NCBI GenBank assembly: GCA_949752735.1
Contig: OX457037.1
Coordinates: 18,481,539 to 18,545,538, forward strand
DNA length: 64,000 nucleotides
Source: Lumbricus terrestris
Taxonomy: Eukaryota > Annelida > Clitellata > Crassiclitellata > Lumbricidae
Reading direction: 5' to 3'
Below the pieces are notes generated by a model. That model ran no database searches. It was not told where the DNA came from and saw only the letters and a program-made list of their open reading frames with translations. The translations under genes were made by a program, and so were the position numbers. Within the stretch, counting starts at the first letter, position 1; each line of letters opens with the position of its first letter. Shown here one piece after another: positions 1 to 64,000 of this stretch.

Positions 1-249
1 GGTTTTTCAGCGTATAATGTCTACGCACTACGGTTGCTGCTTCTCTTTTTTTATCCAGTTACTGTTATGTTTCTGTGGTTACTCATTTTATTTTAGATGG
101 ACACATATTTATTATGTTAGTGTTGTTGCTGATATTTGTGTTATACTAGATATGCTATCTGCTTAGAGTGCAAAGGCACTATTTCCACATTTTTGAAAAA
201 TTTGTCTTTTGCTACCCATGCATGTAATGCTTAAATGTGTAGAGATTAT

Positions 250-729
250 GGTTCCATGACAAATGGTTCACCGACAACTGGTTCAATGACAAATGGTTCA
301 CGGACAATTCGTTCACCGACAGCTGGTTCACGACAATTGCTACACGACAATATTATTGGAGCTATACTGATGAAAATGTTCTTGCTTAAATTGGAACTGG
401 ATTGATGAAAAACGCTTGTGAAATGGAAGCTGGGTAATGGTATTTTTATATCTGAAATAGAAGCTGGATTAATGAATAGAATGCTTGATAAATGGAAGCT
501 GGATTGATGGATTCATGTATTTTAACATGCATCAAGCTTCCAATTCTCAAGCGCTTTATCATTAATCCGGCTTCCATTTCTCAAGCGTTATTTTTGTCAA
601 TCCAGCTTATTTTTCACCTATAAGGAACCTTCATCCAGCTTCCATTCACCATTTGCCGGTGAGCCAATAATACTGTCGTGAACCAGTTGTCGGTGAACGA
701 ATTGTCCGTGAACCAGTTGTCGTGACACC
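250..729. mobile_element. Fold-back MITE with 9-bp target duplication (copy A)
   Basis: The two arms are inverted copies built from tandem words such as GGTTCACCGACAACTGG, and the middle is a minisatellite of the type GAAATGGAAGCTGGATTGA. AGAGATTAT lies directly outside each end (241-249 and 730-738), which reads as a 9-bp target duplication. Long tandem-built arms plus a 9-bp duplication fit Mutator-like or Foldback elements; the superfamily is my inference. No transposase is encoded. Confidence 0.7.
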
Positions 730-730
730 A

Positions 731-1157
731 GAGATTATATTGTCTGAGTGTAAATAATAGCACAGCAGCTATTTGATTATTTAAGCGCTATCTCCAATGC
801 CCTAGCTTATCTTTGAATTGTGCAACATACGGTTCTAATGACACATGCTTTGCGTTTCAGTAAATATGACTGTTTGTACATGCAATGATTGTCAACGGGC
901 GCATTTTTCATCATAATCAAAATGAATTTTGAACCAAATATAGTGTTCATTAGTCCATGAAACTATATACCGATACAAGTTCTGTTAAAGTCACAGAGTT
1001 CTAAGTAAAAATGATTAATTAATGTCATTTTGCATTAGCATCATATATTTTGAAAGTTTTCCTGTGCGTAGGTAGAAAATGTCAGCACAGTCTTCCATAC
1101 TGAATTGTCCAGCTGGTATTCTCGTGCGCTGTTACTGCGTGCTTGAGGTGCTTGCAC
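731..1157. other. Non-genic AT-rich stretch
   Basis: I see no credible exon, RNA gene or terminal repeat here. The sequence is AT-rich and unique-looking. Confidence 0.4.
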
Positions 1158-1406
1158 TTAGCAGAGTACATGTTTCAATGGAACCCAGCACATGTCATCA
1201 TGCCGTGGCCAAGTCAGACGATAGGCTGCCTTTCTTTTTGCACTGGTCATAAATTTGACAAGTACATCCTCTTCTTCTGACCGGTCTGTTATTATTAATC
1301 CAATGTACCAGTTGTTGTCATATACTGCTGCCACATACAACCCAGCTGGACACGTAGTAGCATCCAATCTGAAGGTCTCAGTTGCTACCTCTGAATCGTT
1401 TGTCAA
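1158..1406 (-). CDS. Possible protein-coding fragment, unrecognised
   Basis: An open frame of about 82 codons runs on the minus strand to a TAA. Its composition is protein-like rather than repeat-driven: it contains YVAAVYDNNWYIGLI, an acidic DRSEEEDVLVKFM stretch and WPRHDDMCWVPLKHVLC. The spacing of tryptophans, aspartates and cysteines suggests the end of a small globular beta-rich domain. I have an impression of similar C-terminal segments in transposon-derived invertebrate proteins, but cannot name a family. There is no ATG at the start; the frame opens after a TAA upstream, so it would be a terminal exon or a relic. A protein search would settle it. Confidence 0.3.
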   Translation of the reverse strand: MTNDSEVATETFRLDATTCPAGLYVAAVYDNNWYIGLIITDRSEEEDVLVKFMTSAKRKAAYRLTWPRHDDMCWVPLKHVLC

Positions 1407-1516
1407 TAGATACTCCTCACATGAGTATTAGGCCTAGACTCTTTGAAACAGGGATAAAAAGATGATGGCAGCACTATACCTCTCTTCCAACTTGAAGTCT
1501 TTTGCATGCTGCTCAA

Positions 1517-1694
1517 TTGATCGGGGCTTGCAGACTTGCACGTGCAACTTTGTGGTGGGTCAGGTTAACAAAGTTATTGTTTTTTTATATGAACTTTGAC
1601 TATGATGCTGCATCACATGGAAAAGTCCTTGTGATGGAATTGGACGAACAGTAAAGTGACTGGCTGCACGTGCAAGTCTGCAAGCCCCGATCAA
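1517..1694. mobile_element. Small MITE with 30-bp perfect terminal inverted repeats
   Basis: The segment begins TTGATCGGGGCTTGCAGACT and its last 30 bases are the exact reverse complement of its first 30. It is 178 bp long and non-coding. No clear target duplication could be fixed. Confidence 0.65.
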
Positions 1695-1711
1695 TGATCG
1701 GATTTTGACTC

Positions 1712-2308
1712 GGTAAAACTGTATTTTAGCGTATTTTATTACGTCAAAATCGATATCATGTATTTTAGCGTATTTTATTATTTAGCGTTTGTATTTACAT
1801 ATTCCGTTGATGAAAAAAGTGACAAACAGACAAAATTGAGTGATATTGAAAGCTGGATTGGTGAAAACTTCTTGGTGAAATAGAAGCTGAATTGATGAGA
1901 AAACACTTGAGAAATGGAAGGTAGGCTATCTAATGGCTGACATAGCAGCTGGATGGACAAAAATAACGCTCGAGAAATGGAAACGGAAGTGATGAAAAGG
2001 TTGCTTGAGAAATAGAAGTTGGATTGATGAAAATTATTTCCCTTAAATAGAAGCAGGTTGCTGAAAAGATACTTAATTAAATGAGAGCTTGGCTGATGAC
2101 AAATAATTGTTATTTAAATAGAATCAGGATTGATGAAAAAATTGTTGCTGCAACAGAAGCTGGATTGACGAAAGTGATACATGCCAAGGTAGAAGTCGGA
2201 TTGATGAAAATACCTATGGAAATTCGAAAACGCAACCAAACAATAAAATACGCTATTTATTTTTAGCTAAGCGGTTTCGAATAAAATACGCTAAAATGCA
2301 GTTTTACC
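1712..2308. mobile_element. TIR element filled with GCTGGATTGATGAAA minisatellite, 8-bp TSD
   Basis: Ends are inverted copies: GGTAAAACTGTATTTTAGCG at the left and its near reverse complement at the right (one mismatch in 20). TTTGACTC flanks both ends (1704-1711 and 2309-2316), an 8-bp target duplication. The inside is a degenerate minisatellite built on AGAAGCTGGATTGATGAAAA, the same unit that fills the fold-back elements at 250-729 and 40753-41322. Non-autonomous. Confidence 0.7.
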
Positions 2309-2903
2309 TTTGACTCCACATGACCGATACATAATGGAAATAAAAACATCAAAGGCATTCATTTCTTCTGGATTTATAAAGCATCACTTGAGCAGCCTAT
2401 AATACTAGGCCATTGGAATGTGAGAAACGATTTCGTATAAAATACCCATCCCTTTACACGCTTAGCTAAAATAGTAGGCCTAGGCACAAATAAGTTACAC
2501 AATCCATAATTTATTATCACGAAAATGGATTGAATTTTTTAAAAGTTATTGCGTAAACATTAGCCTGTATGCCACAAAATGGTCGAACTAATAACTTGAG
2601 TCAACATGTAGCAGTGGTGGCACATTATCACTAATTTTTTTGTCTTACTACCGCTTGAATTGAATTGTATTGCGGGTTGTAAAGTTTATGTTTTTGAATG
2701 GAAAAATGGCTACTTTCGTCTATTTTAAACAGCACAAAGCTGTCGTCCTTGCTATTTATTAGGTCATACATTAGACTTAAGCCTACGTATTTGCCAGTTA
2801 GTTGGCGTACGGCTAGTAGGCTACCGTATAATATTATAGCCTAGCGTAACGGAGATTGGCGATGACCTCTATCTCTGCCTCTCTTTTATAATCAAATCAT
2901 TGG

Positions 2904-3061
2904 CATGGGCGGAGTTTATCAAGGGCTAGTGGGCTAAAGCCCCCCCCCCCAAGAAGACCCAGATTCATTTATTTCACGGTGTAAATTGTATCTTTTCCCG
3001 GGCTTAACCCCCGAAGAAGGCTTCAGCCCCTCCAAGAACGGAAACCAAACTCCGCCCATGG
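2904..3061. mobile_element. hAT-type MITE, family CATGGGCGGAGTTT (copy 1)
   Basis: The ends CATGGGCGGAG and CTCCGCCCATG are inverted copies. The body has a GGGCTAAAGCCCC motif and runs of C. A second copy with a clean 8-bp duplication lies at 8786-9063. The flanks here (TCATTGGC and TCATTTGT) are only an imperfect match. Confidence 0.55.
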
Positions 3062-3298
3062 TCATTTGTTATGCCTAATATCGTTCAACGATTAAGCAAA
3101 TCCAAATATTATGTACCGTAAGTGAGTAAGCAAGCCTTTATTCTACCAGCTGCACTCCGCATACTAGCGTTTATCATAGGCCTAGCCTACTTTTAAGCTA
3201 TAGCCTATAGAGGAGCTTATTTTAACATGTTATTTAAACGCTAAGGGAGCCGTGCAGGATTAGGCTAGCCTAGACGAACTTCGAATAGGCTAAAATAG

Positions 3299-3718
3299 CA
3301 GTGGCGGCGCTAGGGGGCTGGGGGCTAAGCCCCCCTACAAGAGGCTCAGCCCCCCCCAAAAGGGCCATTAAAATTTTCACACTGAAATATCCACGATTTT
3401 CGGTTGATGACTAAAAAAGTCGTCAGAAATTTTGGCGGCAAAAATGGAAAATTTTCACGAGATTTCGTCGATGACTAAAAAAAAGAAAAAAGGTCGTCAA
3501 AAATTTTGGCGGCGAAAATGGAAAATTTTCAGGAGATTTCGGTCGATGACCTAAAAAAGGACGTGAGAAATTTTGGCGGCGAAAATGGAAAATTTTCATG
3601 AGATTTCGGTCGATGACCTAAAAAAAGTTCGTCGCATATTTTTTGGCGGCGAAAATCAAAAATTTTCGCCGCGAGGCTTCAGCCCCCCCTCCAAACTGAA
3701 ATCCTGGCGCCGCCACTG
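3299..3718. mobile_element. hAT-type MITE, family CAGTGGCGGCGC (copy A)
   Basis: The 420-bp segment starts CAGTGGCGGCGCTAGG and ends CCTGGCGCCGCCACTG. It is flanked by a perfect 8-bp duplication TAAAATAG (3291-3298 and 3719-3726). CAGTG termini with 8-bp duplications are typical of hAT elements. The body repeats AAATTTTGGCGGCGAAAATGG several times. No transposase. Confidence 0.85.
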
Positions 3719-4934
3719 TAAAATAGGTTTACCAGCCACACATCACTTTGTACGAGAATCCGTTGGCATGGTTCTCCATGTTAACGTACGGTAGGCCTAG
3801 CCTACCTTGTCTTTGGTGCCTCTTCTAATAATGCTATTATTCGAGCTGAGTCTGTTTTCGACCATCTATTTATTCGTTTTGACTTTAACGTCAGTTAGAT
3901 TAGGCTAGCGTCTCTGAATCGAAATCTTGAAAGGGCGCTGTATAAATTTTAGTCATAACTAAATAAATAATAAGTGGGCTTAAATAAATTGCTAGACCTA
4001 GTCGGTATGAATAAAGCAATCTGTTAGGCTAGGCTGCAGCTTTTTTCACGTTGTGGTCAAATAGGCTATAGGCCTACTTAACTGTAATAGGCTACTATCG
4101 TAGTGCAAGGAAATTATAATAGGAGTCTATAGGTCAACTGTTAACGTCATTGCTCGAATATACCTCTACTCGAAACGCAATTAAAGCAGTTGAGAAACGT
4201 TACGAATAGGCCTGTGATAAAACGTGTCTTAGGCATTAAAATGTGCAACGGAAGGATCTACGCCTATATGCATACTTTCACTTAGAATTAGGTTTGAGAT
4301 TCCAGTAGGCTATGCGTTGGAAATTAGGTTTTATATAGGATACATTCGTTCCTACCACCGTTCGTAGCGAAAAACCTCTCTTATGGTGAACGCCCTAAAA
4401 AAATGCGGAAAAAGCGGACATTCCCGTGTAACATTACTACACTTATTGAAAGAATGACAAATATTTTTACTATCAGTGATTATTATAGTGAAAATGCTAA
4501 TAATATCGAAAAAACCACATTTTCTGCACGTTGGCATTTTCAGTACTTCGATCTACGACGACTGTATGACAACCACTTGATTTTTTTGTCAAACTGAAAT
4601 TTTCATGCAACATGGTGCGTGGTTAACTTTTTAATTTATATTGCACCTGTGGGGATAACAGGGATGCCTCGGCTGTAAAAAAATTGGCAGTTGCCACTCA
4701 TTTTTAAGCGAATTACAGGCAAAACGTTAAGGAGGTATGGAAGTTGTTTAAAGTCACGTTACGGCTCGCTTTCAAAGTTTTCACGCGGTTTTTTAATAAA
4801 ATCGATACATGTGGCGGATAGTGCTATATTTTTGCCATACTCTGCAATACTAACTTACTTTCGAACGTTGAGATTAAATGTATTATTTATGTAAATGAGT
4901 TCTACCTTAGTCGAATATACCTCGCTTGAAGGCT

Positions 4935-5082
<148 letters not shown>

Positions 5083-5317
5083 CAAAGCTCATAATTAGCC
5101 TATGATTATTATTAGGCACGTTTCTCGGTAGTGAATTAACGCTATCTTAATATTTAAGATGCTAACATTTTCATGTAAATTATAGACCTATACGCAGTGA
5201 ACTCACCAACATAATTATAAGCAATATTATACATGTAAATGGCCTATACATTTTGGTCACATGAACAATTGAACATGTAAGCTTACGCATAAACTCATTA
5301 CAATTTAATTGTTCGCA

Positions 5318-5830
5318 GTGAGCTATATTTAACTTGTACACACTATAGGCCTACACTGTGAGCTAGTTAACTTGTACACACTATAGGCCTACACTGTGAG
5401 CTAGTTAACTTGTACGTACTATAGGCCTACACTGTGAGCTAGTTAACTTGTACGTACTATAGGGCCACGCTGTGAGCTAGTTAACTTGTACGTACTATAC
5501 GACCACGCTGTGAGCTAGTTAACTTGTACGCACTATAGGGCTATGCTGTGAGCTATTTAACTTGTATGCCGTGAGCTAGTTAACTTGTAGGCAGTGAACT
5601 AGTTAACTTGTATACGCTGTGAGCTAGTTTACTTGTACGCAGTGGGATATATAGATAGCTTTTACTCAGTGAATTAGTTTACTTGTACGCAGTGAACTAG
5701 TTAACTTGCACGCAATGGGTTAGTTAACTTGCACGCAATGGGTTAGTTAACTTGTATGCAATGGGTTAGTTAACTTGTATGCAATGGGTTAGTTAACTTG
5801 TATGCAATGGGTTAGTTAACTTGTAGGCCT
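5318..5830. repeat. Minisatellite with core AGCTAGTTAACTTGTA
   Basis: Degenerate tandem array. Early units are about 38 bp and contain TATAGGCCTACACTGTG; later units shrink to about 25 bp (GCAATGGGTTAGTTAACTTG). Every unit keeps TAGTTAACTTG. No coding potential. Confidence 0.85.
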
Positions 5831-7100
5831 TCGCAGTAAGTTCGCTATAGACCTATGTGTCGCTCACATAATGATAAAGGTATAGGCCTAGTGAAGACAA
5901 TCTCCATTCAGTTTCTTGGTAATGGTTGTTTGACACGTAGGCTTTAGATAGGCATCTCAATTCCTCTTGATTATTGGAAGTCTTGCACATAATCAAGAGC
6001 CTTATTATCCTGCCGTGATGTGTGGTCCCACTTCATCAATGATAAGAGCACACACTCATTATTGCGCCTACTCAACATGCATAACATGACTGGAATCGGC
6101 AAATATTTTTCAGCTGTTGTAAGCTCATTTTGGTCTGATTAGACATAGCCAGAGCCGCTAGATGACTAGACTACTTTGACATGGTCAAACGGCAGATGAT
6201 GCTGATTGCCCTGACAAATGTGAACACACATGATTAACTATTATAGATGTATAGGCCTATAAATTATGATCCACCAATGCACTTGATTATAATTAGTACA
6301 CAACTCTATATATAAAATGATGAGCAAGCCACAGGAAGCATTATTAGGGTAGGCCCACGATGAATATAGATCTAAATGGGTAACAATTATTTATCGAGTA
6401 AACATTCTCTAACCGGATTCTCATTTTGCACTTTGACAACTTTGACATGTAAAATGCAGCCTTGAACATGTCTCTAGAATCATCGGAAAAAAACTCTGAA
6501 TAAACGCGTGGCTCTAATGAGGGCGGCGACAAGCCTAATTGGTGCATGTCGGTTGGTAATTGTCTTTGTAAATAGGAATTTATCTGGGTCCTCCCAAGGG
6601 AAAGGCTAGACAGGGACAAGGCCAATGTAGGTCTATAATTGGGTTTCGAAAAACACACTAATGAGTTAGAAAATTCCTGTTTTTTCTTCGGAGATACCAG
6701 TTTGTGAGGGCATGAACATTTAACAAGCTTGCTACTGCACGAATTCACGTAATTATGAAGCCATATATACTATATAGCTCTGCTGCAATCTCCTCGTAAA
6801 TGAACTGGGTCCCAAATGCACTGGGAGAATTAAGCGAATCATATGCTCCAACATGCAGAGCAGAAAACTAATAGACTCTAATTATAGAGATGGTCGTTAT
6901 ATAATTTGTAGCCTATAGTATATATTCAGCGCTGCTTTCTCATTGAAGAGGATGTCATTTGTAGGAGGGTCGCTTGTTAACGTATACGTCATTTCATCTG
7001 CGAAAGAAATGTATTTGCAGGCGACGTCTATCGTCCGCTGTTGGTCATCATTGCCCCTATATATATATACTGTAACTGAGCAATTGAATGCCAAGGCTTT
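5831..7100. other. Non-genic DNA, nothing recognised
   Basis: A 134-codon minus-strand frame at 6344-6748 is the longest non-repetitive frame here. It has no recognisable domain and no splice or promoter context, so it is not called as a gene. Confidence 0.4.
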
Positions 7101-7126
7101 TCCAACGGATTCTCTAAATACACGTA

Positions 7127-7158
<32 letters not shown>

Positions 7159-7180
7159 CGCTACATACGTATGCAAATAT

Positions 7181-7450
7181 ACAGGGTGGGCCACAAACAT
7201 TATGCCGTGAGGTTTTTGCTAACATTTCGGTCAAAAATACAGCTTGTTTTTAACAATTTTCAGAGGTTCGAAGGCAATTCATCTTGCGGCAAAATAGCCA
7301 ATTTTCAACAAAAAAACACATTTCAAACAGAACAAAAGTTGTATCACTCTTAATGTGTCCACCCACTATTTTTTTACCGTAGAAAATCATAACGCGACAA
7401 AAAAGTAACAAAAAGGCGATCGCAGCAACTGCGTAACGATGGCATTTGAG
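7181..7450. mobile_element. Half of a mariner-type MITE (family CAGGGTGGGCCA)
   Basis: Begins TACAGGGTGGGCCACAAAC and continues with a leading arm related in words and layout to the elements at 52019-52749 and 54912-55888 (for example AACAAAAGTTGTATCAC and CCACCCAC). The matching right end is missing, so it is a truncated copy. Confidence 0.5.
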
Positions 7451-7504
7451 CCATAAGACAACCTAAGACAACCATTATGAATCCAAACAACTCTGCTGTA
7501 CATA

Positions 7505-7690
7505 GACAAAGTCGTTTAGTGAAGATTGCGATGGTTTGGACATGTAGAGAGAACGCCAGTTGAATTCCAAACGATGCTCAGCACACAAGAACCTTAAAAC
7601 GAAATGGAGACAGACAAGGACTATTATACGTTGGCTAATTAATATAAATGAGGATACTGTCACACACATAGAGCATCACATAGAGCATCA
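7505..7690 (+). pseudogene. LINE reverse-transcriptase tail fragment
   Basis: Reading forward gives LRWFGHVERTPVEF followed by a basic stretch, then stops. This is the pattern of the conserved segment after the reverse transcriptase in non-LTR retrotransposons. It is short and interrupted, so it is a dead 5'-truncated copy. Confidence 0.5.
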
Positions 7691-7917
7691 CTACGGGGAA
7701 GCAATGAACTTGAAGAGCAATTACTTGAGCTAATCTCGAAAGGTAGACCCGTGTATAACTGTATATGTATAATACCAACTTCTACAATGTATGTAATAAT
7801 TATTGTAATATGTATGTATGCATTTCTGTCTGTCATTGAATACTATGTGAAAGCAGACAATACGACAATTTGTTTGATGGACTGCGTGTGTTTTACGGTT
7901 TCTTGTAGCGGATATTC

Positions 7918-8062
7918 TACGTCTGTCTGTCTGTTTGTCTGTCTGTCTCTCAGATATTAAACATAAATATATACAATGTATTTATATATATATATATATA
8001 TCGCTCTCTCTCACACACACACTCACTCTCACTCTCTCTCACTCTCTCACATTCTCTCACTC
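7918..8062. repeat. Mixed simple repeats (CTGT)n, (TA)n, (CT/CA)n
   Basis: Consecutive short tracts of TCTG, TATA, CTCT and CACA, non-coding. Confidence 0.85.
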
Positions 8063-8785
8063 GCCGTCCCAATTTCCACGGACAATGTACGCTCACTTCC
8101 CTCATTAAATGTTTGGCTGAGTTGACTGGGGTCACAAGGTTAAGACCTCGACACAAATTGACAGGGATTTCAACCCCGACACTCCGCAAGAGTTCAACAC
8201 GTCAACCACTGAACTGGTGCGCACTACTCAAACTGTGTACACTATGTGGGAATTTGGGCCTGCAATGTATAGGTATAGGCTAACTTAGGTGAGTACCGGT
8301 AGGCCTATCTCTGAAGGATTTATATAGCACTCGTTCAGAACTTTGCAAATCGATATACGCGAAACATAGCAATGCACATAAATGTAAAGATAGGCGTAAA
8401 CAAAAATCCTGTACAAAGATCATACATAACGCATTTGTTTTTATTTTGTCTTTATAATAATATATGATGAACCGTTTTGTTAAGGCAAATACGAATTAAG
8501 CAGTGTAAGCACGGCCTTGAAAGCAAGCATTGAACTTACCTACGGTATGTCCGTGAATAAAAATCATACGCTTGGCTGAGGCCGGGAAGAACTCCACATC
8601 GTTCTGCTTGATTAACAAACGAGCCATCCGTATAATCGGAGGCGTTGCCAGACATTTTTGGTGACCAGAGCATTGCCCTGGCAGTCACGCGAGTAACTAG
8701 TAGAGGATCCATTTATGCCCCCATTAATTACTCGGCACTGACGGCAGGGAATAAACTTGACAGTTTGTAGCAGGACATGCAGCAA

Positions 8786-9063
8786 CATGGGCGGAGTTTG
8801 GCTTAAGTTCTTGCAGGGGCTGGGTGTCGGGCGCGGAGACTAAGTCTTGGTCTAAACCCAAAAGAGCGGCGCCGACAATATTTTCATTGACCAAATTTCC
8901 TTTTTTTATTTTTTAGTCCTTCGGTTCAAGATCACACAAAAATGCCATTTTCCGGGCCAAAAAGGCTGATCTCACAAAAATATACAATTTTCCCCGCCCC
9001 AGAAATTCTTTCTGTTCCTTCTTGGTGGGTTTAACCCCTAGCTTCTGATAAACTCCGCCCATG
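8786..9063. mobile_element. hAT-type MITE, family CATGGGCGGAGTTT (copy 2)
   Basis: Starts CATGGGCGGAGTTTGG and ends AAACTCCGCCCATG. The 8-bp TGCAGCAA is repeated exactly on both sides (8778-8785 and 9064-9071). Non-autonomous, 278 bp. Confidence 0.8.
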
Positions 9064-9400
9064 TGCAGCAACCATCAGGACAAAAGCTTTTTACCAGAGC
9101 ATTTGTCCTGTGATACCATGATGTAGTACCGCCACTGCGTAGCGTATAACGCCTAAAAAGTAATTGGGCTACCGATCAGGACCGTGTGTGCGTGACTCTA
9201 AGATCAGGCGATGGTTGTAAAAGTCCGAGGTTAGTGTAATGAATGGAGAGTTTAGCCATGACTTGTGTTTCATTGCTCAAATACACCTATAAAAACCATA
9301 AAACCTGGATTTTATTGGCATGCATGACAGTCTTGCATGCTACATAGACTACATGCATATCTACAAATATCATAAAATAAAGCAATACGCATAATATACA

Positions 9401-9595
9401 CAAGGCCGTAGCCAGGATTTGATTTCGGGGGGTGTTTCTTCAGTTTTCCATCCGAAAAAACATTTCGGGGGGTGTTTTCATGGTTTTATTTCATGGTTTT
9501 TACGTCATGTGCTAGTAAATGCATTCTATTATTATTTTATTTTTTCCATTTCCGGGGTGTTCAAACACCCAAAACACCCCCTAGCTACGGCCTTG
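9401..9595. mobile_element. hAT-type MITE, family CAAGGCCGTAGC
   Basis: Starts CAAGGCCGTAGCCAGGATTT and ends CTAGCTACGGCCTTG. It is flanked by the exact 8-bp duplication AATATACA (9393-9400 and 9596-9603). The 195-bp body contains the inverted words GGGGTGTTT and AAACACCC. Confidence 0.85.
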
Positions 9596-10421
9596 AATAT
9601 ACATGTATATCTATATACTTGCCACGTTATCAGGGGCTATAGGGGGCGCCCACACCAAAATCAGTATTACGTCGGAAATCCGAGAAACTTATATAGTCTA
9701 TAGAAATGGTATGTTTGTGTTTCTTGGTTTTTGTACAGAATTTAATCTAAAAGTGTATTTACAAAATTCTTTTCTTTTATTTCGTTAAAAAAGACAAGCC
9801 TTGAAGTTATCTTGATGCTCTTGATAGACCTTTGCATATTATATTATGTCATTTAAGTTAGTTAATTTCAAAAACAATTTAATCGTAGGCCTATCAATTT
9901 TTGCCTTGTATCTCGAGTTAGAATTGAAGCCTAAGACAAGACTTTGAAATGATGTATGAAACTCAAGATGTTGCAAAATCACCCAAATACTGCTTTTGGT
10001 TGTAGCGCCAATTTATATCCAGTTATCCACGTTGTGATAATTATATCTGCGAGTTAGCAGTGTGGTTGGCGCACTTGCATGTTAACGCGAATGTTCTGCA
10101 TGGAGTAGTTTGACTCTGATATATTCCCACACGCTAACAGTGTGCATGTACATTGTACAGTAGGCCTATATGAACACTTAGAAGTCGAATTGCCTATTAA
10201 TTTAACCCTTTCAGACCGTATGGCCATTGGAATGGACATATGGAGGGTATAGGGTTAAACCATGTGTTTACATAAATGCAGTGCGACAGTAATGGGCCTA
10301 TAATTATAGTCAATATAGGCCTAATTCATTGAGTTACAATAATAATCACAATTTAATGCATGTGAAATTAAATCTCCTAACAATAGAATTATTATTAGGA
10401 GAACAAAAATAAACATTATAA

Positions 10422-10558
10422 TTTCGGCGTGATCGTCCGAGCCTTGTAATAATGGGACATTTTCAAATTACAGCAACGTTGAACTATAACATTTAGTGCA
10501 ACGCTGCTATAATTTGAAAATGTCCCATTATTACAAGGCTCGGAAGATCACGCTGAAA
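10422..10558. repeat. Near-perfect 137-bp hairpin (snap-back MITE or hairpin RNA source)
   Basis: The first 55 or so bases, starting TTTCGGCGTGATCGTCC, are repeated in reverse complement at the right end with very few mismatches. The 30-odd bases between also pair at their edges (CAGCAACG with CAACGCTG). A transcript would fold as one long hairpin. No target duplication was recognised. Confidence 0.75.
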
Positions 10559-11925
10559 CGAGTTGGCAGAAAGCATTATGTGGACTTAAATTACTTAATA
10601 ATTATTATAGCTAGGCTGCAAGTTTCGCTTTTGACAGAAGCAATTACGGCCTCGGTCAGGGGCTTCTATCCCTATACATGGCGGGCGCAGCTTGCGCCCA
10701 GTAAGAAATAGGGGGGAATCAGAAGACAGCCAAATTCATGTCGGTTGGGAGGGGAGGTTGGACATGGAGGGCAGCGTTCAATCTAGGCATCACTAGGAGG
10801 AAGATCCCCCCAGAAAATACTTCCCCTCCATATAAATTTGGACAAAATGGTGGCCTAATAGTTTTTAGCAAAATGTATAGGTCTACACTTTATACACTTT
10901 GAGTTTTTAGTTAGGCTACTATCTGCATTTTTGAATTAAATGAACTGCTATAAGAGCTATATTATTCCATAATAAAAATTTCCTATTACATGATTATAAT
11001 TATGTTTTTACTATTTTAATAAACAATACAATCATATTATAATTGAAAAAAATAATGTTGATACAAATACTGTTTTGCACAACTAAATGGCCTCTCTCCA
11101 ATGTTATCTTTCAAATTTCAGACAGTCAAATTTGGTCTTTGAACACTTAGTAAAGCAACATCATTATCACGTGGGCTTACAATGTAGGACCTACATTGTA
11201 TTTTATTGTATTGCATTGTGCTCTAAAAATCTATGTAACGCCTCTCGAGTGAACAGTGATCAGAGGTGCAAAACATATGGCTGCCCAATTTTGGCATCAA
11301 TTCCTCCACTGAAACAGTAGAGTAATTTTGCTAGGAGGACAGTTTAAAATGCGGAAATTGCAATGCGGAAATTGCAAATATTTCTTATGGGGAGGGGCAC
11401 ATTCCCTCCCCATACCAGGTCCCTTCTCGGCGCTACACATGCTTCGGCGATCGTCTGCTGGATGCTCGTTTGTCCCCCTCCAAACAAACCTTCATTCCCA
11501 CACTAGAGGAGAGCATGCGCTAGATTACATTATTTTGCATACACAGAGGAAGGCCGGTCCAGAAAAGGGGGGGAAGAAGATGGATTGCGCCCGGTTGCTT
11601 AGGGGGGATAGAAGCTCCTGGCCTCGGTACAATATTTGCAAAACATGAGAGGGTAGGCTAGAGAGTGTTTTGTATAACAAGCCTATTTACATGACTATAG
11701 AATGTCATGTGCGTGAACAGGACATGTCCCAGCCTCAGGCACCAGCAGTCAGTTGTGAACGCACTCCGTCGATCAATGACGAGTAGTGTGTACCAGGAAC
11801 AATGTACGGAAATTGTCCGTCGTGGTATCGGTTGAATGTTTGAGTTTCGTTGAGAGTCATGCGCTGTATAACGTTTACGCCGTTGGTTTGCTGCTGTTCA
11901 AATACACTCTGTCATATTCATTCAT
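10559..11925. other. Non-genic DNA, nothing recognised
   Basis: Several short frames exist (for example 11087-11320 and 11328-11648) but show no domain, splice context or biased composition. The words CCCCCCAG and GGGGAGG recur, as in the decayed hAT relics nearby. Confidence 0.35.
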
Positions 11926-12250
11926 TCATTCATTCCGAAAATTTATATAGCGCCCTTCAAGAAGCCTACTCAGAGGCGCTCCCAGTCCAGCCACAGCTAA
12001 AAAGATAGGTCTTGACTCTTGAGCAACTTGTAGAAAGCAGGCAAATTATTCCGAGGTAGTAAGCGTAGTGCAAGTGGGAGCCCATTTCATGTGGACGGGC
12101 CAACAACCGAGAAGGCTCGACGCTGTCTGGTAGCAGAGCGGGTTCGAGGGACCAGCAACTCCCCATTGGCCGAAGAATGTTATCACGATGATTAGTGTCG
12201 CCCTCCTCTTTTCTCCACACTTGGGACTGGCACTATAAAAGAACAGGAAG
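11926..12250 (-). mobile_element. Retroposon-like repeat with shared GCGCTATATAAAT tail
   Basis: On the minus strand the repeat ends in AGCGCCTCTGAGTAGGC, then GGGCGCTATATAAAT, then a (GAAT)n tail. The same tail closes the tRNA-type SINEs at 21971 and 56118. The upstream body differs and resembles 41847-42130. GATGATTAGTGTCGCCCTCC at its other edge also occurs at 58730. A SINE or LINE 3' end is likely. Confidence 0.5.
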
Positions 12251-12646
12251 TGGCGGAGTTTATGCCGTTAATTGGTTCATTCAAATTAAAATTTTTATTT
12301 AATATTTATACATTCGAAAACTCGTCGGCGATAGCTTTGAGAGCTATTAATGTAACAGCCAGGTGGCGGCGCCGTAGGTCTCGGTCTATTTTGTTATTGA
12401 CCTGCGTCGTCACCTGCCAACATTAATACTTTGGAATTTTATTATCTTCGCTACATTTAATTTATTCGACCTGCTGATTAATCCATACAACAATGAGGCG
12501 GCCTACTGCATATAGTATTGAACGCCACTGCAGCATGCCCACATCTAACTATCAATCTTTCCATTTATCTTAGAGTCTTAGACCATAGAATATTTGCATT
12601 TAGATATGGAAAGAGTGAAGTCTATAATAATTATTGAACTCAACAG

Positions 12647-12885
12647 CAGTGGCGGCGCTAGAGAGATTGGGGGGGCTAAGTCTCCCAAAAGGCCATCCGG
12701 TTTTTTACATGTAAAATGAAACATTTCCATGATCAGCCTCTTCCCTAAAAACTGAAACAACCATATGCACGAGATTTCGGCCAAATGACTAAAAAAGGGT
12801 CGTCAGAAATTTTGGCAGCTGAAAATGGAACATTTCCTCCGCGGGAATTCAGCCCCCCAAACCTAAAATCCTGGCGCCGCCACTG
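12647..12885. mobile_element. hAT-type MITE, family CAGTGGCGGCGC (copy B)
   Basis: Starts CAGTGGCGGCGCTAG and ends GGCGCCGCCACTG, 239 bp. Flanks CTCAACAG and CTCACCAG match in 7 of 8 positions, which suggests an older insertion. Confidence 0.8.
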
Positions 12886-13195
12886 CTCACCAGAGAGGTA
12901 ACCGGAGGTATGAAGAGCCGTGCTTCGTTTTTGCAACCTCTGCACACAAATCGGATGGCAACTGGCAAGCCAGCATAACTTTATAATCTGATATATCCAT
13001 TGGCATTTTGCGGAACAGAATCAAAAAATATCTGCATTGGTTGGGTGTCGAACCAACAACCTCCATTGACTCATCAAGCCAGCCAATCTTTAGAATTAGA
13101 TAACCCTCACTTGCATAGTATCCACACACACGCACACACCCGCATACGCACAAGCGCACACATATATCTGTCTACATGTATAATATGTATATATA

Positions 13196-13601
13196 CACTG
13201 TGTCACAATAAATCGGGCAACCTTTTTATAATGTGAATAAAACTGGTAAATATTCATCGATTGTCAAAATTTCAAAACAGGCTTGATCCTGATATAATTA
13301 TCTACAAATTGGTAATTTATGAACGGCCCTCACTAAAAAATTAATAATGACGTCGTTAATTTACATATCGAAACCAAAATTAATGTCACCAAAAATCGTT
13401 GTGTTCGGTACTTAACATTTGAATTCTCTGATGCAAATGACGTAATTGTGACGTCAATATTCATGCCAGAAACTTCATATTTGAATCAGTGTAAGATAAT
13501 TATCTCAGGATAAAAACAGTTTTTAAATTTTGAAAATCGATTAAGATTTGTCTGTTTTATTCACATTATAAAAAGGGTGCCCGATTTATTGGGACACAGT
13601 G
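13196..13601. mobile_element. Tc1/mariner-type MITE, TA target
   Basis: The ends are inverted copies over about 50 bp, starting CACTGTGTCACAATAAATCG; TA lies on both outer sides (13194-13195 and 13602-13603). The 406-bp body has no transposase. Confidence 0.75.
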
Positions 13602-13642
13602 TAGTATGCATTTTCCACATTATATATATTTATTCATATCTA

Positions 13643-15204
13643 CAGTGGGTCTAAAAAAGTACCACCGAATAAAATGCAATATCTTCACAACCGATTGAAA
13701 TTGTCTGTGAAAATTCCACATTTGCAGGGGGAATAAATTGCCAACAATCCCTGAAAGTTTCATATGAAACTTTTCATAGGCCTATCTGCAAACGTTGCAG
13801 CTGTTTAAACTTTCAATTCCGTTTTCCCAAATTTCCACGGAAATATGAACGTCACTTGTAGATTTGCATGTCAAATTATATCGTCATGGCCACCTCACAT
13901 GGTCAACTCATTATTTTAGTTGGTATCCCTAGACAGCGGGATTATTTTATCCCTTTAGGGCCTCCATTTTGTAACCAATGTTCAAGATGTGTAAACCTGT
14001 TATACTTCGGTTGCAAATAAAACATTTGATTGATTGATTGATTGATTGATTGATATCACTTTTCACTACGACCACATGATTTCGTTTTACAGTGTAGCGT
14101 AAAGTACGATGGAAGTGTTCACTTCCTGCTTTAATATAGGAGCTCGAATTTTTTTTGAAACTCAGTATGGCCTTGTTGATCGAGTCCTGCGGCAACTGGT
14201 CCCACAATGGCAGTAAGACTTCCTTCAGCTAGCCAATGACATGTTCTCCAAACTGGGATGAAATTCGTGCAGCGTTGCAGCCTAGCTCACCAGATGTGAT
14301 AATCAAGAGGGTTAAGGTCTGACGAGTTTGTTGACCATTCATCGTTGCCAATAAGTTTACTGCAGTTGATGGCAATTATAAGGTAGCGTCATCAAAATCA
14401 ACATGCCGTGCGAACAAGCAGGCGCGCTGTCCTGCTGGAAAAATAAAACCAGATGTTAGAACATAATTATTTATATTATTTGCAGTCTTCAATGATTTGG
14501 GTAAGATAGTTCAAAGTAAAGTTTGACATTTAACCTACTGAATGGAATGCAGAGCAGTCTTTCCTTGCAGCCGTAACACACGCCAATAGATCTGATGCCG
14601 AAACCATGATGTGCATGCTTTGCAAACTTGACCCTTTCGACTACCGCTACCAAGTGAATGTCAGACCAAACGACCACTTCCAGCCTCTCTTCCGACACCT
14701 GACCTCCGCTACATAAAGACGTTTGCGTATAAAGGTAGGCCCAGCCTTCATTGTGCTCAGGCTCGCTGGGTATTTTACAATGGTTACGCGATGTCCCAGT
14801 CTATGTTCACACAACGTCCGGGTTCCAATTTTATTATCGGCAGAAACTTTGCTCATGAGTTCAGTAACGGATTCAAAAATAAAATTGAGACCTTAATATA
14901 TAAAACATCACCAAATACTAGCAGCTTGCTTCATAAACATTTTATTTGTAGCTCTTAGGGAGGTTGTACGACATTATCATCATTCGGTGTGTTGCAAATT
15001 CTAGAAAAAATCGCATGCATTGGAAAGTAATTCTGCGGAAAGTTGAAAAAAATGGAAAATTGTTTTTAAACAGCTGTAACTTTTGAGATTTTCCGGAATT
15101 GCTGCAAAGGTATTCCTCTATAAATCCTGCTATTTTCATAGAACAGTCTCGATTGGTTGCGGAGAAATTGCATTTTTCTGGTGGTACTTTTTTTAGCCAC
15201 CCTG
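13643..15204. mobile_element. Decayed full-length mariner-type element
   Basis: The left end CAGTGGGTCTAAAAAAGTAC and the right end TACTTTTTTTAGCCACCCTG are inverted relatives. A TA precedes the left end; the right side now reads CATA. The length of 1.56 kb is normal for Tc1/mariner elements. It holds a broken transposase frame on the minus strand (see 13960-14870) and a GATT microsatellite at 14028-14053. Confidence 0.75.
13960..14870 (-). pseudogene. Tc1/mariner transposase relic
   Basis: Minus-strand fragments in several frames line up in transposase order. First comes VVWSDIHL, probably the second catalytic Asp. Then HHGFGIRSIGVCYGCKERL, then FQQDSAPACSHG, then SSDLNPLDYHIW, which carries the third catalytic acidic position, and last WDQLPQDSINKAILSFKK. 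Frameshifts and stops separate the pieces, for example a stop just after LDYHIW, so the gene is dead. Family knowledge: these are the DDE-core landmarks of Tc1/mariner transposases. The gene lies inside matching terminal repeats. Confidence 0.75.
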
Positions 15205-15936
15205 CATAACATTTCTACAGATGCACAGTATATCTAATCGCACGTGTACGAGCTCTTCCTACTTGATGGTTTCTATTTTTAGGCCAATATATTTGTCTAT
15301 GAATATATGTATGCATGCAATTATGTATATAAATTTTTTATAAATTATATACATTATGTATACATTTCATGGCGTGTGTATTTGTGCGTGCTTGGAGCTA
15401 TGTGTGCAAATTGTGTGCGTGCGTGTATGTTTGTGTGTATGTATGTGTGGGGTGTGCGGGTGTGTGCTTGCGTTTGTGCGTGTGCAGAGTTCGGGGGCGT
15501 GATGTTTGGTGCACGAACAACTGGCTGTATATGTAGCGAGGAAGATGCAGGAAATTCATCCGATGGCATCACGCTGCAGCGGTATCACTAATCAGGAAGC
15601 AATGCCAACACATGCATGCATGTACTCTCGAACACGTGCACTGATTTACGGGCACTTCACAACATATCTGTAGGCATTCCATACATCACAGTATACATCG
15701 TGGAACTTGACCCATAAGTAACAAACACAGAGTAAACTATGCAGTAATGCCCGATTGAAAGGAAAGGAACGAAAGGTAAACCAAGACGACTCTGAATATA
15801 TGCATAATAGAAATGAAATATAGAATAGTCTTAGACTAGAACTATAATGAGAAATGTTGAATTTGACAAAATGGTCAACTGCAGCGGACTCGTTTGTTCG
15901 TACTCATCGCAGACAACTGGTTAACGTCAGGAACAG
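15205..15936. other. Non-genic DNA with GT-rich stretch
   Basis: A TGTG/TGCG-rich segment at about 15370-15490 gives artefactual frames on both strands. Nothing else is recognised. Confidence 0.45.
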
Positions 15937-15946
15937 AGATGATGAC

Positions 15947-15987
<41 letters not shown>

Positions 15988-16009
15988 CGACGATGACGAT
16001 GACGACGAC

Positions 16010-16040
<31 letters not shown>

Positions 16041-16370
16041 GCGATGACGATGATGATGATGATGATGATGATGATAACGATGATGATGATGATGACGATG
16101 TTGATGTTGATGACGATGACGATGACGACGACGACGACGACGATGACGACGACGACGATGACAATGATGATGATGATGATAATGATGATGATGATGATGA
16201 TGTTGATGATGATGACGATGACGATGACGACGATGACGATGTTTATGACGACTATGACGACTACGATGATGATGATGATGATTATGATGATGATAATGAT
16301 GATAATGATGATGATGATAATGATGATAATGATGATGATAATGATGACGATGATGGTGATGGTGATGTTG
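15937..16370. repeat. (GAT/GAC)n microsatellite, about 430 bp
   Basis: Trinucleotide array alternating GAT and GAC with a few AAT and GTT units. It reads as poly-Asp, poly-Met or poly-Ser depending on frame, none of which is supported as a protein. Confidence 0.95.
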
Positions 16371-17153
16371 TCTGGATGTTATGCTTCTATGTTACACTTC
16401 GAAGGACTACGCCCTCGTCCAGCCAGAGCAGACCCACACGCACCAGATTCTCCTCTGATCTTCTGTAATAGTCACTGAATTCCTACACATTCCTATGCCA
16501 TGAGAAACATGTTTACGCTTATACAATATACATGCTGATGCAGAACCAGCAATGCTGAGCAAAGCCCAGCATACATGCATGCATACATAGTACATGTATA
16601 TTGCATAAAAAACATTCATGCGAACATATGGACAGATTCACATGATTGTTTTTTTTTTATATAAATGCATTCATACATAAATATACGCACATGATAATAC
16701 AGCGACGAATACTTAATAATTAACACTTGATTAGGCCTAATTACTAATTACTAATTTGTAGGCCTAAATACTTACTTAGCAATGAATTAGGCCTAATTAC
16801 ATCTGACTAATGCAAATGTTAAATGACAGCAGCGAAGGCCACAGTCTCTGTATATCATGAGACATCGCTGCTACTGATTTTTTACAAGTAGATATGCAGT
16901 TATGTTATGCATATCATGTGTTTTGCATGCGCTACTCGTTATGCAAGTGTATTTATATTTATGAGCGTTGGCTAAAAATATCCCGGCCTGTTATACAGGG
17001 CGAGTCTCGAAGGCCTATAGCTTCCCCGCAGCGAACTGGAGCAAGAGATCGGCCTGATGGATGGATGGATGGTGGTGGCAGGGCTAGCAACAAAATAGGA
17101 CTCGCTGCGCAATCCAGCTCTGCAGGCTGTACAGTGTACACTTCATACGAGAC

Positions 17154-17156
<3 letters not shown>
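16371..17156. other. Non-genic DNA, nothing recognised
   Basis: Contains three TAGGCCTA palindromes between 16732 and 16796 with TTACTAATT words around them. No gene is supported. Confidence 0.4.
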
Positions 17157-17231
<75 letters not shown>

Positions 17232-17300
17232 CAGACAGACAGACAGACAGACAGACAGAGATAGAGATAGAGATAGAGACAGAGACAGACATAGAAGGAG
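17157..17300. repeat. (GA)n followed by (GACA)n and (GATA)n
   Basis: About 75 bp of GA dinucleotide, then GACAGACA and GATAGAGA units. Low complexity, non-coding. Confidence 0.95.
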
Positions 17301-17528
17301 AGAGGTATTCAGGGATAGAGTTAAAAGGATGTATGCACTGCGGGCTCCATACTATGACGCCTGCAGACTCTGTACGAAGTAAAGACGTATGAGAAGTTGG
17401 ATCGTATACTCACACACACAATCCTAACAGTGGACTGTGGCCTTCTATCAGAAGGTATCATTTCCGTAAGCGCTTTCGTACCATTGCATTTGAACGCTAC
17501 GGTACTCAATGCCACCAAAACCGTAGAC

Positions 17529-17835
17529 AAGTGGTTCCCAAAGTGGTGGTCCGTGGACCGGCACCGGTCCGCGGAGGTGTGATCGCCGGTCCGCGGAGAA
17601 GAGTAAAAAATAAACTGTAGGCCTAATTACTAGTTTATTTGCTTGATACTTGAAATTGTGAAATCATTCGAATTCAAGGACATGTAAATGTAGACTAATA
17701 ATTGTAAATAGCCTTAAATTTTTAGTTTTTTAGGTCGTTTTGGTTGCCATCGCCATTTAGGCCTTAGTTAGCGGTCCGCGAGTGCTACCAACAATTATTG
17801 CCGGTCCACGGCCTGCTGAAGTTTGGGAACCACTG
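17529..17835. mobile_element. hAT-type MITE, family CAGTGGTTCCCAAA
   Basis: The ends AAGTGGTTCCCAAAG and CTTTGGGAACCACTG form (one changed first base) an inverted pair. The 8-bp CCGTAGAC is duplicated exactly (17521-17528 and 17836-17843). The body carries GGTCCGTGGACCGG and GCCGGTCCACGGCC, inverted to each other. Confidence 0.85.
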
Positions 17836-17843
17836 CCGTAGAC

Positions 17844-19380
17844 TACGATCTTGTCTTTCTGGAAGCAGCGCTATACAAATTTGCAGTTTTGATCCTGATA
17901 ATCGGTTGCATTTAGACTCTAATTGTAATCGTAACATTGAAATAGCAGCAACACATTGCAATAGAAAAAACTAAAAATACCAACAGATGATAGTGAAAAT
18001 ACTACGTGGCCTATCTGAAACATATAGATAATCTTAAAATGCAACAATCAATTAAGTTTCATTTATTGAATGTGTTCAACAAATAGTGAATAATAATGTC
18101 TCAATTCAACCATAAAATGAGCACGTTAAATTTTGTCTAAATCGTTGGGGTCTCAAAGTATTGGACATGATCATATAATTAATACTTAATTAGGCGTAGG
18201 CTATGTCTAATTAACGAGGCTGACAGCAGTGGAGGCTAAAGAATCTGTATATTACGATGCATCGCCGTTTCTATTATCTCTTAACTTATAACTGTTGCGG
18301 TCTATGCATGTATGTATATGAACATTTATATAGCGCCTATATTATTCAGACACGATTATTTCATTACCGAAACAGTTTCAGGCAGGTAGAAGTGGAACGG
18401 TGAATGGGTTGCTATACGAGCATTGCTTCCACTCCTGGTTTAACTTAAGTTAAAATTCCGAGTCAGTCATGCGAAACCGATAGTTCCCGGACAATTCGTA
18501 GCACGACAATTAGTAGCGAAATGTCCGCTCAGAATTGTTGGGCTTCAAATCGTCCAGACACCTAAAGTGCTAAACCAATAACATGCCGAACAGCGTCAAT
18601 TTTTTTATATCTGCAGATCAGAACAAATCAGAAACTGACATTGTTAGAACAGATGTCTAATCGAGTGAGCCGCATAAACTGAGTGTACTGAAGATTAGGC
18701 GGCTAGAAAGAAGAGTGGTCACTAGCCACCATAATTATGCCGATACCAAGAAACATGAAGTCAAACCCATGACTGCATCTCTTTGTGAATTTTTCTTCTT
18801 TCTTATGCCTACAGTCGATTCTAGTATGCTGTGGCTGATGTTAGCAGACATGCTTCAAGCACTGTTGAATACGGCTGAGCCCAAGCCCAACCCAAGCCCA
18901 ACCAAACTCAAGCCCAGACGTCTTCCTCTGGAAGCGAACGTTGCCAGGATAGGTTAGAATAACACGCACAAACTACTTCCACATCTCACTCACTTTTGGG
19001 TTGTTTACGTAGGCGAGACCTTGGAATGAATCGAATTCAAAACTCGAGAAACGATAGAAAATCTTGACGAATACTGGACTAACATCGTTTTAAATTGAAC
19101 TAAATGTGTTTCGTGTGGAATTGGATTATGTGATAAATTCAGTCTACGAGTTTGGGCTGCTTAAATAGGCCGTACAACCCAAACATTCTTGGCTTTAGAC
19201 ACGTCGGTCAATTCACCGTTCTTAACGGAAACGATCTATTAGCTACGACTGCTTTACTTAACAAACAAACCAGGGATTAATTTAAAAATTCAGTTCAGTT
19301 AAGTTCTTAATTACCGGTATAGCCTACCGTTAATTGGATTGCCAACAAGTCAACTAAAAGCGTTTCGAAATTCGACGAGA
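17844..19380. other. Non-genic DNA upstream of the claudin-like gene
   Basis: A fragment of fold-back arm sequence (GACAATTCGTAGCACGACAA) lies at about 18490 and a retroposon tail word at about 18325. An 80-codon frame at 18715-18957 has a short PKPNPSPTKLKP run but no supporting features. Confidence 0.4.
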
Positions 19381-19448
19381 AGCCGGGAAGCGAAGTGGGA
19401 CACTAAGAATAGCAGCAGTTCTTATAATAGGCTAACTTCAGCGCCAGT

Positions 19449-19710
19449 ATGAAGCTCGCCGGAACCTTACTGCTGTTGATAATCATAGTACTGGTGGCTG
19501 TGACACTACTGTGTCACATCATAGCACTGGTGACACACTTCTGGCTGCGGTCGAGTGACACCATTCGCACCAATTTCCTCAACTTGGGATTGTGGGTCGC
19601 TTGCTTCGACAACTTCGAGCACCTGCATGAAAACCCGCGTAAGAGCTACAGTGGATGCTACGACATCTACTCGGATTACTACGCAACGATTCGCGACTGG
19701 CTCATACCGT
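19449..19710 (+). CDS. Claudin/PMP22-like tetraspan membrane protein, exon 1
   Basis: Exon 1 encodes residues 1-87. It holds a first membrane helix (about 7-29, LLLLIIIVLVAVTLLCHIIA) and the start of a large extracellular loop with W32, GLW at 47-49, C52 and C70. W...GLW..C...C is the signature of the claudin/PMP22/EMP superfamily, although 17 residues between the cysteines is longer than in classical claudins. The exon ends CCGT before the donor GTATGT at 19711, giving a phase-1 intron. Joined to exons 2 and 3, the protein is 214 aa with four membrane helices, a normal size for the family. The ATG is the first in frame. Likely role: plasma-membrane junction or channel-accessory protein. The subfamily is unresolved. 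Confidence 0.8.
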
Positions 19711-19814
19711 GTATGTACGAACTACATTATATATAATTACACATGCTTATATATGCATATGTGTGTGTTTGTGTGCGCAGCTGTGTGAATGTATAATTTT
19801 GTACTGCTGTTGAC

Positions 19815-19890
19815 AATGATGATTGATGAAGATGATGATGATGATGACGATGATGATAATGTTGATGATGATGATGATGAAGATGACGAC
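19815..19890. repeat. (GAT/GAC)n tract in intron 1
   Basis: Imperfect trinucleotide repeat that yields poly-Asp and poly-Met artefact frames. Confidence 0.9.
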
Positions 19891-20086
19891 AATAATTATA
19901 ACATTAATAATAGCAATGTCGTCAGCAGCAGTAATAACAACAATTATTCTAATGGTCATGACGTCGACATGGAATGCAAGTAATGATGTTTTATTATCAG
20001 AAGAGCAGTCTGTAGTTCTATGAGTTAAGTTACATGTAGGTCAGGGCACATACATTTAAGTAGAGTCTCTGTGCTACACAGACACA

Positions 20087-20294
20087 CAGTGGCGGCGCTA
20101 TAGGGAGGGCTAGGGGGGCTAAGCCCCCTATCAACGGCTCAACCCTCCTTAAAAATGGCCATCGTGTTTTTTCGCATTGAAATTTTCGACCGGATGACTA
20201 AAAAAAGGTCGTCAGAAATTTTGGCGAATGAAAATGTAAAATTTCCTCCGCAAGGATTCAGCCCCCCCAAACTGGAATCCTAGCGCCGCCACTG
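20087..20294. mobile_element. hAT-type MITE, family CAGTGGCGGCGC (copy C)
   Basis: Starts CAGTGGCGGCGCTATAGG and ends CTAGCGCCGCCACTG, 208 bp. It has the exact 8-bp duplication CAGACACA (20079-20086 and 20295-20302). Located in intron 1 of the claudin-like gene. Confidence 0.87.
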
Positions 20295-20429
20295 CAGACA
20301 CATACTCAAGATTACGATCACGTTTAGGATACATTACATGATGTACACAGATACATTGCATGATGCACAATTACAGTGGACGTGTACTGTCAGTACTTCG
20401 GGCTTAACGACACTTTTTCATATCGAAGA

Positions 20430-20625
20430 TGATTAGTGTCGGAGGCAGAGTACAACCTCTCACTCCACGTTTATATTGCGACCGAGCCACCCGCAGTAAA
20501 GATCCGAGAAATTAATCTCTGATAAACCGACCGACCGGGAATCGAACTACCGGGCTACCAACCCACTCGGGCCGACGGCGTGGCGAGCGGGCTACCAACC
20601 CACTCGGCCACTCAGGATCTCTTGG
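20430..20625 (-). mobile_element. tRNA-derived SINE, minus strand
   Basis: On the minus strand it begins GATCCTGAGTGGCCGAGTGG, which resembles the A box of a Ser/Leu-type tRNA. The A-box part (GAGTGGGTTGGTAGCCCG) is duplicated about 40 bp later. GTTCGATTCCC follows as the B box. The distal end CGACACTAATCATC recurs at 12186 and 58730. No intact tRNA cloverleaf is present. Confidence 0.65.
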
Positions 20626-20720
20626 ACGTGTACTGTAGGCCTATACACGTATTTATATCGATCTATCTACCTGCATGCATGCATGCATAAATCATGCGTG
20701 CATGCATAGAAGCATGTAGG

Positions 20721-20832
20721 CTATGTTGCTGTCAATGTGAATGATGATGATGATGATGTTGATGATGATGACGCTGATGATGATGATGATGATGATGACG
20801 ATGACGATGATGATGACGTTGATGATGATATC
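20721..20832. repeat. (GAT)n tract abutting the exon-2 acceptor
   Basis: Trinucleotide array with GAC, GTT and GCT interruptions ending about 12 bp before the CAG acceptor of exon 2. Confidence 0.92.
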
Positions 20833-20843
20833 TGTTGGTGCAG

Positions 20844-21023
20844 CGTGGTTGGTCGTCTGCCGCATCCTCTCCATCATCGCCCTCGTCCTGTTGATCGTTG
20901 GCATTGTTCTCCTCATCCTCCTCTTCCTCTGCGTCATCTGTCGATGGTTGACCTGCGACAACAAGAGCGGATTCTGCGAACGGGTCATACTCTACGCCAC
21001 ACCCATCTCGTTCATACTCGCAG
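20844..21023 (+). CDS. Claudin/PMP22-like protein, exon 2
   Basis: Exon 2 encodes residues 88-147. The second membrane helix lies at about 92-120 (ILSIIALVLLIVGIVLLILL). A short cytoplasmic turn with CRWLTCDN follows, then the start of helix 3 (ILYATPISFILA). The acceptor is GGTGCAG before CGTGG; joining T from exon 1 to CG makes Ser88 and keeps the frame. The donor CAG-GTAAAT at 21024 is phase 1. This exon's last 45 bp and the donor are copied three more times downstream (see 20979-21182). Confidence 0.8.
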
Positions 21024-21182
21024 GTAAATAACGGATCATACTCTACGCCACACCCATCTCGTTCATACTCGCAGGTAAATAACGGATCATACTCTACGCC
21101 ACACCCATCTCGTTCATACTCGCAGGTAAATAACGGATCATACTCTACGCCACACCCATCTCATTCATACTCGCAGGTAAAT
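20979..21182 (+). repeat. Four tandem 51-bp copies of the exon-2 end and its splice donor
   Basis: The unit runs from AACGGGTCATACTCTACGCC to CTCGCAGGTAAAT. Copies start at 20979, 21030, 21081 and 21132. Each contains an equal GCAG-GTAAAT donor (21024, 21075, 21126, 21177). Reading past the first donor meets TAA within three codons, so later donors would truncate the protein. Confidence 0.92.
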
Positions 21183-21330
21183 GAGGCAACCGTCCAGTAT
21201 CATAAAATAATGGCCTATTGTTTTAGCTTAATGTCGCTGTGCGATTACAAAGGTCATTAGCGACGCCCTCCCCCATCGTCAAGGATATGGACTGGCACTG
21301 TAAGAGAGCGAACTGCGGCAGAGTCCAACC

Positions 21331-21671
21331 CAGTGGTTCCCAACCTTTTTTGACTTTATGGCCAGTTTTTCGAAGTTGGAGAACACAAGGGCCACTTTTT
21401 CTTGGTTCGAGGACATTATGGGCCACAAGGTTAAAATTTAATTAACTAGAAGTATATAAAAATGCTATAATTGAATCAAAATAGAATGTTTGATGTTATT
21501 TATAAACGTCAAAGTAAAACAAGTTCTAATAGAACAAATTATGTGATCTATAATCTATTCTGTCCAAATTGTCAATTTTTCCATTATTTAAAAATTCTTT
21601 GAGAGATGAGGGCCATTTTTTAGGCTTGGCGGGCCACTTTTGGCCCGCGGGCCACGGGTTGGGAACCACTG
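21331..21671. mobile_element. hAT-type MITE, family CAGTGGTTCCCAACC
   Basis: The ends CAGTGGTTCCCAACC and GGTTGGGAACCACTG are exact inverted copies. Flanks GTCCAACC and GTCTAACC match in 7 of 8 positions. Non-coding, 341 bp. Confidence 0.85.
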
Positions 21672-21970
21672 GTCTAACCGTAACGAGCCCTCGTCCTTAT
21701 TGAAATCAAGTCGACATGATGCGCCGTGACACCGTTTAATATTTCTAAACTGATTTGACCGAAGAATTCATCTTTTCAAGTTCATCATACAGTTCAATAC
21801 ATGCAAGTCATACACAATTTTTGAACATGATGATTGATCACTGATGTGTGTTTAATACAGGTATCTCTCCCCCGGAGGGGGTGGGTGGAAGGGAGAAGTT
21901 CCCCCATGGAATGACATTCCCCAGAAAAACTTAAGAGCTGATTTTTAAATCTATATCACATTATACGAAG

Positions 21971-22190
21971 TGTGTTGGTGGATTCGGTGCCTTAGAGCTG
22001 GATGGTTCCAGGTTTGAATCCACATCCAGCCGTCGCGTAGGGACATTGAGCAAGTCCTTCACTTGCAATTGCTAGTGCGCTTCGGCTTGAAACTGTGATG
22101 CAGTGTCCAGGCTGTAGTCGAGAGTGCCTCTTAGTAGAGAGCTTGAAGGGACGCTATTACAAATGCGAGAAATGAATAAACTATTCGATG
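21971..22190 (+). mobile_element. tRNA-derived SINE copy 1
   Basis: An A-box-like GTTGGTGGATTCGGTGCC is followed by a B-box GGTTTGAATCC at 22011-22021. The body GGGACATTGAGCAAGT and tail GAATGAATAA match the copy at 56118-56340 over the full length with scattered changes. Confidence 0.75.
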
Positions 22191-23655
22191 AAAGTGCTGC
22201 GAAATTATAGAGTGTTATCCACTAAGGTCATCAGAGAAAGTTACCGGGTCGAGGGCTGTGGTCCGCCCGAACGGCTAATTTGTCCCAAACCACCAGAAAC
22301 CACAATTCCCCCTCTCCATAAAGCAGCGGTATTAGATTAAACAATCACATAGAGTAGCCTACCTTTTCAGGTTTTTCGCAGCTTTAACTCTTGGGAGCAG
22401 CAAAATCTTTACCCTCTTATTTAAGAATTTACCAGAAACTGATTGTCTAGTCTATTTTAGACATCCCACCTCGTGTGATAAGTTGCTGTGTGAACTTAAG
22501 AGTCTTCAGTAAACTAACTATAGACCTACCTGGTACAGGTGCTTATGCCTGGCATGTGCAGGTCTATGGGTGTCAGTGTGTGCGTATGTTGTATGACCTG
22601 TAATGCATTTGGTATTCTTCCCTTAAAAATTCTGAAATGACTCAGTCCTAATCCTTCATCTCAGAATTATAATTGTGCTGAGCAATAAATTATTGTATTC
22701 GGCGAGCTTGCTCAAGGTATTTAGTTATTTAACCTACGCAGTGAGCGAACACCTTAATGAAGGCGTGAACACCCAACACATAACAGACTCGACTCGGCTA
22801 CCGGGCCCCACCCCTTAATCAACGAAGTTCGATCACTCGTTTTATCCTAGGTCGATAATCGAGATTGCCTAATAAATCAACCCTTTCATTGTTCTTTGTG
22901 TTTCCCTTTGATCATCGACACAATTATAGGCTACTCTTGCGCATCATATCCGCAGTTTCGATGTAGATTATAATACTAGAGCGAGATTGCCGGTGGCATA
23001 AAAGCTGTGTCGATATTCTCAGGAGACGTCTCCGGAAAACATCTCATCATCATTAGTGCCTCATATGTATGCGCTCACAGACAACAAAGGCAGATATATA
23101 ATCACTGGATAGAATTACAGTCATGGCGGATATGCCTAGAAAATTGAGGCAAAGTATATCCACTACCTGAAATAGGCGGATGTAGGGTTGCTTACCGTTG
23201 GTTACGAGTATGATGCTGTTCGTCACAGATTTACATTGATTTCCGTTCCTGAAAGGTTTCCGAGCGAAGTGCGACAAACAATAATAAATACATTTGCCGA
23301 AGATATTTAAAAAATTTGCAAAGTGTAGACTCGTTAACACGTGGCGAGAAATAAATGCATGGAAGCAGGAAGACTATAATACCTGATATGCAGCCAGAGT
23401 GCCAACTTTTTAAAAATTGACAGTTCAAGTGCATTTACATTACCAGCTATTATTGTTTGTTTTATATTTTCATTTATAGCTTCCATTGCAGCTGCTGTTA
23501 TTAATTATTGTCACCAGAACTATCATCGTCATTATTGATTCTGATGTTTTGTTATCGTAGTTAATATAATTATAATATAATTATAGTAATTATTTTTGTA
23601 ATTATTATTATAATTAATACTTATATTATTGATATTAATATTATTATTATTAGAG
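22191..23655. other. Intronic DNA, nothing recognised
   Basis: AT-rich unique-looking sequence. The minus-strand frames at 23053-23434 have no recognisable domain. Confidence 0.4.
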
Positions 23656-24246
<591 letters not shown>

Positions 24247-25314
24247 TGTCTTAGAAGTAGTAGTAGGCTAGTAGTAGGAACAATAATGACAGAAATAATG
24301 ATTTTTAAAAAGATTTTTACTGATTTTTATTTTAATGATGCACTTTCATCGATTTCTTGTAATTTCCTGTGGTAAATAAAAAGGTGCAAAAACGTCGCAC
24401 ACTTTAGAAGCGTACACTACTGAAGACCAATGATGCTTGCAATGCAGCCATCTGAAGGTCTTCCGGTAAATATTCATCTGGCCATAGTTGCATTGGGATG
24501 ACCTTATGCAGCGAATCCGTTAATTAAAAAAAGTTCGGCTGGAGGAGAAAAACAGAATTGGAATTCCCTAATCCTATAGTATAGTTGCATTGTGTATGAC
24601 GCGCTGTAGCAGCTTCATTTTCCTTAGCTTTGACCCATGATGACCATTGTCCAGTCCTCCCCTCACCGTCTCATCTTTCCATTGACAGTTTATGGTCAGT
24701 ATACTCTGATATCTCAGTTGTTCAGGATACGCGGGTGGCGCAGATATCTCGAACAAATGTCCACCCTGCTGGACATCTGAATCATCAATTATTTTGCTGC
24801 TCGACAGTCGAGCACGTTAAACTTCGGACTAGCATCCACCCCTCGACAATAATTTGACCTTGGTCACATTGCCCAATATATCTGGATGTTATTGTACAGC
24901 CACCATCATCGCTGACTCGGGCGTCGAACCCGACTATCACGTACCATACACTCGATCTATCCAGTATAGCGACGTTGTATTAAATCCCGTCTTTGCCAAT
25001 CCGTCCACTAGTAATCGAACATGGCTACCGCTTCATCCTCTATCCTATTACGCTGTAATCCGATGGAAAAATGGACAAACATCTCTCATCGGCCAGCAGC
25101 TGAATGCACAGACCGGAGTCTTAGACTCGCTTGTCGCTGCTGCGTTGGAGAGGTATTACTGGAAACCGGTTTTAAATCGGCTTCGCAGATCTGTTAATTA
25201 AAATCCGGTTAGCGAATTCGAAACCAGAAGGCTGTTTTGTATCAAGTAGCCTAAGTGTGCCTACTAGCTTCTGTTGCAAACACAGAAGACTTAAGAGCGT
25301 AAATTTTTCATTCT
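24247..25314. other. Intronic DNA with an unrecognised 115-codon frame
   Basis: A plus-strand frame at 24854-25201 has protein-like composition (RTWLPLHPLSYYAVIRWKN) but matches nothing I know and has no promoter or splice context. It could be a transposon relic or chance. Confidence 0.25.
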
Positions 25315-25322
25315 GTTCTTAG

Positions 25323-28005
25323 CAGTGGCGGTGCCAGGATTTCAGGTTTGGGGGGGGCTGAAGCCCCCTGCCCTTCCTACCTCCCAGGGACGAAACTAGA
25401 AAATTTTCTTCCCCGGGCGGTCATATTGCAACCACCGTAGGCGCGAAGCTGCGAGTGCCGAATGCATGAACAAAGCACATACCGTCGTAAGCTCCCTAGC
25501 GGGGTCTGGGGCGGAGCCCCAGAAACAAACGCTTTTTTGGCAGTTGACATTGACTAAAGCACGTTACAGCCTCTTAATGTGCTAGCTATTTATGAACGAT
25601 AAAGTCCTGAAAATTTTTGAATTTCCACATTGCAAGAGTAGCATATTAGGCTGTCGTTTTTATGAAATGGCTCATCATTTCATTGCTGAAAGTCTTGGTT
25701 TATGCGCTGTCTTTCAACACTTCTAAAACGGTGTCAAACGCTGCTCTTATGAGTATGGGACAGAAAGAATAGCTCTGGCCTTAAACACCTCTAAAACGGT
25801 GTCAACCTCTGCTCTCATGCGTATGGGACCGAAGGAAAAGGGTTGGCCATAAACACCATTTAAACGGTGAAAACCAAAAGAAAAGCTCTGGCCTTAAACA
25901 CCTCTAAAACGGGTTAAACGTCTGTTATTATGCGTATCCGAAAGAAAAAATTCGGCCTTAAACACCTCTTGAACGGTGAAAACCGAAAGAAAAGCTCTGG
26001 CCTTAAATTAGACACCTCTAAAACGGTGTAAGCCGTAATGCTTTTATGCGTACGGGATCGAAAAAAAGCGCTGGACATAAACACCTCTAAAACGATGTCA
26101 ACCTCTGCTTTTATATGTATGGGACCGAAGGAAAATCTCTATCCTTAAACACCTCTAAAACGGGTCAACCTCTGCTCTTATGAGTATCCGAAAGAAAAGA
26201 TTCGGCCTTAAACACCTCTTAAACGGTGAAAACCGAAAGAAATGCTCTGGCCTTAAATTAAACACCTCTAAAACGGTGTAAGCCGTAATGCTTTTATGCG
26301 TACGGGATCGAAAGAAAAGTGCTGGTCTTAAACACCTTTAAAACGGTATCAACCTCTGCTCTTATGCGTATGGGACCGAAGAAAAAAAGGTTGGCCTTAA
26401 ACAACTCTTAAACGGAAAAAACCGAAAGTAAAGTTCTGGTCTTAAACACCTCTAAAACGGTGTCTACCTCTACTTTTATGCGTATGGGACCGAAAGAAAA
26501 GTGTTGGCCTAAAACACCTCTTAAACTGTGAAAAGCGAAAGTAAAGTTCTGGTCTTAAACACCTCTAAAACGGTGTCTACCTCTACATTTATGCGTATGG
26601 GACCGAAAGAAAAGGGTTGGCCATAAACACCTCCTAAACGGTGAAAACCGGAAGTAAAGTTCTGGTCTTAAACACCTCTAAAACGGTGTTAACCGCTACT
26701 TTTTTGCGTATGGGACCGAAAGAAAAGAGTTGGCCTTAAACACCTCTTAAAATTGGTGAAAACCGAAAGAAAAGCTCTGGCCTTAAACACCTCTAAAAAG
26801 GAGTCAACTACTGCTTTTATACGTATGGGCCGAAAGAAAAGCTCTGGTCTTAAGCACCTCTTAGACAGTGGAAACCGAAAGAAAAGCGCAGGTCTTAGAC
26901 ACCTCTAAAACGATGACAACCGTTGTTTTTTTACGTATGGGCCGAAAGAAAAGCTCTGGTGACTAGAAAACTGGTTCAGTACCTTGCTCTTAAGTGCTGT
27001 AATATGCCGAGCAAATTTCTGTCCAGGGTAACGGCCTCTGTTGTCATAGACCCTGGTCAAATCGGATCCATCCAAAAGCTCTGGCCTTAAACACCACTAA
27101 TACGATATCAGCCTCTGCTCTTATGCGAAAGCGACCGAAAGAAAGGCGGTGAAAATAAACACCTCTAAAACGGTGTAAACCGTAAAGCTTTCTTGCGTAT
27201 GGGACCGAAAGAAAAGTACTGTCATAAAAACAAGTAAAGTCCTATCCCGTTCCATGAGAAATATAGGGAGGCGCTCATCTCCTTTTCCATGGCCCTGAGC
27301 CAGCAATGGACGAATCCCAAGGTCCTGGACACGAGGCCAGTGTATCGCAGGACGAAGCTTGTGGTAAAAACGGTCAACAGGGAAAATGAGGGGTTTAGTC
27401 CTACACCCTGGCCCCCCATGTTGGGAGAGATTTGCCGACCCACCCATTGACCAGTGTCGGGTCGAGCCCGACACCCTGCGAAGGATTGGGGTCGATTGCT
27501 TGAAAGCTGTGGCCGTCCATAGCTAACACACAAACAAACAAACACAAGAGTTACCAAAATATATATTATATAGATACATATAATTATCTGCACATAAATG
27601 TTTTATATGCTAATAGCAATAGGACTTCTAGGTTGACCATAGTAATAATATTATATCAAACGTACATTCCCAGAGAGTGGTAGAATACACATCAAGAATA
27701 TATAAATATATAAATACTTGAATGAATGAATGAACAATATTTTGCGAAAATAGCAAGAGCACACACATTTTGAGGTGTGTAAGAGAAACATAATGCTAAT
27801 CTGCAACTACATTGTTGTGTCCCGTGTCCAGGACCTTGGGATTCGTCCATTGCCGGTGTACTGCGAGATTCTATCCGGCAGCAAAAACTATCCGAAAATT
27901 AAAAAATAAGCCGTTATAGACATTTTCCGCATTTTGCTTTTGGGGGGGCTGAACCGCATTTAGGGGGGCTTAGCCCCCCCTAGCCCCCCCCTGGCGCCGC
28001 CACTG
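25323..28005. mobile_element. Large hAT-type element D, family CAGTGGCGGCGC, minisatellite-filled
   Basis: Starts CAGTGGCGGTGCCAGG and ends CTGGCGCCGCCACTG. It is flanked by the exact 8-bp duplication GTTCTTAG (25315-25322 and 28006-28013). At 2,683 bp it is six to thirteen times longer than the other copies with the same ends. The interior is mostly the minisatellite at 25700-27230. No transposase frame survives. It ends only 79 bp before the left edge of the Polinton. Confidence 0.88.
25700..27230. repeat. Two-type minisatellite inside element D
   Basis: Units of about 65-70 bp (CTTAAACACCTCTAAAACGG, then CTCTGCTCTTATGCGTATGG, then GACCGAAAGAAAAG) alternate irregularly with shorter units of about 46 bp that lack the middle part. 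There are about 25 units in all, which is higher-order structure within one transposon. Confidence 0.85.
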
Positions 28006-28078
28006 GTTCTTAGCTCACATCAACTTCGTCAGTCGATTGTTTATCAAAAGTTGAGAGTCTCTTCAATCATGTTTACCG

Positions 28079-28084
28079 CATATT
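28079..28084. repeat. Left target-site duplication of the Polinton (CATATT)
   Basis: CATATT here is identical to 37348-37353. A 6-bp duplication is the known mark of Polinton/Maverick integration. Confidence 0.93.
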
Positions 28085-28131
28085 AGTAGAGGAAATACAA
28101 TGTAGTAAGCCCTTCCACTTTTCTGGCCCGT

Positions 28132-28208
28132 CACGTGACTGTATGACGTCATCTGTAATTTAATACTCTCACTGAAGACCATTGTTTTTGGCCCACTGGG
28201 CTATAAAT
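28132..28208 (+). promoter_or_regulatory. Candidate promoter inside the left TIR
   Basis: CACGTG (E-box) at 28132-28137 and a full CRE-type TGACGTCA at 28144-28151 are followed by CTATAAAT with TATA at 28202, facing the genes. The same trio exists in the right repeat facing inward on the minus strand (37281-37300 and 37225-37232). The motifs are plainly there; promoter activity is inferred. Confidence 0.5.
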
Positions 28209-28265
28209 CGTCACGCTTCACTGATCACGCTCTTTGATCCTTTTGATCTTTTGTTCTTTTGTATT

Positions 28266-28307
<42 letters not shown>

Positions 28308-28406
28308 CTGCAGGGATGCTGAAGGGGTGGGGAAGGGCTGGGGAAGGGGCTGGGGAAGGGGAAGGGCTTGGGAAGGGCTTGGGAAGGGCATGCGCGCCCC
28401 TCCTCC

Positions 28407-28446
28407 CCCTAACCCTAACCCTAACCCTAACCCTAACCCTAACCCT
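28407..28446 (+). repeat. Telomere-type (CCCTAA)n array in left TIR
   Basis: Six full CCCTAA units plus CCCT. The complementary (TTAGGG)n array of the same unit number lies in the right repeat. Confidence 0.95.
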
Positions 28447-28724
28447 CCCCCTCCCCTCCCTCCCCTCCCCTCCCCCTCTCCCTCCCCCTCCCCCTCCTCC
28501 ATGCTTCGTCAGCGCATTTCGATTGCACAGCATCTGCTTAGTCATTCTCACCATTCAGCATATTTTTATAAATAGAACATAGAATAATATATCGCTGCAT
28601 GCGCTAATAATAACCACAATTTATATGGCGCCACACCACTACAAGGAAGCCTATAAGAAGCGCGCTCTTTTCATTAGCAATCATTACATATTGAATCTTC
28701 TAAATAGCAGCAACAGCAGTTGAT

Positions 28725-28847
28725 ATGGGACCTAACACTGGTAAATGCGAAATGGACGTGTGCGGAAACTACAAATGTGAATGTATAATGTGTCAAGACG
28801 AAGATGATGATGATGCGAGCGCTCACATTGAAGATGAAAAGCTGTAA
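28725..28847 (+). CDS. Micro-ORF, 40 aa, cysteine-rich and acidic
   Basis: First open frame of the element. It has five cysteines (C8, C13, C18, C20, C23) followed by an acidic EDDDD run, and stops at TAA 11 bp before the RING ATG in a different frame. The spacing C-x4-C-x4-C-x-C-x2-C hints at a small metal-binding knuckle. It could be a real small protein, an upstream regulatory ORF, or the remains of the RING protein's N-terminus. I do not recognise it. Confidence 0.35.
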   Translation: MGPNTGKCEMDVCGNYKCECIMCQDEDDDDASAHIEDEKL

Positions 28848-28858
28848 AGTATAGTACT

Positions 28859-29050
28859 ATGAAACTTAAAGCGGAGAATGAAAGACTGAAGAAATCTGTT
28901 ATTTGTATAGTCTGTAAGGAAAAGCAAGTGCAGTCATTATCTTTTCCGTGTAGGCATGTGAATGTGTGTTTTCCCTGTGCGGACATTGCAACACACTGTC
29001 CCTCTTGCGGCGAGCGCATTCTTGGAATCGTCAGAATATACCTCGTATAA
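28859..29050 (+). CDS. RING-finger (C3HC4) protein, 63 aa
   Basis: After a short charged helix (about residues 1-12) the protein is almost entirely one RING domain. The ligands are C16-x2-C19, C31-x-H33, C37-x2-C40 and C47-x2-C50. PCRHVNVCFPCA and CPSCGERI resemble the RINGs of IAP and Mind-bomb-type E3 ligases. RING proteins pass ubiquitin from an E2 to a target; here the target is unknown. It is encoded upstream of the packaging ATPase. The stop TAA is part of a TATAAAAA that may drive the next gene. The small size means it could act as an adaptor or dimer partner. The domain call is firm; a role in host-protein turnover is inference. Confidence 0.8.
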   Translation: MKLKAENERLKKSVICIVCKEKQVQSLSFPCRHVNVCFPCADIATHCPSCGERILGIVRIYLV

Positions 29051-29053
29051 AAA
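29046..29053 (+). promoter_or_regulatory. TATA-like box before the ATPase gene
   Basis: TATAAAAA overlaps the RING stop codon and lies 43 bp before the ATPase ATG at 29089. A similar TATAAA precedes the next gene at nearly the same distance. Confidence 0.45.
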
Positions 29054-29088
29054 CAGCGGTATGCTTCAAAAGATATTTACTTTTTAAA

Positions 29089-29703
29089 ATGGACCCAACT
29101 TGGATGCATCCATTCTCTGCTATAATAAGCGGACCCAGTGGTTGTGGAAAAACCAACTTCACTTTACGTTTTATAGATCATTTAGACTATATGGTCAAAC
29201 CTGCAATAGAAAAAATTATATGGTGTTATGGTATATACCAAGAAATCTTCGATAAATACGCCCATGTACAATTTCACGAAGGATTGCCCGACCTGGCTAT
29301 TTTTGACGGCAAGCAAAAGACTCTGCTCATTTTAGACGATCTTATGAGTGAGACGGACGAGAGAGTTACCAAATTATTTACAAAGATTAGTCATCATATG
29401 AATGTTTCTATACTCTACCTGACGCAGAATCTTTTCTACAGCGGAAAGCACTCAAGAACAATCAGTTTGAATGCACATTACTTTGTACTCTTCAAAAATG
29501 TTAGAGACAGCACGCAGGTTTCAATATTAGCACGACAGATGTTTCCCGGCAAGGCAAACTTCATGATAGAAGCCTTCCAAGATGCTACTATGGCGCCTTT
29601 CGGATATCTTTTGGTCGATCTGAGGTCGGAAACTGACGAACGTTGTCGCATAAGGTCAAACATTTTCCCAGGCGAGACGCATTATGTCTATGTAAGGAAA
29701 TGA
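29089..29703 (+). CDS. Packaging ATPase (A32/FtsK-HerA type), 204 aa
   Basis: A P-loop ATPase with Walker A GPSGCGKT (residues 15-22) and Walker B LLILDD (79-84). A conserved TQN (in YLTQNLFY) follows at about residue 109, in the place of a sensor or arginine-finger region. About 200 aa is typical of the Polinton ATPase. Family knowledge: it pumps DNA into preformed capsids and is related to poxvirus A32 and adenovirus IVa2-like motors. A longer frame begins at 28966 but overlaps the RING gene. The ATG at 29089 is preferred because MDPTWMHPFSAIISGPSG places the P-loop close to the N-terminus, as in relatives, and because it follows the TATAAAAA. The gene is intact. Confidence 0.9.
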   Translation: MDPTWMHPFSAIISGPSGCGKTNFTLRFIDHLDYMVKPAIEKIIWCYGIYQEIFDKYAHVQFHEGLPDLAIFDGKQKTLLILDDLMSETDERVTKLFTKISHHMNVSILYLTQNLFYSGKHSRTISLNAHYFVLFKNVRDSTQVSILARQMFPGKANFMIEAFQDATMAPFGYLLVDLRSETDERCRIRSNIFPGETHYVYVRK

Positions 29704-29704
29704 A

Positions 29705-29710
29705 TATAAA
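29705..29710 (+). promoter_or_regulatory. TATA-like box before the 109-aa gene
   Basis: TATAAA lies in the 41-bp gap after the ATPase stop, 40 bp before the next ATG. Same arrangement as 29046-29053. Confidence 0.45.
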
Positions 29711-29744
29711 CGCCTGACTGCGCGACATCTCTCATTCAACCAAA

Positions 29745-30074
29745 ATGTCTGACGCCATTGAGGAGAAGTTTGCGAAACTCAGGCTGCTTAAAGAATCTTC
29801 ACCTAAAGTAAGGAAACGAATTTTAAAGGAGTGTAATTCTTCACTGCTTTGCTGCCTTTGCGAGTGTGCGCTCAACATTTTAAAAGGAACTGTACCTTTG
29901 AAAGTTGCTCAGAAGAAAAGACTCGGTCGATTCAAACACAAGCTGAGAAAGCTTGCATCCAAGAAGACACGTGTTAAAATCAAGAAACGCATAGTCCAGA
30001 CAGGCGGTTTCATAGGCGCCTTACTAACCCCTGTGCTCTCTTTTCTGGGAACATTGTTGAGTAATAAAATATAA
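29745..30074 (+). CDS. Small basic virion-like protein, 109 aa
   Basis: The protein is strongly basic, with K/R-rich blocks at about 19-27 and 57-85. It has a CCLCECALNILKG core (about 36-48) and a hydrophobic C-terminal segment GGFIGALLTPVLSFLGTLL. This layout, a DNA-binding-like body with a hydrophobic tail, recurs in small open frames of invertebrate Polinton-type elements. I believe it is a virion or core component, but the family has no established function that I know. The stop is followed by one T and then the ATG of the next gene. AATAAA at 30063-30068 sits in its last codons and could serve as a poly(A) signal. Confidence 0.7.
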   Translation: MSDAIEEKFAKLRLLKESSPKVRKRILKECNSSLLCCLCECALNILKGTVPLKVAQKKRLGRFKHKLRKLASKKTRVKIKKRIVQTGGFIGALLTPVLSFLGTLLSNKI

Positions 30075-30075
30075 T

Positions 30076-30777
30076 ATGGAGCATACGAAGAAAATGGTTC
30101 TGGTGGAGCCTAGGCAGATAGAGAAATGGAAGGAGACAATGCTAGACAAAACATTATCGAAATTGGATACGCAGATGTACGATATTCTGCATAGGAATAT
30201 TGCAGATGATGATAAGGCCAAATTGTATACCAACAGTTTGAGTCGTTACTTGAACATTGACAAACCCAGCATAGTTACAAAATTCGAAACTAAAGAAAAG
30301 GGGGCGGCGGCGGCGGCGGCGGCGGCGGCGGAGGCGGCGGAATCTACCGAATCTACAGACTCTATCGGCAGCAGCAGCAGCAGCATAGAAGCGCAAGTCT
30401 TGCAGACAGTTCCAAAGAAATGGAAAACACAGGCTGCTCAACTTTTAACGCACATGAAGAGCAATCCAAACTTGGCCTGGAATTCTAAAGGCGAACTTAT
30501 TTTGAAGGATGCAACTATTCCGAAAACACACATGGTCGATTTGGTGAACGATCTTATGAGAAAACGCACGACAGCTTCCCCACCCACCGGCTGGCGACTC
30601 TTGGCCGACGCTCTTAAAGACTCAAACATTCCTCGCGAACTTATAGGAAATAAAGAACGTTGGACCTATATTAACGATTCCACGGACGAAACGACAGCAG
30701 TTACGCCAAAGAGCACTCACGGCAAACAGCAGCTTTCCTCGTTGTCGCCTTCTTCTTCGGCCTGGCTGACTTACTGA
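30076..30777 (+). CDS. Polinton-associated protein of unknown function, 233 aa
   Basis: There are two conserved-looking blocks. The N-terminal 70 residues (VLVEPRQIEKWKE and a helix-rich stretch) and residues about 110-200 (VPKKWKTQAAQLLTHMK, IPKTHMVDLVNDLMRKR, GWRLLADALKDSNIPRELIGN) flank a low-complexity linker with a poly-Ala run from a GCG repeat and a poly-Ser run. Similar two-block proteins sit next to the integrase in related invertebrate elements; their role is unknown to me. The position before the integrase hints at DNA handling. Its TGA shares an A with the integrase ATG (TGATG). The frame is intact and probably length-polymorphic at the GCG tract. Confidence 0.7.
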   Translation: MEHTKKMVLVEPRQIEKWKETMLDKTLSKLDTQMYDILHRNIADDDKAKLYTNSLSRYLNIDKPSIVTKFETKEKGAAAAAAAAAEAAESTESTDSIGSSSSSIEAQVLQTVPKKWKTQAAQLLTHMKSNPNLAWNSKGELILKDATIPKTHMVDLVNDLMRKRTTASPPTGWRLLADALKDSNIPRELIGNKERWTYINDSTDETTAVTPKSTHGKQQLSSLSPSSSAWLTY

Positions 30778-31805
30778 TGGAATCGTACTTCGACCCCAAA
30801 ACACCCGGAAGCTTCGCCGGTGTGAATTCCTTTAAAAAACATTCTGACTTTAAAACTAATGACGTTAAAAATTGGCTGATTAAACAAGATGCGTACACTT
30901 TGCATAAACCTGTTAGGCTGAACTTTAGAAGGCGAAAAACTTTCGCGCCAGGTATTGACAATCTGTGGCAAGCAGACTTGGCGGATCTTTCGGCATTGGC
31001 GAAACATAACGATAAAAATAAATACATTTTAACCTGTATAGATGTCTTGTCTAAATATTCTTGGGCGCTCCCGCTAAAATCAAAGACTGGCGCGGCTCTG
31101 GTCGAAGCCTTTTCATCCATTCTTTTAGAAAGACAGCCGGCTAATTTGCAAACTGACAAGGGGACAGAATTCCTTAATAAACCCTTTCAATCCATGCTTC
31201 GTAAAAATTCTATTCGATTTTACACGTCCGAAAATAGTGACATAAAAGCCTCTGTGGTTGAGAGATTCAATAGAACTCTTAAGACTAGGATGTGGAAATA
31301 CTTTACTTATAATAATACATATAGATATGTAGATATTTTACAAGATCTAGTTCATTCGTACAACAACACTTATCACAGATCTATAGCCATGACACCCAGT
31401 CAGGTTTCTAAGGCTAACGAAAATATTATTATAAAACGATTGTACGGCGAGAAGAAGCGACCAGCCAATTGGAAATACGAAGTGAACGATAAAGTTAGAA
31501 TCGCAAAGGCCAGGATAGCATTCCAGAAGGGATACTTGCCGAGCTGGTCGATGGAAATCTTTAAGATTGTAACTCGTGTGCCTACCGACCCCGTAACCTA
31601 CGAGTTTGAAGATTTAAGTGGTGAAAAAATAAAAGGTAAATTCTACGAATTTGAGCTACAAAGAATTTTAAAGGAGGACGATATTTACACGGTGGAAAAA
31701 ATTCTGAAAAGTCGTAAGCGGCGCGGTAAGACGGAATATTTTGTCAAATGGAGAGGCTATGACGACAAGTTCAACTCCTGGACTCAGGATATATTCAAAG
31801 TCTAG
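30777..31805 (+). CDS. Integrase (RVE fold) with C-terminal chromodomain, 342 aa
   Basis: A retrovirus-type DDE integrase. The catalytic acids are D67 (WQADLADL), D127 (LQTDKGTEF) and E162 (SVVERFNRTLK), with 34 residues between the last two. A canonical HHCC zinc domain is not evident at the N-terminus. Residues about 230-290 form an SH3-like stretch (YEVNDKVRIAK and onward), and residues about 297-338 a chromodomain (YTVEKILKSRKRR, then EYFVKWRGYDDKFNSWT). Chromodomains bind methylated histone tails and can steer integration. Family knowledge: Polinton integrases insert the linear DNA and make 6-bp duplications, as seen at this element's edges. The start is fixed by a TGATG overlap with the previous frame. 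All catalytic residues are present. Confidence 0.93.
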   Translation: MESYFDPKTPGSFAGVNSFKKHSDFKTNDVKNWLIKQDAYTLHKPVRLNFRRRKTFAPGIDNLWQADLADLSALAKHNDKNKYILTCIDVLSKYSWALPLKSKTGAALVEAFSSILLERQPANLQTDKGTEFLNKPFQSMLRKNSIRFYTSENSDIKASVVERFNRTLKTRMWKYFTYNNTYRYVDILQDLVHSYNNTYHRSIAMTPSQVSKANENIIIKRLYGEKKRPANWKYEVNDKVRIAKARIAFQKGYLPSWSMEIFKIVTRVPTDPVTYEFEDLSGEKIKGKFYEFELQRILKEDDIYTVEKILKSRKRRGKTEYFVKWRGYDDKFNSWTQDIFKV

Positions 31806-31844
31806 CAAGAATTTCACACAGTCTGTCAGAGCACGCAAACGACA

Positions 31845-32714
31845 ATGTCGCATTTTTATCTTACTCTTCCAAGCAATAGCTCCATGCAGCATTTTCCCGA
31901 AAATACTACCGCACACTTTACAACGAAGTTGGAAAATGCCATCTCCCTCAAAGGTCGCTGGGAAGTTGCACTTCTGCAAATGCAGTACCCGCACACGTGG
32001 TACAACGTGCAAAGTGACCAGGGCGGCTTTACATTTGAACAAGTTCCTAAAAGAGGAAGCATCGACGCAGTATGCGCAACTATTCACCAATCTTTGCAGC
32101 TGCCCGCCGGGTATTACGAAAATATTGATGCCATAGTAGATGTCATAAATAGGAATATAGAGAATGCTGCAGAATTGCATTCGCTCGTGAAATATCCAAA
32201 ATTTAGATATGATGCGATAACTAAAAGATTCCATGGCAAGATCAATTTCGCTGCACGCGTAACCTTCACATCGCACTTGTGTGATATTTTGGGTATAGAC
32301 GAAAGACATAAAGTTGTCGAAAACAATAATTATGGCACATATTTTTACCATCAGCGTTACGAGGATTATATTAAAGCTTGGGATGAGGTTCCAGATTGGG
32401 AGTGGCAAGCTGATTACGGTTGCGATTTAAAACATAATTTTTCACATATATATGTGTATTGCAATCTGGTTGAATCTGTGGCGCTTGGCGATTCGAAAGC
32501 ACCATTACTTCGCATAGTTAATGTAGAAGATAAAAGCGTCGATACTGTGCACGTTTTGTACAAGTGCGGTATATACGTACCTATACAGCAGAAGAATTTC
32601 GATTCGATAGAAATATATATGAGAGGCAGTAACGGAAAATCGTTCCCATTCGAACATGGAAAGTCGTTCGTTGTACTTCATTTTAGACAGTGTAAAAATT
32701 TCAGTCTTGAGTAA
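31845..32714 (+). CDS. Capsid-associated (penton-like?) protein, paralog 1, 289 aa
   Basis: Begins MSHFYLTLPSNSS and is beta-rich throughout, with FTTKLENAISLKGRWEVALL near the N-terminus and YVPIQQKNFDSIEIYM near the C-terminus. It is a clear paralog of the next gene: start, middle (KFRYDAITKR) and end (APLLRIVNV) match. Such proteins accompany the major capsid gene in related elements. A single jelly-roll minor capsid or penton role is my inference and is not shown by a catalytic or binding motif. A 39-bp gap separates it from the integrase, and only 3 bp follow before the next ATG. The frame is intact. Confidence 0.72.
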   Translation: MSHFYLTLPSNSSMQHFPENTTAHFTTKLENAISLKGRWEVALLQMQYPHTWYNVQSDQGGFTFEQVPKRGSIDAVCATIHQSLQLPAGYYENIDAIVDVINRNIENAAELHSLVKYPKFRYDAITKRFHGKINFAARVTFTSHLCDILGIDERHKVVENNNYGTYFYHQRYEDYIKAWDEVPDWEWQADYGCDLKHNFSHIYVYCNLVESVALGDSKAPLLRIVNVEDKSVDTVHVLYKCGIYVPIQQKNFDSIEIYMRGSNGKSFPFEHGKSFVVLHFRQCKNFSLE

Positions 32715-32717
32715 ATA

Positions 32718-33542
32718 ATGGCGCACTTCTATCTCACTTTGCCTAGCAACAGCTCCGCGGCATTTTATCCGAATAATACTATAGCGCAATTTACAACGCG
32801 TCTGGAGAACCCCATTTCTCTAAGCGGCGATTGGGAGGTTGCCCTTCTAGAATTATTCTATCATCACACGTGGAACAATTTAGACCGGCAAGAAGGCGGA
32901 ATAACATACACGCACGCCACGTTCACCGAAAGTGGATCGATGCAAAGCAATCCCATATTTAAAAGACGTTGGGTTCCGGCCGGCTACTACGAAACAGCTC
33001 AGCAACTTATCGATTACATAAACAAATTTATAAGAGAGGTTGCAGAGGAAAATGATTTGCTCGATTTTCCAAAATTTAGATACGATACAGTAACAAAAAG
33101 ATTGATGGGCGATATAAACAAAGGCACAAAGATTCATTTTTCGCGCGCATTATGTTCGATGCTTGGTATCGATGCTCAGCAGATGCCAATTCTCAACTAC
33201 GGCCAGGACGACGAGGCCATTTTGGAGTTTGTTGGCGATAGAACTTGCGATATAAATCGAGGATTTTCTGCTTTATATATTTATTGCGATGTACTCGAAC
33301 ATGTGCATGTGGGAGACACAAAAGCGCCCTTACTCAGAATAGTTAACGTCGATGGTAATGCTGGCGGCAACGTGCGCACAATCTACGAAAAGCCCGTCTA
33401 CATACCTCTGCAGCAGAAAAATTTCTACTCTATAGAGCTGCATATAAGGACAGACACGGGTGACCCAGTTTCATTCGAAAGCGGAAAGTGCATAGTCACA
33501 CTACACTTCAGGCACTGTAAAATTCCATATCTTTTGCAATGA
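32718..33542 (+). CDS. Capsid-associated (penton-like?) protein, paralog 2, 274 aa
   Basis: This is the tandem paralog of the preceding gene: MAHFYLTLPSNSS, FTTRLENPISLSGDWEVALL, KFRYDTVTKR, APLLRIVNVDG and YIPLQQKNFYSIELHI mirror it in order. The middle (about residues 140-200) is the most divergent part. The stop overlaps the next gene as ATGA (33539-33542). Two diverged copies may form a hetero-oligomeric vertex or have separate spike and base roles. The duplication is plain in the sequence; the role is inferred. Confidence 0.72.
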   Translation: MAHFYLTLPSNSSAAFYPNNTIAQFTTRLENPISLSGDWEVALLELFYHHTWNNLDRQEGGITYTHATFTESGSMQSNPIFKRRWVPAGYYETAQQLIDYINKFIREVAEENDLLDFPKFRYDTVTKRLMGDINKGTKIHFSRALCSMLGIDAQQMPILNYGQDDEAILEFVGDRTCDINRGFSALYIYCDVLEHVHVGDTKAPLLRIVNVDGNAGGNVRTIYEKPVYIPLQQKNFYSIELHIRTDTGDPVSFESGKCIVTLHFRHCKIPYLLQ

Positions 33543-33943
33543 AAAAACCATTCTGTTGCGATGCAAGTCGTTTGGCATACGAAGACTATTATATGCAGCA
33601 AAGTGGTAATGGCATGCCGTTTTTTCAGGGAGCTCGTCTTCAGCGCGGGCATGGAATTGGTAGTTTTCTTAGCGGGCTCTTTAGAAGCGCCTGGCCACTT
33701 ATACAGACTGGCGCTAAAGCACTTGGGAAACAAGCGTTGAGAACGGGTCTTCAGATTGCGAACGATGTGGCGGATGGCGATCCGATCATGGAGGCTGCCA
33801 AGCGTCGCGTGCCAGAAGGTATAAAGGCCTTTACATCTTCAAAAGATTTTAATGTTCAAAGTGGTAGCGGCCGGAAGAGACGTAAGCGGTCTCTGAGAAG
33901 AAATAAGAAAAGAATCAAGGAAGATATATTTGGTGCAGTTTAA
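33539..33943 (+). CDS. Minor virion/core protein (pVI/pX-like), 134 aa
   Basis: A glycine-rich segment and amphipathic helix (GHGIGSFLSGLFRSAWPLIQ, about 38-57) are followed by GKQALRTGLQIANDVADG, and the end is a strongly basic KRRKRSLRRNKKR tail. The layout resembles adenovirus-type pVI or core proteins, where the helix disturbs membranes or contacts hexons and the basic part binds DNA. Homology to a named protein is inferred from layout and position just before the major capsid gene, not demonstrated. An RRV/GSG-type site might be cut by the element's own protease, but I cannot prove it. The start is set by an ATGA overlap. Confidence 0.65.
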   Translation: MKKPFCCDASRLAYEDYYMQQSGNGMPFFQGARLQRGHGIGSFLSGLFRSAWPLIQTGAKALGKQALRTGLQIANDVADGDPIMEAAKRRVPEGIKAFTSSKDFNVQSGSGRKRRKRSLRRNKKRIKEDIFGAV

Positions 33944-33945
33944 AA

Positions 33946-35268
33946 ATGGCCTTCGTTCATCCCCAGTCTTGCGAGTGTGCAAAGAGCGAATTGGATCTTT
34001 TCAGCGTTCCTCCTACGAAGACCAGCATAGAATCTGGTTCGTACGTGGAATATAATCCAATAGCAACGATATCGCAGGGCACACCTATAGAATTCAGCAT
34101 AAGTGGGGCAGGTCAAGATTATATCGATCTGTCCAACACACAGCTGTTCGTCAGAGCGTCTATCATTAGAGCGAATAACGAAGGTACGGATGCAGGAGAT
34201 CACGTTGGACCAGTCAATCTTTTCCTACACAGTCTTTTTTCCGAAGTTGATATAACTCTAAACGACACTCTTGTCACTTCGTCAAATAACACATATGCAT
34301 ATAGAAGCTACCTCGAGACCCTACTCAGTTACGGAACGTCAAGCAAAAATTCACAACTCACCTCTGCTCTCTTTTACAAAGACACTGCAAGCCGCTTCGA
34401 AGAATGCAACCCGCACGATGATGCAGGCACGAACGCTGGATTCAAGAAGCGTAGCGTTCTGACAGACGAAGGCCGCGTGGTCGATATGTTGGGCGGCATT
34501 CACAGCGATCTATTCTTCCAGGAAAAATTCTTGCCAAACGACATTAATATAAAAATACGATTCGTAAGAAATAAAGATTCATTCTGTCTTATGTCCTCGG
34601 CGGCTGGGGCCGCATACAAAGTAAAAATATTGGAATGCAAATTGTATGTCAGAAAAGTCAAGTTAAGTCCATCAGTCTTCCTCGCACACGCGAAGGCGCT
34701 AGAGATTGGAAATCTGAAGTTTCCAATTCGAAGGGCCGTTTGCAAGACTTTTACGGTTCCCAGAGGGAATCTGGACGTTACGCAGGAGTGTCTTTTCACC
34801 GGTCAGCTTCCCACTCGCATCGTTCTTGGTTGTATCGATAATGACTCTTTTAATGGTAGCTATACGAAGAACCCATTCAATTTCAAACACATGAATGTGT
34901 CACAATTAAAAGTATACCTGGACGGGCAGCAACAAAGTATAAAGCCCTTGGAAACTAACTTTGCAACCAATCAGTTTGTAAATGCATATGCTTCCCTCTT
35001 TATGGGGACTGGCAAATGGCAAAGAAACGAAGGCAACGATATTAGCAGAGAAGATTACGCAAACGGATATTGCTTGTACGCATTCGATTTAACACCCGAT
35101 TTAGCAGAGGGCGGCCATTTTAATTTGCTGAAAAGTGGAAATGTGCGAGTCGATATAAAATTTGCACAGGCCTTGGATGCTACCATTAACGTTATTGCAT
35201 TTGCCGAGTTTGAAAACATATTGGAAATAGACAGATCACGCAACGTTCTTTTCGACTACAACAACTAA
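33946..35268 (+). CDS. Major capsid-like protein (F54H12.2-like family), 440 aa
   Basis: The N-terminus has CAKSELDLFSVPPTKTSIES, YVEYNPIATI and IEFSISGAGQDYIDLSNTQL. This is the highly conserved opening of the invertebrate family annotated after C. elegans F54H12.2, which I take to be the major capsid protein of this Polinton group. The 440-aa beta-rich length fits a double jelly-roll shell protein. It starts 3 bp after the stop of the core-like gene and ends 15 bp before the protease gene. Family membership is recognised from the N-terminal block; the double jelly-roll assignment is from family knowledge and needs a structure prediction. The frame is intact. Confidence 0.85.
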   Translation: MAFVHPQSCECAKSELDLFSVPPTKTSIESGSYVEYNPIATISQGTPIEFSISGAGQDYIDLSNTQLFVRASIIRANNEGTDAGDHVGPVNLFLHSLFSEVDITLNDTLVTSSNNTYAYRSYLETLLSYGTSSKNSQLTSALFYKDTASRFEECNPHDDAGTNAGFKKRSVLTDEGRVVDMLGGIHSDLFFQEKFLPNDINIKIRFVRNKDSFCLMSSAAGAAYKVKILECKLYVRKVKLSPSVFLAHAKALEIGNLKFPIRRAVCKTFTVPRGNLDVTQECLFTGQLPTRIVLGCIDNDSFNGSYTKNPFNFKHMNVSQLKVYLDGQQQSIKPLETNFATNQFVNAYASLFMGTGKWQRNEGNDISREDYANGYCLYAFDLTPDLAEGGHFNLLKSGNVRVDIKFAQALDATINVIAFAEFENILEIDRSRNVLFDYNN

Positions 35269-35282
35269 AGAAGAAGAACAAG

Positions 35283-35735
35283 ATGGATGGCATAACAATA
35301 GAAAATTATCTACGAAGAGATAGAAAGTGCGCTTCCATGTTTTTGGGCGTTTTCGCTAGCGACCGACTTCCGTATAGAATAGATAGAAATAAGCCTAGTA
35401 TCCTTGTGTGTAATACAGACAGATACGGCCAGCCTGGGGTACATTGGGTAGTGCTGTATATCGAAAGTCCACTTTATGGCGAATTTTTTGACTCTTTTGG
35501 ACGACCCCCAGACGTTCCATTCAGAACATATTTAAATACTCATTGTTCGTCTTGGATATATACTGGAAAACAGATTCAGAGTATTAGTAGTAGATTTTGC
35601 GGCCATTATTGCATTTTTTACGCTTTGCATAGATCTAGAGGGTATAATGTTAATGCGATTTGCAACATGTTCTCAAGCGACACTGGTCTTAACGATTTTT
35701 TATCGCACCGCTTTGTTTGTGACATGTACAAATAA
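35283..35735 (+). CDS. Adenain-type cysteine protease (C5/Ulp1 fold), 150 aa
   Basis: The catalytic order His-Asp-Gln-Cys is visible. H54 is in GVHWVVLYI, D70 in FFDSFG, Gln at 97 or 99 in GKQIQS, and C106 in RFCGHYCIFYAL. This spacing and the HWV, FDSFG and CGHYC words are characteristic of adenovirus-type virion proteases and Polinton PRO proteins. They mature capsid and core proteins during assembly. The length is slightly below the roughly 200 aa of adenain, as in other Polintons. It is the last gene of the element; its stop codon overlaps the first AATAAA. All catalytic residues are kept. Confidence 0.92.
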   Translation: MDGITIENYLRRDRKCASMFLGVFASDRLPYRIDRNKPSILVCNTDRYGQPGVHWVVLYIESPLYGEFFDSFGRPPDVPFRTYLNTHCSSWIYTGKQIQSISSRFCGHYCIFYALHRSRGYNVNAICNMFSSDTGLNDFLSHRFVCDMYK

Positions 35736-35805
35736 AAAGCTGTTGAAAATAAAAGATGGGTCTTTTTTCATTGCGTTTGCCGTGTGGTTTGTGGTGGTGG
35801 TGGTG
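35731..35805 (+). terminator. Poly(A) signal cluster at the end of the Polinton gene block
   Basis: AATAAA at 35731-35736 overlaps the protease stop, and a second AATAAA lies at 35748-35753. A GT-rich stretch (TGTGGTTTGTGGTGG) follows at about 35780-35805. That is a complete cleavage/polyadenylation arrangement. Confidence 0.75.
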
Positions 35806-36269
35806 ATGATCACTACTCTATGCTAAAGCATATATATATATATATAAAGCCATACATTATAATGCGGGCTGTCTAAGCTGCAGCTGCTCCGCTGCAGCAG
35901 AGGCTAATTATGGTGGCAAAGATTTGGGCGTGTCTACTATACAATGACCCCATCTGCCCAAATTCATCCGAGGTCATAGGAGGTCAGAAGAATGCAGACG
36001 AGCCCAAGCACGCTTGGACGAATGCCGGCAAGTCCAGGCAAGCTTGGACGAGAATTCTGCTGCTGACGTCAGGCTCTAGCAGCTGGTGCGTCCTGAGGAT
36101 GCTTTGCCAGGTGCATGATGATTAATTCTATTATGCTGGTCAGACGAGTGCAGGCTTGCTTGGGCGATTGCAGAGGAGATCAGACGAGAGTAGATGAGCT
36201 TGCGCGAGATTAGAAAATCGTTCAGTTGTTCGTAAGAGTTGGCGAATAGCACACAACTCAAATAAATGA
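35806..36269. other. Polinton 3' non-coding region with AGACGAG/GCTTGGACGA words
   Basis: Holds a (TA)n run, a short hairpin (CTGCAGC...GCTGCAG at about 35880-35900) and irregular repeats of CAAGCTTGGACGA and AGACGAG. No convincing gene was found. Confidence 0.5.
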
Positions 36270-36870
36270 CCAGAAAAAAGAGTTGTACAGAATCGAAAAA
36301 TGTCTCTTATAATTTTAAGCTATACCTCGTCTTATATTCCATGTCCTACAAAGCAAACTACCGTTTTAAAAGAATTGGTTGATGAATTCCTCACAAGTCA
36401 AAACAGAAATTTACAAATCGAACATGTCTCTTATAATTTAAAAAAATAGCCCGCATCTTACGGCGCATGTCCTATAAAGAAATCTGCCGTTTTAAAAGAG
36501 CTGTCTGGCGAATTCCTCACAAGTCAAAACAGACTCTTAAAAATCGAACATGTCTTTTAGTGCATGTGGCGCCATATAAATTGTGTGTATTTAAGCCTAT
36601 GTATCCGGTGTTGAAAATCGAAAGGCGCTGACGAAGCGTGGAGGAGGGGGAAGGGGGAGGAGGAGGGGGAGAGTCAAAATCAAAAGGTATCTCTTATAAT
36701 TTTAAAATATCGCTCGTCTTATAGTACAAAGAAATGATTTGAGAATGACTAAGTCTCTGTATCAGCTGTGCAATCGAAATGCGCTGACGAAGCATGGAGG
36801 AGGGGGAGGGGGAGGATGAGGGGGAGAGTCAAAATCAAAATGTATCTCTTATAGTACAAAGAAATGGTTT
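36270..36870. repeat. Right subterminal tandem arrays of the Polinton
   Basis: Two copies of an approximately 130-bp unit (ATGTCTCTTATAATTT ... GAATTCCTCACAAGTCAAAA) run from 36295 to 36555. They are followed by graded copies of an approximately 120-bp unit that contains GCGCTGACGAAGC and AGGAGGGGGA, at about 36625, 36780 and 36909, the last belonging to the TIR. GTGGCGCCATATAAATTGTG at 36565-36584 is the inverse of a site at 28617-28636, marking older, longer inverted repeats. Confidence 0.75.
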
Positions 36871-37347
36871 GAGAATGACTAAGTCTCTGTATCAGCTGTG
36901 CAATCGAAATGCGCTGACGAAGCATGGAGGAGGGGGAGGGGGAGGGAGAGGGGGAGGGGAGGGGAGGGGAGGGAGGAGGGGAGGGGGAGGGTTAGGGTTA
37001 GGGTTAGGGTTAGGGTTAGGGTTAGGGGGAGGAGGGGCGCGCATGCCCTTCCCAAGCCCTTCCCAAGCCCTTCCCCTTCCCCAGCCCCTTCCCCAGCCCT
37101 TCCCCACCCCTTCCCCACCCCTTCAGCATCCCTGCAGCATCATCATCATCATCATCATCATCATCATAATACAAAAGAACAAAAGATCAAAAGGATCAAA
37201 GAGCGTGATCAGTGAAGCGTGACGATTTATAGCCCAGTGGGCCAAAAACATTGGTCTTCAGTGAGAGTATACATTACAGATGACGTCATACAGTCACGTG
37301 ACGGGCCAGAAAAGTGGAAGGGCTTACTACATTGTATTTCCTCTACT
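36865..37347 (-). repeat. Right terminal inverted repeat of the Polinton
   Basis: Inverse of 28085-28555 with the same block order: GCGCTGACGAAGC, G-rich tract, TTAGGG array, AAGGGCTTGGGAAGG-type repeats, (CAT)n, then the unique end. CRE, E-box and TATA motifs are kept. Confidence 0.9.
36988..37027 (+). repeat. Telomere-type (TTAGGG)n array in right TIR
   Basis: Six full units plus partial ends, matching the left array in unit number. Confidence 0.95.
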
Positions 37348-37353
37348 CATATT
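37348..37353. repeat. Right target-site duplication of the Polinton (CATATT)
   Basis: Exact copy of 28079-28084. Confidence 0.93.
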
Positions 37354-38303
37354 ATATGAATTCATTTTATGCAAAGCGGCTTTCAGCTGTCTATAGTCGT
37401 CTTTCTTCGTCAGAAGTGAAACATTTCTGGGACCTTTATGAAAGCAACTTGGATAGGAATTCCAGAATCTGTTTAGATCGTCTTCTTTTCCAGTCGATTG
37501 CGTAGAACAGTGGCGTAGATTATAGCATAATTCAGTGTGTCAAACTCTGAGTTGCTTTCTTCAAGTGATAAATGAACCAAGCTGATGATGGACCGTCTAT
37601 CTCCTTGACTACACAGCCCATCCATTGCATTATTACAATATCCTATAATACGCCAAAGTAGGTCGCCCGTTGTCAATGCAAAGAGATCCACAACTCATTC
37701 GCTTATTATGAGAATTTACACAGCGACTCACAGAGATATCCACTCAGATGTTAAATGTCAGAGCACCGAATCACTGAAATAACTGAATTGTCGTTGGTTT
37801 TCAGATTACAATAGATTTCCAATTGTAATCGGGGTCGAGCACTCCATCTCCGTGACTACCCTGCCCCCATTGCGTACTAAAATTGCGCCGAAGTACTGTT
37901 GCCGCTGCAAAGAGATGTGCAACTGTCCACTCATGTATTCACTCTGGGAATTCATTAAGCGTCTTTTCAAGATATCTACTCAGAGCACCTTCTCAAGACA
38001 TGCTTACAATGCAGAGGAGCTCGTTCATTTTGAGAATTTAAATAGGGCCTTTTAAATATATTTATTGAAAGGTATCAATTCATTCTGATAATTTATTTAT
38101 GGGCCTTTTAAAGATAGATCTATTTATTCAAAGACATTAATTCCATCTGACAATTCATATAGCGACTCTTCAAGATATCTCTTCTGAGAGAGAACTCTGC
38201 GCAAGCCCTTAATATGATGTTAAACGCAATTACAGCGAATCAGCTGGACTAATTGTGTTTTGTCAGATTGTAATCGTATAAGTTGGATGCGGTTGTTGTT
38301 TAG
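37354..38303. other. Distal part of intron 2, nothing recognised
   Basis: AT-rich sequence. CTTCAAGATATCTACTCAGA words recur at 37735, 37970 and 38167, so a degenerate repeat is present. No exon is supported before 38304. Confidence 0.4.
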
Positions 38304-38506
38304 GAGTGTTCCTGATGATGACGGTTATGGTTTTTGCCGACAACGCCTTCCGTCTCCAGTGCAAGGACTTCTGGGTGGGTGGTGAGCCAAACACGAACCG
38401 TCTCGGCTTCTCGTGGGGCTTCGAGGTGGCTGCCTGCGTCCTGTCCTTCGTTTCTGGCGGATTCCTCGTCTGGCTCGTCGTCCTCAAGGGACGGGATGAC
38501 ATATGA
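38304..38506 (+). CDS. Claudin/PMP22-like protein, exon 3 (terminal)
   Basis: Exon 3 encodes residues 148 (shared) to 214 and the TGA stop. It completes membrane helix 3 (VFLMMTVMVFA), gives a short second loop (DNAFRLQCKDFWVGGEPNTN), and supplies helix 4 (about 185-207, GFEVAACVLSFVSGGFLVWLVVL) with a short charged tail KGRDDI. The acceptor is GTTGTTTAG before GAGTG; G from exon 2 plus GA gives Gly148. Third-position GC is higher here than in the surrounding intron. No PDZ-type C-terminal motif is obvious. Confidence 0.8.
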
Positions 38507-38674
38507 GCATGATGCCACATCGCCGCTGGTGACGTAGGCCCCAACGGATGCAACGAGCGACATCTGCTTGCTGACGGAGGAAAAACGAAAGAGTCTGCAG
38601 ACGATAAATATAGATGGGAATTTAGAATCTCGTGGGAGACTATTCGATGACACACGTCTTCTGAACGACCGGAG

Positions 38675-38680
38675 AATAAA
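38675..38680 (+). terminator. Poly(A) signal of the claudin-like gene
   Basis: AATAAA lies 169 bp after the stop codon, in an AT-rich 3' context. Confidence 0.55.
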
Positions 38681-38719
38681 CGACACTTTATGATTTCATT
38701 GACCTATTGAACTTTCACC

Positions 38720-38815
38720 CACCCACCAATGCACACACACAAACACACACAAACAAACACACACAAACACAAACAAACGCGCAAACACACGCGCAAACAT
38801 ACACACACAAATACA
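38720..38815. repeat. (CACA/CAAA)n tract
   Basis: Imperfect CA repeat with CAAA units. Confidence 0.85.
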
Positions 38816-40315
38816 ATCTCAGCGTAGAATGTTCACTTTTGCCATCATAAAAACCTTCGTATGGCATTCACTGGATGCTACGACTTAAAAAAATACATTA
38901 CGAGTTACGATTCACACGTAGGGAGGAAAAGCATGAAAATTGATGACGGCCGCACAACTAACTATTCTCCGCACTGCATGCTATTGTTTCAATTCATTGA
39001 GAATAGAATCATTGTTAATTATGCACGCGTGAATTTAGATTTTTACATAGCGCATGTAGGAACCTAAAGAGTAGGCGATGTATGCAGATACAATTATAAG
39101 GTGCATAGCAAGTGAAGCTGGAAATGTCTATAAAAGGTCGACACTGTTCATCATGTTCAGCTGTTAACGGCTTAAAAATATAGTGCATCATAAATCGAGT
39201 GAATTAGCCATCTCGCTAAGACTAGTGTTGATGATAATTTAAGATTCGTTTTAACATAGGTGAGTCTTGTTGCTAGTTGTCGCATTGGGCTTTTAACGTA
39301 GTGTATTATAGTGTCAACCTGATTGTACATAATTATTAAGAATGGTCATGACATAAGTATCATGAGTATCGCACGATAAATTATTTTAACGCAGATAATA
39401 CAGGCTTTAGAGTGTAAGATTGCACATTGGTGCAACAAAATCATAGTGTTAACACTTAAATCACTGTTCTAACTAACGTACTGTAAAATTAGGATTTATT
39501 TAGGTCTACATTATTTTGTCAGCAGCGAATGCGCACTACAACCTGATGAGAAAGTGATTTGAATGCAATGAAATGACTTTTAGACTTTGTAGATGTTTTT
39601 TGTGCAACCTGCTTCTTGATGTAAGTTATAGAAACTGTGAACGTCTTTGCGCTTTAGAAGTTTTGAAACGGAGACAGATTTGACTCCTGCAGAAGAATTG
39701 ATGTTCATTATATTGATCTGCATGTCAACTATTGCTTTTTGGTTTTGTTATTAAAGTATTGGATAGAAAAAGGCTTCATGTACATGTAGAATTTTGAAAT
39801 TAGTAAACGGTATATAGATGTAAATAGGAAAGTCTTCAACATAAGGCGGAGAAATGGGAAATAACGAAGGAAAAAAGCGAAGAAAGAAAAATGGATGAAA
39901 GATGGAAAAGAAGGAACTGAGGAAAGAAAGGAATCAGAAGCTGTTGAGTCCAACTCACTGCGAAATGACTTATAGAATCTATACGCGTTGAAACGGGCAA
40001 TGACAAATGTGTAGACCTTACAAATTGACAAAATAAGCTAAATTTAAAGGAATGTAAGACTAGAGATCGAGATACCTGTTAGTAGATAGAGGTATGGCAT
40101 ACATGTAAATCTGGGTTCAATTGTGTAACACCATATAATTATAATTATAATTATATATAAGTAGGCTAAACGTATTTTGTGCTTTTTTCCTTTTAAATTG
40201 TTGTCAGGAATGAAAATGAATTATTTTATATTGGGTCGTCAAGAGTCAAGTATAACATATCTATGTTTGCAGGTCTCTATATCCCGGTAGTGCAATGCAT
40301 AAGGTAGGTTATATA
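38816..40315. other. Non-genic DNA, nothing recognised
   Basis: AT-rich with no domain-bearing frame. A purine-rich patch lies at about 39845-39935. Confidence 0.4.
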
Positions 40316-40319
40316 GTAC

Positions 40320-40520
40320 CTCCCTCTCCCTCTCTCTCTTCCTCTCCCGCTCCCTCTCCCTCTCCCTCTCGCTCTCCTTCTCCCTCTCCCTCTCGCTCTC
40401 CCTCTCCCTTTCCCGTAGTAGAAGTAGTGCTAGTAGTAGTAGTAGTAGTTGTTGTTGTAGTAGTAGTAGTAGTAGTAGCAGCAGCAGTAGTATATATAGT
40501 AGTAGTAGTAGTAGAGGTGG

Positions 40521-40608
<88 letters not shown>

Positions 40609-40626
40609 TAGTAGTAGTAGTAGTAG
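40320..40626. repeat. (CTCTCC)n then (TAG/CAG)n tracts
   Basis: A pyrimidine tract of CCCTCTCC units at 40320-40412 is followed by TAG units grading into a pure CAG block (about 40571-40608) and back to TAG. Confidence 0.93.
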
Positions 40627-40752
40627 AAATTGAGTGCTAAATCGCTCTTTCAAAACAATTAATTTACTTCTCGATATTCCAAGATCCCATGATTCTTAAG
40701 AGACTTTGACCACATTGCTGGATGTCGCCTTTCCTTACTGAGACAACCAGAT

Positions 40753-41322
40753 GGTGTCAAGACAATTGGTCTACAGACAACTCGTCTAACGACACTGGTC
40801 TACAGACAACTGGTCCAGCACTTGAGAAATGGATGCTGGATGAAGGTAAAATGGAGGTTGGATTGATGAAAAAACGCAAGAGAAATGGAATCTGGATGAG
40901 GGTTCTTTTACAGGTGAAATAGAATGTGGATTGAGGAAAATAGCGCACGAGAACTAAAAGCTGGATGAAGGTATTTTTAGATCTGAAATAGAAGCTGGAT
41001 TGATGAAAAACGCTTAAGTAATGGAAGCTGGATGAAGGTATTTTATATCTGAAATAGATCCCGGGTTGACGAAAATAACGAGCGAGAAATAGAAGGTATT
41101 TTTTGATCTGAAGTAGAAGCTGGATGCATGTTGAAATACATTAGTGAAAAATCATCAATCCAGCGTCCATTTAAGCTAGAAAATCATATAACGCTCTTTT
41201 TCCATAAATACGGCTTCTATTTCATCAATACGAGTCGTCTGTAGACCAGTTATCGTTAGACGAATTGTCTGGAGACCACTTGTCGTTAGACGAGTTGTCT
41301 GCAGACCAATTGTCGTGGAACC
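40753..41322. mobile_element. Fold-back MITE with 9-bp target duplication (copy B)
   Basis: Starts GGTGTCAAGACAATTGG and ends CCAATTGTCGTGGAACC. The arms are tandem words GGTCTACAGACAACT and GTCTAACGACA, the equivalents of those in copy A (250-729). The inside is again the GAAGCTGGATTGATGAAA minisatellite. Flanks CAACCAGAT and CACGCAGAT match in 7 of 9 positions. Confidence 0.68.
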
Positions 41323-41846
41323 CACGCAGATGTCGCTAGCGTGCGCGTAAACATCAGACGAAACACGTACAGTCACAATGCGTAATCAGTTGAGTGTCAA
41401 TGGTGACGTCAGGGTCGTCACCCCAACTGAAACAGGGATGATGGATCGTGGTAGCGTGTGTCTGGATGAACAGTAGTCGGTGGGTTTGGGGTCATTGGGT
41501 ACGAAATTGAGTTTACGACCAGGAAATTGCCTGAGGTTGAAATCTGTGGACGGAAAGAAAAATATGGAAAACAGAAAATTGTGTGGCATGTGCTGGGAAC
41601 TAGCAGGAGGAACGGCAACTTTTGGCCTTGACTGCTTGTTGGATCTACGAGATTGCGGTAGCTGGACAGTGACGGGTCTTCTGTGATCTGAGCAACGTGT
41701 GTTTATCGATTAGCCTTTTGCTCTTAGTACCTTCTGCATTATTAGGTTTATGTTGGCAGCGCCTTGGTGGGGCACTTGAAAGAACTGTTTCGGGGCTCAT
41801 AATTAAAATACCTTACATAGGCCTACATTGTATTGTATAAAAATAT

Positions 41847-42130
41847 TTATATAGCGCCTATGCTCGGGTGAACCGTTCAGAGGCGCTCCCAGTGTGCAAG
41901 GCCACTAGAGAAGAAATAGGTTTTGAGAAAAGAAAATGAGGAGGGATTACCAGTCAGAAGTTGAGATTGAGTAGAAGGAGACAGCGTATTCCAAAGAGAG
42001 GGCCAATTGACGTAAAGGAACGGGACTGAGCCATAGCCGTTCTAGTAGGAGGTACAAGAAGATCAAATCTGTTTAAAGAGCGGAGTGGACGATAAATATG
42101 AATAAGCCTACCGAAAAACGCCATCATACT
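41847..42130 (-). mobile_element. Retroposon-like repeat sharing the SINE tail
   Basis: TTTATATAGCGCC...CAGAGGCGCTCCCAGTG matches 11942-11990. The remaining body (GCGTATTCCAAAGAGAGGG, GCCGTTCTAGTAGGAGG) is related in layout but not closely in sequence to that copy. Likely the 3' end of a LINE or SINE on the minus strand. Confidence 0.45.
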
Positions 42131-42209
42131 AAGTTAGCTATTTTAAAATAATTGGAACTCGATCATGACAGGGTGACAATAATAATATTATTGTCTTATA
42201 TTGTTATCA

Positions 42210-42211
<2 letters not shown>

Positions 42212-42273
<62 letters not shown>
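42212..42273. repeat. (TTA)n microsatellite
   Basis: Pure trinucleotide run of about 60 bp. Confidence 0.95.
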
Positions 42274-42293
42274 CCTAAATTCACCTGTCAGAT

Positions 42294-42369
42294 AATAACG
42301 ACCATAATAATTATGGTCGTTATTCCGTTATTATTAATTATCCCACAATATTATTGTGGAATAATTAAT
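42294..42369. repeat. Two adjacent perfect palindromes
   Basis: 42294-42324 (arms AATAACGACCATAAT) and 42333-42369 (arms beginning ATTAATTAT with CCACAATA) are both self-complementary, eight bases apart, directly after the TTA tract. Either could extrude as a cruciform. Confidence 0.85.
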
Positions 42370-43015
42370 GGGCGATTGTAGGCTAATGTCATACAAATAG
42401 CCTACATCTGTAATGTAACTGAATAACTGAAAAGTAATCGTAACTCAAAAATAATGCAAAAAAGTTGTGTGGATATTTAGCGCCTGAGCTTATGGCACCA
42501 TTTAAAACAAAAGTCTGAATGCAATTATGAAACACTTGCAATATAGAGTACTATTATCTTGCACTTGTAATGTAATTGTCGCGCAATTGTTACGCTTTGT
42601 CTAATGTAATGTTGTATATAATGTGCTGTGTACCCACATAATTTAGTGCAGCGCTTGTGGGAAAATTACGCACGATTTACTGCGACGTAATGTTGAAATG
42701 GAGCTTAGTGTATCTTAAAACTGGCAATTTATGTTGCGCCTGGATATTGGACTTTGCCCTAAGATGAAGCAATCACAGCAACGCATACAGATTGGATAAA
42801 ACGCGAAGGGGATCCTATTGGATCTGCAGTAAGCTTACTCAACGGTAGAGGATGGCAGGCTATCCGATCGCAATGGATGGTAAGGTCGGAAGAGGTAAAT
42901 CGCATCGGGTGGAGACAGATTGACGTCGGTTTAATTGTTGTCGATGACCGGAAGCTGGTGATCACGAGAGATGACATCCGTTGTTTGCTTACGTGCGATG
43001 AAAAGAGGAAATGAG
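42370..43015. other. Non-genic DNA, nothing recognised
   Basis: The short minus-strand frame at 42759-42977 lacks any domain. Confidence 0.4.
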
Positions 43016-43262
43016 GAGAGGGAGGAATAGGAGGGGAAGAAAAGGAGGGAGGGAATAGGAGGGAGAGAAGAGGAGGGAGGAATAGGAGGGGAAGAAAAGG
43101 AGGGAGGAATAGGAGGGAAGAAAAGAAGGGAGGAATCGGGAGGGAAGAAATGAAAGGAGGAATAGGGAAGGAAGAAAAGGAGGGAGGAATAACGAGGGAA
43201 AGAAAATGAGGGAGGAATATATTGGGGGGAAGAAAAGGAGGGAGGAATGAGCAGCGAGAAGC
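43016..43262. repeat. Purine minisatellite, unit GGAGGGAGGAATAGGAGGGAA
   Basis: About ten degenerate units of 20-25 bp, all G/A rich on this strand, with many GGG runs. Confidence 0.85.
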
Positions 43263-43497
43263 GAGAAGGAATAGGGAGATCGGAGGAGGAAGTAGGATGA
43301 TTAAGAGCTCAGAAGAGGAGTACTGCCGTGCTTAGCAAAAAGGCCGTAACTGACATTTTTTCAGATTTTGAGTTAGGACCACAGTTGGCACTGTATACCA
43401 ATGCTACACCTTGGTACAAAGAAAGAAAGCCGTATCTGCAACCGTGGCTGAGATATAGCCAAATTAAATTCACCGTAACTGCAGCAGAGGCCTGGTG

Positions 43498-43555
43498 TGC
43501 TTAGGAAAAAGGCCGTAACTGCACGATCGTGCAGATACGGCCTTCTTGCTAAGCA
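43498..43555. repeat. 58-bp near-perfect palindrome of the element's terminal motif
   Basis: TGCTTAGGAAAAAGGCCGTA leads to the centre GCACGATCGTGC and returns as the complement with three or four mismatches. It is two terminal repeats head to head. Confidence 0.85.
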
Positions 43556-43940
43556 AACTTTCGAGATCTTTTACCGTATCTGCATCGCGCATGCGCATAA
43601 AGCACTTCCGATATCTCGGGCTCTGAGTAAACATTATCGGATCGTTGGACATATTTATCCGAAACTCTACAAAGAGGTAAGTTAATACCTAAATTATTAA
43701 TTAATTAATTAACCAATCCATCAATCTATTCACTCATTCAATCACTTTAGTGATATTTATGGTTTTATTGATATATTATAAGTTTGTTACGCCGCCCATG
43801 ATAATCTTGTTGAACGCCGCTGATCACAAGGAAAACCGATTTTCAGCTTGCTTTACTTTTTTGCATGTTAATTGTTTGTCTGCGCCAAGAAATAAATCAT
43901 GTTACATGCATTCCGCAGTATATTGGCTGTGTATTTTTAT

Positions 43941-44334
43941 GGTAAACCTGTATTTTAGCGTCTTAAATTATTTGCCATTGCATGGGTATTTCAGCATGGG
44001 TCGAGTAGGCCCTACAGTCGGATTACCGAAGAGTCTTTGATAAATGATAAATGGGAGTCGAATTAAAATATTTTTTACTTAAATAGAAGTGGGTTTTATG
44101 TAAACAATCTCGCTGAAATCGAAGCTGGATTGAGGAACATTGACTTTTAATTAGATAGAAGTGATGTTGATTTAAAATTATTGCTGCCTAAAGGGAACCG
44201 GTATTGATGAAACGAATTATATCCTTTAAAAGCTGGCTCGATTAGAAGGATTTTTGCCAAAGCAAATTGGATTGGTTGAAAATAATAATGCTGTAACGAG
44301 CGAATAATCTACGCCTCTAAAATGCATGTTTACC
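43941..44334. mobile_element. Second copy of the GGTAAAACTGTATTTTAGCG element
   Basis: The ends GGTAAACCTGTATTTTAGCG and (inverted) GGTAAACATGCATTTTAGAG match the element at 1712-2308. The interior has the same GAAGCTGGATTGA-type minisatellite. The flanks match weakly (6 of 8). Confidence 0.55.
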
Positions 44335-44404
44335 TTTTTTAGAAATGACCGAGTTACCACTGCACTCGAGCAGGTTGGAGAAGATTCTCGCTATGTAACT
44401 ATGT

Positions 44405-44660
44405 TCCTACAAGTACAAGGTGGACGAAGACCGACCCAAGTTCCCAGTTTTCAAGGTGCTACGACTACCTCAATCCGCAATGTTACACCATGTCTCTACA
44501 AGTACAAAGGTGGACGAAGACCGACCCAAGTTTCCTGTTTTCAAGGGGCAACGACATCCTCAACCCACAATGTTGCACCATGTCGGTACAAGTACAAAGA
44601 TGGACGAAGAGCGACCCAAGTTCACAGTTTTCAAGGCTCTACGACATCAACTCGTCAAGT
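44405..44660. repeat. Minisatellite, about 93-bp unit, three copies
   Basis: Units share ACAAGTACAAAGGTGGACGA, AGACCGACCCAAGTT and TTTTCAAGG. All three frames stay partly open through it, but only because the unit length is a multiple of three. Confidence 0.85.
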
Positions 44661-44699
44661 TTACTAAATAAAAATCCAAAGTTAAAACGTGACACTTCT

Positions 44700-45560
44700 T
44701 TGCAGAGGTCGCTTTCGTTATAAAATAACATTTGCAGGTTTTATACACAAAATTTGAAATTAACACAATTCTTAATTGGTTTTCACTAATTGAATTATGA
44801 CTGTTATATAACACTATAACGCTGTCCAGATCATTCTAGCTTTACAAGTGAGCAAATACAATACAATTATGCCCATGCTTTGTTCATTGTAGACATTGTT
44901 TACCTACAGAGTTCGCGTACAAAGTTTGTTTGATTTGGTGTTATTTTGACTAAATTAAGCTTTAACTGAATAAAACAGATAATATGTTGCAGTTGCTAAC
45001 TCATGCAATGGCCAACTAGATATTTTTCATTGTAAACCAGTTATGGTAGATTTTATTTAATGATATTTCGACTAATGAAACAGATAAGTTGCTGCTGGCA
45101 ACTCATGACCCCTGTGACAGCTCTTGCCCAGAGAAGTGCTTTACAAATGGACAATTGCGAAACAATGATGCCCATGATTGCTCATGTGGATGTTATTTAA
45201 TTGTTGGTGTTTGTGACTAAATAAGACTGACATGTTGCTGTTAACTAAGCATGGTTTGCCTAATTTTGTGATAGAATGACTAAAATCTGGCTATATTCTT
45301 GTTACAGTTTTAAAGATAACGAAATCCATAGAATACTAATAACCAAGGGTATTTAACAACATGACAAATAAAACAGCAATAAAAATTGCTTGACAGAATG
45401 AGAAACAAATAATTAATATACAGATTATGCACAGGTAAGCCTATGCGGTTTCTACTAGTATAAATCTGCCCCAAAAGTATGGGGGAGGGGCAATTACAAA
45501 AAAGAAGCTGTACAAAGAGAGGGAAATTTGAGTTGGTGTGCAAATCATTTGTAGAATTAG
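44700..45560. other. AT-rich DNA inside the 3.4-kb element
   Basis: TTGCTG(TT)AACTCATG-type words recur around 44995, 45085 and 45230, suggesting an old tandem repeat. No gene. Confidence 0.4.
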
Positions 45561-45589
45561 TTAGGCACATATGACCGACTCTTCCCCTT

Positions 45590-46260
45590 TCAGCGTCTAT
45601 AGAAATGACTTTGAAAAGTTCATTTCTTCTTGCATAGTATTTCTGCAGCGAAATGTTCCGCCACACAACGCATGTAGAAATTACTTCTGCGGCGGAAGGC
45701 TTCTTAACACGTTCTAGTGATGAAACTTGCCATAGTCCTGAAGCAAATCGGTCCCTGCAGCACTTCGACGCCTAACCTACTTGCATGGTGTTCTGCAGCA
45801 GAATGTTCCGCCGCACAACGTACGAAGAAATTACTTCTGCGGCGGAAGGCTTTAGCATGTTCTAGTGACGGCACTAACCCCAGCCATGAAAATATCTAAC
45901 CATAGGTCTACCTTAACCTACTTAAAAGACTCCTAACCTTCTTGCATGGTGTTTCTACGGCGGAAGGCTTCGCCACACAACGCATGTAGAAATTACTTCT
46001 GCGGCGGAAGGCTTCTTAACATGTTCTAGTGTCGAAACTTGCCATAGTCCTGAAGCAAATCGGTCCTAACAGCACTTAACCTACTTTATCGACGCCAAAT
46101 CTACTTGGATGGTGTTTCGGCAGCGGAATGTTCCGCCGCACAACGCATGGAGAAATTACTTCTGCGGCGGAAGACTTTTAAATTGTTCTAGTGACGAAAG
46201 TAGCTGTAGTCCTGAAAGTAATCGGTCCTTACAGCACCTAACCTGACCTTAACCAATTTC
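45590..46260. repeat. Satellite-like array, about 180-bp unit, four copies
   Basis: Each unit contains GAAATTACTTCTGCGGCGGA, ATGTTCCGCCGCACAACGCA and GTCCTGAAGCAAATCGGTCC. The GCGGCGGAA and TTCCGCCGC words are inverse to each other, so each unit can fold back. Confidence 0.85.
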
Positions 46261-46937
46261 TACGACGCCTAAACCGACCCAACAGGACCTTCACAGTGCC
46301 AATTAATAGGAAGTAATAAATTGTTACAACGCGCATGCGCCAAGGTTTACACGTGCACGAAATTCCACGAACATCTTCCGCCACGGAAATTTTGAGAAAA
46401 TATTACTTCTTGGGTCGAATTGTCGCCGACGAAGATTTTCCCTTCATATTAGGCCTACTGCAGATACGCTTTTCTTTCTAAGCATTGCGATCACAAGGTT
46501 CCTAGCCTAGTCCATAGTTAAAAGGCAGTATCTGCATTTTATCACATTTTATCACATTTAAAATTAAAAAATAGAAAAAATAAAAATGACATAAATTTTG
46601 AAGCAATAAGACGTTTCATATCTGAGAAAACGAGAACTGTAGCTTTTTAAATAAGTCTCGGCATTTTCAATTTTAGTTTTTTCCATTTATCTCGAAATGA
46701 ACTTTTTGCAGATACGGCCTTTTTGCTAAGCACGGCAGAGTAGCAGGGAACGAGGAGTAGGATGCTCAGAGGTGGAGGAAGGAGAAGTTGAGAGCTCAGG
46801 TGCGGGGAGGAGTACTAGGGAACTCAGAAAGGAGATGGAAATAGGAACGTGGAGTTCTTGAAAATGAGAGGGGGAAGAGAAGAGGAATAAAAGGAGCAAT
46901 GGAGAAAAAGGATGAAACTAGGAGAAAATAGAGAGAG

Positions 46938-47002
<65 letters not shown>
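46938..47002. repeat. (GA)n microsatellite
   Basis: Near-pure GA run of about 65 bp. Confidence 0.95.
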
Positions 47003-47008
<6 letters not shown>

Positions 47009-47049
47009 AGGAAGAACACTGGAGATACCTGTGTGCTGCCATAAGCAAA

Positions 47050-48095
47050 CCTTTGAGAATTTTGAGAAAAAGACGACCTGGTCGACTTATTGGACGACTA
47101 TTTGGAGTAGGACATTGAAGGTGAATATCTTAGAGCTACACTTCCGCCTTCATACGACATGATGAAATGCCTAGGACGAGGGAAGAATTTTGTTTTGTTT
47201 TATAACTTGTATTCAATGGACACAGCTTTGCTCAGCTCACAAACAAATAAACAAACAAACAAACAAATAAATAAATTAGTATAATGGATATTTATTATAA
47301 TTGCTATAATTGCAACTTTGTATGATCAATAAATAATAGATCAGTAATTTATTTGTAACGCTATCATAATGTCATCGATTATTGTGGTCCACTATGCCTA
47401 AGACAATGTCATGGTATTGAATTTTCATCTCACTATTGTTCGATACTTTTACCAACAGTCGCGAATTTTTCTACATTACATCATTTTCGCTGCGTAAACA
47501 TAACATGAGTTCAGCGTTGTAGCAGTCTCCAATCGCATTGTAGTGCAGCCTTCAATCGCATTGTTACCATTTCATTGTCTTGAATTATTGTGTTTTGTCT
47601 TATGACTTTGTATTCAAAGGCATTGTTATATCGTTTCATGTTTTTGAATTATTGTGCTTTGCTTTATGATTTTGTATTCAATTTCAGCGTTTTATCATTC
47701 CATTGTTTTGAAGTTTTTGGTTTGTTTTATGACTTGTATTCAATCGCATTGTTTTATCAATTCATTCTTTAGAATTGTGTTTCGTTTACTGGCTTTTGTA
47801 TTCGATCACATTATTTATTCATTTCATAGTCTTGAATTGTGCATCGTTTTACGGCTTTGAATTTGATCACATCATTTTATCATTTCATTGTCCCGAATTG
47901 TATTTAGTAAAATGGCTTTAACGACTTTGCATTGTGCGTTTTGTTGCGACGCATTCGACACAGCAAGTGCTTTTGCTCCTATACGACGGCGGAGTGCAGC
48001 AGCTGGCGGCGACGTCGCCCGCGTTGCATGCATCGACCGGCCGATGGACGGACAGACCATCAGAGGGTGAGAGGAGGATGGACGGGGCCAAAGAC
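47050..48095. other. Region upstream of the IGFBP-like gene
   Basis: AT-rich to about 47900 with TTGTATTCAATCGCATTGTT units repeated every 60 bp or so (47515-47900), then GC-richer toward the promoter. No gene is supported. Confidence 0.45.
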
Positions 48096-48102
48096 GGTCG
48101 GC

Positions 48103-48140
48103 TATATATAAACACGCTGGCTTCCTCATCCGTCTCAATT
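48103..48140 (+). promoter_or_regulatory. Core promoter of the IGFBP-like gene
   Basis: TATATATAAA at 48103-48112 is followed at the expected distance by TCTCAATTC, an initiator match with A at 48137, 34 bp after the TATA start. The ATG lies 87 bp further on. Confidence 0.65.
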
Positions 48141-48223
48141 CTACTGTGTCAGTGCCGCACCTCGTTTCCTCAACACAGTTTTGTTCCGGTCGAGTTTAGC
48201 GCTTAGAGACAGTTTCAACAGCC

Positions 48224-48614
48224 ATGTCTTCTTCTTCGTCGTCGTCGTCCACGCTTGGACTGTTGCTGACCCGGATGTTCGTGGTTGCCTGCTTCTGCTC
48301 GCTGTTGTCTTCGATCGGGGCCTACCCACGGCCCAACAAGGCCCCGGCGCACACCTATGACCACCTGCGTAACTACTTTCGTTGCGAGGAGTGTGCCAGC
48401 CGCGTCTGTCCGGCCCCTGGCAACGGTGGCTGTGAGCTCGTCAGGGAGCAGGGCGTCTGCTCGTGCTGCATGGTCTGCGCCCGTCGCGATGGGGATCCGT
48501 GTGGGATCTACACGGAGCCCTGCGGACATGGACTGAAGTGTTCGTCGGCCGATCCAGCGTCCATTGAACCGCTGTTCTACGGGGACGGACGGTGCAGGAG
48601 ATCATCGGGAATAG
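48224..48614 (+). CDS. Secreted IGFBP-domain protein, first exon (partial gene)
   Basis: Residues 1-130 precede a GTGAGT donor at 48615 (phase 1). A Ser run from a TCG/TCC repeat and a hydrophobic core (LGLLLTRMFVVACFCSLLSS) form a signal peptide with likely cleavage near residue 33. Residues 54-124 hold exactly 12 cysteines (54, 57, 62, 70, 79, 81, 82, 85, 93, 100, 106, 124), including VCSCCMVC, the place of the GCGCC-type motif of insulin-like growth-factor-binding domains, and CGIYTEPCGHGLKC. IGFBP domains bind insulin/IGF-type ligands outside the cell. Reading on past the donor gives a stop after 13 codons, so the gene continues by splicing; no following exon (for example Kazal or Ig) was found in the window. 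ATG context GCCATGT is reasonable. Confidence 0.87.
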
Positions 48615-48654
48615 GTGAGTGGACCAAAGAATCAATTCTTACGGACGGACTATA

Positions 48655-48940
48655 ATCTAATCTCATGTAATCTAATCTAATCTATTCTCATTTAATCTAT
48701 TCTAATCTAATCTCATTTAATCTAATCTAATCTAATCTAATCTTTTAGTATCTTCTTCTTTTCCTTCAGGCTTGAATTAATCCCTCTCTACGAAGGGGTC
48801 AGCCACTCGGATCCTCCGCTTCCACTTTCCTCTGTTATTTTAGTATTATTCATTTCGTATATTCTAATCTAATCTAATCTAATCTCATTTAATCTAATCT
48901 GATGTGATCTTATTTAATCTAATCTAATTCAATCAGATCT
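48655..48940. repeat. (AATCT)n pentanucleotide tract, two blocks
   Basis: Imperfect TAATC repeats at 48655-48745 and 48864-48940, separated by about 120 bp. They lie just inside the first intron of the IGFBP-like gene. Confidence 0.9.
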
Positions 48941-49285
48941 AAAATAAATGTAATGTGTGTAGAGCTATTCAGAAGTGATCTTAGCGTAACAAAACCCTGG
49001 AAAAGATATAGATCTTCAAGCAGTGAAGAGGTGCCGGTGAATCCTGCTAGATTAAATCCTGCTACGAATTGCAGGCTGAAGGAAATTCCATATTGAGGGA
49101 CCCAAACTAGCGAAAGTCTGATGCTGGGATATGAGGTTTGTGACCGAGGTCCAAATAGATGAAGGGGGTCAGCAGAACGAAGAGGGTGTGAAGATTGAGC
49201 AGAGAACGGATTTCTTGGTAGATTGTTGAATGGGACGGGAGAGGGAATGACTTGATGATTGGTTTGTTTATTTACAAGGTTGCTG
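48941..49285. other. Intronic DNA, nothing recognised
   Basis: No exon with IGFBP-partner domains is visible. Confidence 0.35.
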
Positions 49286-49286
49286 A

Positions 49287-49562
49287 TTCACTGACTGACT
49301 AACTGACTGACTGACTGACTGACTGGCCGACTGACTGACTGACTTAATGAATTAATCAGTGACAGACTACCTTACTGCTGTGGTTGCAGTATGACAGACT
49401 TCATGAAATATTAACTATTGCTGAATGACTCACTGACTGGTTGATTGTCTGACCAAATGAATCAGTCAATGATCAACCAGCTTTCTGATGTGGATGACTG
49501 ACTGACTGACTGACTGACTGACTGACTGACTGACTGACTGACTGACTGACTGACTGACTGAC
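49287..49562. repeat. (CTGA)n tetranucleotide tracts
   Basis: Two GACT/CTGA runs (49287-49345 and 49495-49562) separated by related degenerate sequence. Confidence 0.92.
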
Positions 49563-49564
49563 TG

Positions 49565-50266
49565 AAGGAAGTAATTTATGATCGACTGCTTTGGTTGGCT
49601 GATTTTATTTTCGGCAAGCGAAACGACTGACTTGTTGACTGTCAATCTGATACATTCCAGTGACAATAATTAAGTGTAGCCGTCTCCACAGCAGAGAAAC
49701 TGCTGCTTGTTTCGTTACCATCAGCTTCGACTCAACGTATAAACTTCCCGGGTACACGTGCCGTATAACGATCTGCCACCTGAGACGTATAATAATAGAC
49801 GATGTGACTAACAACCTGTGAGAAATGTTCAGCCGTTTCTTTCTGGCGACGTCAGCCACGTCCCTGGTTGCCACAAGATACCACTAAACTATGGCTTCGT
49901 CCATTTGAGACGATGACAGCAATTTTATCTTTTACCAGCAACAAACAATGAGACGACTGTATTTTCGCTCATGACGGTCGCGTGTTCTCGGCTGGTTCCC
50001 TGTTCTAAAAATACACTCGTCTCACAATACTTCTATCATTACCATACATTTACTAAACGCCCATAAATAATAACTCATGCATTAACAACAGAACTGTAGT
50101 GAGCAATTTCAAAGTGAAAGACTGTACAGTGTACATTAGCCTAAGGCTTAAATTATTGTCACAGTGTATTATTGTATCGCGAGGACTCGATCCAGCGCTC
50201 GTCACGTGAAACCTCTAATCAATTGGCATCCATAGTTCTCGTCCATCTCTGACTAATCAGCATCAA
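49565..50266. other. Non-genic DNA, nothing recognised
   Basis: Frames here are short and lack domains. Confidence 0.35.
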
Positions 50267-51196
50267 CATGTACCTCGCGATAAAAACGATCATTTGCATA
50301 GATATAAATAATTTTTCCATAAATGTAATTTGCTTATTCTGCAACTATGCAACCGCAATTATATGTTTAACGTACGACAGGCACACGTTATTTGTTTCGA
50401 TAACGTACGTTACGTATGGTACGCGTACGTTATTCCGGTAAGCGACGTACTGGGACTAACGTTCTTTGACTTAGGCCTAATGCTTGAACTTGACTGCTGT
50501 GGGATAAGATGGACGTGTTTTCTATAACCGGGAAGGTTGCATACATCACATCCAGGCACAAAGGAATCAGCAATGATGGATTCAAAGGATGACGGCGCCA
50601 AGAAAATTTAATTAGTTTGGAAGCCAATATTTTCAGTGCACCTGTTTCAGGGAATTCCCCTTTACCAATGCTTGAAGACGACAGACAGTTACGGCTTCTC
50701 ATTTTTTTACTATGGCTACTTGCGACTATCATCATTGCATCTACTCAAATTGCAGAGCTGTCACTACTGCTACAATAATTAGTGTTAATACTAATGCGAT
50801 CAGCACTTCAATCGCAGTAGTACGGTAAAAAATGTCCAACGCATATTTTAATAGACTATGACTATTTTTTTTACAAGCACCGCACGTCACTTACCGGAAT
50901 AACGTACGTGTACCATACGTAACGTACGTTATCGAAACAAATAACGTACGCGTACTATACGTAACGTACGTTATCGAAACAAACAACGTACGCGTACCAT
51001 AAGTAACGTACGTTATCGAAACAAATAACGTACGCGTACCATACGTAACGTCCGTTATCGAAACAAATAACGTGCGCCTGTCGTACGTTAAACATGTAAA
51101 TGCGGTTGCATAGTTGCAGAATAAGTAAATTACATTTTTGGAAAAGTGGTGTAGTCTATATCTATGCAAACGATCGTTTTTATCACGAGGTACATG
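50267..51196. mobile_element. Large fold-back element with CpG-dense AACGTACGTT arms
   Basis: The left arm (50267-50455, from CATGTACCTCGCGATAAAAA) recurs inverted as the right arm (50880-51196). The right arm carries about four extra 42-bp units of the type ATAACGTACGCGTACC followed by ATACGTAACGTACGTT and ATCGAAACAA. A spacer of about 425 bp separates the arms. No transposase and no target duplication were found. Confidence 0.75.
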
Positions 51197-51689
51197 CAGT
51201 TGCCGAATGGAATTATGTGGAATATCACTCGGAATATCTCTGGGCGGCTCTAGATGGATTAAGAGTGTAGTTGCGCTGATAGTGGCAGTATTCCAACAGC
51301 ACCGAGTCCGATACTGAACAGATAGATGGGTGATGCACATGACTGAATAAAGAGATGCTAACGTACGGCATCATAACGCATACCGCGCGTACGTCATCGA
51401 AAAAGTAACATACGTACGTTACGTATAATACGGTCGCACCTTGAGTACAAATACTATTCGACGGTTTCATGCTAGGTTTACGACTATTATACTGTAACAA
51501 TGACAATAACTATAGCCTAATATACACAGTACACATCCACGACTATAGAATTATGACCATTGGATAAGTATAGCTTGATTGTGATACTTTGACGACAAAT
51601 CGACGACAATTAGCCTACATGTATACTGTTAATATTATAGCGTACTTACTATGGGCAATTGGGCATTACTATTATACTGCAAAGACAAC

Positions 51690-51990
51690 GAGTATGACTA
51701 TATATGACTACGACTATTGCTACGAATATAAGACTGAATATGACCATTACTATGACAGTGACTCTAAGTCTAAGACTCTGACTGTGACTATGTTCGCGAT
51801 CATTACTATTACTGACAATGACTGTGACTATGGCTATGACTGCGACTGGCTGCACGACTATTAGTAGAACTAGGATTGCAGCTCTAGCTACTGTTATGAC
51901 TACGACTGTGACTACAATGATGACTCTATACTATGACTTTGACTTTGCTCTGACTGCGACTCTTACTAAGTTGACTCCTTCACAATGACT
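51690..51990. repeat. Degenerate (GACTAT)n tract
   Basis: Hexamer-like words TATGACTACGACTAT and TGACTGTGACTATG run for about 300 bp and give Tyr/Asp-rich artefact frames. Confidence 0.8.
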
Positions 51991-52018
51991 ATGACAGTGA
52001 CGGTGACGTCTCAATCTA

Positions 52019-52749
52019 CAGGGTGGGCCAAAAAAGACCCCCTCGGTTTTTTGCCAATATCTTGGCCAGAAGTAAGAATTTTGACATGAAATTTTAGAGG
52101 CTTAAAGACAATTCATATTTACATAAGATGGCCAGATTTCATAAAAAATATTTCAAACACAGCAAAAGTTATACCACTTTTAGTGAGGCCACCCCCCCCC
52201 CGTTTTTTGACGAATCAAAAACGAAAAGCAAAAAAGTAAAAAAACACGATTTTACTAAGTCTCATCTCAAATCGTGTTTTTGATACTTTTTGCTGCGTTA
52301 CGCCTTTGAATCGTCAAAAACGGTGGGTGGTCTGAGACCACCCACCGTGAGTTTAGTGAGACCACTGGTCTCACTAAAAGTGGCAAAACTTTTGTTCTGT
52401 TTGAAATATTTTGAAGAAATCTGGCCATCATATGCAGAAATGAATTGTCTTTAAGCCTCTAAAATTTCATTTTGACATTCCTACTTCTGGCCAAGATATT
52501 GGCCAGAATAATTAGATCGGTTTTATGTTACTCTTTGTTGTGTCGCGTTTTTGAATCGTGAAAAAACGGTGGGTGGCCTCACTAAAAGTGATATAACTTT
52601 TTTCTGTTTGAAATATTTTGATGAAATCTGGCCATTATGTGTAAATATGAATTGTCTTTAAGTCTCTAAAATGTCATTTGGAAATTCTTGTCTTTGGTCA
52701 AGATATTGTCAAAAAACGTAGGGGGGGGGGTCTTTTTTGGCCTACCCTG
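52019..52749. mobile_element. Tc1/mariner-type MITE, family CAGGGTGGGCCA (copy 1)
   Basis: Starts CAGGGTGGGCCAAAAAAGAC and ends GGCCTACCCTG, with TA on both outer sides. Inside are alternating direct and inverted copies of CTTCTGGCCAAGATATTGGC, ACGGTGGGTGG and AAAGTG(G/T)ATAACTTTT, so the element is itself an internal fold-back array. Non-coding. Confidence 0.78.
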
Positions 52750-52789
52750 TAGTTAGTTCTACATACCGCTTCATTGCTCTCTCTGGCTC

Positions 52790-53706
52790 TCCCTGTCTCT
52801 CTGGATATCTGTCTGTCTGTCTCTGGAAATCTGTCTATCTGTCTACCTATAGGTCTACCTATCTGCCTCACACACTGTACCACTCAGTCTCTGTCAATCG
52901 CTCTGTATCTTTTTCAATCACTTTGTCAGCATCTCTGTCTCTGTCTCTCTCCGGTATAATATCTGTCTTTCTTCAGTACAATATCCGTCTCTCTCCGGTA
53001 CAATATCCGTCTCTCTCCGGTACAATATCTGTAGGTCCTACCTCTCTCTCCCCTAGTCTGCTAACCGTCGTGTCTTGTTGTATATTTGTTCCTCGTCTAC
53101 GCTCTCCTGTGGTCCAACGCGTTTAAATTGCTTCATTCAAGATTTTCCTCACGACATTTCTCTGCACGTCTTCCACTCGCACCATTCTGTATTGTTCTCC
53201 TTCAGTTCCCAGTTTACCTATTTGTCTCCTATTCATTCCTTTCTCTGCTTCCACTTTCTCTTTCTTCTTCCATCATTCCCCTCTTCATTCTCCGTTCTTA
53301 CGTCCTTCCCAATCTCTCCCTATAAACGTATGTTCTTCTATTTGTCTGTCTGTATCTGTGTGCATCTTTGCCTATGTGTCTCTGTCTCTGCATGGTCTAT
53401 CTGTCTCTATATCTCTGTCTCTTTCTGTCTCTTTCTATATCTCTCTGTCTCTCTCTTTCTGTATCTCTCAGTCTCCTTCTCTATCTGATCGCCTCTCTGT
53501 GCCTCTGTCTCTGTCTATCTCTGTCTGTCTCTGTCTGTCCCTATCTCTGTATATATCTCTGTCTGTCTGTCTCTGTCTCTCTGTCTCTCTGTCTCTATCT
53601 CTGTCTGTCTCTGTTTATGTCTGCCTCTGTCTCTGTCTGTGTCTCTGTCTGCTTGTCTGTATGTCTGTCTGCCTGTCTGTTTGTCTCTCTCTTTCTCTGT
53701 CGTTCT
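52790..53706. repeat. Long pyrimidine tract, (TCTG/TCTC)n
   Basis: About 900 bp of C/T-rich sequence dominated by CTGTCTCT words, densest at 53340-53700. All the Ser/Leu/Cys-rich frames across it are artefacts. Confidence 0.9.
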
Positions 53707-54090
53707 TCACTTTTGATTGAATTTGGACGCGAACAAAAAGGCGCTGCTGATGAAACGGTGACTGCAGTCTTTGATTCTGGACCGACAAGACACACACGGT
53801 ACACAGAGTACACTGTTCACACAATCAAGAGAACTGACTACCGTCGACGTTTGGAGCTTAATTAAGTTGCTTTAGCGTAACGACTTCAATAGCCAGCATT
53901 TCACCTGCGTGGCCTTTCTTTCAATTGCGCTGACATTTCGAAACCGAAAACCTCGAACTAAAAGCTCTAAAAAATATGAAATTACCATCTGCAGCTGCGC
54001 CAACGTGACCTTCTACGAAAGGCAACGCAGCTGTTTCATCGTGTGCGCGCAGGTTGCGTTATTCACCCGTAGGATAAGATGTCTGTGCAG

Positions 54091-54543
54091 CCGGTGTCAC
54101 GAAATAGAGTATCCCCCGTATTAATTGTATCCCCCAAATGAAGAAAAGTCGAAAAGCCACTTCCGCGCGTATTTATTTTTGCAAATTAATTTTCACCTGC
54201 TTTGTTTTGTACAATGACCCTAACAGGTATGTTTGTTCCTACTAGATAATTTTTTTGCTTTGGCTTTAGAGCACTTAAAATATTTAAAGCACTTAAGAAC
54301 ACTCACAGTCACTAAATAAATTCGAGTTGCCTTTATCTGAACATTGCTTAGGACACTTAAAACAATTAGAGTCACTTTATATTTTGATTAGAGCATAATT
54401 TTTTTATTATGCGCATTTTTCAAAAACGGGGATAGAATGGTTTATCCCCCCGGATAGAATAGACCGGTTAATTCCATCCGGGGGATAGATTAATTCATCC
54501 CCCGGATAGCTTTCAGGGGGGATACTCCGTTTCGTGTCACCGG
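54091..54543. mobile_element. MITE with CCGGTGTCACGAAA ends
   Basis: AGCCGGTGTCACGAAATAGA (then GTATCCCCC) at the left is inverted at the right with two changes. The interior has several GGGGGATA and ATCCCCC copies near 54440-54520. Flanks CTGTGC and CTGTGT may be a duplication. Confidence 0.6.
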
Positions 54544-54911
54544 CTCTGTGTTCGTGTTGGTCGAAACGTGTTTGGATAGTTGCGTGCGATTTATTGTGCT
54601 TCAGTGGCTGTAAATAGAGTTTAATGCGCAATATGTCGAGCAAAATTGACGATTTTTGTTATCCATATATTTGACGCTTTTGTGAAGTAGCTGAAAATAA
54701 ATCATATTTTTTAATAATAAGTCTAAATATTGCATATATATAGCAGACAAACATTTAATTAATTTTGATAAGTGCGTAGGCCTATGTAAAATGGCCAACT
54801 GCTAATTAAAATAACGTGATCTTTGCGAACGAAAAGTAATGCTTTACAATGCCTGCATGTATTCATGTAGGCGTGTACATGTAATCAAATAAAATTATGT
54901 ATGCATATATA

Positions 54912-55888
54912 CAGGGTGGGTCATAAAAAAGTAATCCCATAAGGTTTTTTGCCTATATCTTGGCCAGAAGTAAAGGATTTCGAAATGAAATTTTACAGGC
55001 TTAAAGATAATTCACATTTACACATGATGGCCAGATTTCATCAAAATATTTCAAACACAACAAAAGTTATACCACTTTTAGTGAGGCCACCCACCGTTTT
55101 TTGACGACTCAAAAACGTAACGCCACAAAAAGTAACAAAAACACGATTTTATTAAATCTCATCTCAAATAGCTGTTGTCAAATGACCTTGGTAGTGCTTC
55201 ACAACTTGTGATCAATGTGCCCACCACCAGTGCCAAAACTTCTTTTGAGTCTCTTTGCAAAGTTCTTGACGGACCTGCTGATTAATCTGAAAGATTCCTT
55301 ATTTACCAAATTGATTGTCATCTTGCTAAGTGACTTCTCAGTGACGTGCAGCTACGCTGGTACCCTGTTTCTTTTTTAAATAGTAATAATAATGAGCATC
55401 TAGCAAAAATCAAGGCTGTTTGATGACAAATATTTAGACATAATAAAATTGTGTTTTTGTTAATTTTTGTTGCGTTACCCTATTGAATCGTCTACAAACG
55501 GTAGTGGCCTCACCGAATGTGGTATAACTTTTGTTCTGCTTGAAATATTTTGATGAAATCTTGCCATCATGTGTAGATATGAATTGTCTTTAAGCCTGTA
55601 AAATTTCATTTCGATATTCTTACTTCTGACCAAGATATTGGCCAGAATAATTATATTGGGTTTTTGCAACTTTTTGTTGCGTCGCGTTTTTGATTCGTCA
55701 AAAAACGGTGGGTGACCTCACTAAAAGTGGTGTAACTTTTGTTGGGTTTGAAATATTTTGATGAAATTTGGTCATCATTTGCAAATATGAATTGTCTTTA
55801 AGATTGTAAAATTTCATTTCGAAATTCTTACTTCTGGCCAAGATATGGGCAAAAAACCGTAGGGGTTACTTTTTTATGGCCCACCCTG
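54912..55888. mobile_element. Tc1/mariner-type MITE, family CAGGGTGGGCCA (copy 2)
   Basis: Starts CAGGGTGGGTCATAAAAAAG and ends CTTTTTTATGGCCCACCCTG, with TA outside each end. Internal segments such as ATGAAATTTTACAGGCTTAA are repeated inverted, as in copy 1. An unrelated insert of about 300 bp sits near 55180-55440. Confidence 0.8.
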
Positions 55889-56117
55889 TACATGAGTGTG
55901 AATTTACTTATGCATAAGACTATGTGCATGCATGTATTCATGTACATGTAATCATGTATGTGTGCATTTATACATGAGTTTGAATTTACTTATGTAGGAT
56001 ATGTGCACGCATATAGGCCTACGCATTGTGCATGTATAAATTGTATTATGCAAGCATGCATCTGTGTATGTCTGCGGGTGCTTGTCTGCCTGTCTGTGCG
56101 TGCACCGATACGTATTT

Positions 56118-56340
56118 GTGGGACGCGGTGGTGTAGTGGTGGTTCGGTGCCCTGAAGCTGAAGGGTTCCATGTTCGAATCCATCTCAAGCCGCCGCGTAT
56201 AGGGACCTTGAGCAAGTACTTCAATTGCAATTGTTCTAGCGCTTCGGCGTGTAACTCTGATGCAGTGTCCGCGCTGTAGTCGGGAGCGCCTCTGAGGTGC
56301 TATAGAAATGGATAAATACGCAAAGAAAAATGAATAAATA
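56118..56340 (+). mobile_element. tRNA-derived SINE copy 2
   Basis: The A-box-like GGTGGTGTAGTGGTGG at about 56128 and the B box GTTCGAATCC at 56172-56181 are followed by a body shared with 21971-22190. The tail is GCGCCTCTGAGGTGCTATAG and AATGAATAAA. The tRNA part is not an intact tRNA gene. Confidence 0.78.
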
Positions 56341-56689
56341 TTTATGTGTTTTCTTTAAAGGTTTTCGCCTAAACAAAGTGCAATAAAATCTCCACGCGTG
56401 TTTCCTGCAGCTGTTTATACAATGTCATGTCTACATCGTCGTCGTCGTTGCTTTATCTTTGGGTATACAGAAGAAAAGCAAACAAATCCATTTTATGGGC
56501 TTATTTGTCGACTGCATTGGTGTATTGGTCTTTGCTTGGTGATGAAAGATCTTCGTTATATGACTTCCGGTAATGGGTTTTATCTGCGGCAACGGGCGTT
56601 GTAAGATTGCAAGTTGCCACATTAATCACTAGCTGTTAATCGAGTCTGTCATCTTTATCCGGCTTTCTTAATGCGCACGCACTCAGACG

Positions 56690-56694
56690 CACAC

Positions 56695-56759
<65 letters not shown>
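56690..56759. repeat. (CA)n microsatellite
   Basis: Near-pure CA run of about 70 bp. Confidence 0.96.
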
Positions 56760-56760
<1 letters not shown>

Positions 56761-57385
56761 ACAAACGCACACATTCGCACATACATAGTATACGTACAAT
56801 GAATGTCGACTGTAAAAAGTCATAAAAGTGGTATATCGGAAAGCGCGTGCAATATTTGCGATGATATTTCCAGAACTCGATTTATTCATGCATTGTGAAA
56901 AGGACAAAATTTTAGCAGCGTATATTTTACGATGCGACTCAAAGAAACGTTGCGGCAATATTTTCATCAGTCGCATCCGAATTATAATTATTGTTCACAC
57001 GTTAGGTTTTGTAGTTGTTATAGGCCTACAGTTATTTGAAACAATGTAGAGCCTCACCTCTCATCTAAACCTCTTATAATTATGTAGGCCTACTGTAACA
57101 CGTGGGCCTATACGACATATGGGGAACAAAAGTGCACTTTAAAAATGTGCACACTATAAGCTTAGGCGACACGCAATCACCCCGTTATTACGAACAACTT
57201 AGTGCGTGATACCATATCACAATGTAAACTACGTCACACTTGTCGTCGTGGTCGTAAAATCAAAATTTATAAGTGCTACATACTCTCTATATAGACAAGC
57301 GTCGGGCCTCCGGTTATTTACTAGCGGTGCGTCCCGTCAAAAAGGTTGTTCAGAATGTTAAGTTAAGTCCGGTCTAGCCATGCAG
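56760..57385. other. Non-genic DNA, nothing recognised
   Basis: Two TAGGCCTA palindromes lie at about 57020 and 57086. No gene is supported. Confidence 0.4.
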
Positions 57386-57892
57386 AGAGATGGAAGATAT
57401 GAGAAAGAGAGACAGACACAGTGAGAGACAGACAGATACACTGAAATACAAACAGACAGAGAGGTAGAGAGACAGGCAGACAAAGAGAGAAAGAGAGCGA
57501 GAGCGAGGGCAAGAGAGGAAGGGAATGAGTGATGAAGAGAGAGAGGGGGAGGGAAGGAGAGAGGGAGTAGAGAGGGAGGAATGAGAAAGGGAGATAGGGA
57601 AAAAAGAGATGGAAGGGGTCAGAGGGAGAGAGGGAGAGAGGAAGAGAGAAGGATAGAGGGAGAGAGGAAGAGAGAGAGGGAGAGAGGGAGAGAGGGGGAA
57701 AAGAAGAGGTAGAGAGGGAGAGAGGGGAAAAGAGAGAAGGAGAGAGGGAGAAAGAGAGAGAGAGAAAGGGAGAGAGGGAGAGAGAGAGGGAGAAAGGTAG
57801 AGAGGGAGAGATGAGAAAAGAAGAGAGAGAGAGGAAGACAGAAAGCAAGAAAGCAAGAAAGAGTGAGAGAGACAGAGATACAGAGAGAGGCT
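57386..57892. repeat. Purine tract (GAGAGAGGGAGAGA)n, about 500 bp
   Basis: G/A-only sequence for most of its length with AGAGAGGGAG units. Minus-strand Ser/Leu/Pro-rich frames over it are artefacts. Confidence 0.93.
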
Positions 57893-58613
57893 ATTAGTAT
57901 ATAGCTTTTGCACACAGAATGAGATCCAGTTAGCTGGAGTGAACGCTAACGGACGAATCCGACATCGTTTCAGTGGCTACATTGCAATAACGACCGAAAT
58001 AACATTATTCTATGGCCAACTATAATTACCCTTCTTTTATTGGTTGAAGCGCGGCACTCGTTGCGAATTTCTTCAGTTATTTATCTAAGCTCTTAGTACA
58101 CACGTAAGAATGAAGTAAATCTGAATAATCTAAGACTGGGATTTATGTTATCTGAGGCTGGAAAGAGAGTCGTGCAAATGCCACGGCAATTATGTGATTC
58201 TCGACGATTCATTTAATCCGATTAGGTCTATTACGATAGATGGCATGCCAGACGGTCTCTCCTGCTAGACGATTTGAAATGTGACGAACATAGGATCTGA
58301 AAGCACGCGATCTTACAGTAGAAATCATCAACCATTTTATTTGGATTCCGAGAAGAGATGAGGATAGGAAAAACGCAATGTTAGTCTAAGGACGTTGTTA
58401 ATAGAGCTATTGATATGTCTTTCGATGTGAAGCAAAACGACAGTATGGGTCATGCAATCCAAAACTTGACAGGCCATTTGGCAGAAGTCGTTGATTTTCA
58501 CGAAAGCGAACATCTAAAGCATTTGCTGAAGTGCATGGGGTGGGGGGTGTAAGAACCCTACAAACAAAGTCTCTAGCCATTTTAAAGGCAGATAATAAGA
58601 TGCCATTTATTAG
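57893..58613. other. Non-genic DNA, nothing recognised
   Basis: No domain-bearing frame or terminal repeat was found. Confidence 0.35.
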
Positions 58614-60156
58614 AAGTGGCGGCGCCAGGTCTAAAATTTCGGCAGGTCGCGTCGGGGTCATGGGGACTATTTGGCAGGTCGAAGAAATTGATTATTCTTG
58701 TTTCATGTTTAACGACATTGCCATATCAAAGATGATTAGTGTCGCCCTCCTCTTTTATCTAGTCTTGGGACTGGCACTGGCAGAGAACAACCAGTGGCGA
58801 AATTGATGATTGAATTTGAAGCACATTATTTATGTAATAGGCCATCTTCTTTAAGTTCTCTGTCCCTCGGCAGGTTTCAACTCCCAATGACGTCATTCGT
58901 CTTTTCTCTTCAGCTCGTTGTATCCGTCGGTCATCATCCGTCCCAGCATCTTCTGTCTCGGTCTTTCTCTCTTTCTCTTTCTTCCAATCTTTCTTCTATG
59001 AAATTTCTCAGGAGAGAATCTCCTCTTAATTGTTCCAATCCAGTTCTTTTGACTTTCTCTTAAAGTTGTCATCGGTGATCTATTTTTCTCCTACTCTTTG
59101 CAGCTGCACCTCTTCACTCGTCACTCGCTCCGTTCAGCTCACCTTTTCCATCCTTCTCCATATCTTCAAAAGCTTCCAATCTCTCGATATCCTCTTTCCT
59201 GATTGTCCACGTCTCCGACCCATGCAGTACCGCACTCGATACGGGTATTTTGACAAGTCTAATCCTTAGATCTTTGTCCGACCCTCTTCTCATCAACTCT
59301 TCTCTTTTCGTGAACGCATCTTTTCCCAATACTATTCTTCGTTTTATGTCACCATGGCATCTTGCATCCGTTCTTATCATACTTCCCAAGTAGCAGAAGC
59401 TCTTGATCTGTTTCACTTTCTCTCCATTTATTGTTATTTTCACAGCTATTATCTCCAAATTCGTCCACTTGTCTTCATAGTCTTTGAGTTTTCGATATTT
59501 AACTTCAGTTTGTATTTTAGCACATAATAGATAAAGCGTATCTATTCTGTGATTTTAGTGAGCCTAAGTGAGGTCCTGTTTATAGTTGATCCATCAATTT
59601 CAGCAGCACCTTGGCCCCTCCTGTGTAGTCGCCAGCATTATACTTGGTCGTCGGTAAATCTTATCCATGGCTCCTGTTCTCTTACAGTGTATGAGTATTC
59701 CACCCACTTTTATACCCTCTCCTGTCTGTTCCATTGCCTCTTGTATTAGTTCTTCTGTGTATAATTATGTTAAAGAGGCGGGCACCCTTGCGTCATTCCC
59801 TACCAATAACTCCCTCCCTTGAGAGCACTCATATCCTATTCTTATCCGTACTGTTTGATTAATATATAGGTTTCTTATAAACCTCCTGCCCCATAGGCCT
59901 AGATCTCTACACTTACCTACCATAGTCTGGATAAGATCAGACGAAAAAGTCAGTAAGTTGAATTTAATAATTGCACGACAACACAAGTGATCTTGTACGC
60001 GAGGAAAATGTTGATTTTTCATTTTAAACTCTTAAATAACTATAATGTAAAAAGATATTAAAAATTCCAAATTTTTTCAGGCAGGTCATTAGGCAGGTCA
60101 TGAGCAAAATAGGCAGGTCAAATGACCTGCCGCGACCTACCGTAGCGCCGCCACTG
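58614..60156. mobile_element. hAT-type element E with nested LINE
   Basis: Starts AAGTGGCGGCGCCAGG (first base changed from C) and ends GTAGCGCCGCCACTG. It has the exact 8-bp duplication TTTATTAG (58606-58613 and 60157-60164). GGCAGGTC words near both ends mark a subfamily different from copies A-D. The middle is a minus-strand LINE fragment. Confidence 0.82.
58870..60000 (-). pseudogene. LINE reverse-transcriptase fragment nested in element E
   Basis: Minus-strand frames give, in order, FIRNLYINQTVRIRIG (thumb-side RT motif), then KVKQIKSFCYLGSMI, RCHGDIKRRIVLGKDAF, and HGSETWTIRKEDIERLEAF. The last three are the conserved segments after the RT in endonuclease-type LINEs. Stops and shifts break the gene, and the catalytic FxDD region is missing or unreadable. 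The 5' end is truncated. Confidence 0.75.
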
Positions 60157-60797
60157 TTTATTAGTCTATGGCTATAACCGCTGGTTCTGTTTTTTTTATG
60201 AACTCAACCCAAAAACATTGATAAGGCGACGACTAGTACAACTTTGTACGTCTTCTAAACTACTTTAGGCCCTTGTTATGTTATGCAAGGTCATTTTGTG
60301 TAATAATTGTCTTTTTCAGACGGTCGTTTTGACGTTCGCTCCTCGTAAACCAGTCAACCAGCCAACGTCAAAATCAGTTGAGCAGACGTCGCCTGAGGAA
60401 GAAAACACATCAGTTTGAAACTGGTCGACGATGGTTCCTAAGAAGTCTGAACAGTTGAGCAGAAGATCGAAGAGAAAGATCGGAAACTGTAAATTTATAA
60501 CGAACAGTATTTAATCATTAATTTTAGCCGTACATCGTGTTGTAGAAATAAGAAAACGTATCCAGTTACCGTAGTCCACTGTGGTTAGCGCATAGCATGC
60601 ACCATTATTTTGGCCATGTATATTATGCTCTATTCTGCCTATTATCTTGTATTCCGCGTATAGTAGGCTAACTCTATTCTGCAGATTGTGTCTATTCTCT
60701 AAATTATTATAATCTATTCCGAGCATATTATTATCCTCAGCCATGCGTACAATGCTCTATTCCGAATTTCTGAGTATATTATGCTCTGTTCTCTAAG
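60157..60797. other. Non-genic DNA, nothing recognised
   Basis: CTATTCTGC and TATTATGCTCTATTC words recur between 60610 and 60800. Confidence 0.35.
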
Positions 60798-60798
60798 T

Positions 60799-60858
<60 letters not shown>
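60798..60858. repeat. (ATA)n microsatellite
   Basis: Trinucleotide AAT run of about 60 bp; a second, shorter run is at 60988-61016. Confidence 0.94.
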
Positions 60859-61016
60859 TGGTCGCTTTCAAAGGTACTTTTGCCTCATACCCTGAAGACG
60901 AGGCCTGACCCACCAGACATACATTCTTTAGTTAATAATAGTCCATAAGTCCCTGGGGGAATGAAGTACCTCAGGGCAAAAAAAAAAATAATAATAATAA
61001 TAATAATAATAATAAT

Positions 61017-61215
61017 TATAGTCCTTGAGACTTTAGGTCCCATTTGTACTATAATTGTCCTAAACTTTTTATCTGATTTAGGCCGCATCCTAACATTGTC
61101 TTCTGGTGATCTGAGAGATACCTGCTTTCTGTTGCAACGAATCTCTAAAACTGTCCAGCGTTTCAACGTGGCCTTTCGAGACACTTTAGCTGAGCCTGAT
61201 CCAGAGGAGTTTTAA
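61017..61215 (+). pseudogene. Repeat-type coding fragment, unnamed
   Basis: The forward frame gives FLSDLGRILTLSSGDLRDT, then CFLLQRISKTVQRFNVAFR, then a stop. The GD-R-T-FL-QR-S--QRFN pattern looks like a conserved tail I associate with mobile-element proteins, but I cannot name the family. The Ile run before it is the AAT microsatellite. Confidence 0.3.
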
Positions 61216-61219
61216 TTAC

Positions 61220-62660
61220 TGGCACTTTTATCGTCTTTTAAATCAATAGCTGCTGCTTCGCTTATTTATTGTACCTTATATTAGCCTACTGATGCTGTTT
61301 GTTGAAGATAATAACAAGAATTAAAATGATGAAATAAAAATAAAAATATTTACAAAATAATATGCGAGCTTAAAGATTTAGGTGCCATGGGTTCGTAGGC
61401 AATCGATCAAAAACCGTAGCAACGATTCAGAAACACTCAGATAATATGCAATGAATCTAGATTATGCTCTACTTGTCGCATTAAGCTCTATTAGGCGCAT
61501 TAAGCTCTATTAGGCGCATCATGCTCTGATTCAATTATTTGTTTCGTTAAATATAGGCCTATTTAAGACTTCCTATACCAAAATTTCGTTTCCAAAAACT
61601 CTCAGAGGAATACTCTCCTGCATGCATGCCGAGAGATTGGTGTTTTACCGCAATAGAAGTAGTTAGCTACAAATTGCATTCCGGCAAAAAATCGCACTGC
61701 TACTGCTAGCACATTATATTTACCATTACACTGTTGTTATTATTAAATTTGTCCCTCTAATATTCAGTCTCATTTGTTTAGGCCGCAGTTGTGCATGATT
61801 ATTGATTTTACATGTGGGTTCAACATTGGGTTTCAGCATGCATAACGAATTCTGGCTTTAAATCGACTTACATCTTGCTGGTTAATATTGTCGTAGTACC
61901 TTGAAAGTCTCTGAATAGAACGGAATGACGAGGGTGAAGAATTCGATGACGTGAGTAAAGCCGCTAAACAATATCAGCGAAATTGCAGTCAACCTTCCAC
62001 CCTGTTGTATATCGTATAACCTACGCCAAAAAACTCAAAGTCTCTAAGCGCTACTTATAAGGCTAAGCAATGCAAAGCACCTGACTATTCTAGAACGCGG
62101 GGCACGGACATTAACCCCCGGACAAACCCCGGACAATCCCAGGGTAGGACAAACCCTACATACATGCACATACGTACATACGAACATGCATAAAAAATAC
62201 ACATGGAAATACAATTTGAATCATGGACAATATTGCACATGTACATCTAGATTAGGAATGCCTTCGCAATGGCTTCGCATTGACCGAAATAGCCTACTGT
62301 AATATGACGCATGATACATGCATATTCAGAATACACTTGAACTTAATAAAGAAAAGCAGGTCTATATAGCACTAAGTGATACTGATATACGAAGTGCCCC
62401 TGAAAGGTTTCTGATTGATGACCCGCTGCATATGTGCTTTACACATTTAAGCTAATGTTGTCTCGCAGTTTGTTTGACGATCAGTCTCAGCCGACCTTGG
62501 TCGAAGAAAACGGTGCTTTTTGTTTTAAGTGCATTGAGACAAGATACATCGCCGTCATCAGTTTTGTCACATTAGCGGAATTTATGTCCAACATCGTCGA
62601 AGGTCTTCTCTCACATTATAGTTTTCCCACTCAACGTTGAATTTATTTCCTCCATTTCAC
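61220..62660. other. Non-genic DNA, nothing recognised
   Basis: Contains direct repeats GCATTAAGCTCTATTAGGC at about 61478-61520 and CCCCGGACAA-type repeats at about 62115-62145. No gene is supported. Confidence 0.4.
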
Positions 62661-62664
62661 TAGC

Positions 62665-62880
62665 TTGGTCTCTTTCTCTGTCTGTCTGTATCTCTCTCTG
62701 TCTCTATCTTTGTCTCTGTCTTTGTCTCTGTTTCTCTCTGTCTGTCTCTGTCTCTCTGAATCTGTGTCTGTGTCTGTCTGTGTCTATGTCTTTGTCTCTG
62801 TCTCTCTCTTTGTCTGTCTCTGTCTCTCTGAATCTGTGTCTGAGTCTGTCTATGTCTCTGTCTCTGTCTCGGTCTGTCGT
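62665..62880. repeat. (TCTG/TCTC)n pyrimidine tract
   Basis: About 215 bp of CTGTCTCTGT words, similar in make-up to 52790-53706. Confidence 0.93.
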
Positions 62881-63440
62881 GATATTTTAGGAAGTACGAC
62901 CAGTGACCTTGTTGTTAAAATGTAGTTCACATCTGATAGAGCAGACATTTCATAACTACCGCAATTTGTAAGATAATTTGCAATAGCCAATTCCTTGCAA
63001 TTTTCTTTTGACCTGTGGCGGTGAAGTGCAGGTCCATGTACGACTCGTTAATGTGAATGCCTCTATGGCATTGGCTTGCCTATATACTTACCATGTTTGA
63101 TGCTGTTGCATTACTGGTCCAAAAACGTCTAAGTTTTCACTGTCCTTCGTTAACCGGTCTTAGTCCTGTCATTTCCTAATCGTTCTTCTTTTTCTTCCGT
63201 GTTCTTTTGCTTTGTGTTTAGTGTCTTAATAAATGTTCTTCGATCTTTGCTCTCCGCACTACTTCCTTTGTCTTCCCTGCTTTTCCTTCACTCTCGATTT
63301 CTCTGTTCACATCATTTCTTTGTAAAGCTCTTTTTTAAAGCTCCATTTGTCTGACTTCCTCTTTCCACGTTCTAATTTCTTTCACTCGTTACTTACTTGC
63401 ACGGCAAGTCAAGAAAAATCTAAAATAAAAATGTCCCCAC
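62881..63440. other. Non-genic DNA, nothing recognised
   Basis: A C/T-rich patch covers about 63180-63400. No gene is supported. Confidence 0.35.
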
Positions 63441-63454
63441 ACACTTCTACAGGG

Positions 63455-63960
63455 TTTTGGCCATCTCGTGGAATTGATTACTGCAACTCGATCCTTTTTT
63501 GGCCTCCCTACATCCGCTCCTCAACCTCTTACCTCTGTTCTCCATTGTGCTGCAAAGCTTATAAAAAACTTGACTCCTCATGACCACATCACCCCCACCC
63601 TTCGTGAACTGCACTGGCTTCCCAAGTCCCCATACAAGCACGAATATCTGTCAAAATCTGTCTTCTGATGTACGGAGTCCACACTAATCTCTTTCTTACG
63701 TGCCCTCACCTGTAACACCATGCATGTTCAATTGTTCATCTCTCCAATCCAGACAGGAATACGACCTTCATCTCAAAGTGACTTTGTGGTCACACGTTCA
63801 GTCACAAAATTTTGAAGCCGTGAATTCGCACTAACAGAATAGAATAAACTTCCGGACTTTATTTGCAAATAATCATCTTCTTTAAAGTTCTTCAAGCCAC
63901 TTGCTGAGGACTTATTTGTTTAAGATTTATCATGAGTAGACCTTCCTGCTACACGCTTTC
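63455..63960 (+). pseudogene. CR1/L2-like LINE reverse-transcriptase tail fragment
   Basis: The forward frames show GIDYCNSILF, then SVLHCAAKLIKNL, then HDHITPTLRELHWLPKSP. The DYCNS, QxxAAR/KLI and HITPxLRELHWLP motifs in this order are the C-terminal region of CR1/L2/Rex-type LINE proteins. There is a frameshift between the first and second motif and a stop soon after, so it is dead. Confidence 0.75.
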
Positions 63961-64000
63961 GTGCAAGATTCTGCTTTGCTTAGGCGCATTATGAACGGCA

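What the first reader, a model, noticed from the sequence alone, without database searches (positions are those of the whole stretch)
28085..37347. Complete, apparently recent Polinton-like element of only 9.3 kb with no replicase
Perfect CATATT target duplications, near-identical inverted repeats and ten uninterrupted open frames show an intact, young element. It has integrase, packaging ATPase, protease and capsid-type genes. I find no polymerase B, helicase or primase in any frame, and the space left between genes is too small to hold one. Autonomous Polintons are about 15-20 kb and encode a protein-primed polymerase. This one may rely on a host polymerase or on a helper element in trans, or represent a compact lineage of integrating virus-like elements.
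Basis: partly seen in the sequence, partly recalled or inferred. Interest (0 to 1): 0.92.

Follow-up and report, generated by a model that had tools for sequence, protein, structure and literature searches.

The report
Compact virus-like element lacking polymerase
An intact virus-like mobile element that carries shell and integration genes but no DNA-copying enzyme is one of many similar copies in its host genome, which also holds separate small elements carrying the missing enzyme, so the two may work as halves of one system.

Summary
Observation confirmed. The element spans 28085-37347 (9,263 bp), with perfect CATATT duplications, near-identical 471/485-bp inverted repeats and ten open frames. 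[quoted passage not shown] Pfam finds ATPase, protease, integrase plus chromodomain, RING. No polymerase, helicase or primase was found.

It is not a one-off deletion. The 1.06-Gb genome gives 96 scored capsid genes (this one included; 885 candidates), 90 without internal stop. Of 20 siblings whose ends I fetched, nine resolve at 8.4-9.5 kb with exact 6-bp duplications; eleven did not.

The genome also gives 78 polymerase-B hits, none within 30 kb of the 96 capsid genes. In nine polymerase contexts read I found no homologue of the ten proteins; six are TIR-bounded elements of 7.5-12.1 kb with exact 6-bp duplications and AGTAG tips. Capsid, integrase and polymerase genes are under purifying selection.

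Best reading: a split Polinton, polymerase supplied in trans by polymerase-only elements and integrase the other way. Trans-supply is inferred; host replication or unsampled complete Polintons remain rivals.

The parts
28079..28084 (.). left 6-bp target site duplication CATATT
28085..28555 (+). left terminal inverted repeat, tip AGTAGAGG, with simple-sequence tracts
28407..28446 (+). telomeric tract (CCCTAA)6.7 in the left TIR, oriented like a left chromosome end
   Evidence: host telomere
28859..29050 (+). 63-aa RING finger protein
   Evidence: Pfam zf-C3HC4_3 37.6 bits, cut-off 27
29089..29703 (+). 204-aa A32-type packaging ATPase
   Evidence: Pfam Pox_A32 24.4 bits, cut-off 22.8
29745..30074 (+). 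109-aa basic protein with hydrophobic C-terminus, likely core or minor virion protein (inferred)
   Evidence: neighbour fusion P0199 (by eye)
30076..30777 (+). 233-aa conserved protein of unknown function
   Evidence: 96 homologues, no Pfam match
30777..31805 (+). 342-aa integrase (D67, D127, E162 by motif spacing) with C-terminal chromodomain
31845..32714 (+). 289-aa penton base paralogue A
   Evidence: 45% identical to paralogue B; not modelled itself
32718..33542 (+). 274-aa penton base paralogue B
33539..33943 (+). 134-aa basic protein, likely minor virion protein (inferred)
   Evidence: similar stretch fused to a penton relative in P0309 (by eye)
33946..35268 (+). [quoted passage not shown]
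35283..35735 (+). 150-aa adenain-type cysteine protease
   Evidence: Pfam Peptidase_C5 24.2 bits, cut-off 21.3
36274..36956 (.). right subterminal region with tandem copies (126-130 bp period), partly of the inner TIR; its inner end overlaps the right TIR
36863..37347 (-). right terminal inverted repeat
36988..37027 (+). telomeric tract (AGGGTT)6.7 in the right TIR, oriented like a right chromosome end
37348..37353 (.). right 6-bp target site duplication CATATT

Best explanation
The element is an intact provirus-like member of a young, high-copy lineage of Polinton-class elements that carries no DNA polymerase of its own. Shown: it encodes a full capsid, packaging, maturation and integration set and no recognisable replication enzyme; ten copies with exact duplications have the same compact size; the polymerase-B genes read in the same genome sit in separate elements, eight of nine with a terminal repeat pair, in which none of the ten proteins was found, and the resolved ones end in the same AGTAG tip and make the same 6-bp duplication; the capsid, integrase and polymerase genes are under purifying selection. 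Inferred: the two kinds complement each other in trans. The polymerase elements supply the DNA polymerase that copies the capsid element, and the capsid element supplies the integrase (perhaps also the shell) for the polymerase elements: a two-part, split Polinton.
For: Boundaries, TIR, TSD, ORFs. Protein identities. 96 scored capsid-gene copies (window's included), 94 of 96 full length, 6 of 96 with an internal stop. Nine of 20 sampled siblings resolve at 9247, 9058, 9290, 9241, 9468, 8409, 9088, 9290 and 8552 bp with exact 6-bp duplications. PolB: 78 hits, 4 of 78 with an internal stop, 64 of 78 in frames of at least 1,000 aa; 0 of 96 capsid hits within 30 kb, nearest 61 kb. Eight of nine PolB contexts show a TIR pair, six with exact 6-bp duplications and AGTAGT tips (8047, 7990, 10657, 12108, 7485, 8075 bp); in 0 of 9 was a homologue of the ten proteins found. 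In six contexts the largest listed ORF outside the PolB frame is 194 aa, too short for this kind of integrase in one frame. Tips: positions 1-5 identical between 4 capsid and 7 PolB end types, 41% match at 6-10, 24% beyond 40. Median dN/dS over pairs with dS over 0.02: MCP 0.104 (21 of 28 pairs), INT 0.111 (18 of 28), PolB 0.087 (63 of 66). Neighbours conserved in other records: fused relatives P0199, P0209, P0332, P0309.
Against: No direct evidence of trans-replication or of joint packaging. TIR interiors of the two kinds share no convincing match apart from a telomeric tract in one PolB element; the other hits are short, 69-75% matches to a single end piece, L039. AGTAG may be common to Polinton integrases in general, and two of the eleven tips compared (C2:83.80M and C9:2.66M) were located by searching for that motif. 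Eleven of 20 sampled siblings were not resolved at both ends. Only 9 of 78 PolB contexts were read; a spliced or very divergent integrase or capsid gene there is not excluded, and complete Polintons with other capsid types may exist unsampled. For penton B the seven closest copies give no sign of constraint (dN/dS 0.41-1.63 against the window copy, on 3-7 changes), though all seven pairs with the more distant L008 give 0.07-0.12.
Confidence: 0.55

Rival explanations
1. The capsid element is copied by host machinery only. Excised or linear DNA is replicated by nuclear polymerases; the telomeric tracts in the TIRs, in chromosome-end orientation, could let host telomerase heal its ends so that no protein primer is needed. 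The PolB elements are unrelated fellow travellers.
For: Telomeric runs at 12 of 12 ends of the six resolved copies with the window's TIR type, 3-8 units each; both ends of host contig C12 carry the same repeat in the same orientation. No replication gene found in the element.
Against: Four resolved copies with other TIR types have no run of two or more CCCTAA units, so the tract is not essential to the lineage. The tract lies about 320 bp inside the tip among other simple repeats. How a Polinton or Ginger integrase would excise its element is unexplained (PMC2836005, passages: excision mechanism unknown, possible in theory).
Confidence: 0.25
2. The polymerase comes from complete Polintons (integrase, capsid and PolB together) elsewhere in the genome or from an infecting relative; both small element kinds are their non-autonomous derivatives.
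For: Polintons are described as carrying PolB and integrase together (PMC6431247, PMC11071308, passages); only 91 of 957 PolB candidates and 96 of 885 capsid candidates were scored.
Against: 0 of 96 capsid hits lie within 30 kb of any of 78 PolB hits and in 0 of 9 PolB contexts was the capsid set found. Capsid and integrase genes kept under purifying selection do not fit a passive derivative.
Confidence: 0.17
3. The window copy is an internal deletion of a longer parent with PolB.
For: Such elements are usually 15-20 kb (PMC10120064, passage).
Against: Ten copies in several TIR subfamilies share the compact size; the genes are tightly and openly packed; relatives in other records keep the same junctions.
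Confidence: 0.02

Closest known systems
Polintons / Mavericks (Orthopolintovirales)
   Same: rve integrase, TIRs, 6-bp duplications, double-jelly-roll MCP, penton, A32-type ATPase, adenain-type protease
   Different: 9.3 kb, not 15-20 kb; no protein-primed PolB in the element; the polymerase genes read in this genome sit in separate elements
Adintoviruses / MELD viruses (PMC11071296, passages read)
   Same: integrase with C-terminal chromodomain, hexon, penton, packaging ATPase, adenain; that paper also tells of genomes lacking recognisable PolB and integrase
   Different: this one keeps the integrase and lacks PolB, which is part of the adintovirus definition there
Polymerase-less endogenous viruses of protists (PMC10120064, passages read)
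   Same: many endogenous elements there lack a detectable DNA polymerase
   Different: [quoted passage not shown] here no helicase was found, and polymerase-only elements coexist
Maverick gene array in parasitoid wasps (PMC2646287, passages read; BFVD entry R9XLG5)
   Same: integrase and poxvirus-like packaging gene side by side; a protein recorded under a Cotesia bracovirus is the nearest MCP in the viral structure library, 37% identity
   Different: the wasp array is reported without terminal repeats; whether R9XLG5 belongs to that kind of array was not tested

Membership tests
Polinton / Maverick | rve-type DDE integrase | tested here: met
   Pfam rve 38.0 bits, cut-off 32.6; D67, D127, E162 by spacing
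[quoted passage not shown]
   siblings
[quoted passage not shown]
Polinton / Maverick | penton-type minor capsid protein | tested here: met
   (paralogue B modelled; A by 45% identity)
Polinton / Maverick | packaging ATPase and Ulp1/adenain protease | tested here: met
   both narrowly over Pfam cut-offs
Polinton / Maverick | protein-primed DNA polymerase B in the element | tested here: not met
   siblings
Adintoviridae | PolB with N-terminal OTU-like domain | tested here: not met
   no PolB found in the element
Adintoviridae | integrase with C-terminal chromodomain | tested here: met
   Pfam Chromo 41.3 bits
Adintoviridae | hexon recognisable from reference adintoviruses by BLASTp | not tested
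   no reference hexon was compared by sequence
Bipartite (split) Polinton | complementary gene sets in separate elements with matching ends | tested here: inconclusive
   gene sets complementary in 9 contexts; only the AGTAG tip and the 6-bp duplication are shared throughout
Bipartite (split) Polinton | one part replicates or integrates with the other's enzyme | not testable with these tools
   needs an experiment

The most novel reading that the evidence does not exclude
A bipartite integrating double-stranded DNA virus: one proviral segment type carries capsid, packaging, protease and integrase; the other carries the polymerase; both are high-copy, young and under purifying selection, share integrase-recognised ends and depend on each other. 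Telomeric tracts in some TIRs may add a host-telomere route for end maintenance.
Probability: 0.38. Interest if true: 0.92.

Novelty: new variant of a known kind. Interest (0 to 1): 0.8.

Why it matters
Polintons are described as self-synthesizing. A lineage that keeps the whole virion and integration set, multiplies without a polymerase of its own, and lives beside polymerase-only elements with the same tips would show how an integrating virus can split into interdependent parts, and would make testable how Polinton DNA is actually copied. If the split is real it is a segmented lifestyle that I did not see described for Polintons in my ten paper searches, which cover open-licence papers only.

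Tried and rejected
Rejected: internal deletion (see rivals). Rejected: the weak 'RNA_helicase' and DnaC-loader hits as a replicase; they fall on the packaging ATPase. The 233-aa protein as a replicase: no Pfam match, only weak PHROGs matches of unknown function, 96 homologues without a helpful name; it was not modelled, because the two structure jobs went to the capsid proteins.

Led nowhere: no relatives in IMG/VR, in the bacterial and archaeal genomes or in phage records, collections that hold few or no animal genomes; PDB sequence search with the MCP and its profile and with one PolB; Rfam on the window. Equal longest-contig lengths between homologue tables (32451, 16472, 12970 and 5710 for MCP and 233-aa protein) only suggest co-occurrence. 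Genome-wide integrase and TIR searches did not complete.

Told against my reading: TIR interiors of the two kinds do not match convincingly; telomeric tracts are absent from four resolved copies, and two of the four contig ends read, the starts of C1 and C2, are not telomeric; 11 of 20 siblings and 3 of 9 PolB contexts did not give two clean ends with an exact duplication; sibling L088 has a broken integrase frame and was left out of the integrase dN/dS; penton B among the closest copies shows no constraint. In one search the PolB rows that involve minus-strand loci are invalid (wrong orientation); one search replaces them. One search stopped with an error before its last five copies and gave a wrong tip for the C12 copy; redid all 20 and looked again at 15.
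Full report
1. The observation. The window holds an element at 28085-37347, 9,263 bp long, flanked by the exact 6-bp duplication CATATT (28079-28084 and 37348-37353), with inverted repeats of 471 and 485 bp in which 462 of 472 aligned bases agree, with 20 gap positions. Ten open frames lie on one strand with gaps of 1-41 nt and two small overlaps, covering 6,739 bp; 774 bp on the left and 1,612 bp on the right are non-coding. Chance is no explanation.

3. Relatives in other records. Fused or truncated relatives show the same neighbours: 109-aa with 233-aa protein (P0199), 233-aa with integrase (P0209), integrase chromodomain with penton (P0332), penton with 134-aa protein (P0309) (joins judged by eye). 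Their hosts are mostly unnamed, so I cannot say how many genomes they stand for, but the layout is not peculiar to this copy.

4. Siblings in the same genome. The window lies in a 1,056,305,194-bp assembly of 331 contigs. The MCP search scored 96 of 885 candidates; 96 match, the window's own included, at 86-100% identity, 94 of 96 full length, 6 of 96 with an internal stop. I fetched both end regions of 20 siblings as pieces. Nine of 20 give two matching tips and an exact 6-bp duplication: 9247, 9058, 9290, 9241, 9468, 8409, 9088, 9290 and 8552 bp. The other 11 of 20 were not resolved, most often because one tip was not in the fetched piece. Several TIR types occur; all ten resolved copies, the window's included, have AGTAG tips, one of them (C2:83.80M) located by that motif. 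Integrase pieces of eight siblings: seven intact at 89-99.7% identity, one broken.

5. Where the polymerases are. The Pfam PolB family (PF03175) gives 78 matches among 91 scored of 957 candidates; 4 of 78 have an internal stop and 64 of 78 lie in frames of at least 1,000 aa. None of the 96 MCP hits lies within 30 kb of any of them; the nearest is 61 kb off. I read flanks of 9 of the 78. Eight of nine show a TIR pair; six have AGTAGT tips and an exact 6-bp duplication, with lengths 8047, 7990, 10657, 12108, 7485 and 8075 bp. Of the other three, C12:35.59M has N at the right tip, C9:2.66M lacks an exact duplication, C1:12.14M shows no TIR in the shorter pieces read. tblastn of the ten window proteins finds nothing in any of the nine (limits 1e-3 and 1e-2). 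In the first six, the largest listed frame outside PolB is 194 aa. One PolB protein was checked: PF03175 at 6.7e-26, with a sub-threshold endonuclease-VII match; six small frames from four of these elements have no Pfam match over a cut-off.

6. Selection. Among pairs with dS over 0.02, median dN/dS is 0.104 for MCP (21 of 28 pairs, 8 copies), 0.111 for integrase (18 of 28, the window and 7 siblings; the broken one left out) and 0.087 for the PolB domain (63 of 66, 12 copies). Penton B gives 0.07-0.12 in its seven pairs with L008, but 0.41-1.63 on 3-7 changes between the window and the closest copies. On the whole, virion genes and polymerase are both being kept while the elements multiply.

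7. Telomeric tracts. Both ends of the window copy and of the five resolved copies with the same TIR type carry CCCTAA runs of 3-8 units, oriented as at chromosome ends. Contig C12 ends in this repeat on both sides; the starts of C1 and C2 as assembled do not. Four resolved copies with other TIRs lack runs of two or more. One PolB element (C12:35.59M) has four-unit runs in both TIRs. This may be a chance simple repeat among others, or a seed for end healing; I cannot decide.

8. Mechanism. Shown: complete virion and integration set, no polymerase found, compact family, polymerase in separate elements with the same tip and duplication length. Inferred: polymerase acts in trans on the capsid element; its integrase acts in trans on the polymerase element; perhaps one shell carries both. 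The match of the outer five bases, fading to background, is what a retroviral-type integrase that reads the tip would leave, but could also be common to Polintons at large.

9. What is known. Polintons carry PolB and integrase (PMC6431247, PMC11071308, passages) and such elements are 15-20 kb (PMC10120064, passage). Some lack MCP, ATPase and protease together (PMC4028283, passages). Many protist elements lack a detectable polymerase (PMC10120064, passages). Genomes with adenovirus-type virion genes but without recognisable PolB and integrase are told of in PMC11071296 (passages). Other passages read: PMC10675110, PMC8097293, PMC8363768, PMC2836005, PMC2646287; of PMC3665748 only a reference entry; the adintovirus paper PMC8502044 is not held. 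Other papers were seen only as search listings. In ten searches I saw no account of a split Polinton; subscription papers and repeat databases were not covered.

10. Verdict. I file it as a polymerase-less variant of the Polinton kind, not as a canonical Polinton, because PolB was tested for and not found.

Noticed in passing
28407-28446 and 36988-37027; L081, L082: Host-telomere repeats sit inside both TIRs in chromosome-end orientation; also in the five resolved siblings of the same TIR type and in one PolB element.
   Followed up: partly
28859-35735: Ten genes packed with gaps of 1-41 nt and two overlaps; how a eukaryotic cell expresses them (splicing, reinitiation) is open.
   Followed up: no
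36274-36956: Tandem copies of 126-130 bp that include inner TIR sequence, arranged differently in some siblings.
   Followed up: partly
L049-L078 (PolB contexts): High-copy polymerase-only elements with long TIRs (about 0.4-1.1 kb) in which no integrase was found; worth study in their own right.
   Followed up: partly
contig C3 of G000: None of the 96 capsid hits and none of the 78 PolB hits lies on C3, although C2 and C4, its neighbours in numbering, bear 14 and 10, and 5 and 8; C3's length and whether it was searched in full are unknown to me.
   Followed up: no
P0332: An integrase-penton fusion recorded under a Bacteroidota MAG, probably eukaryotic contamination.
   Followed up: no
window assembly G000: About 1.06 Gb, hits on C1-C19 and a few small contigs: perhaps a bivalve mollusc (inference only, not tested).
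   Followed up: no
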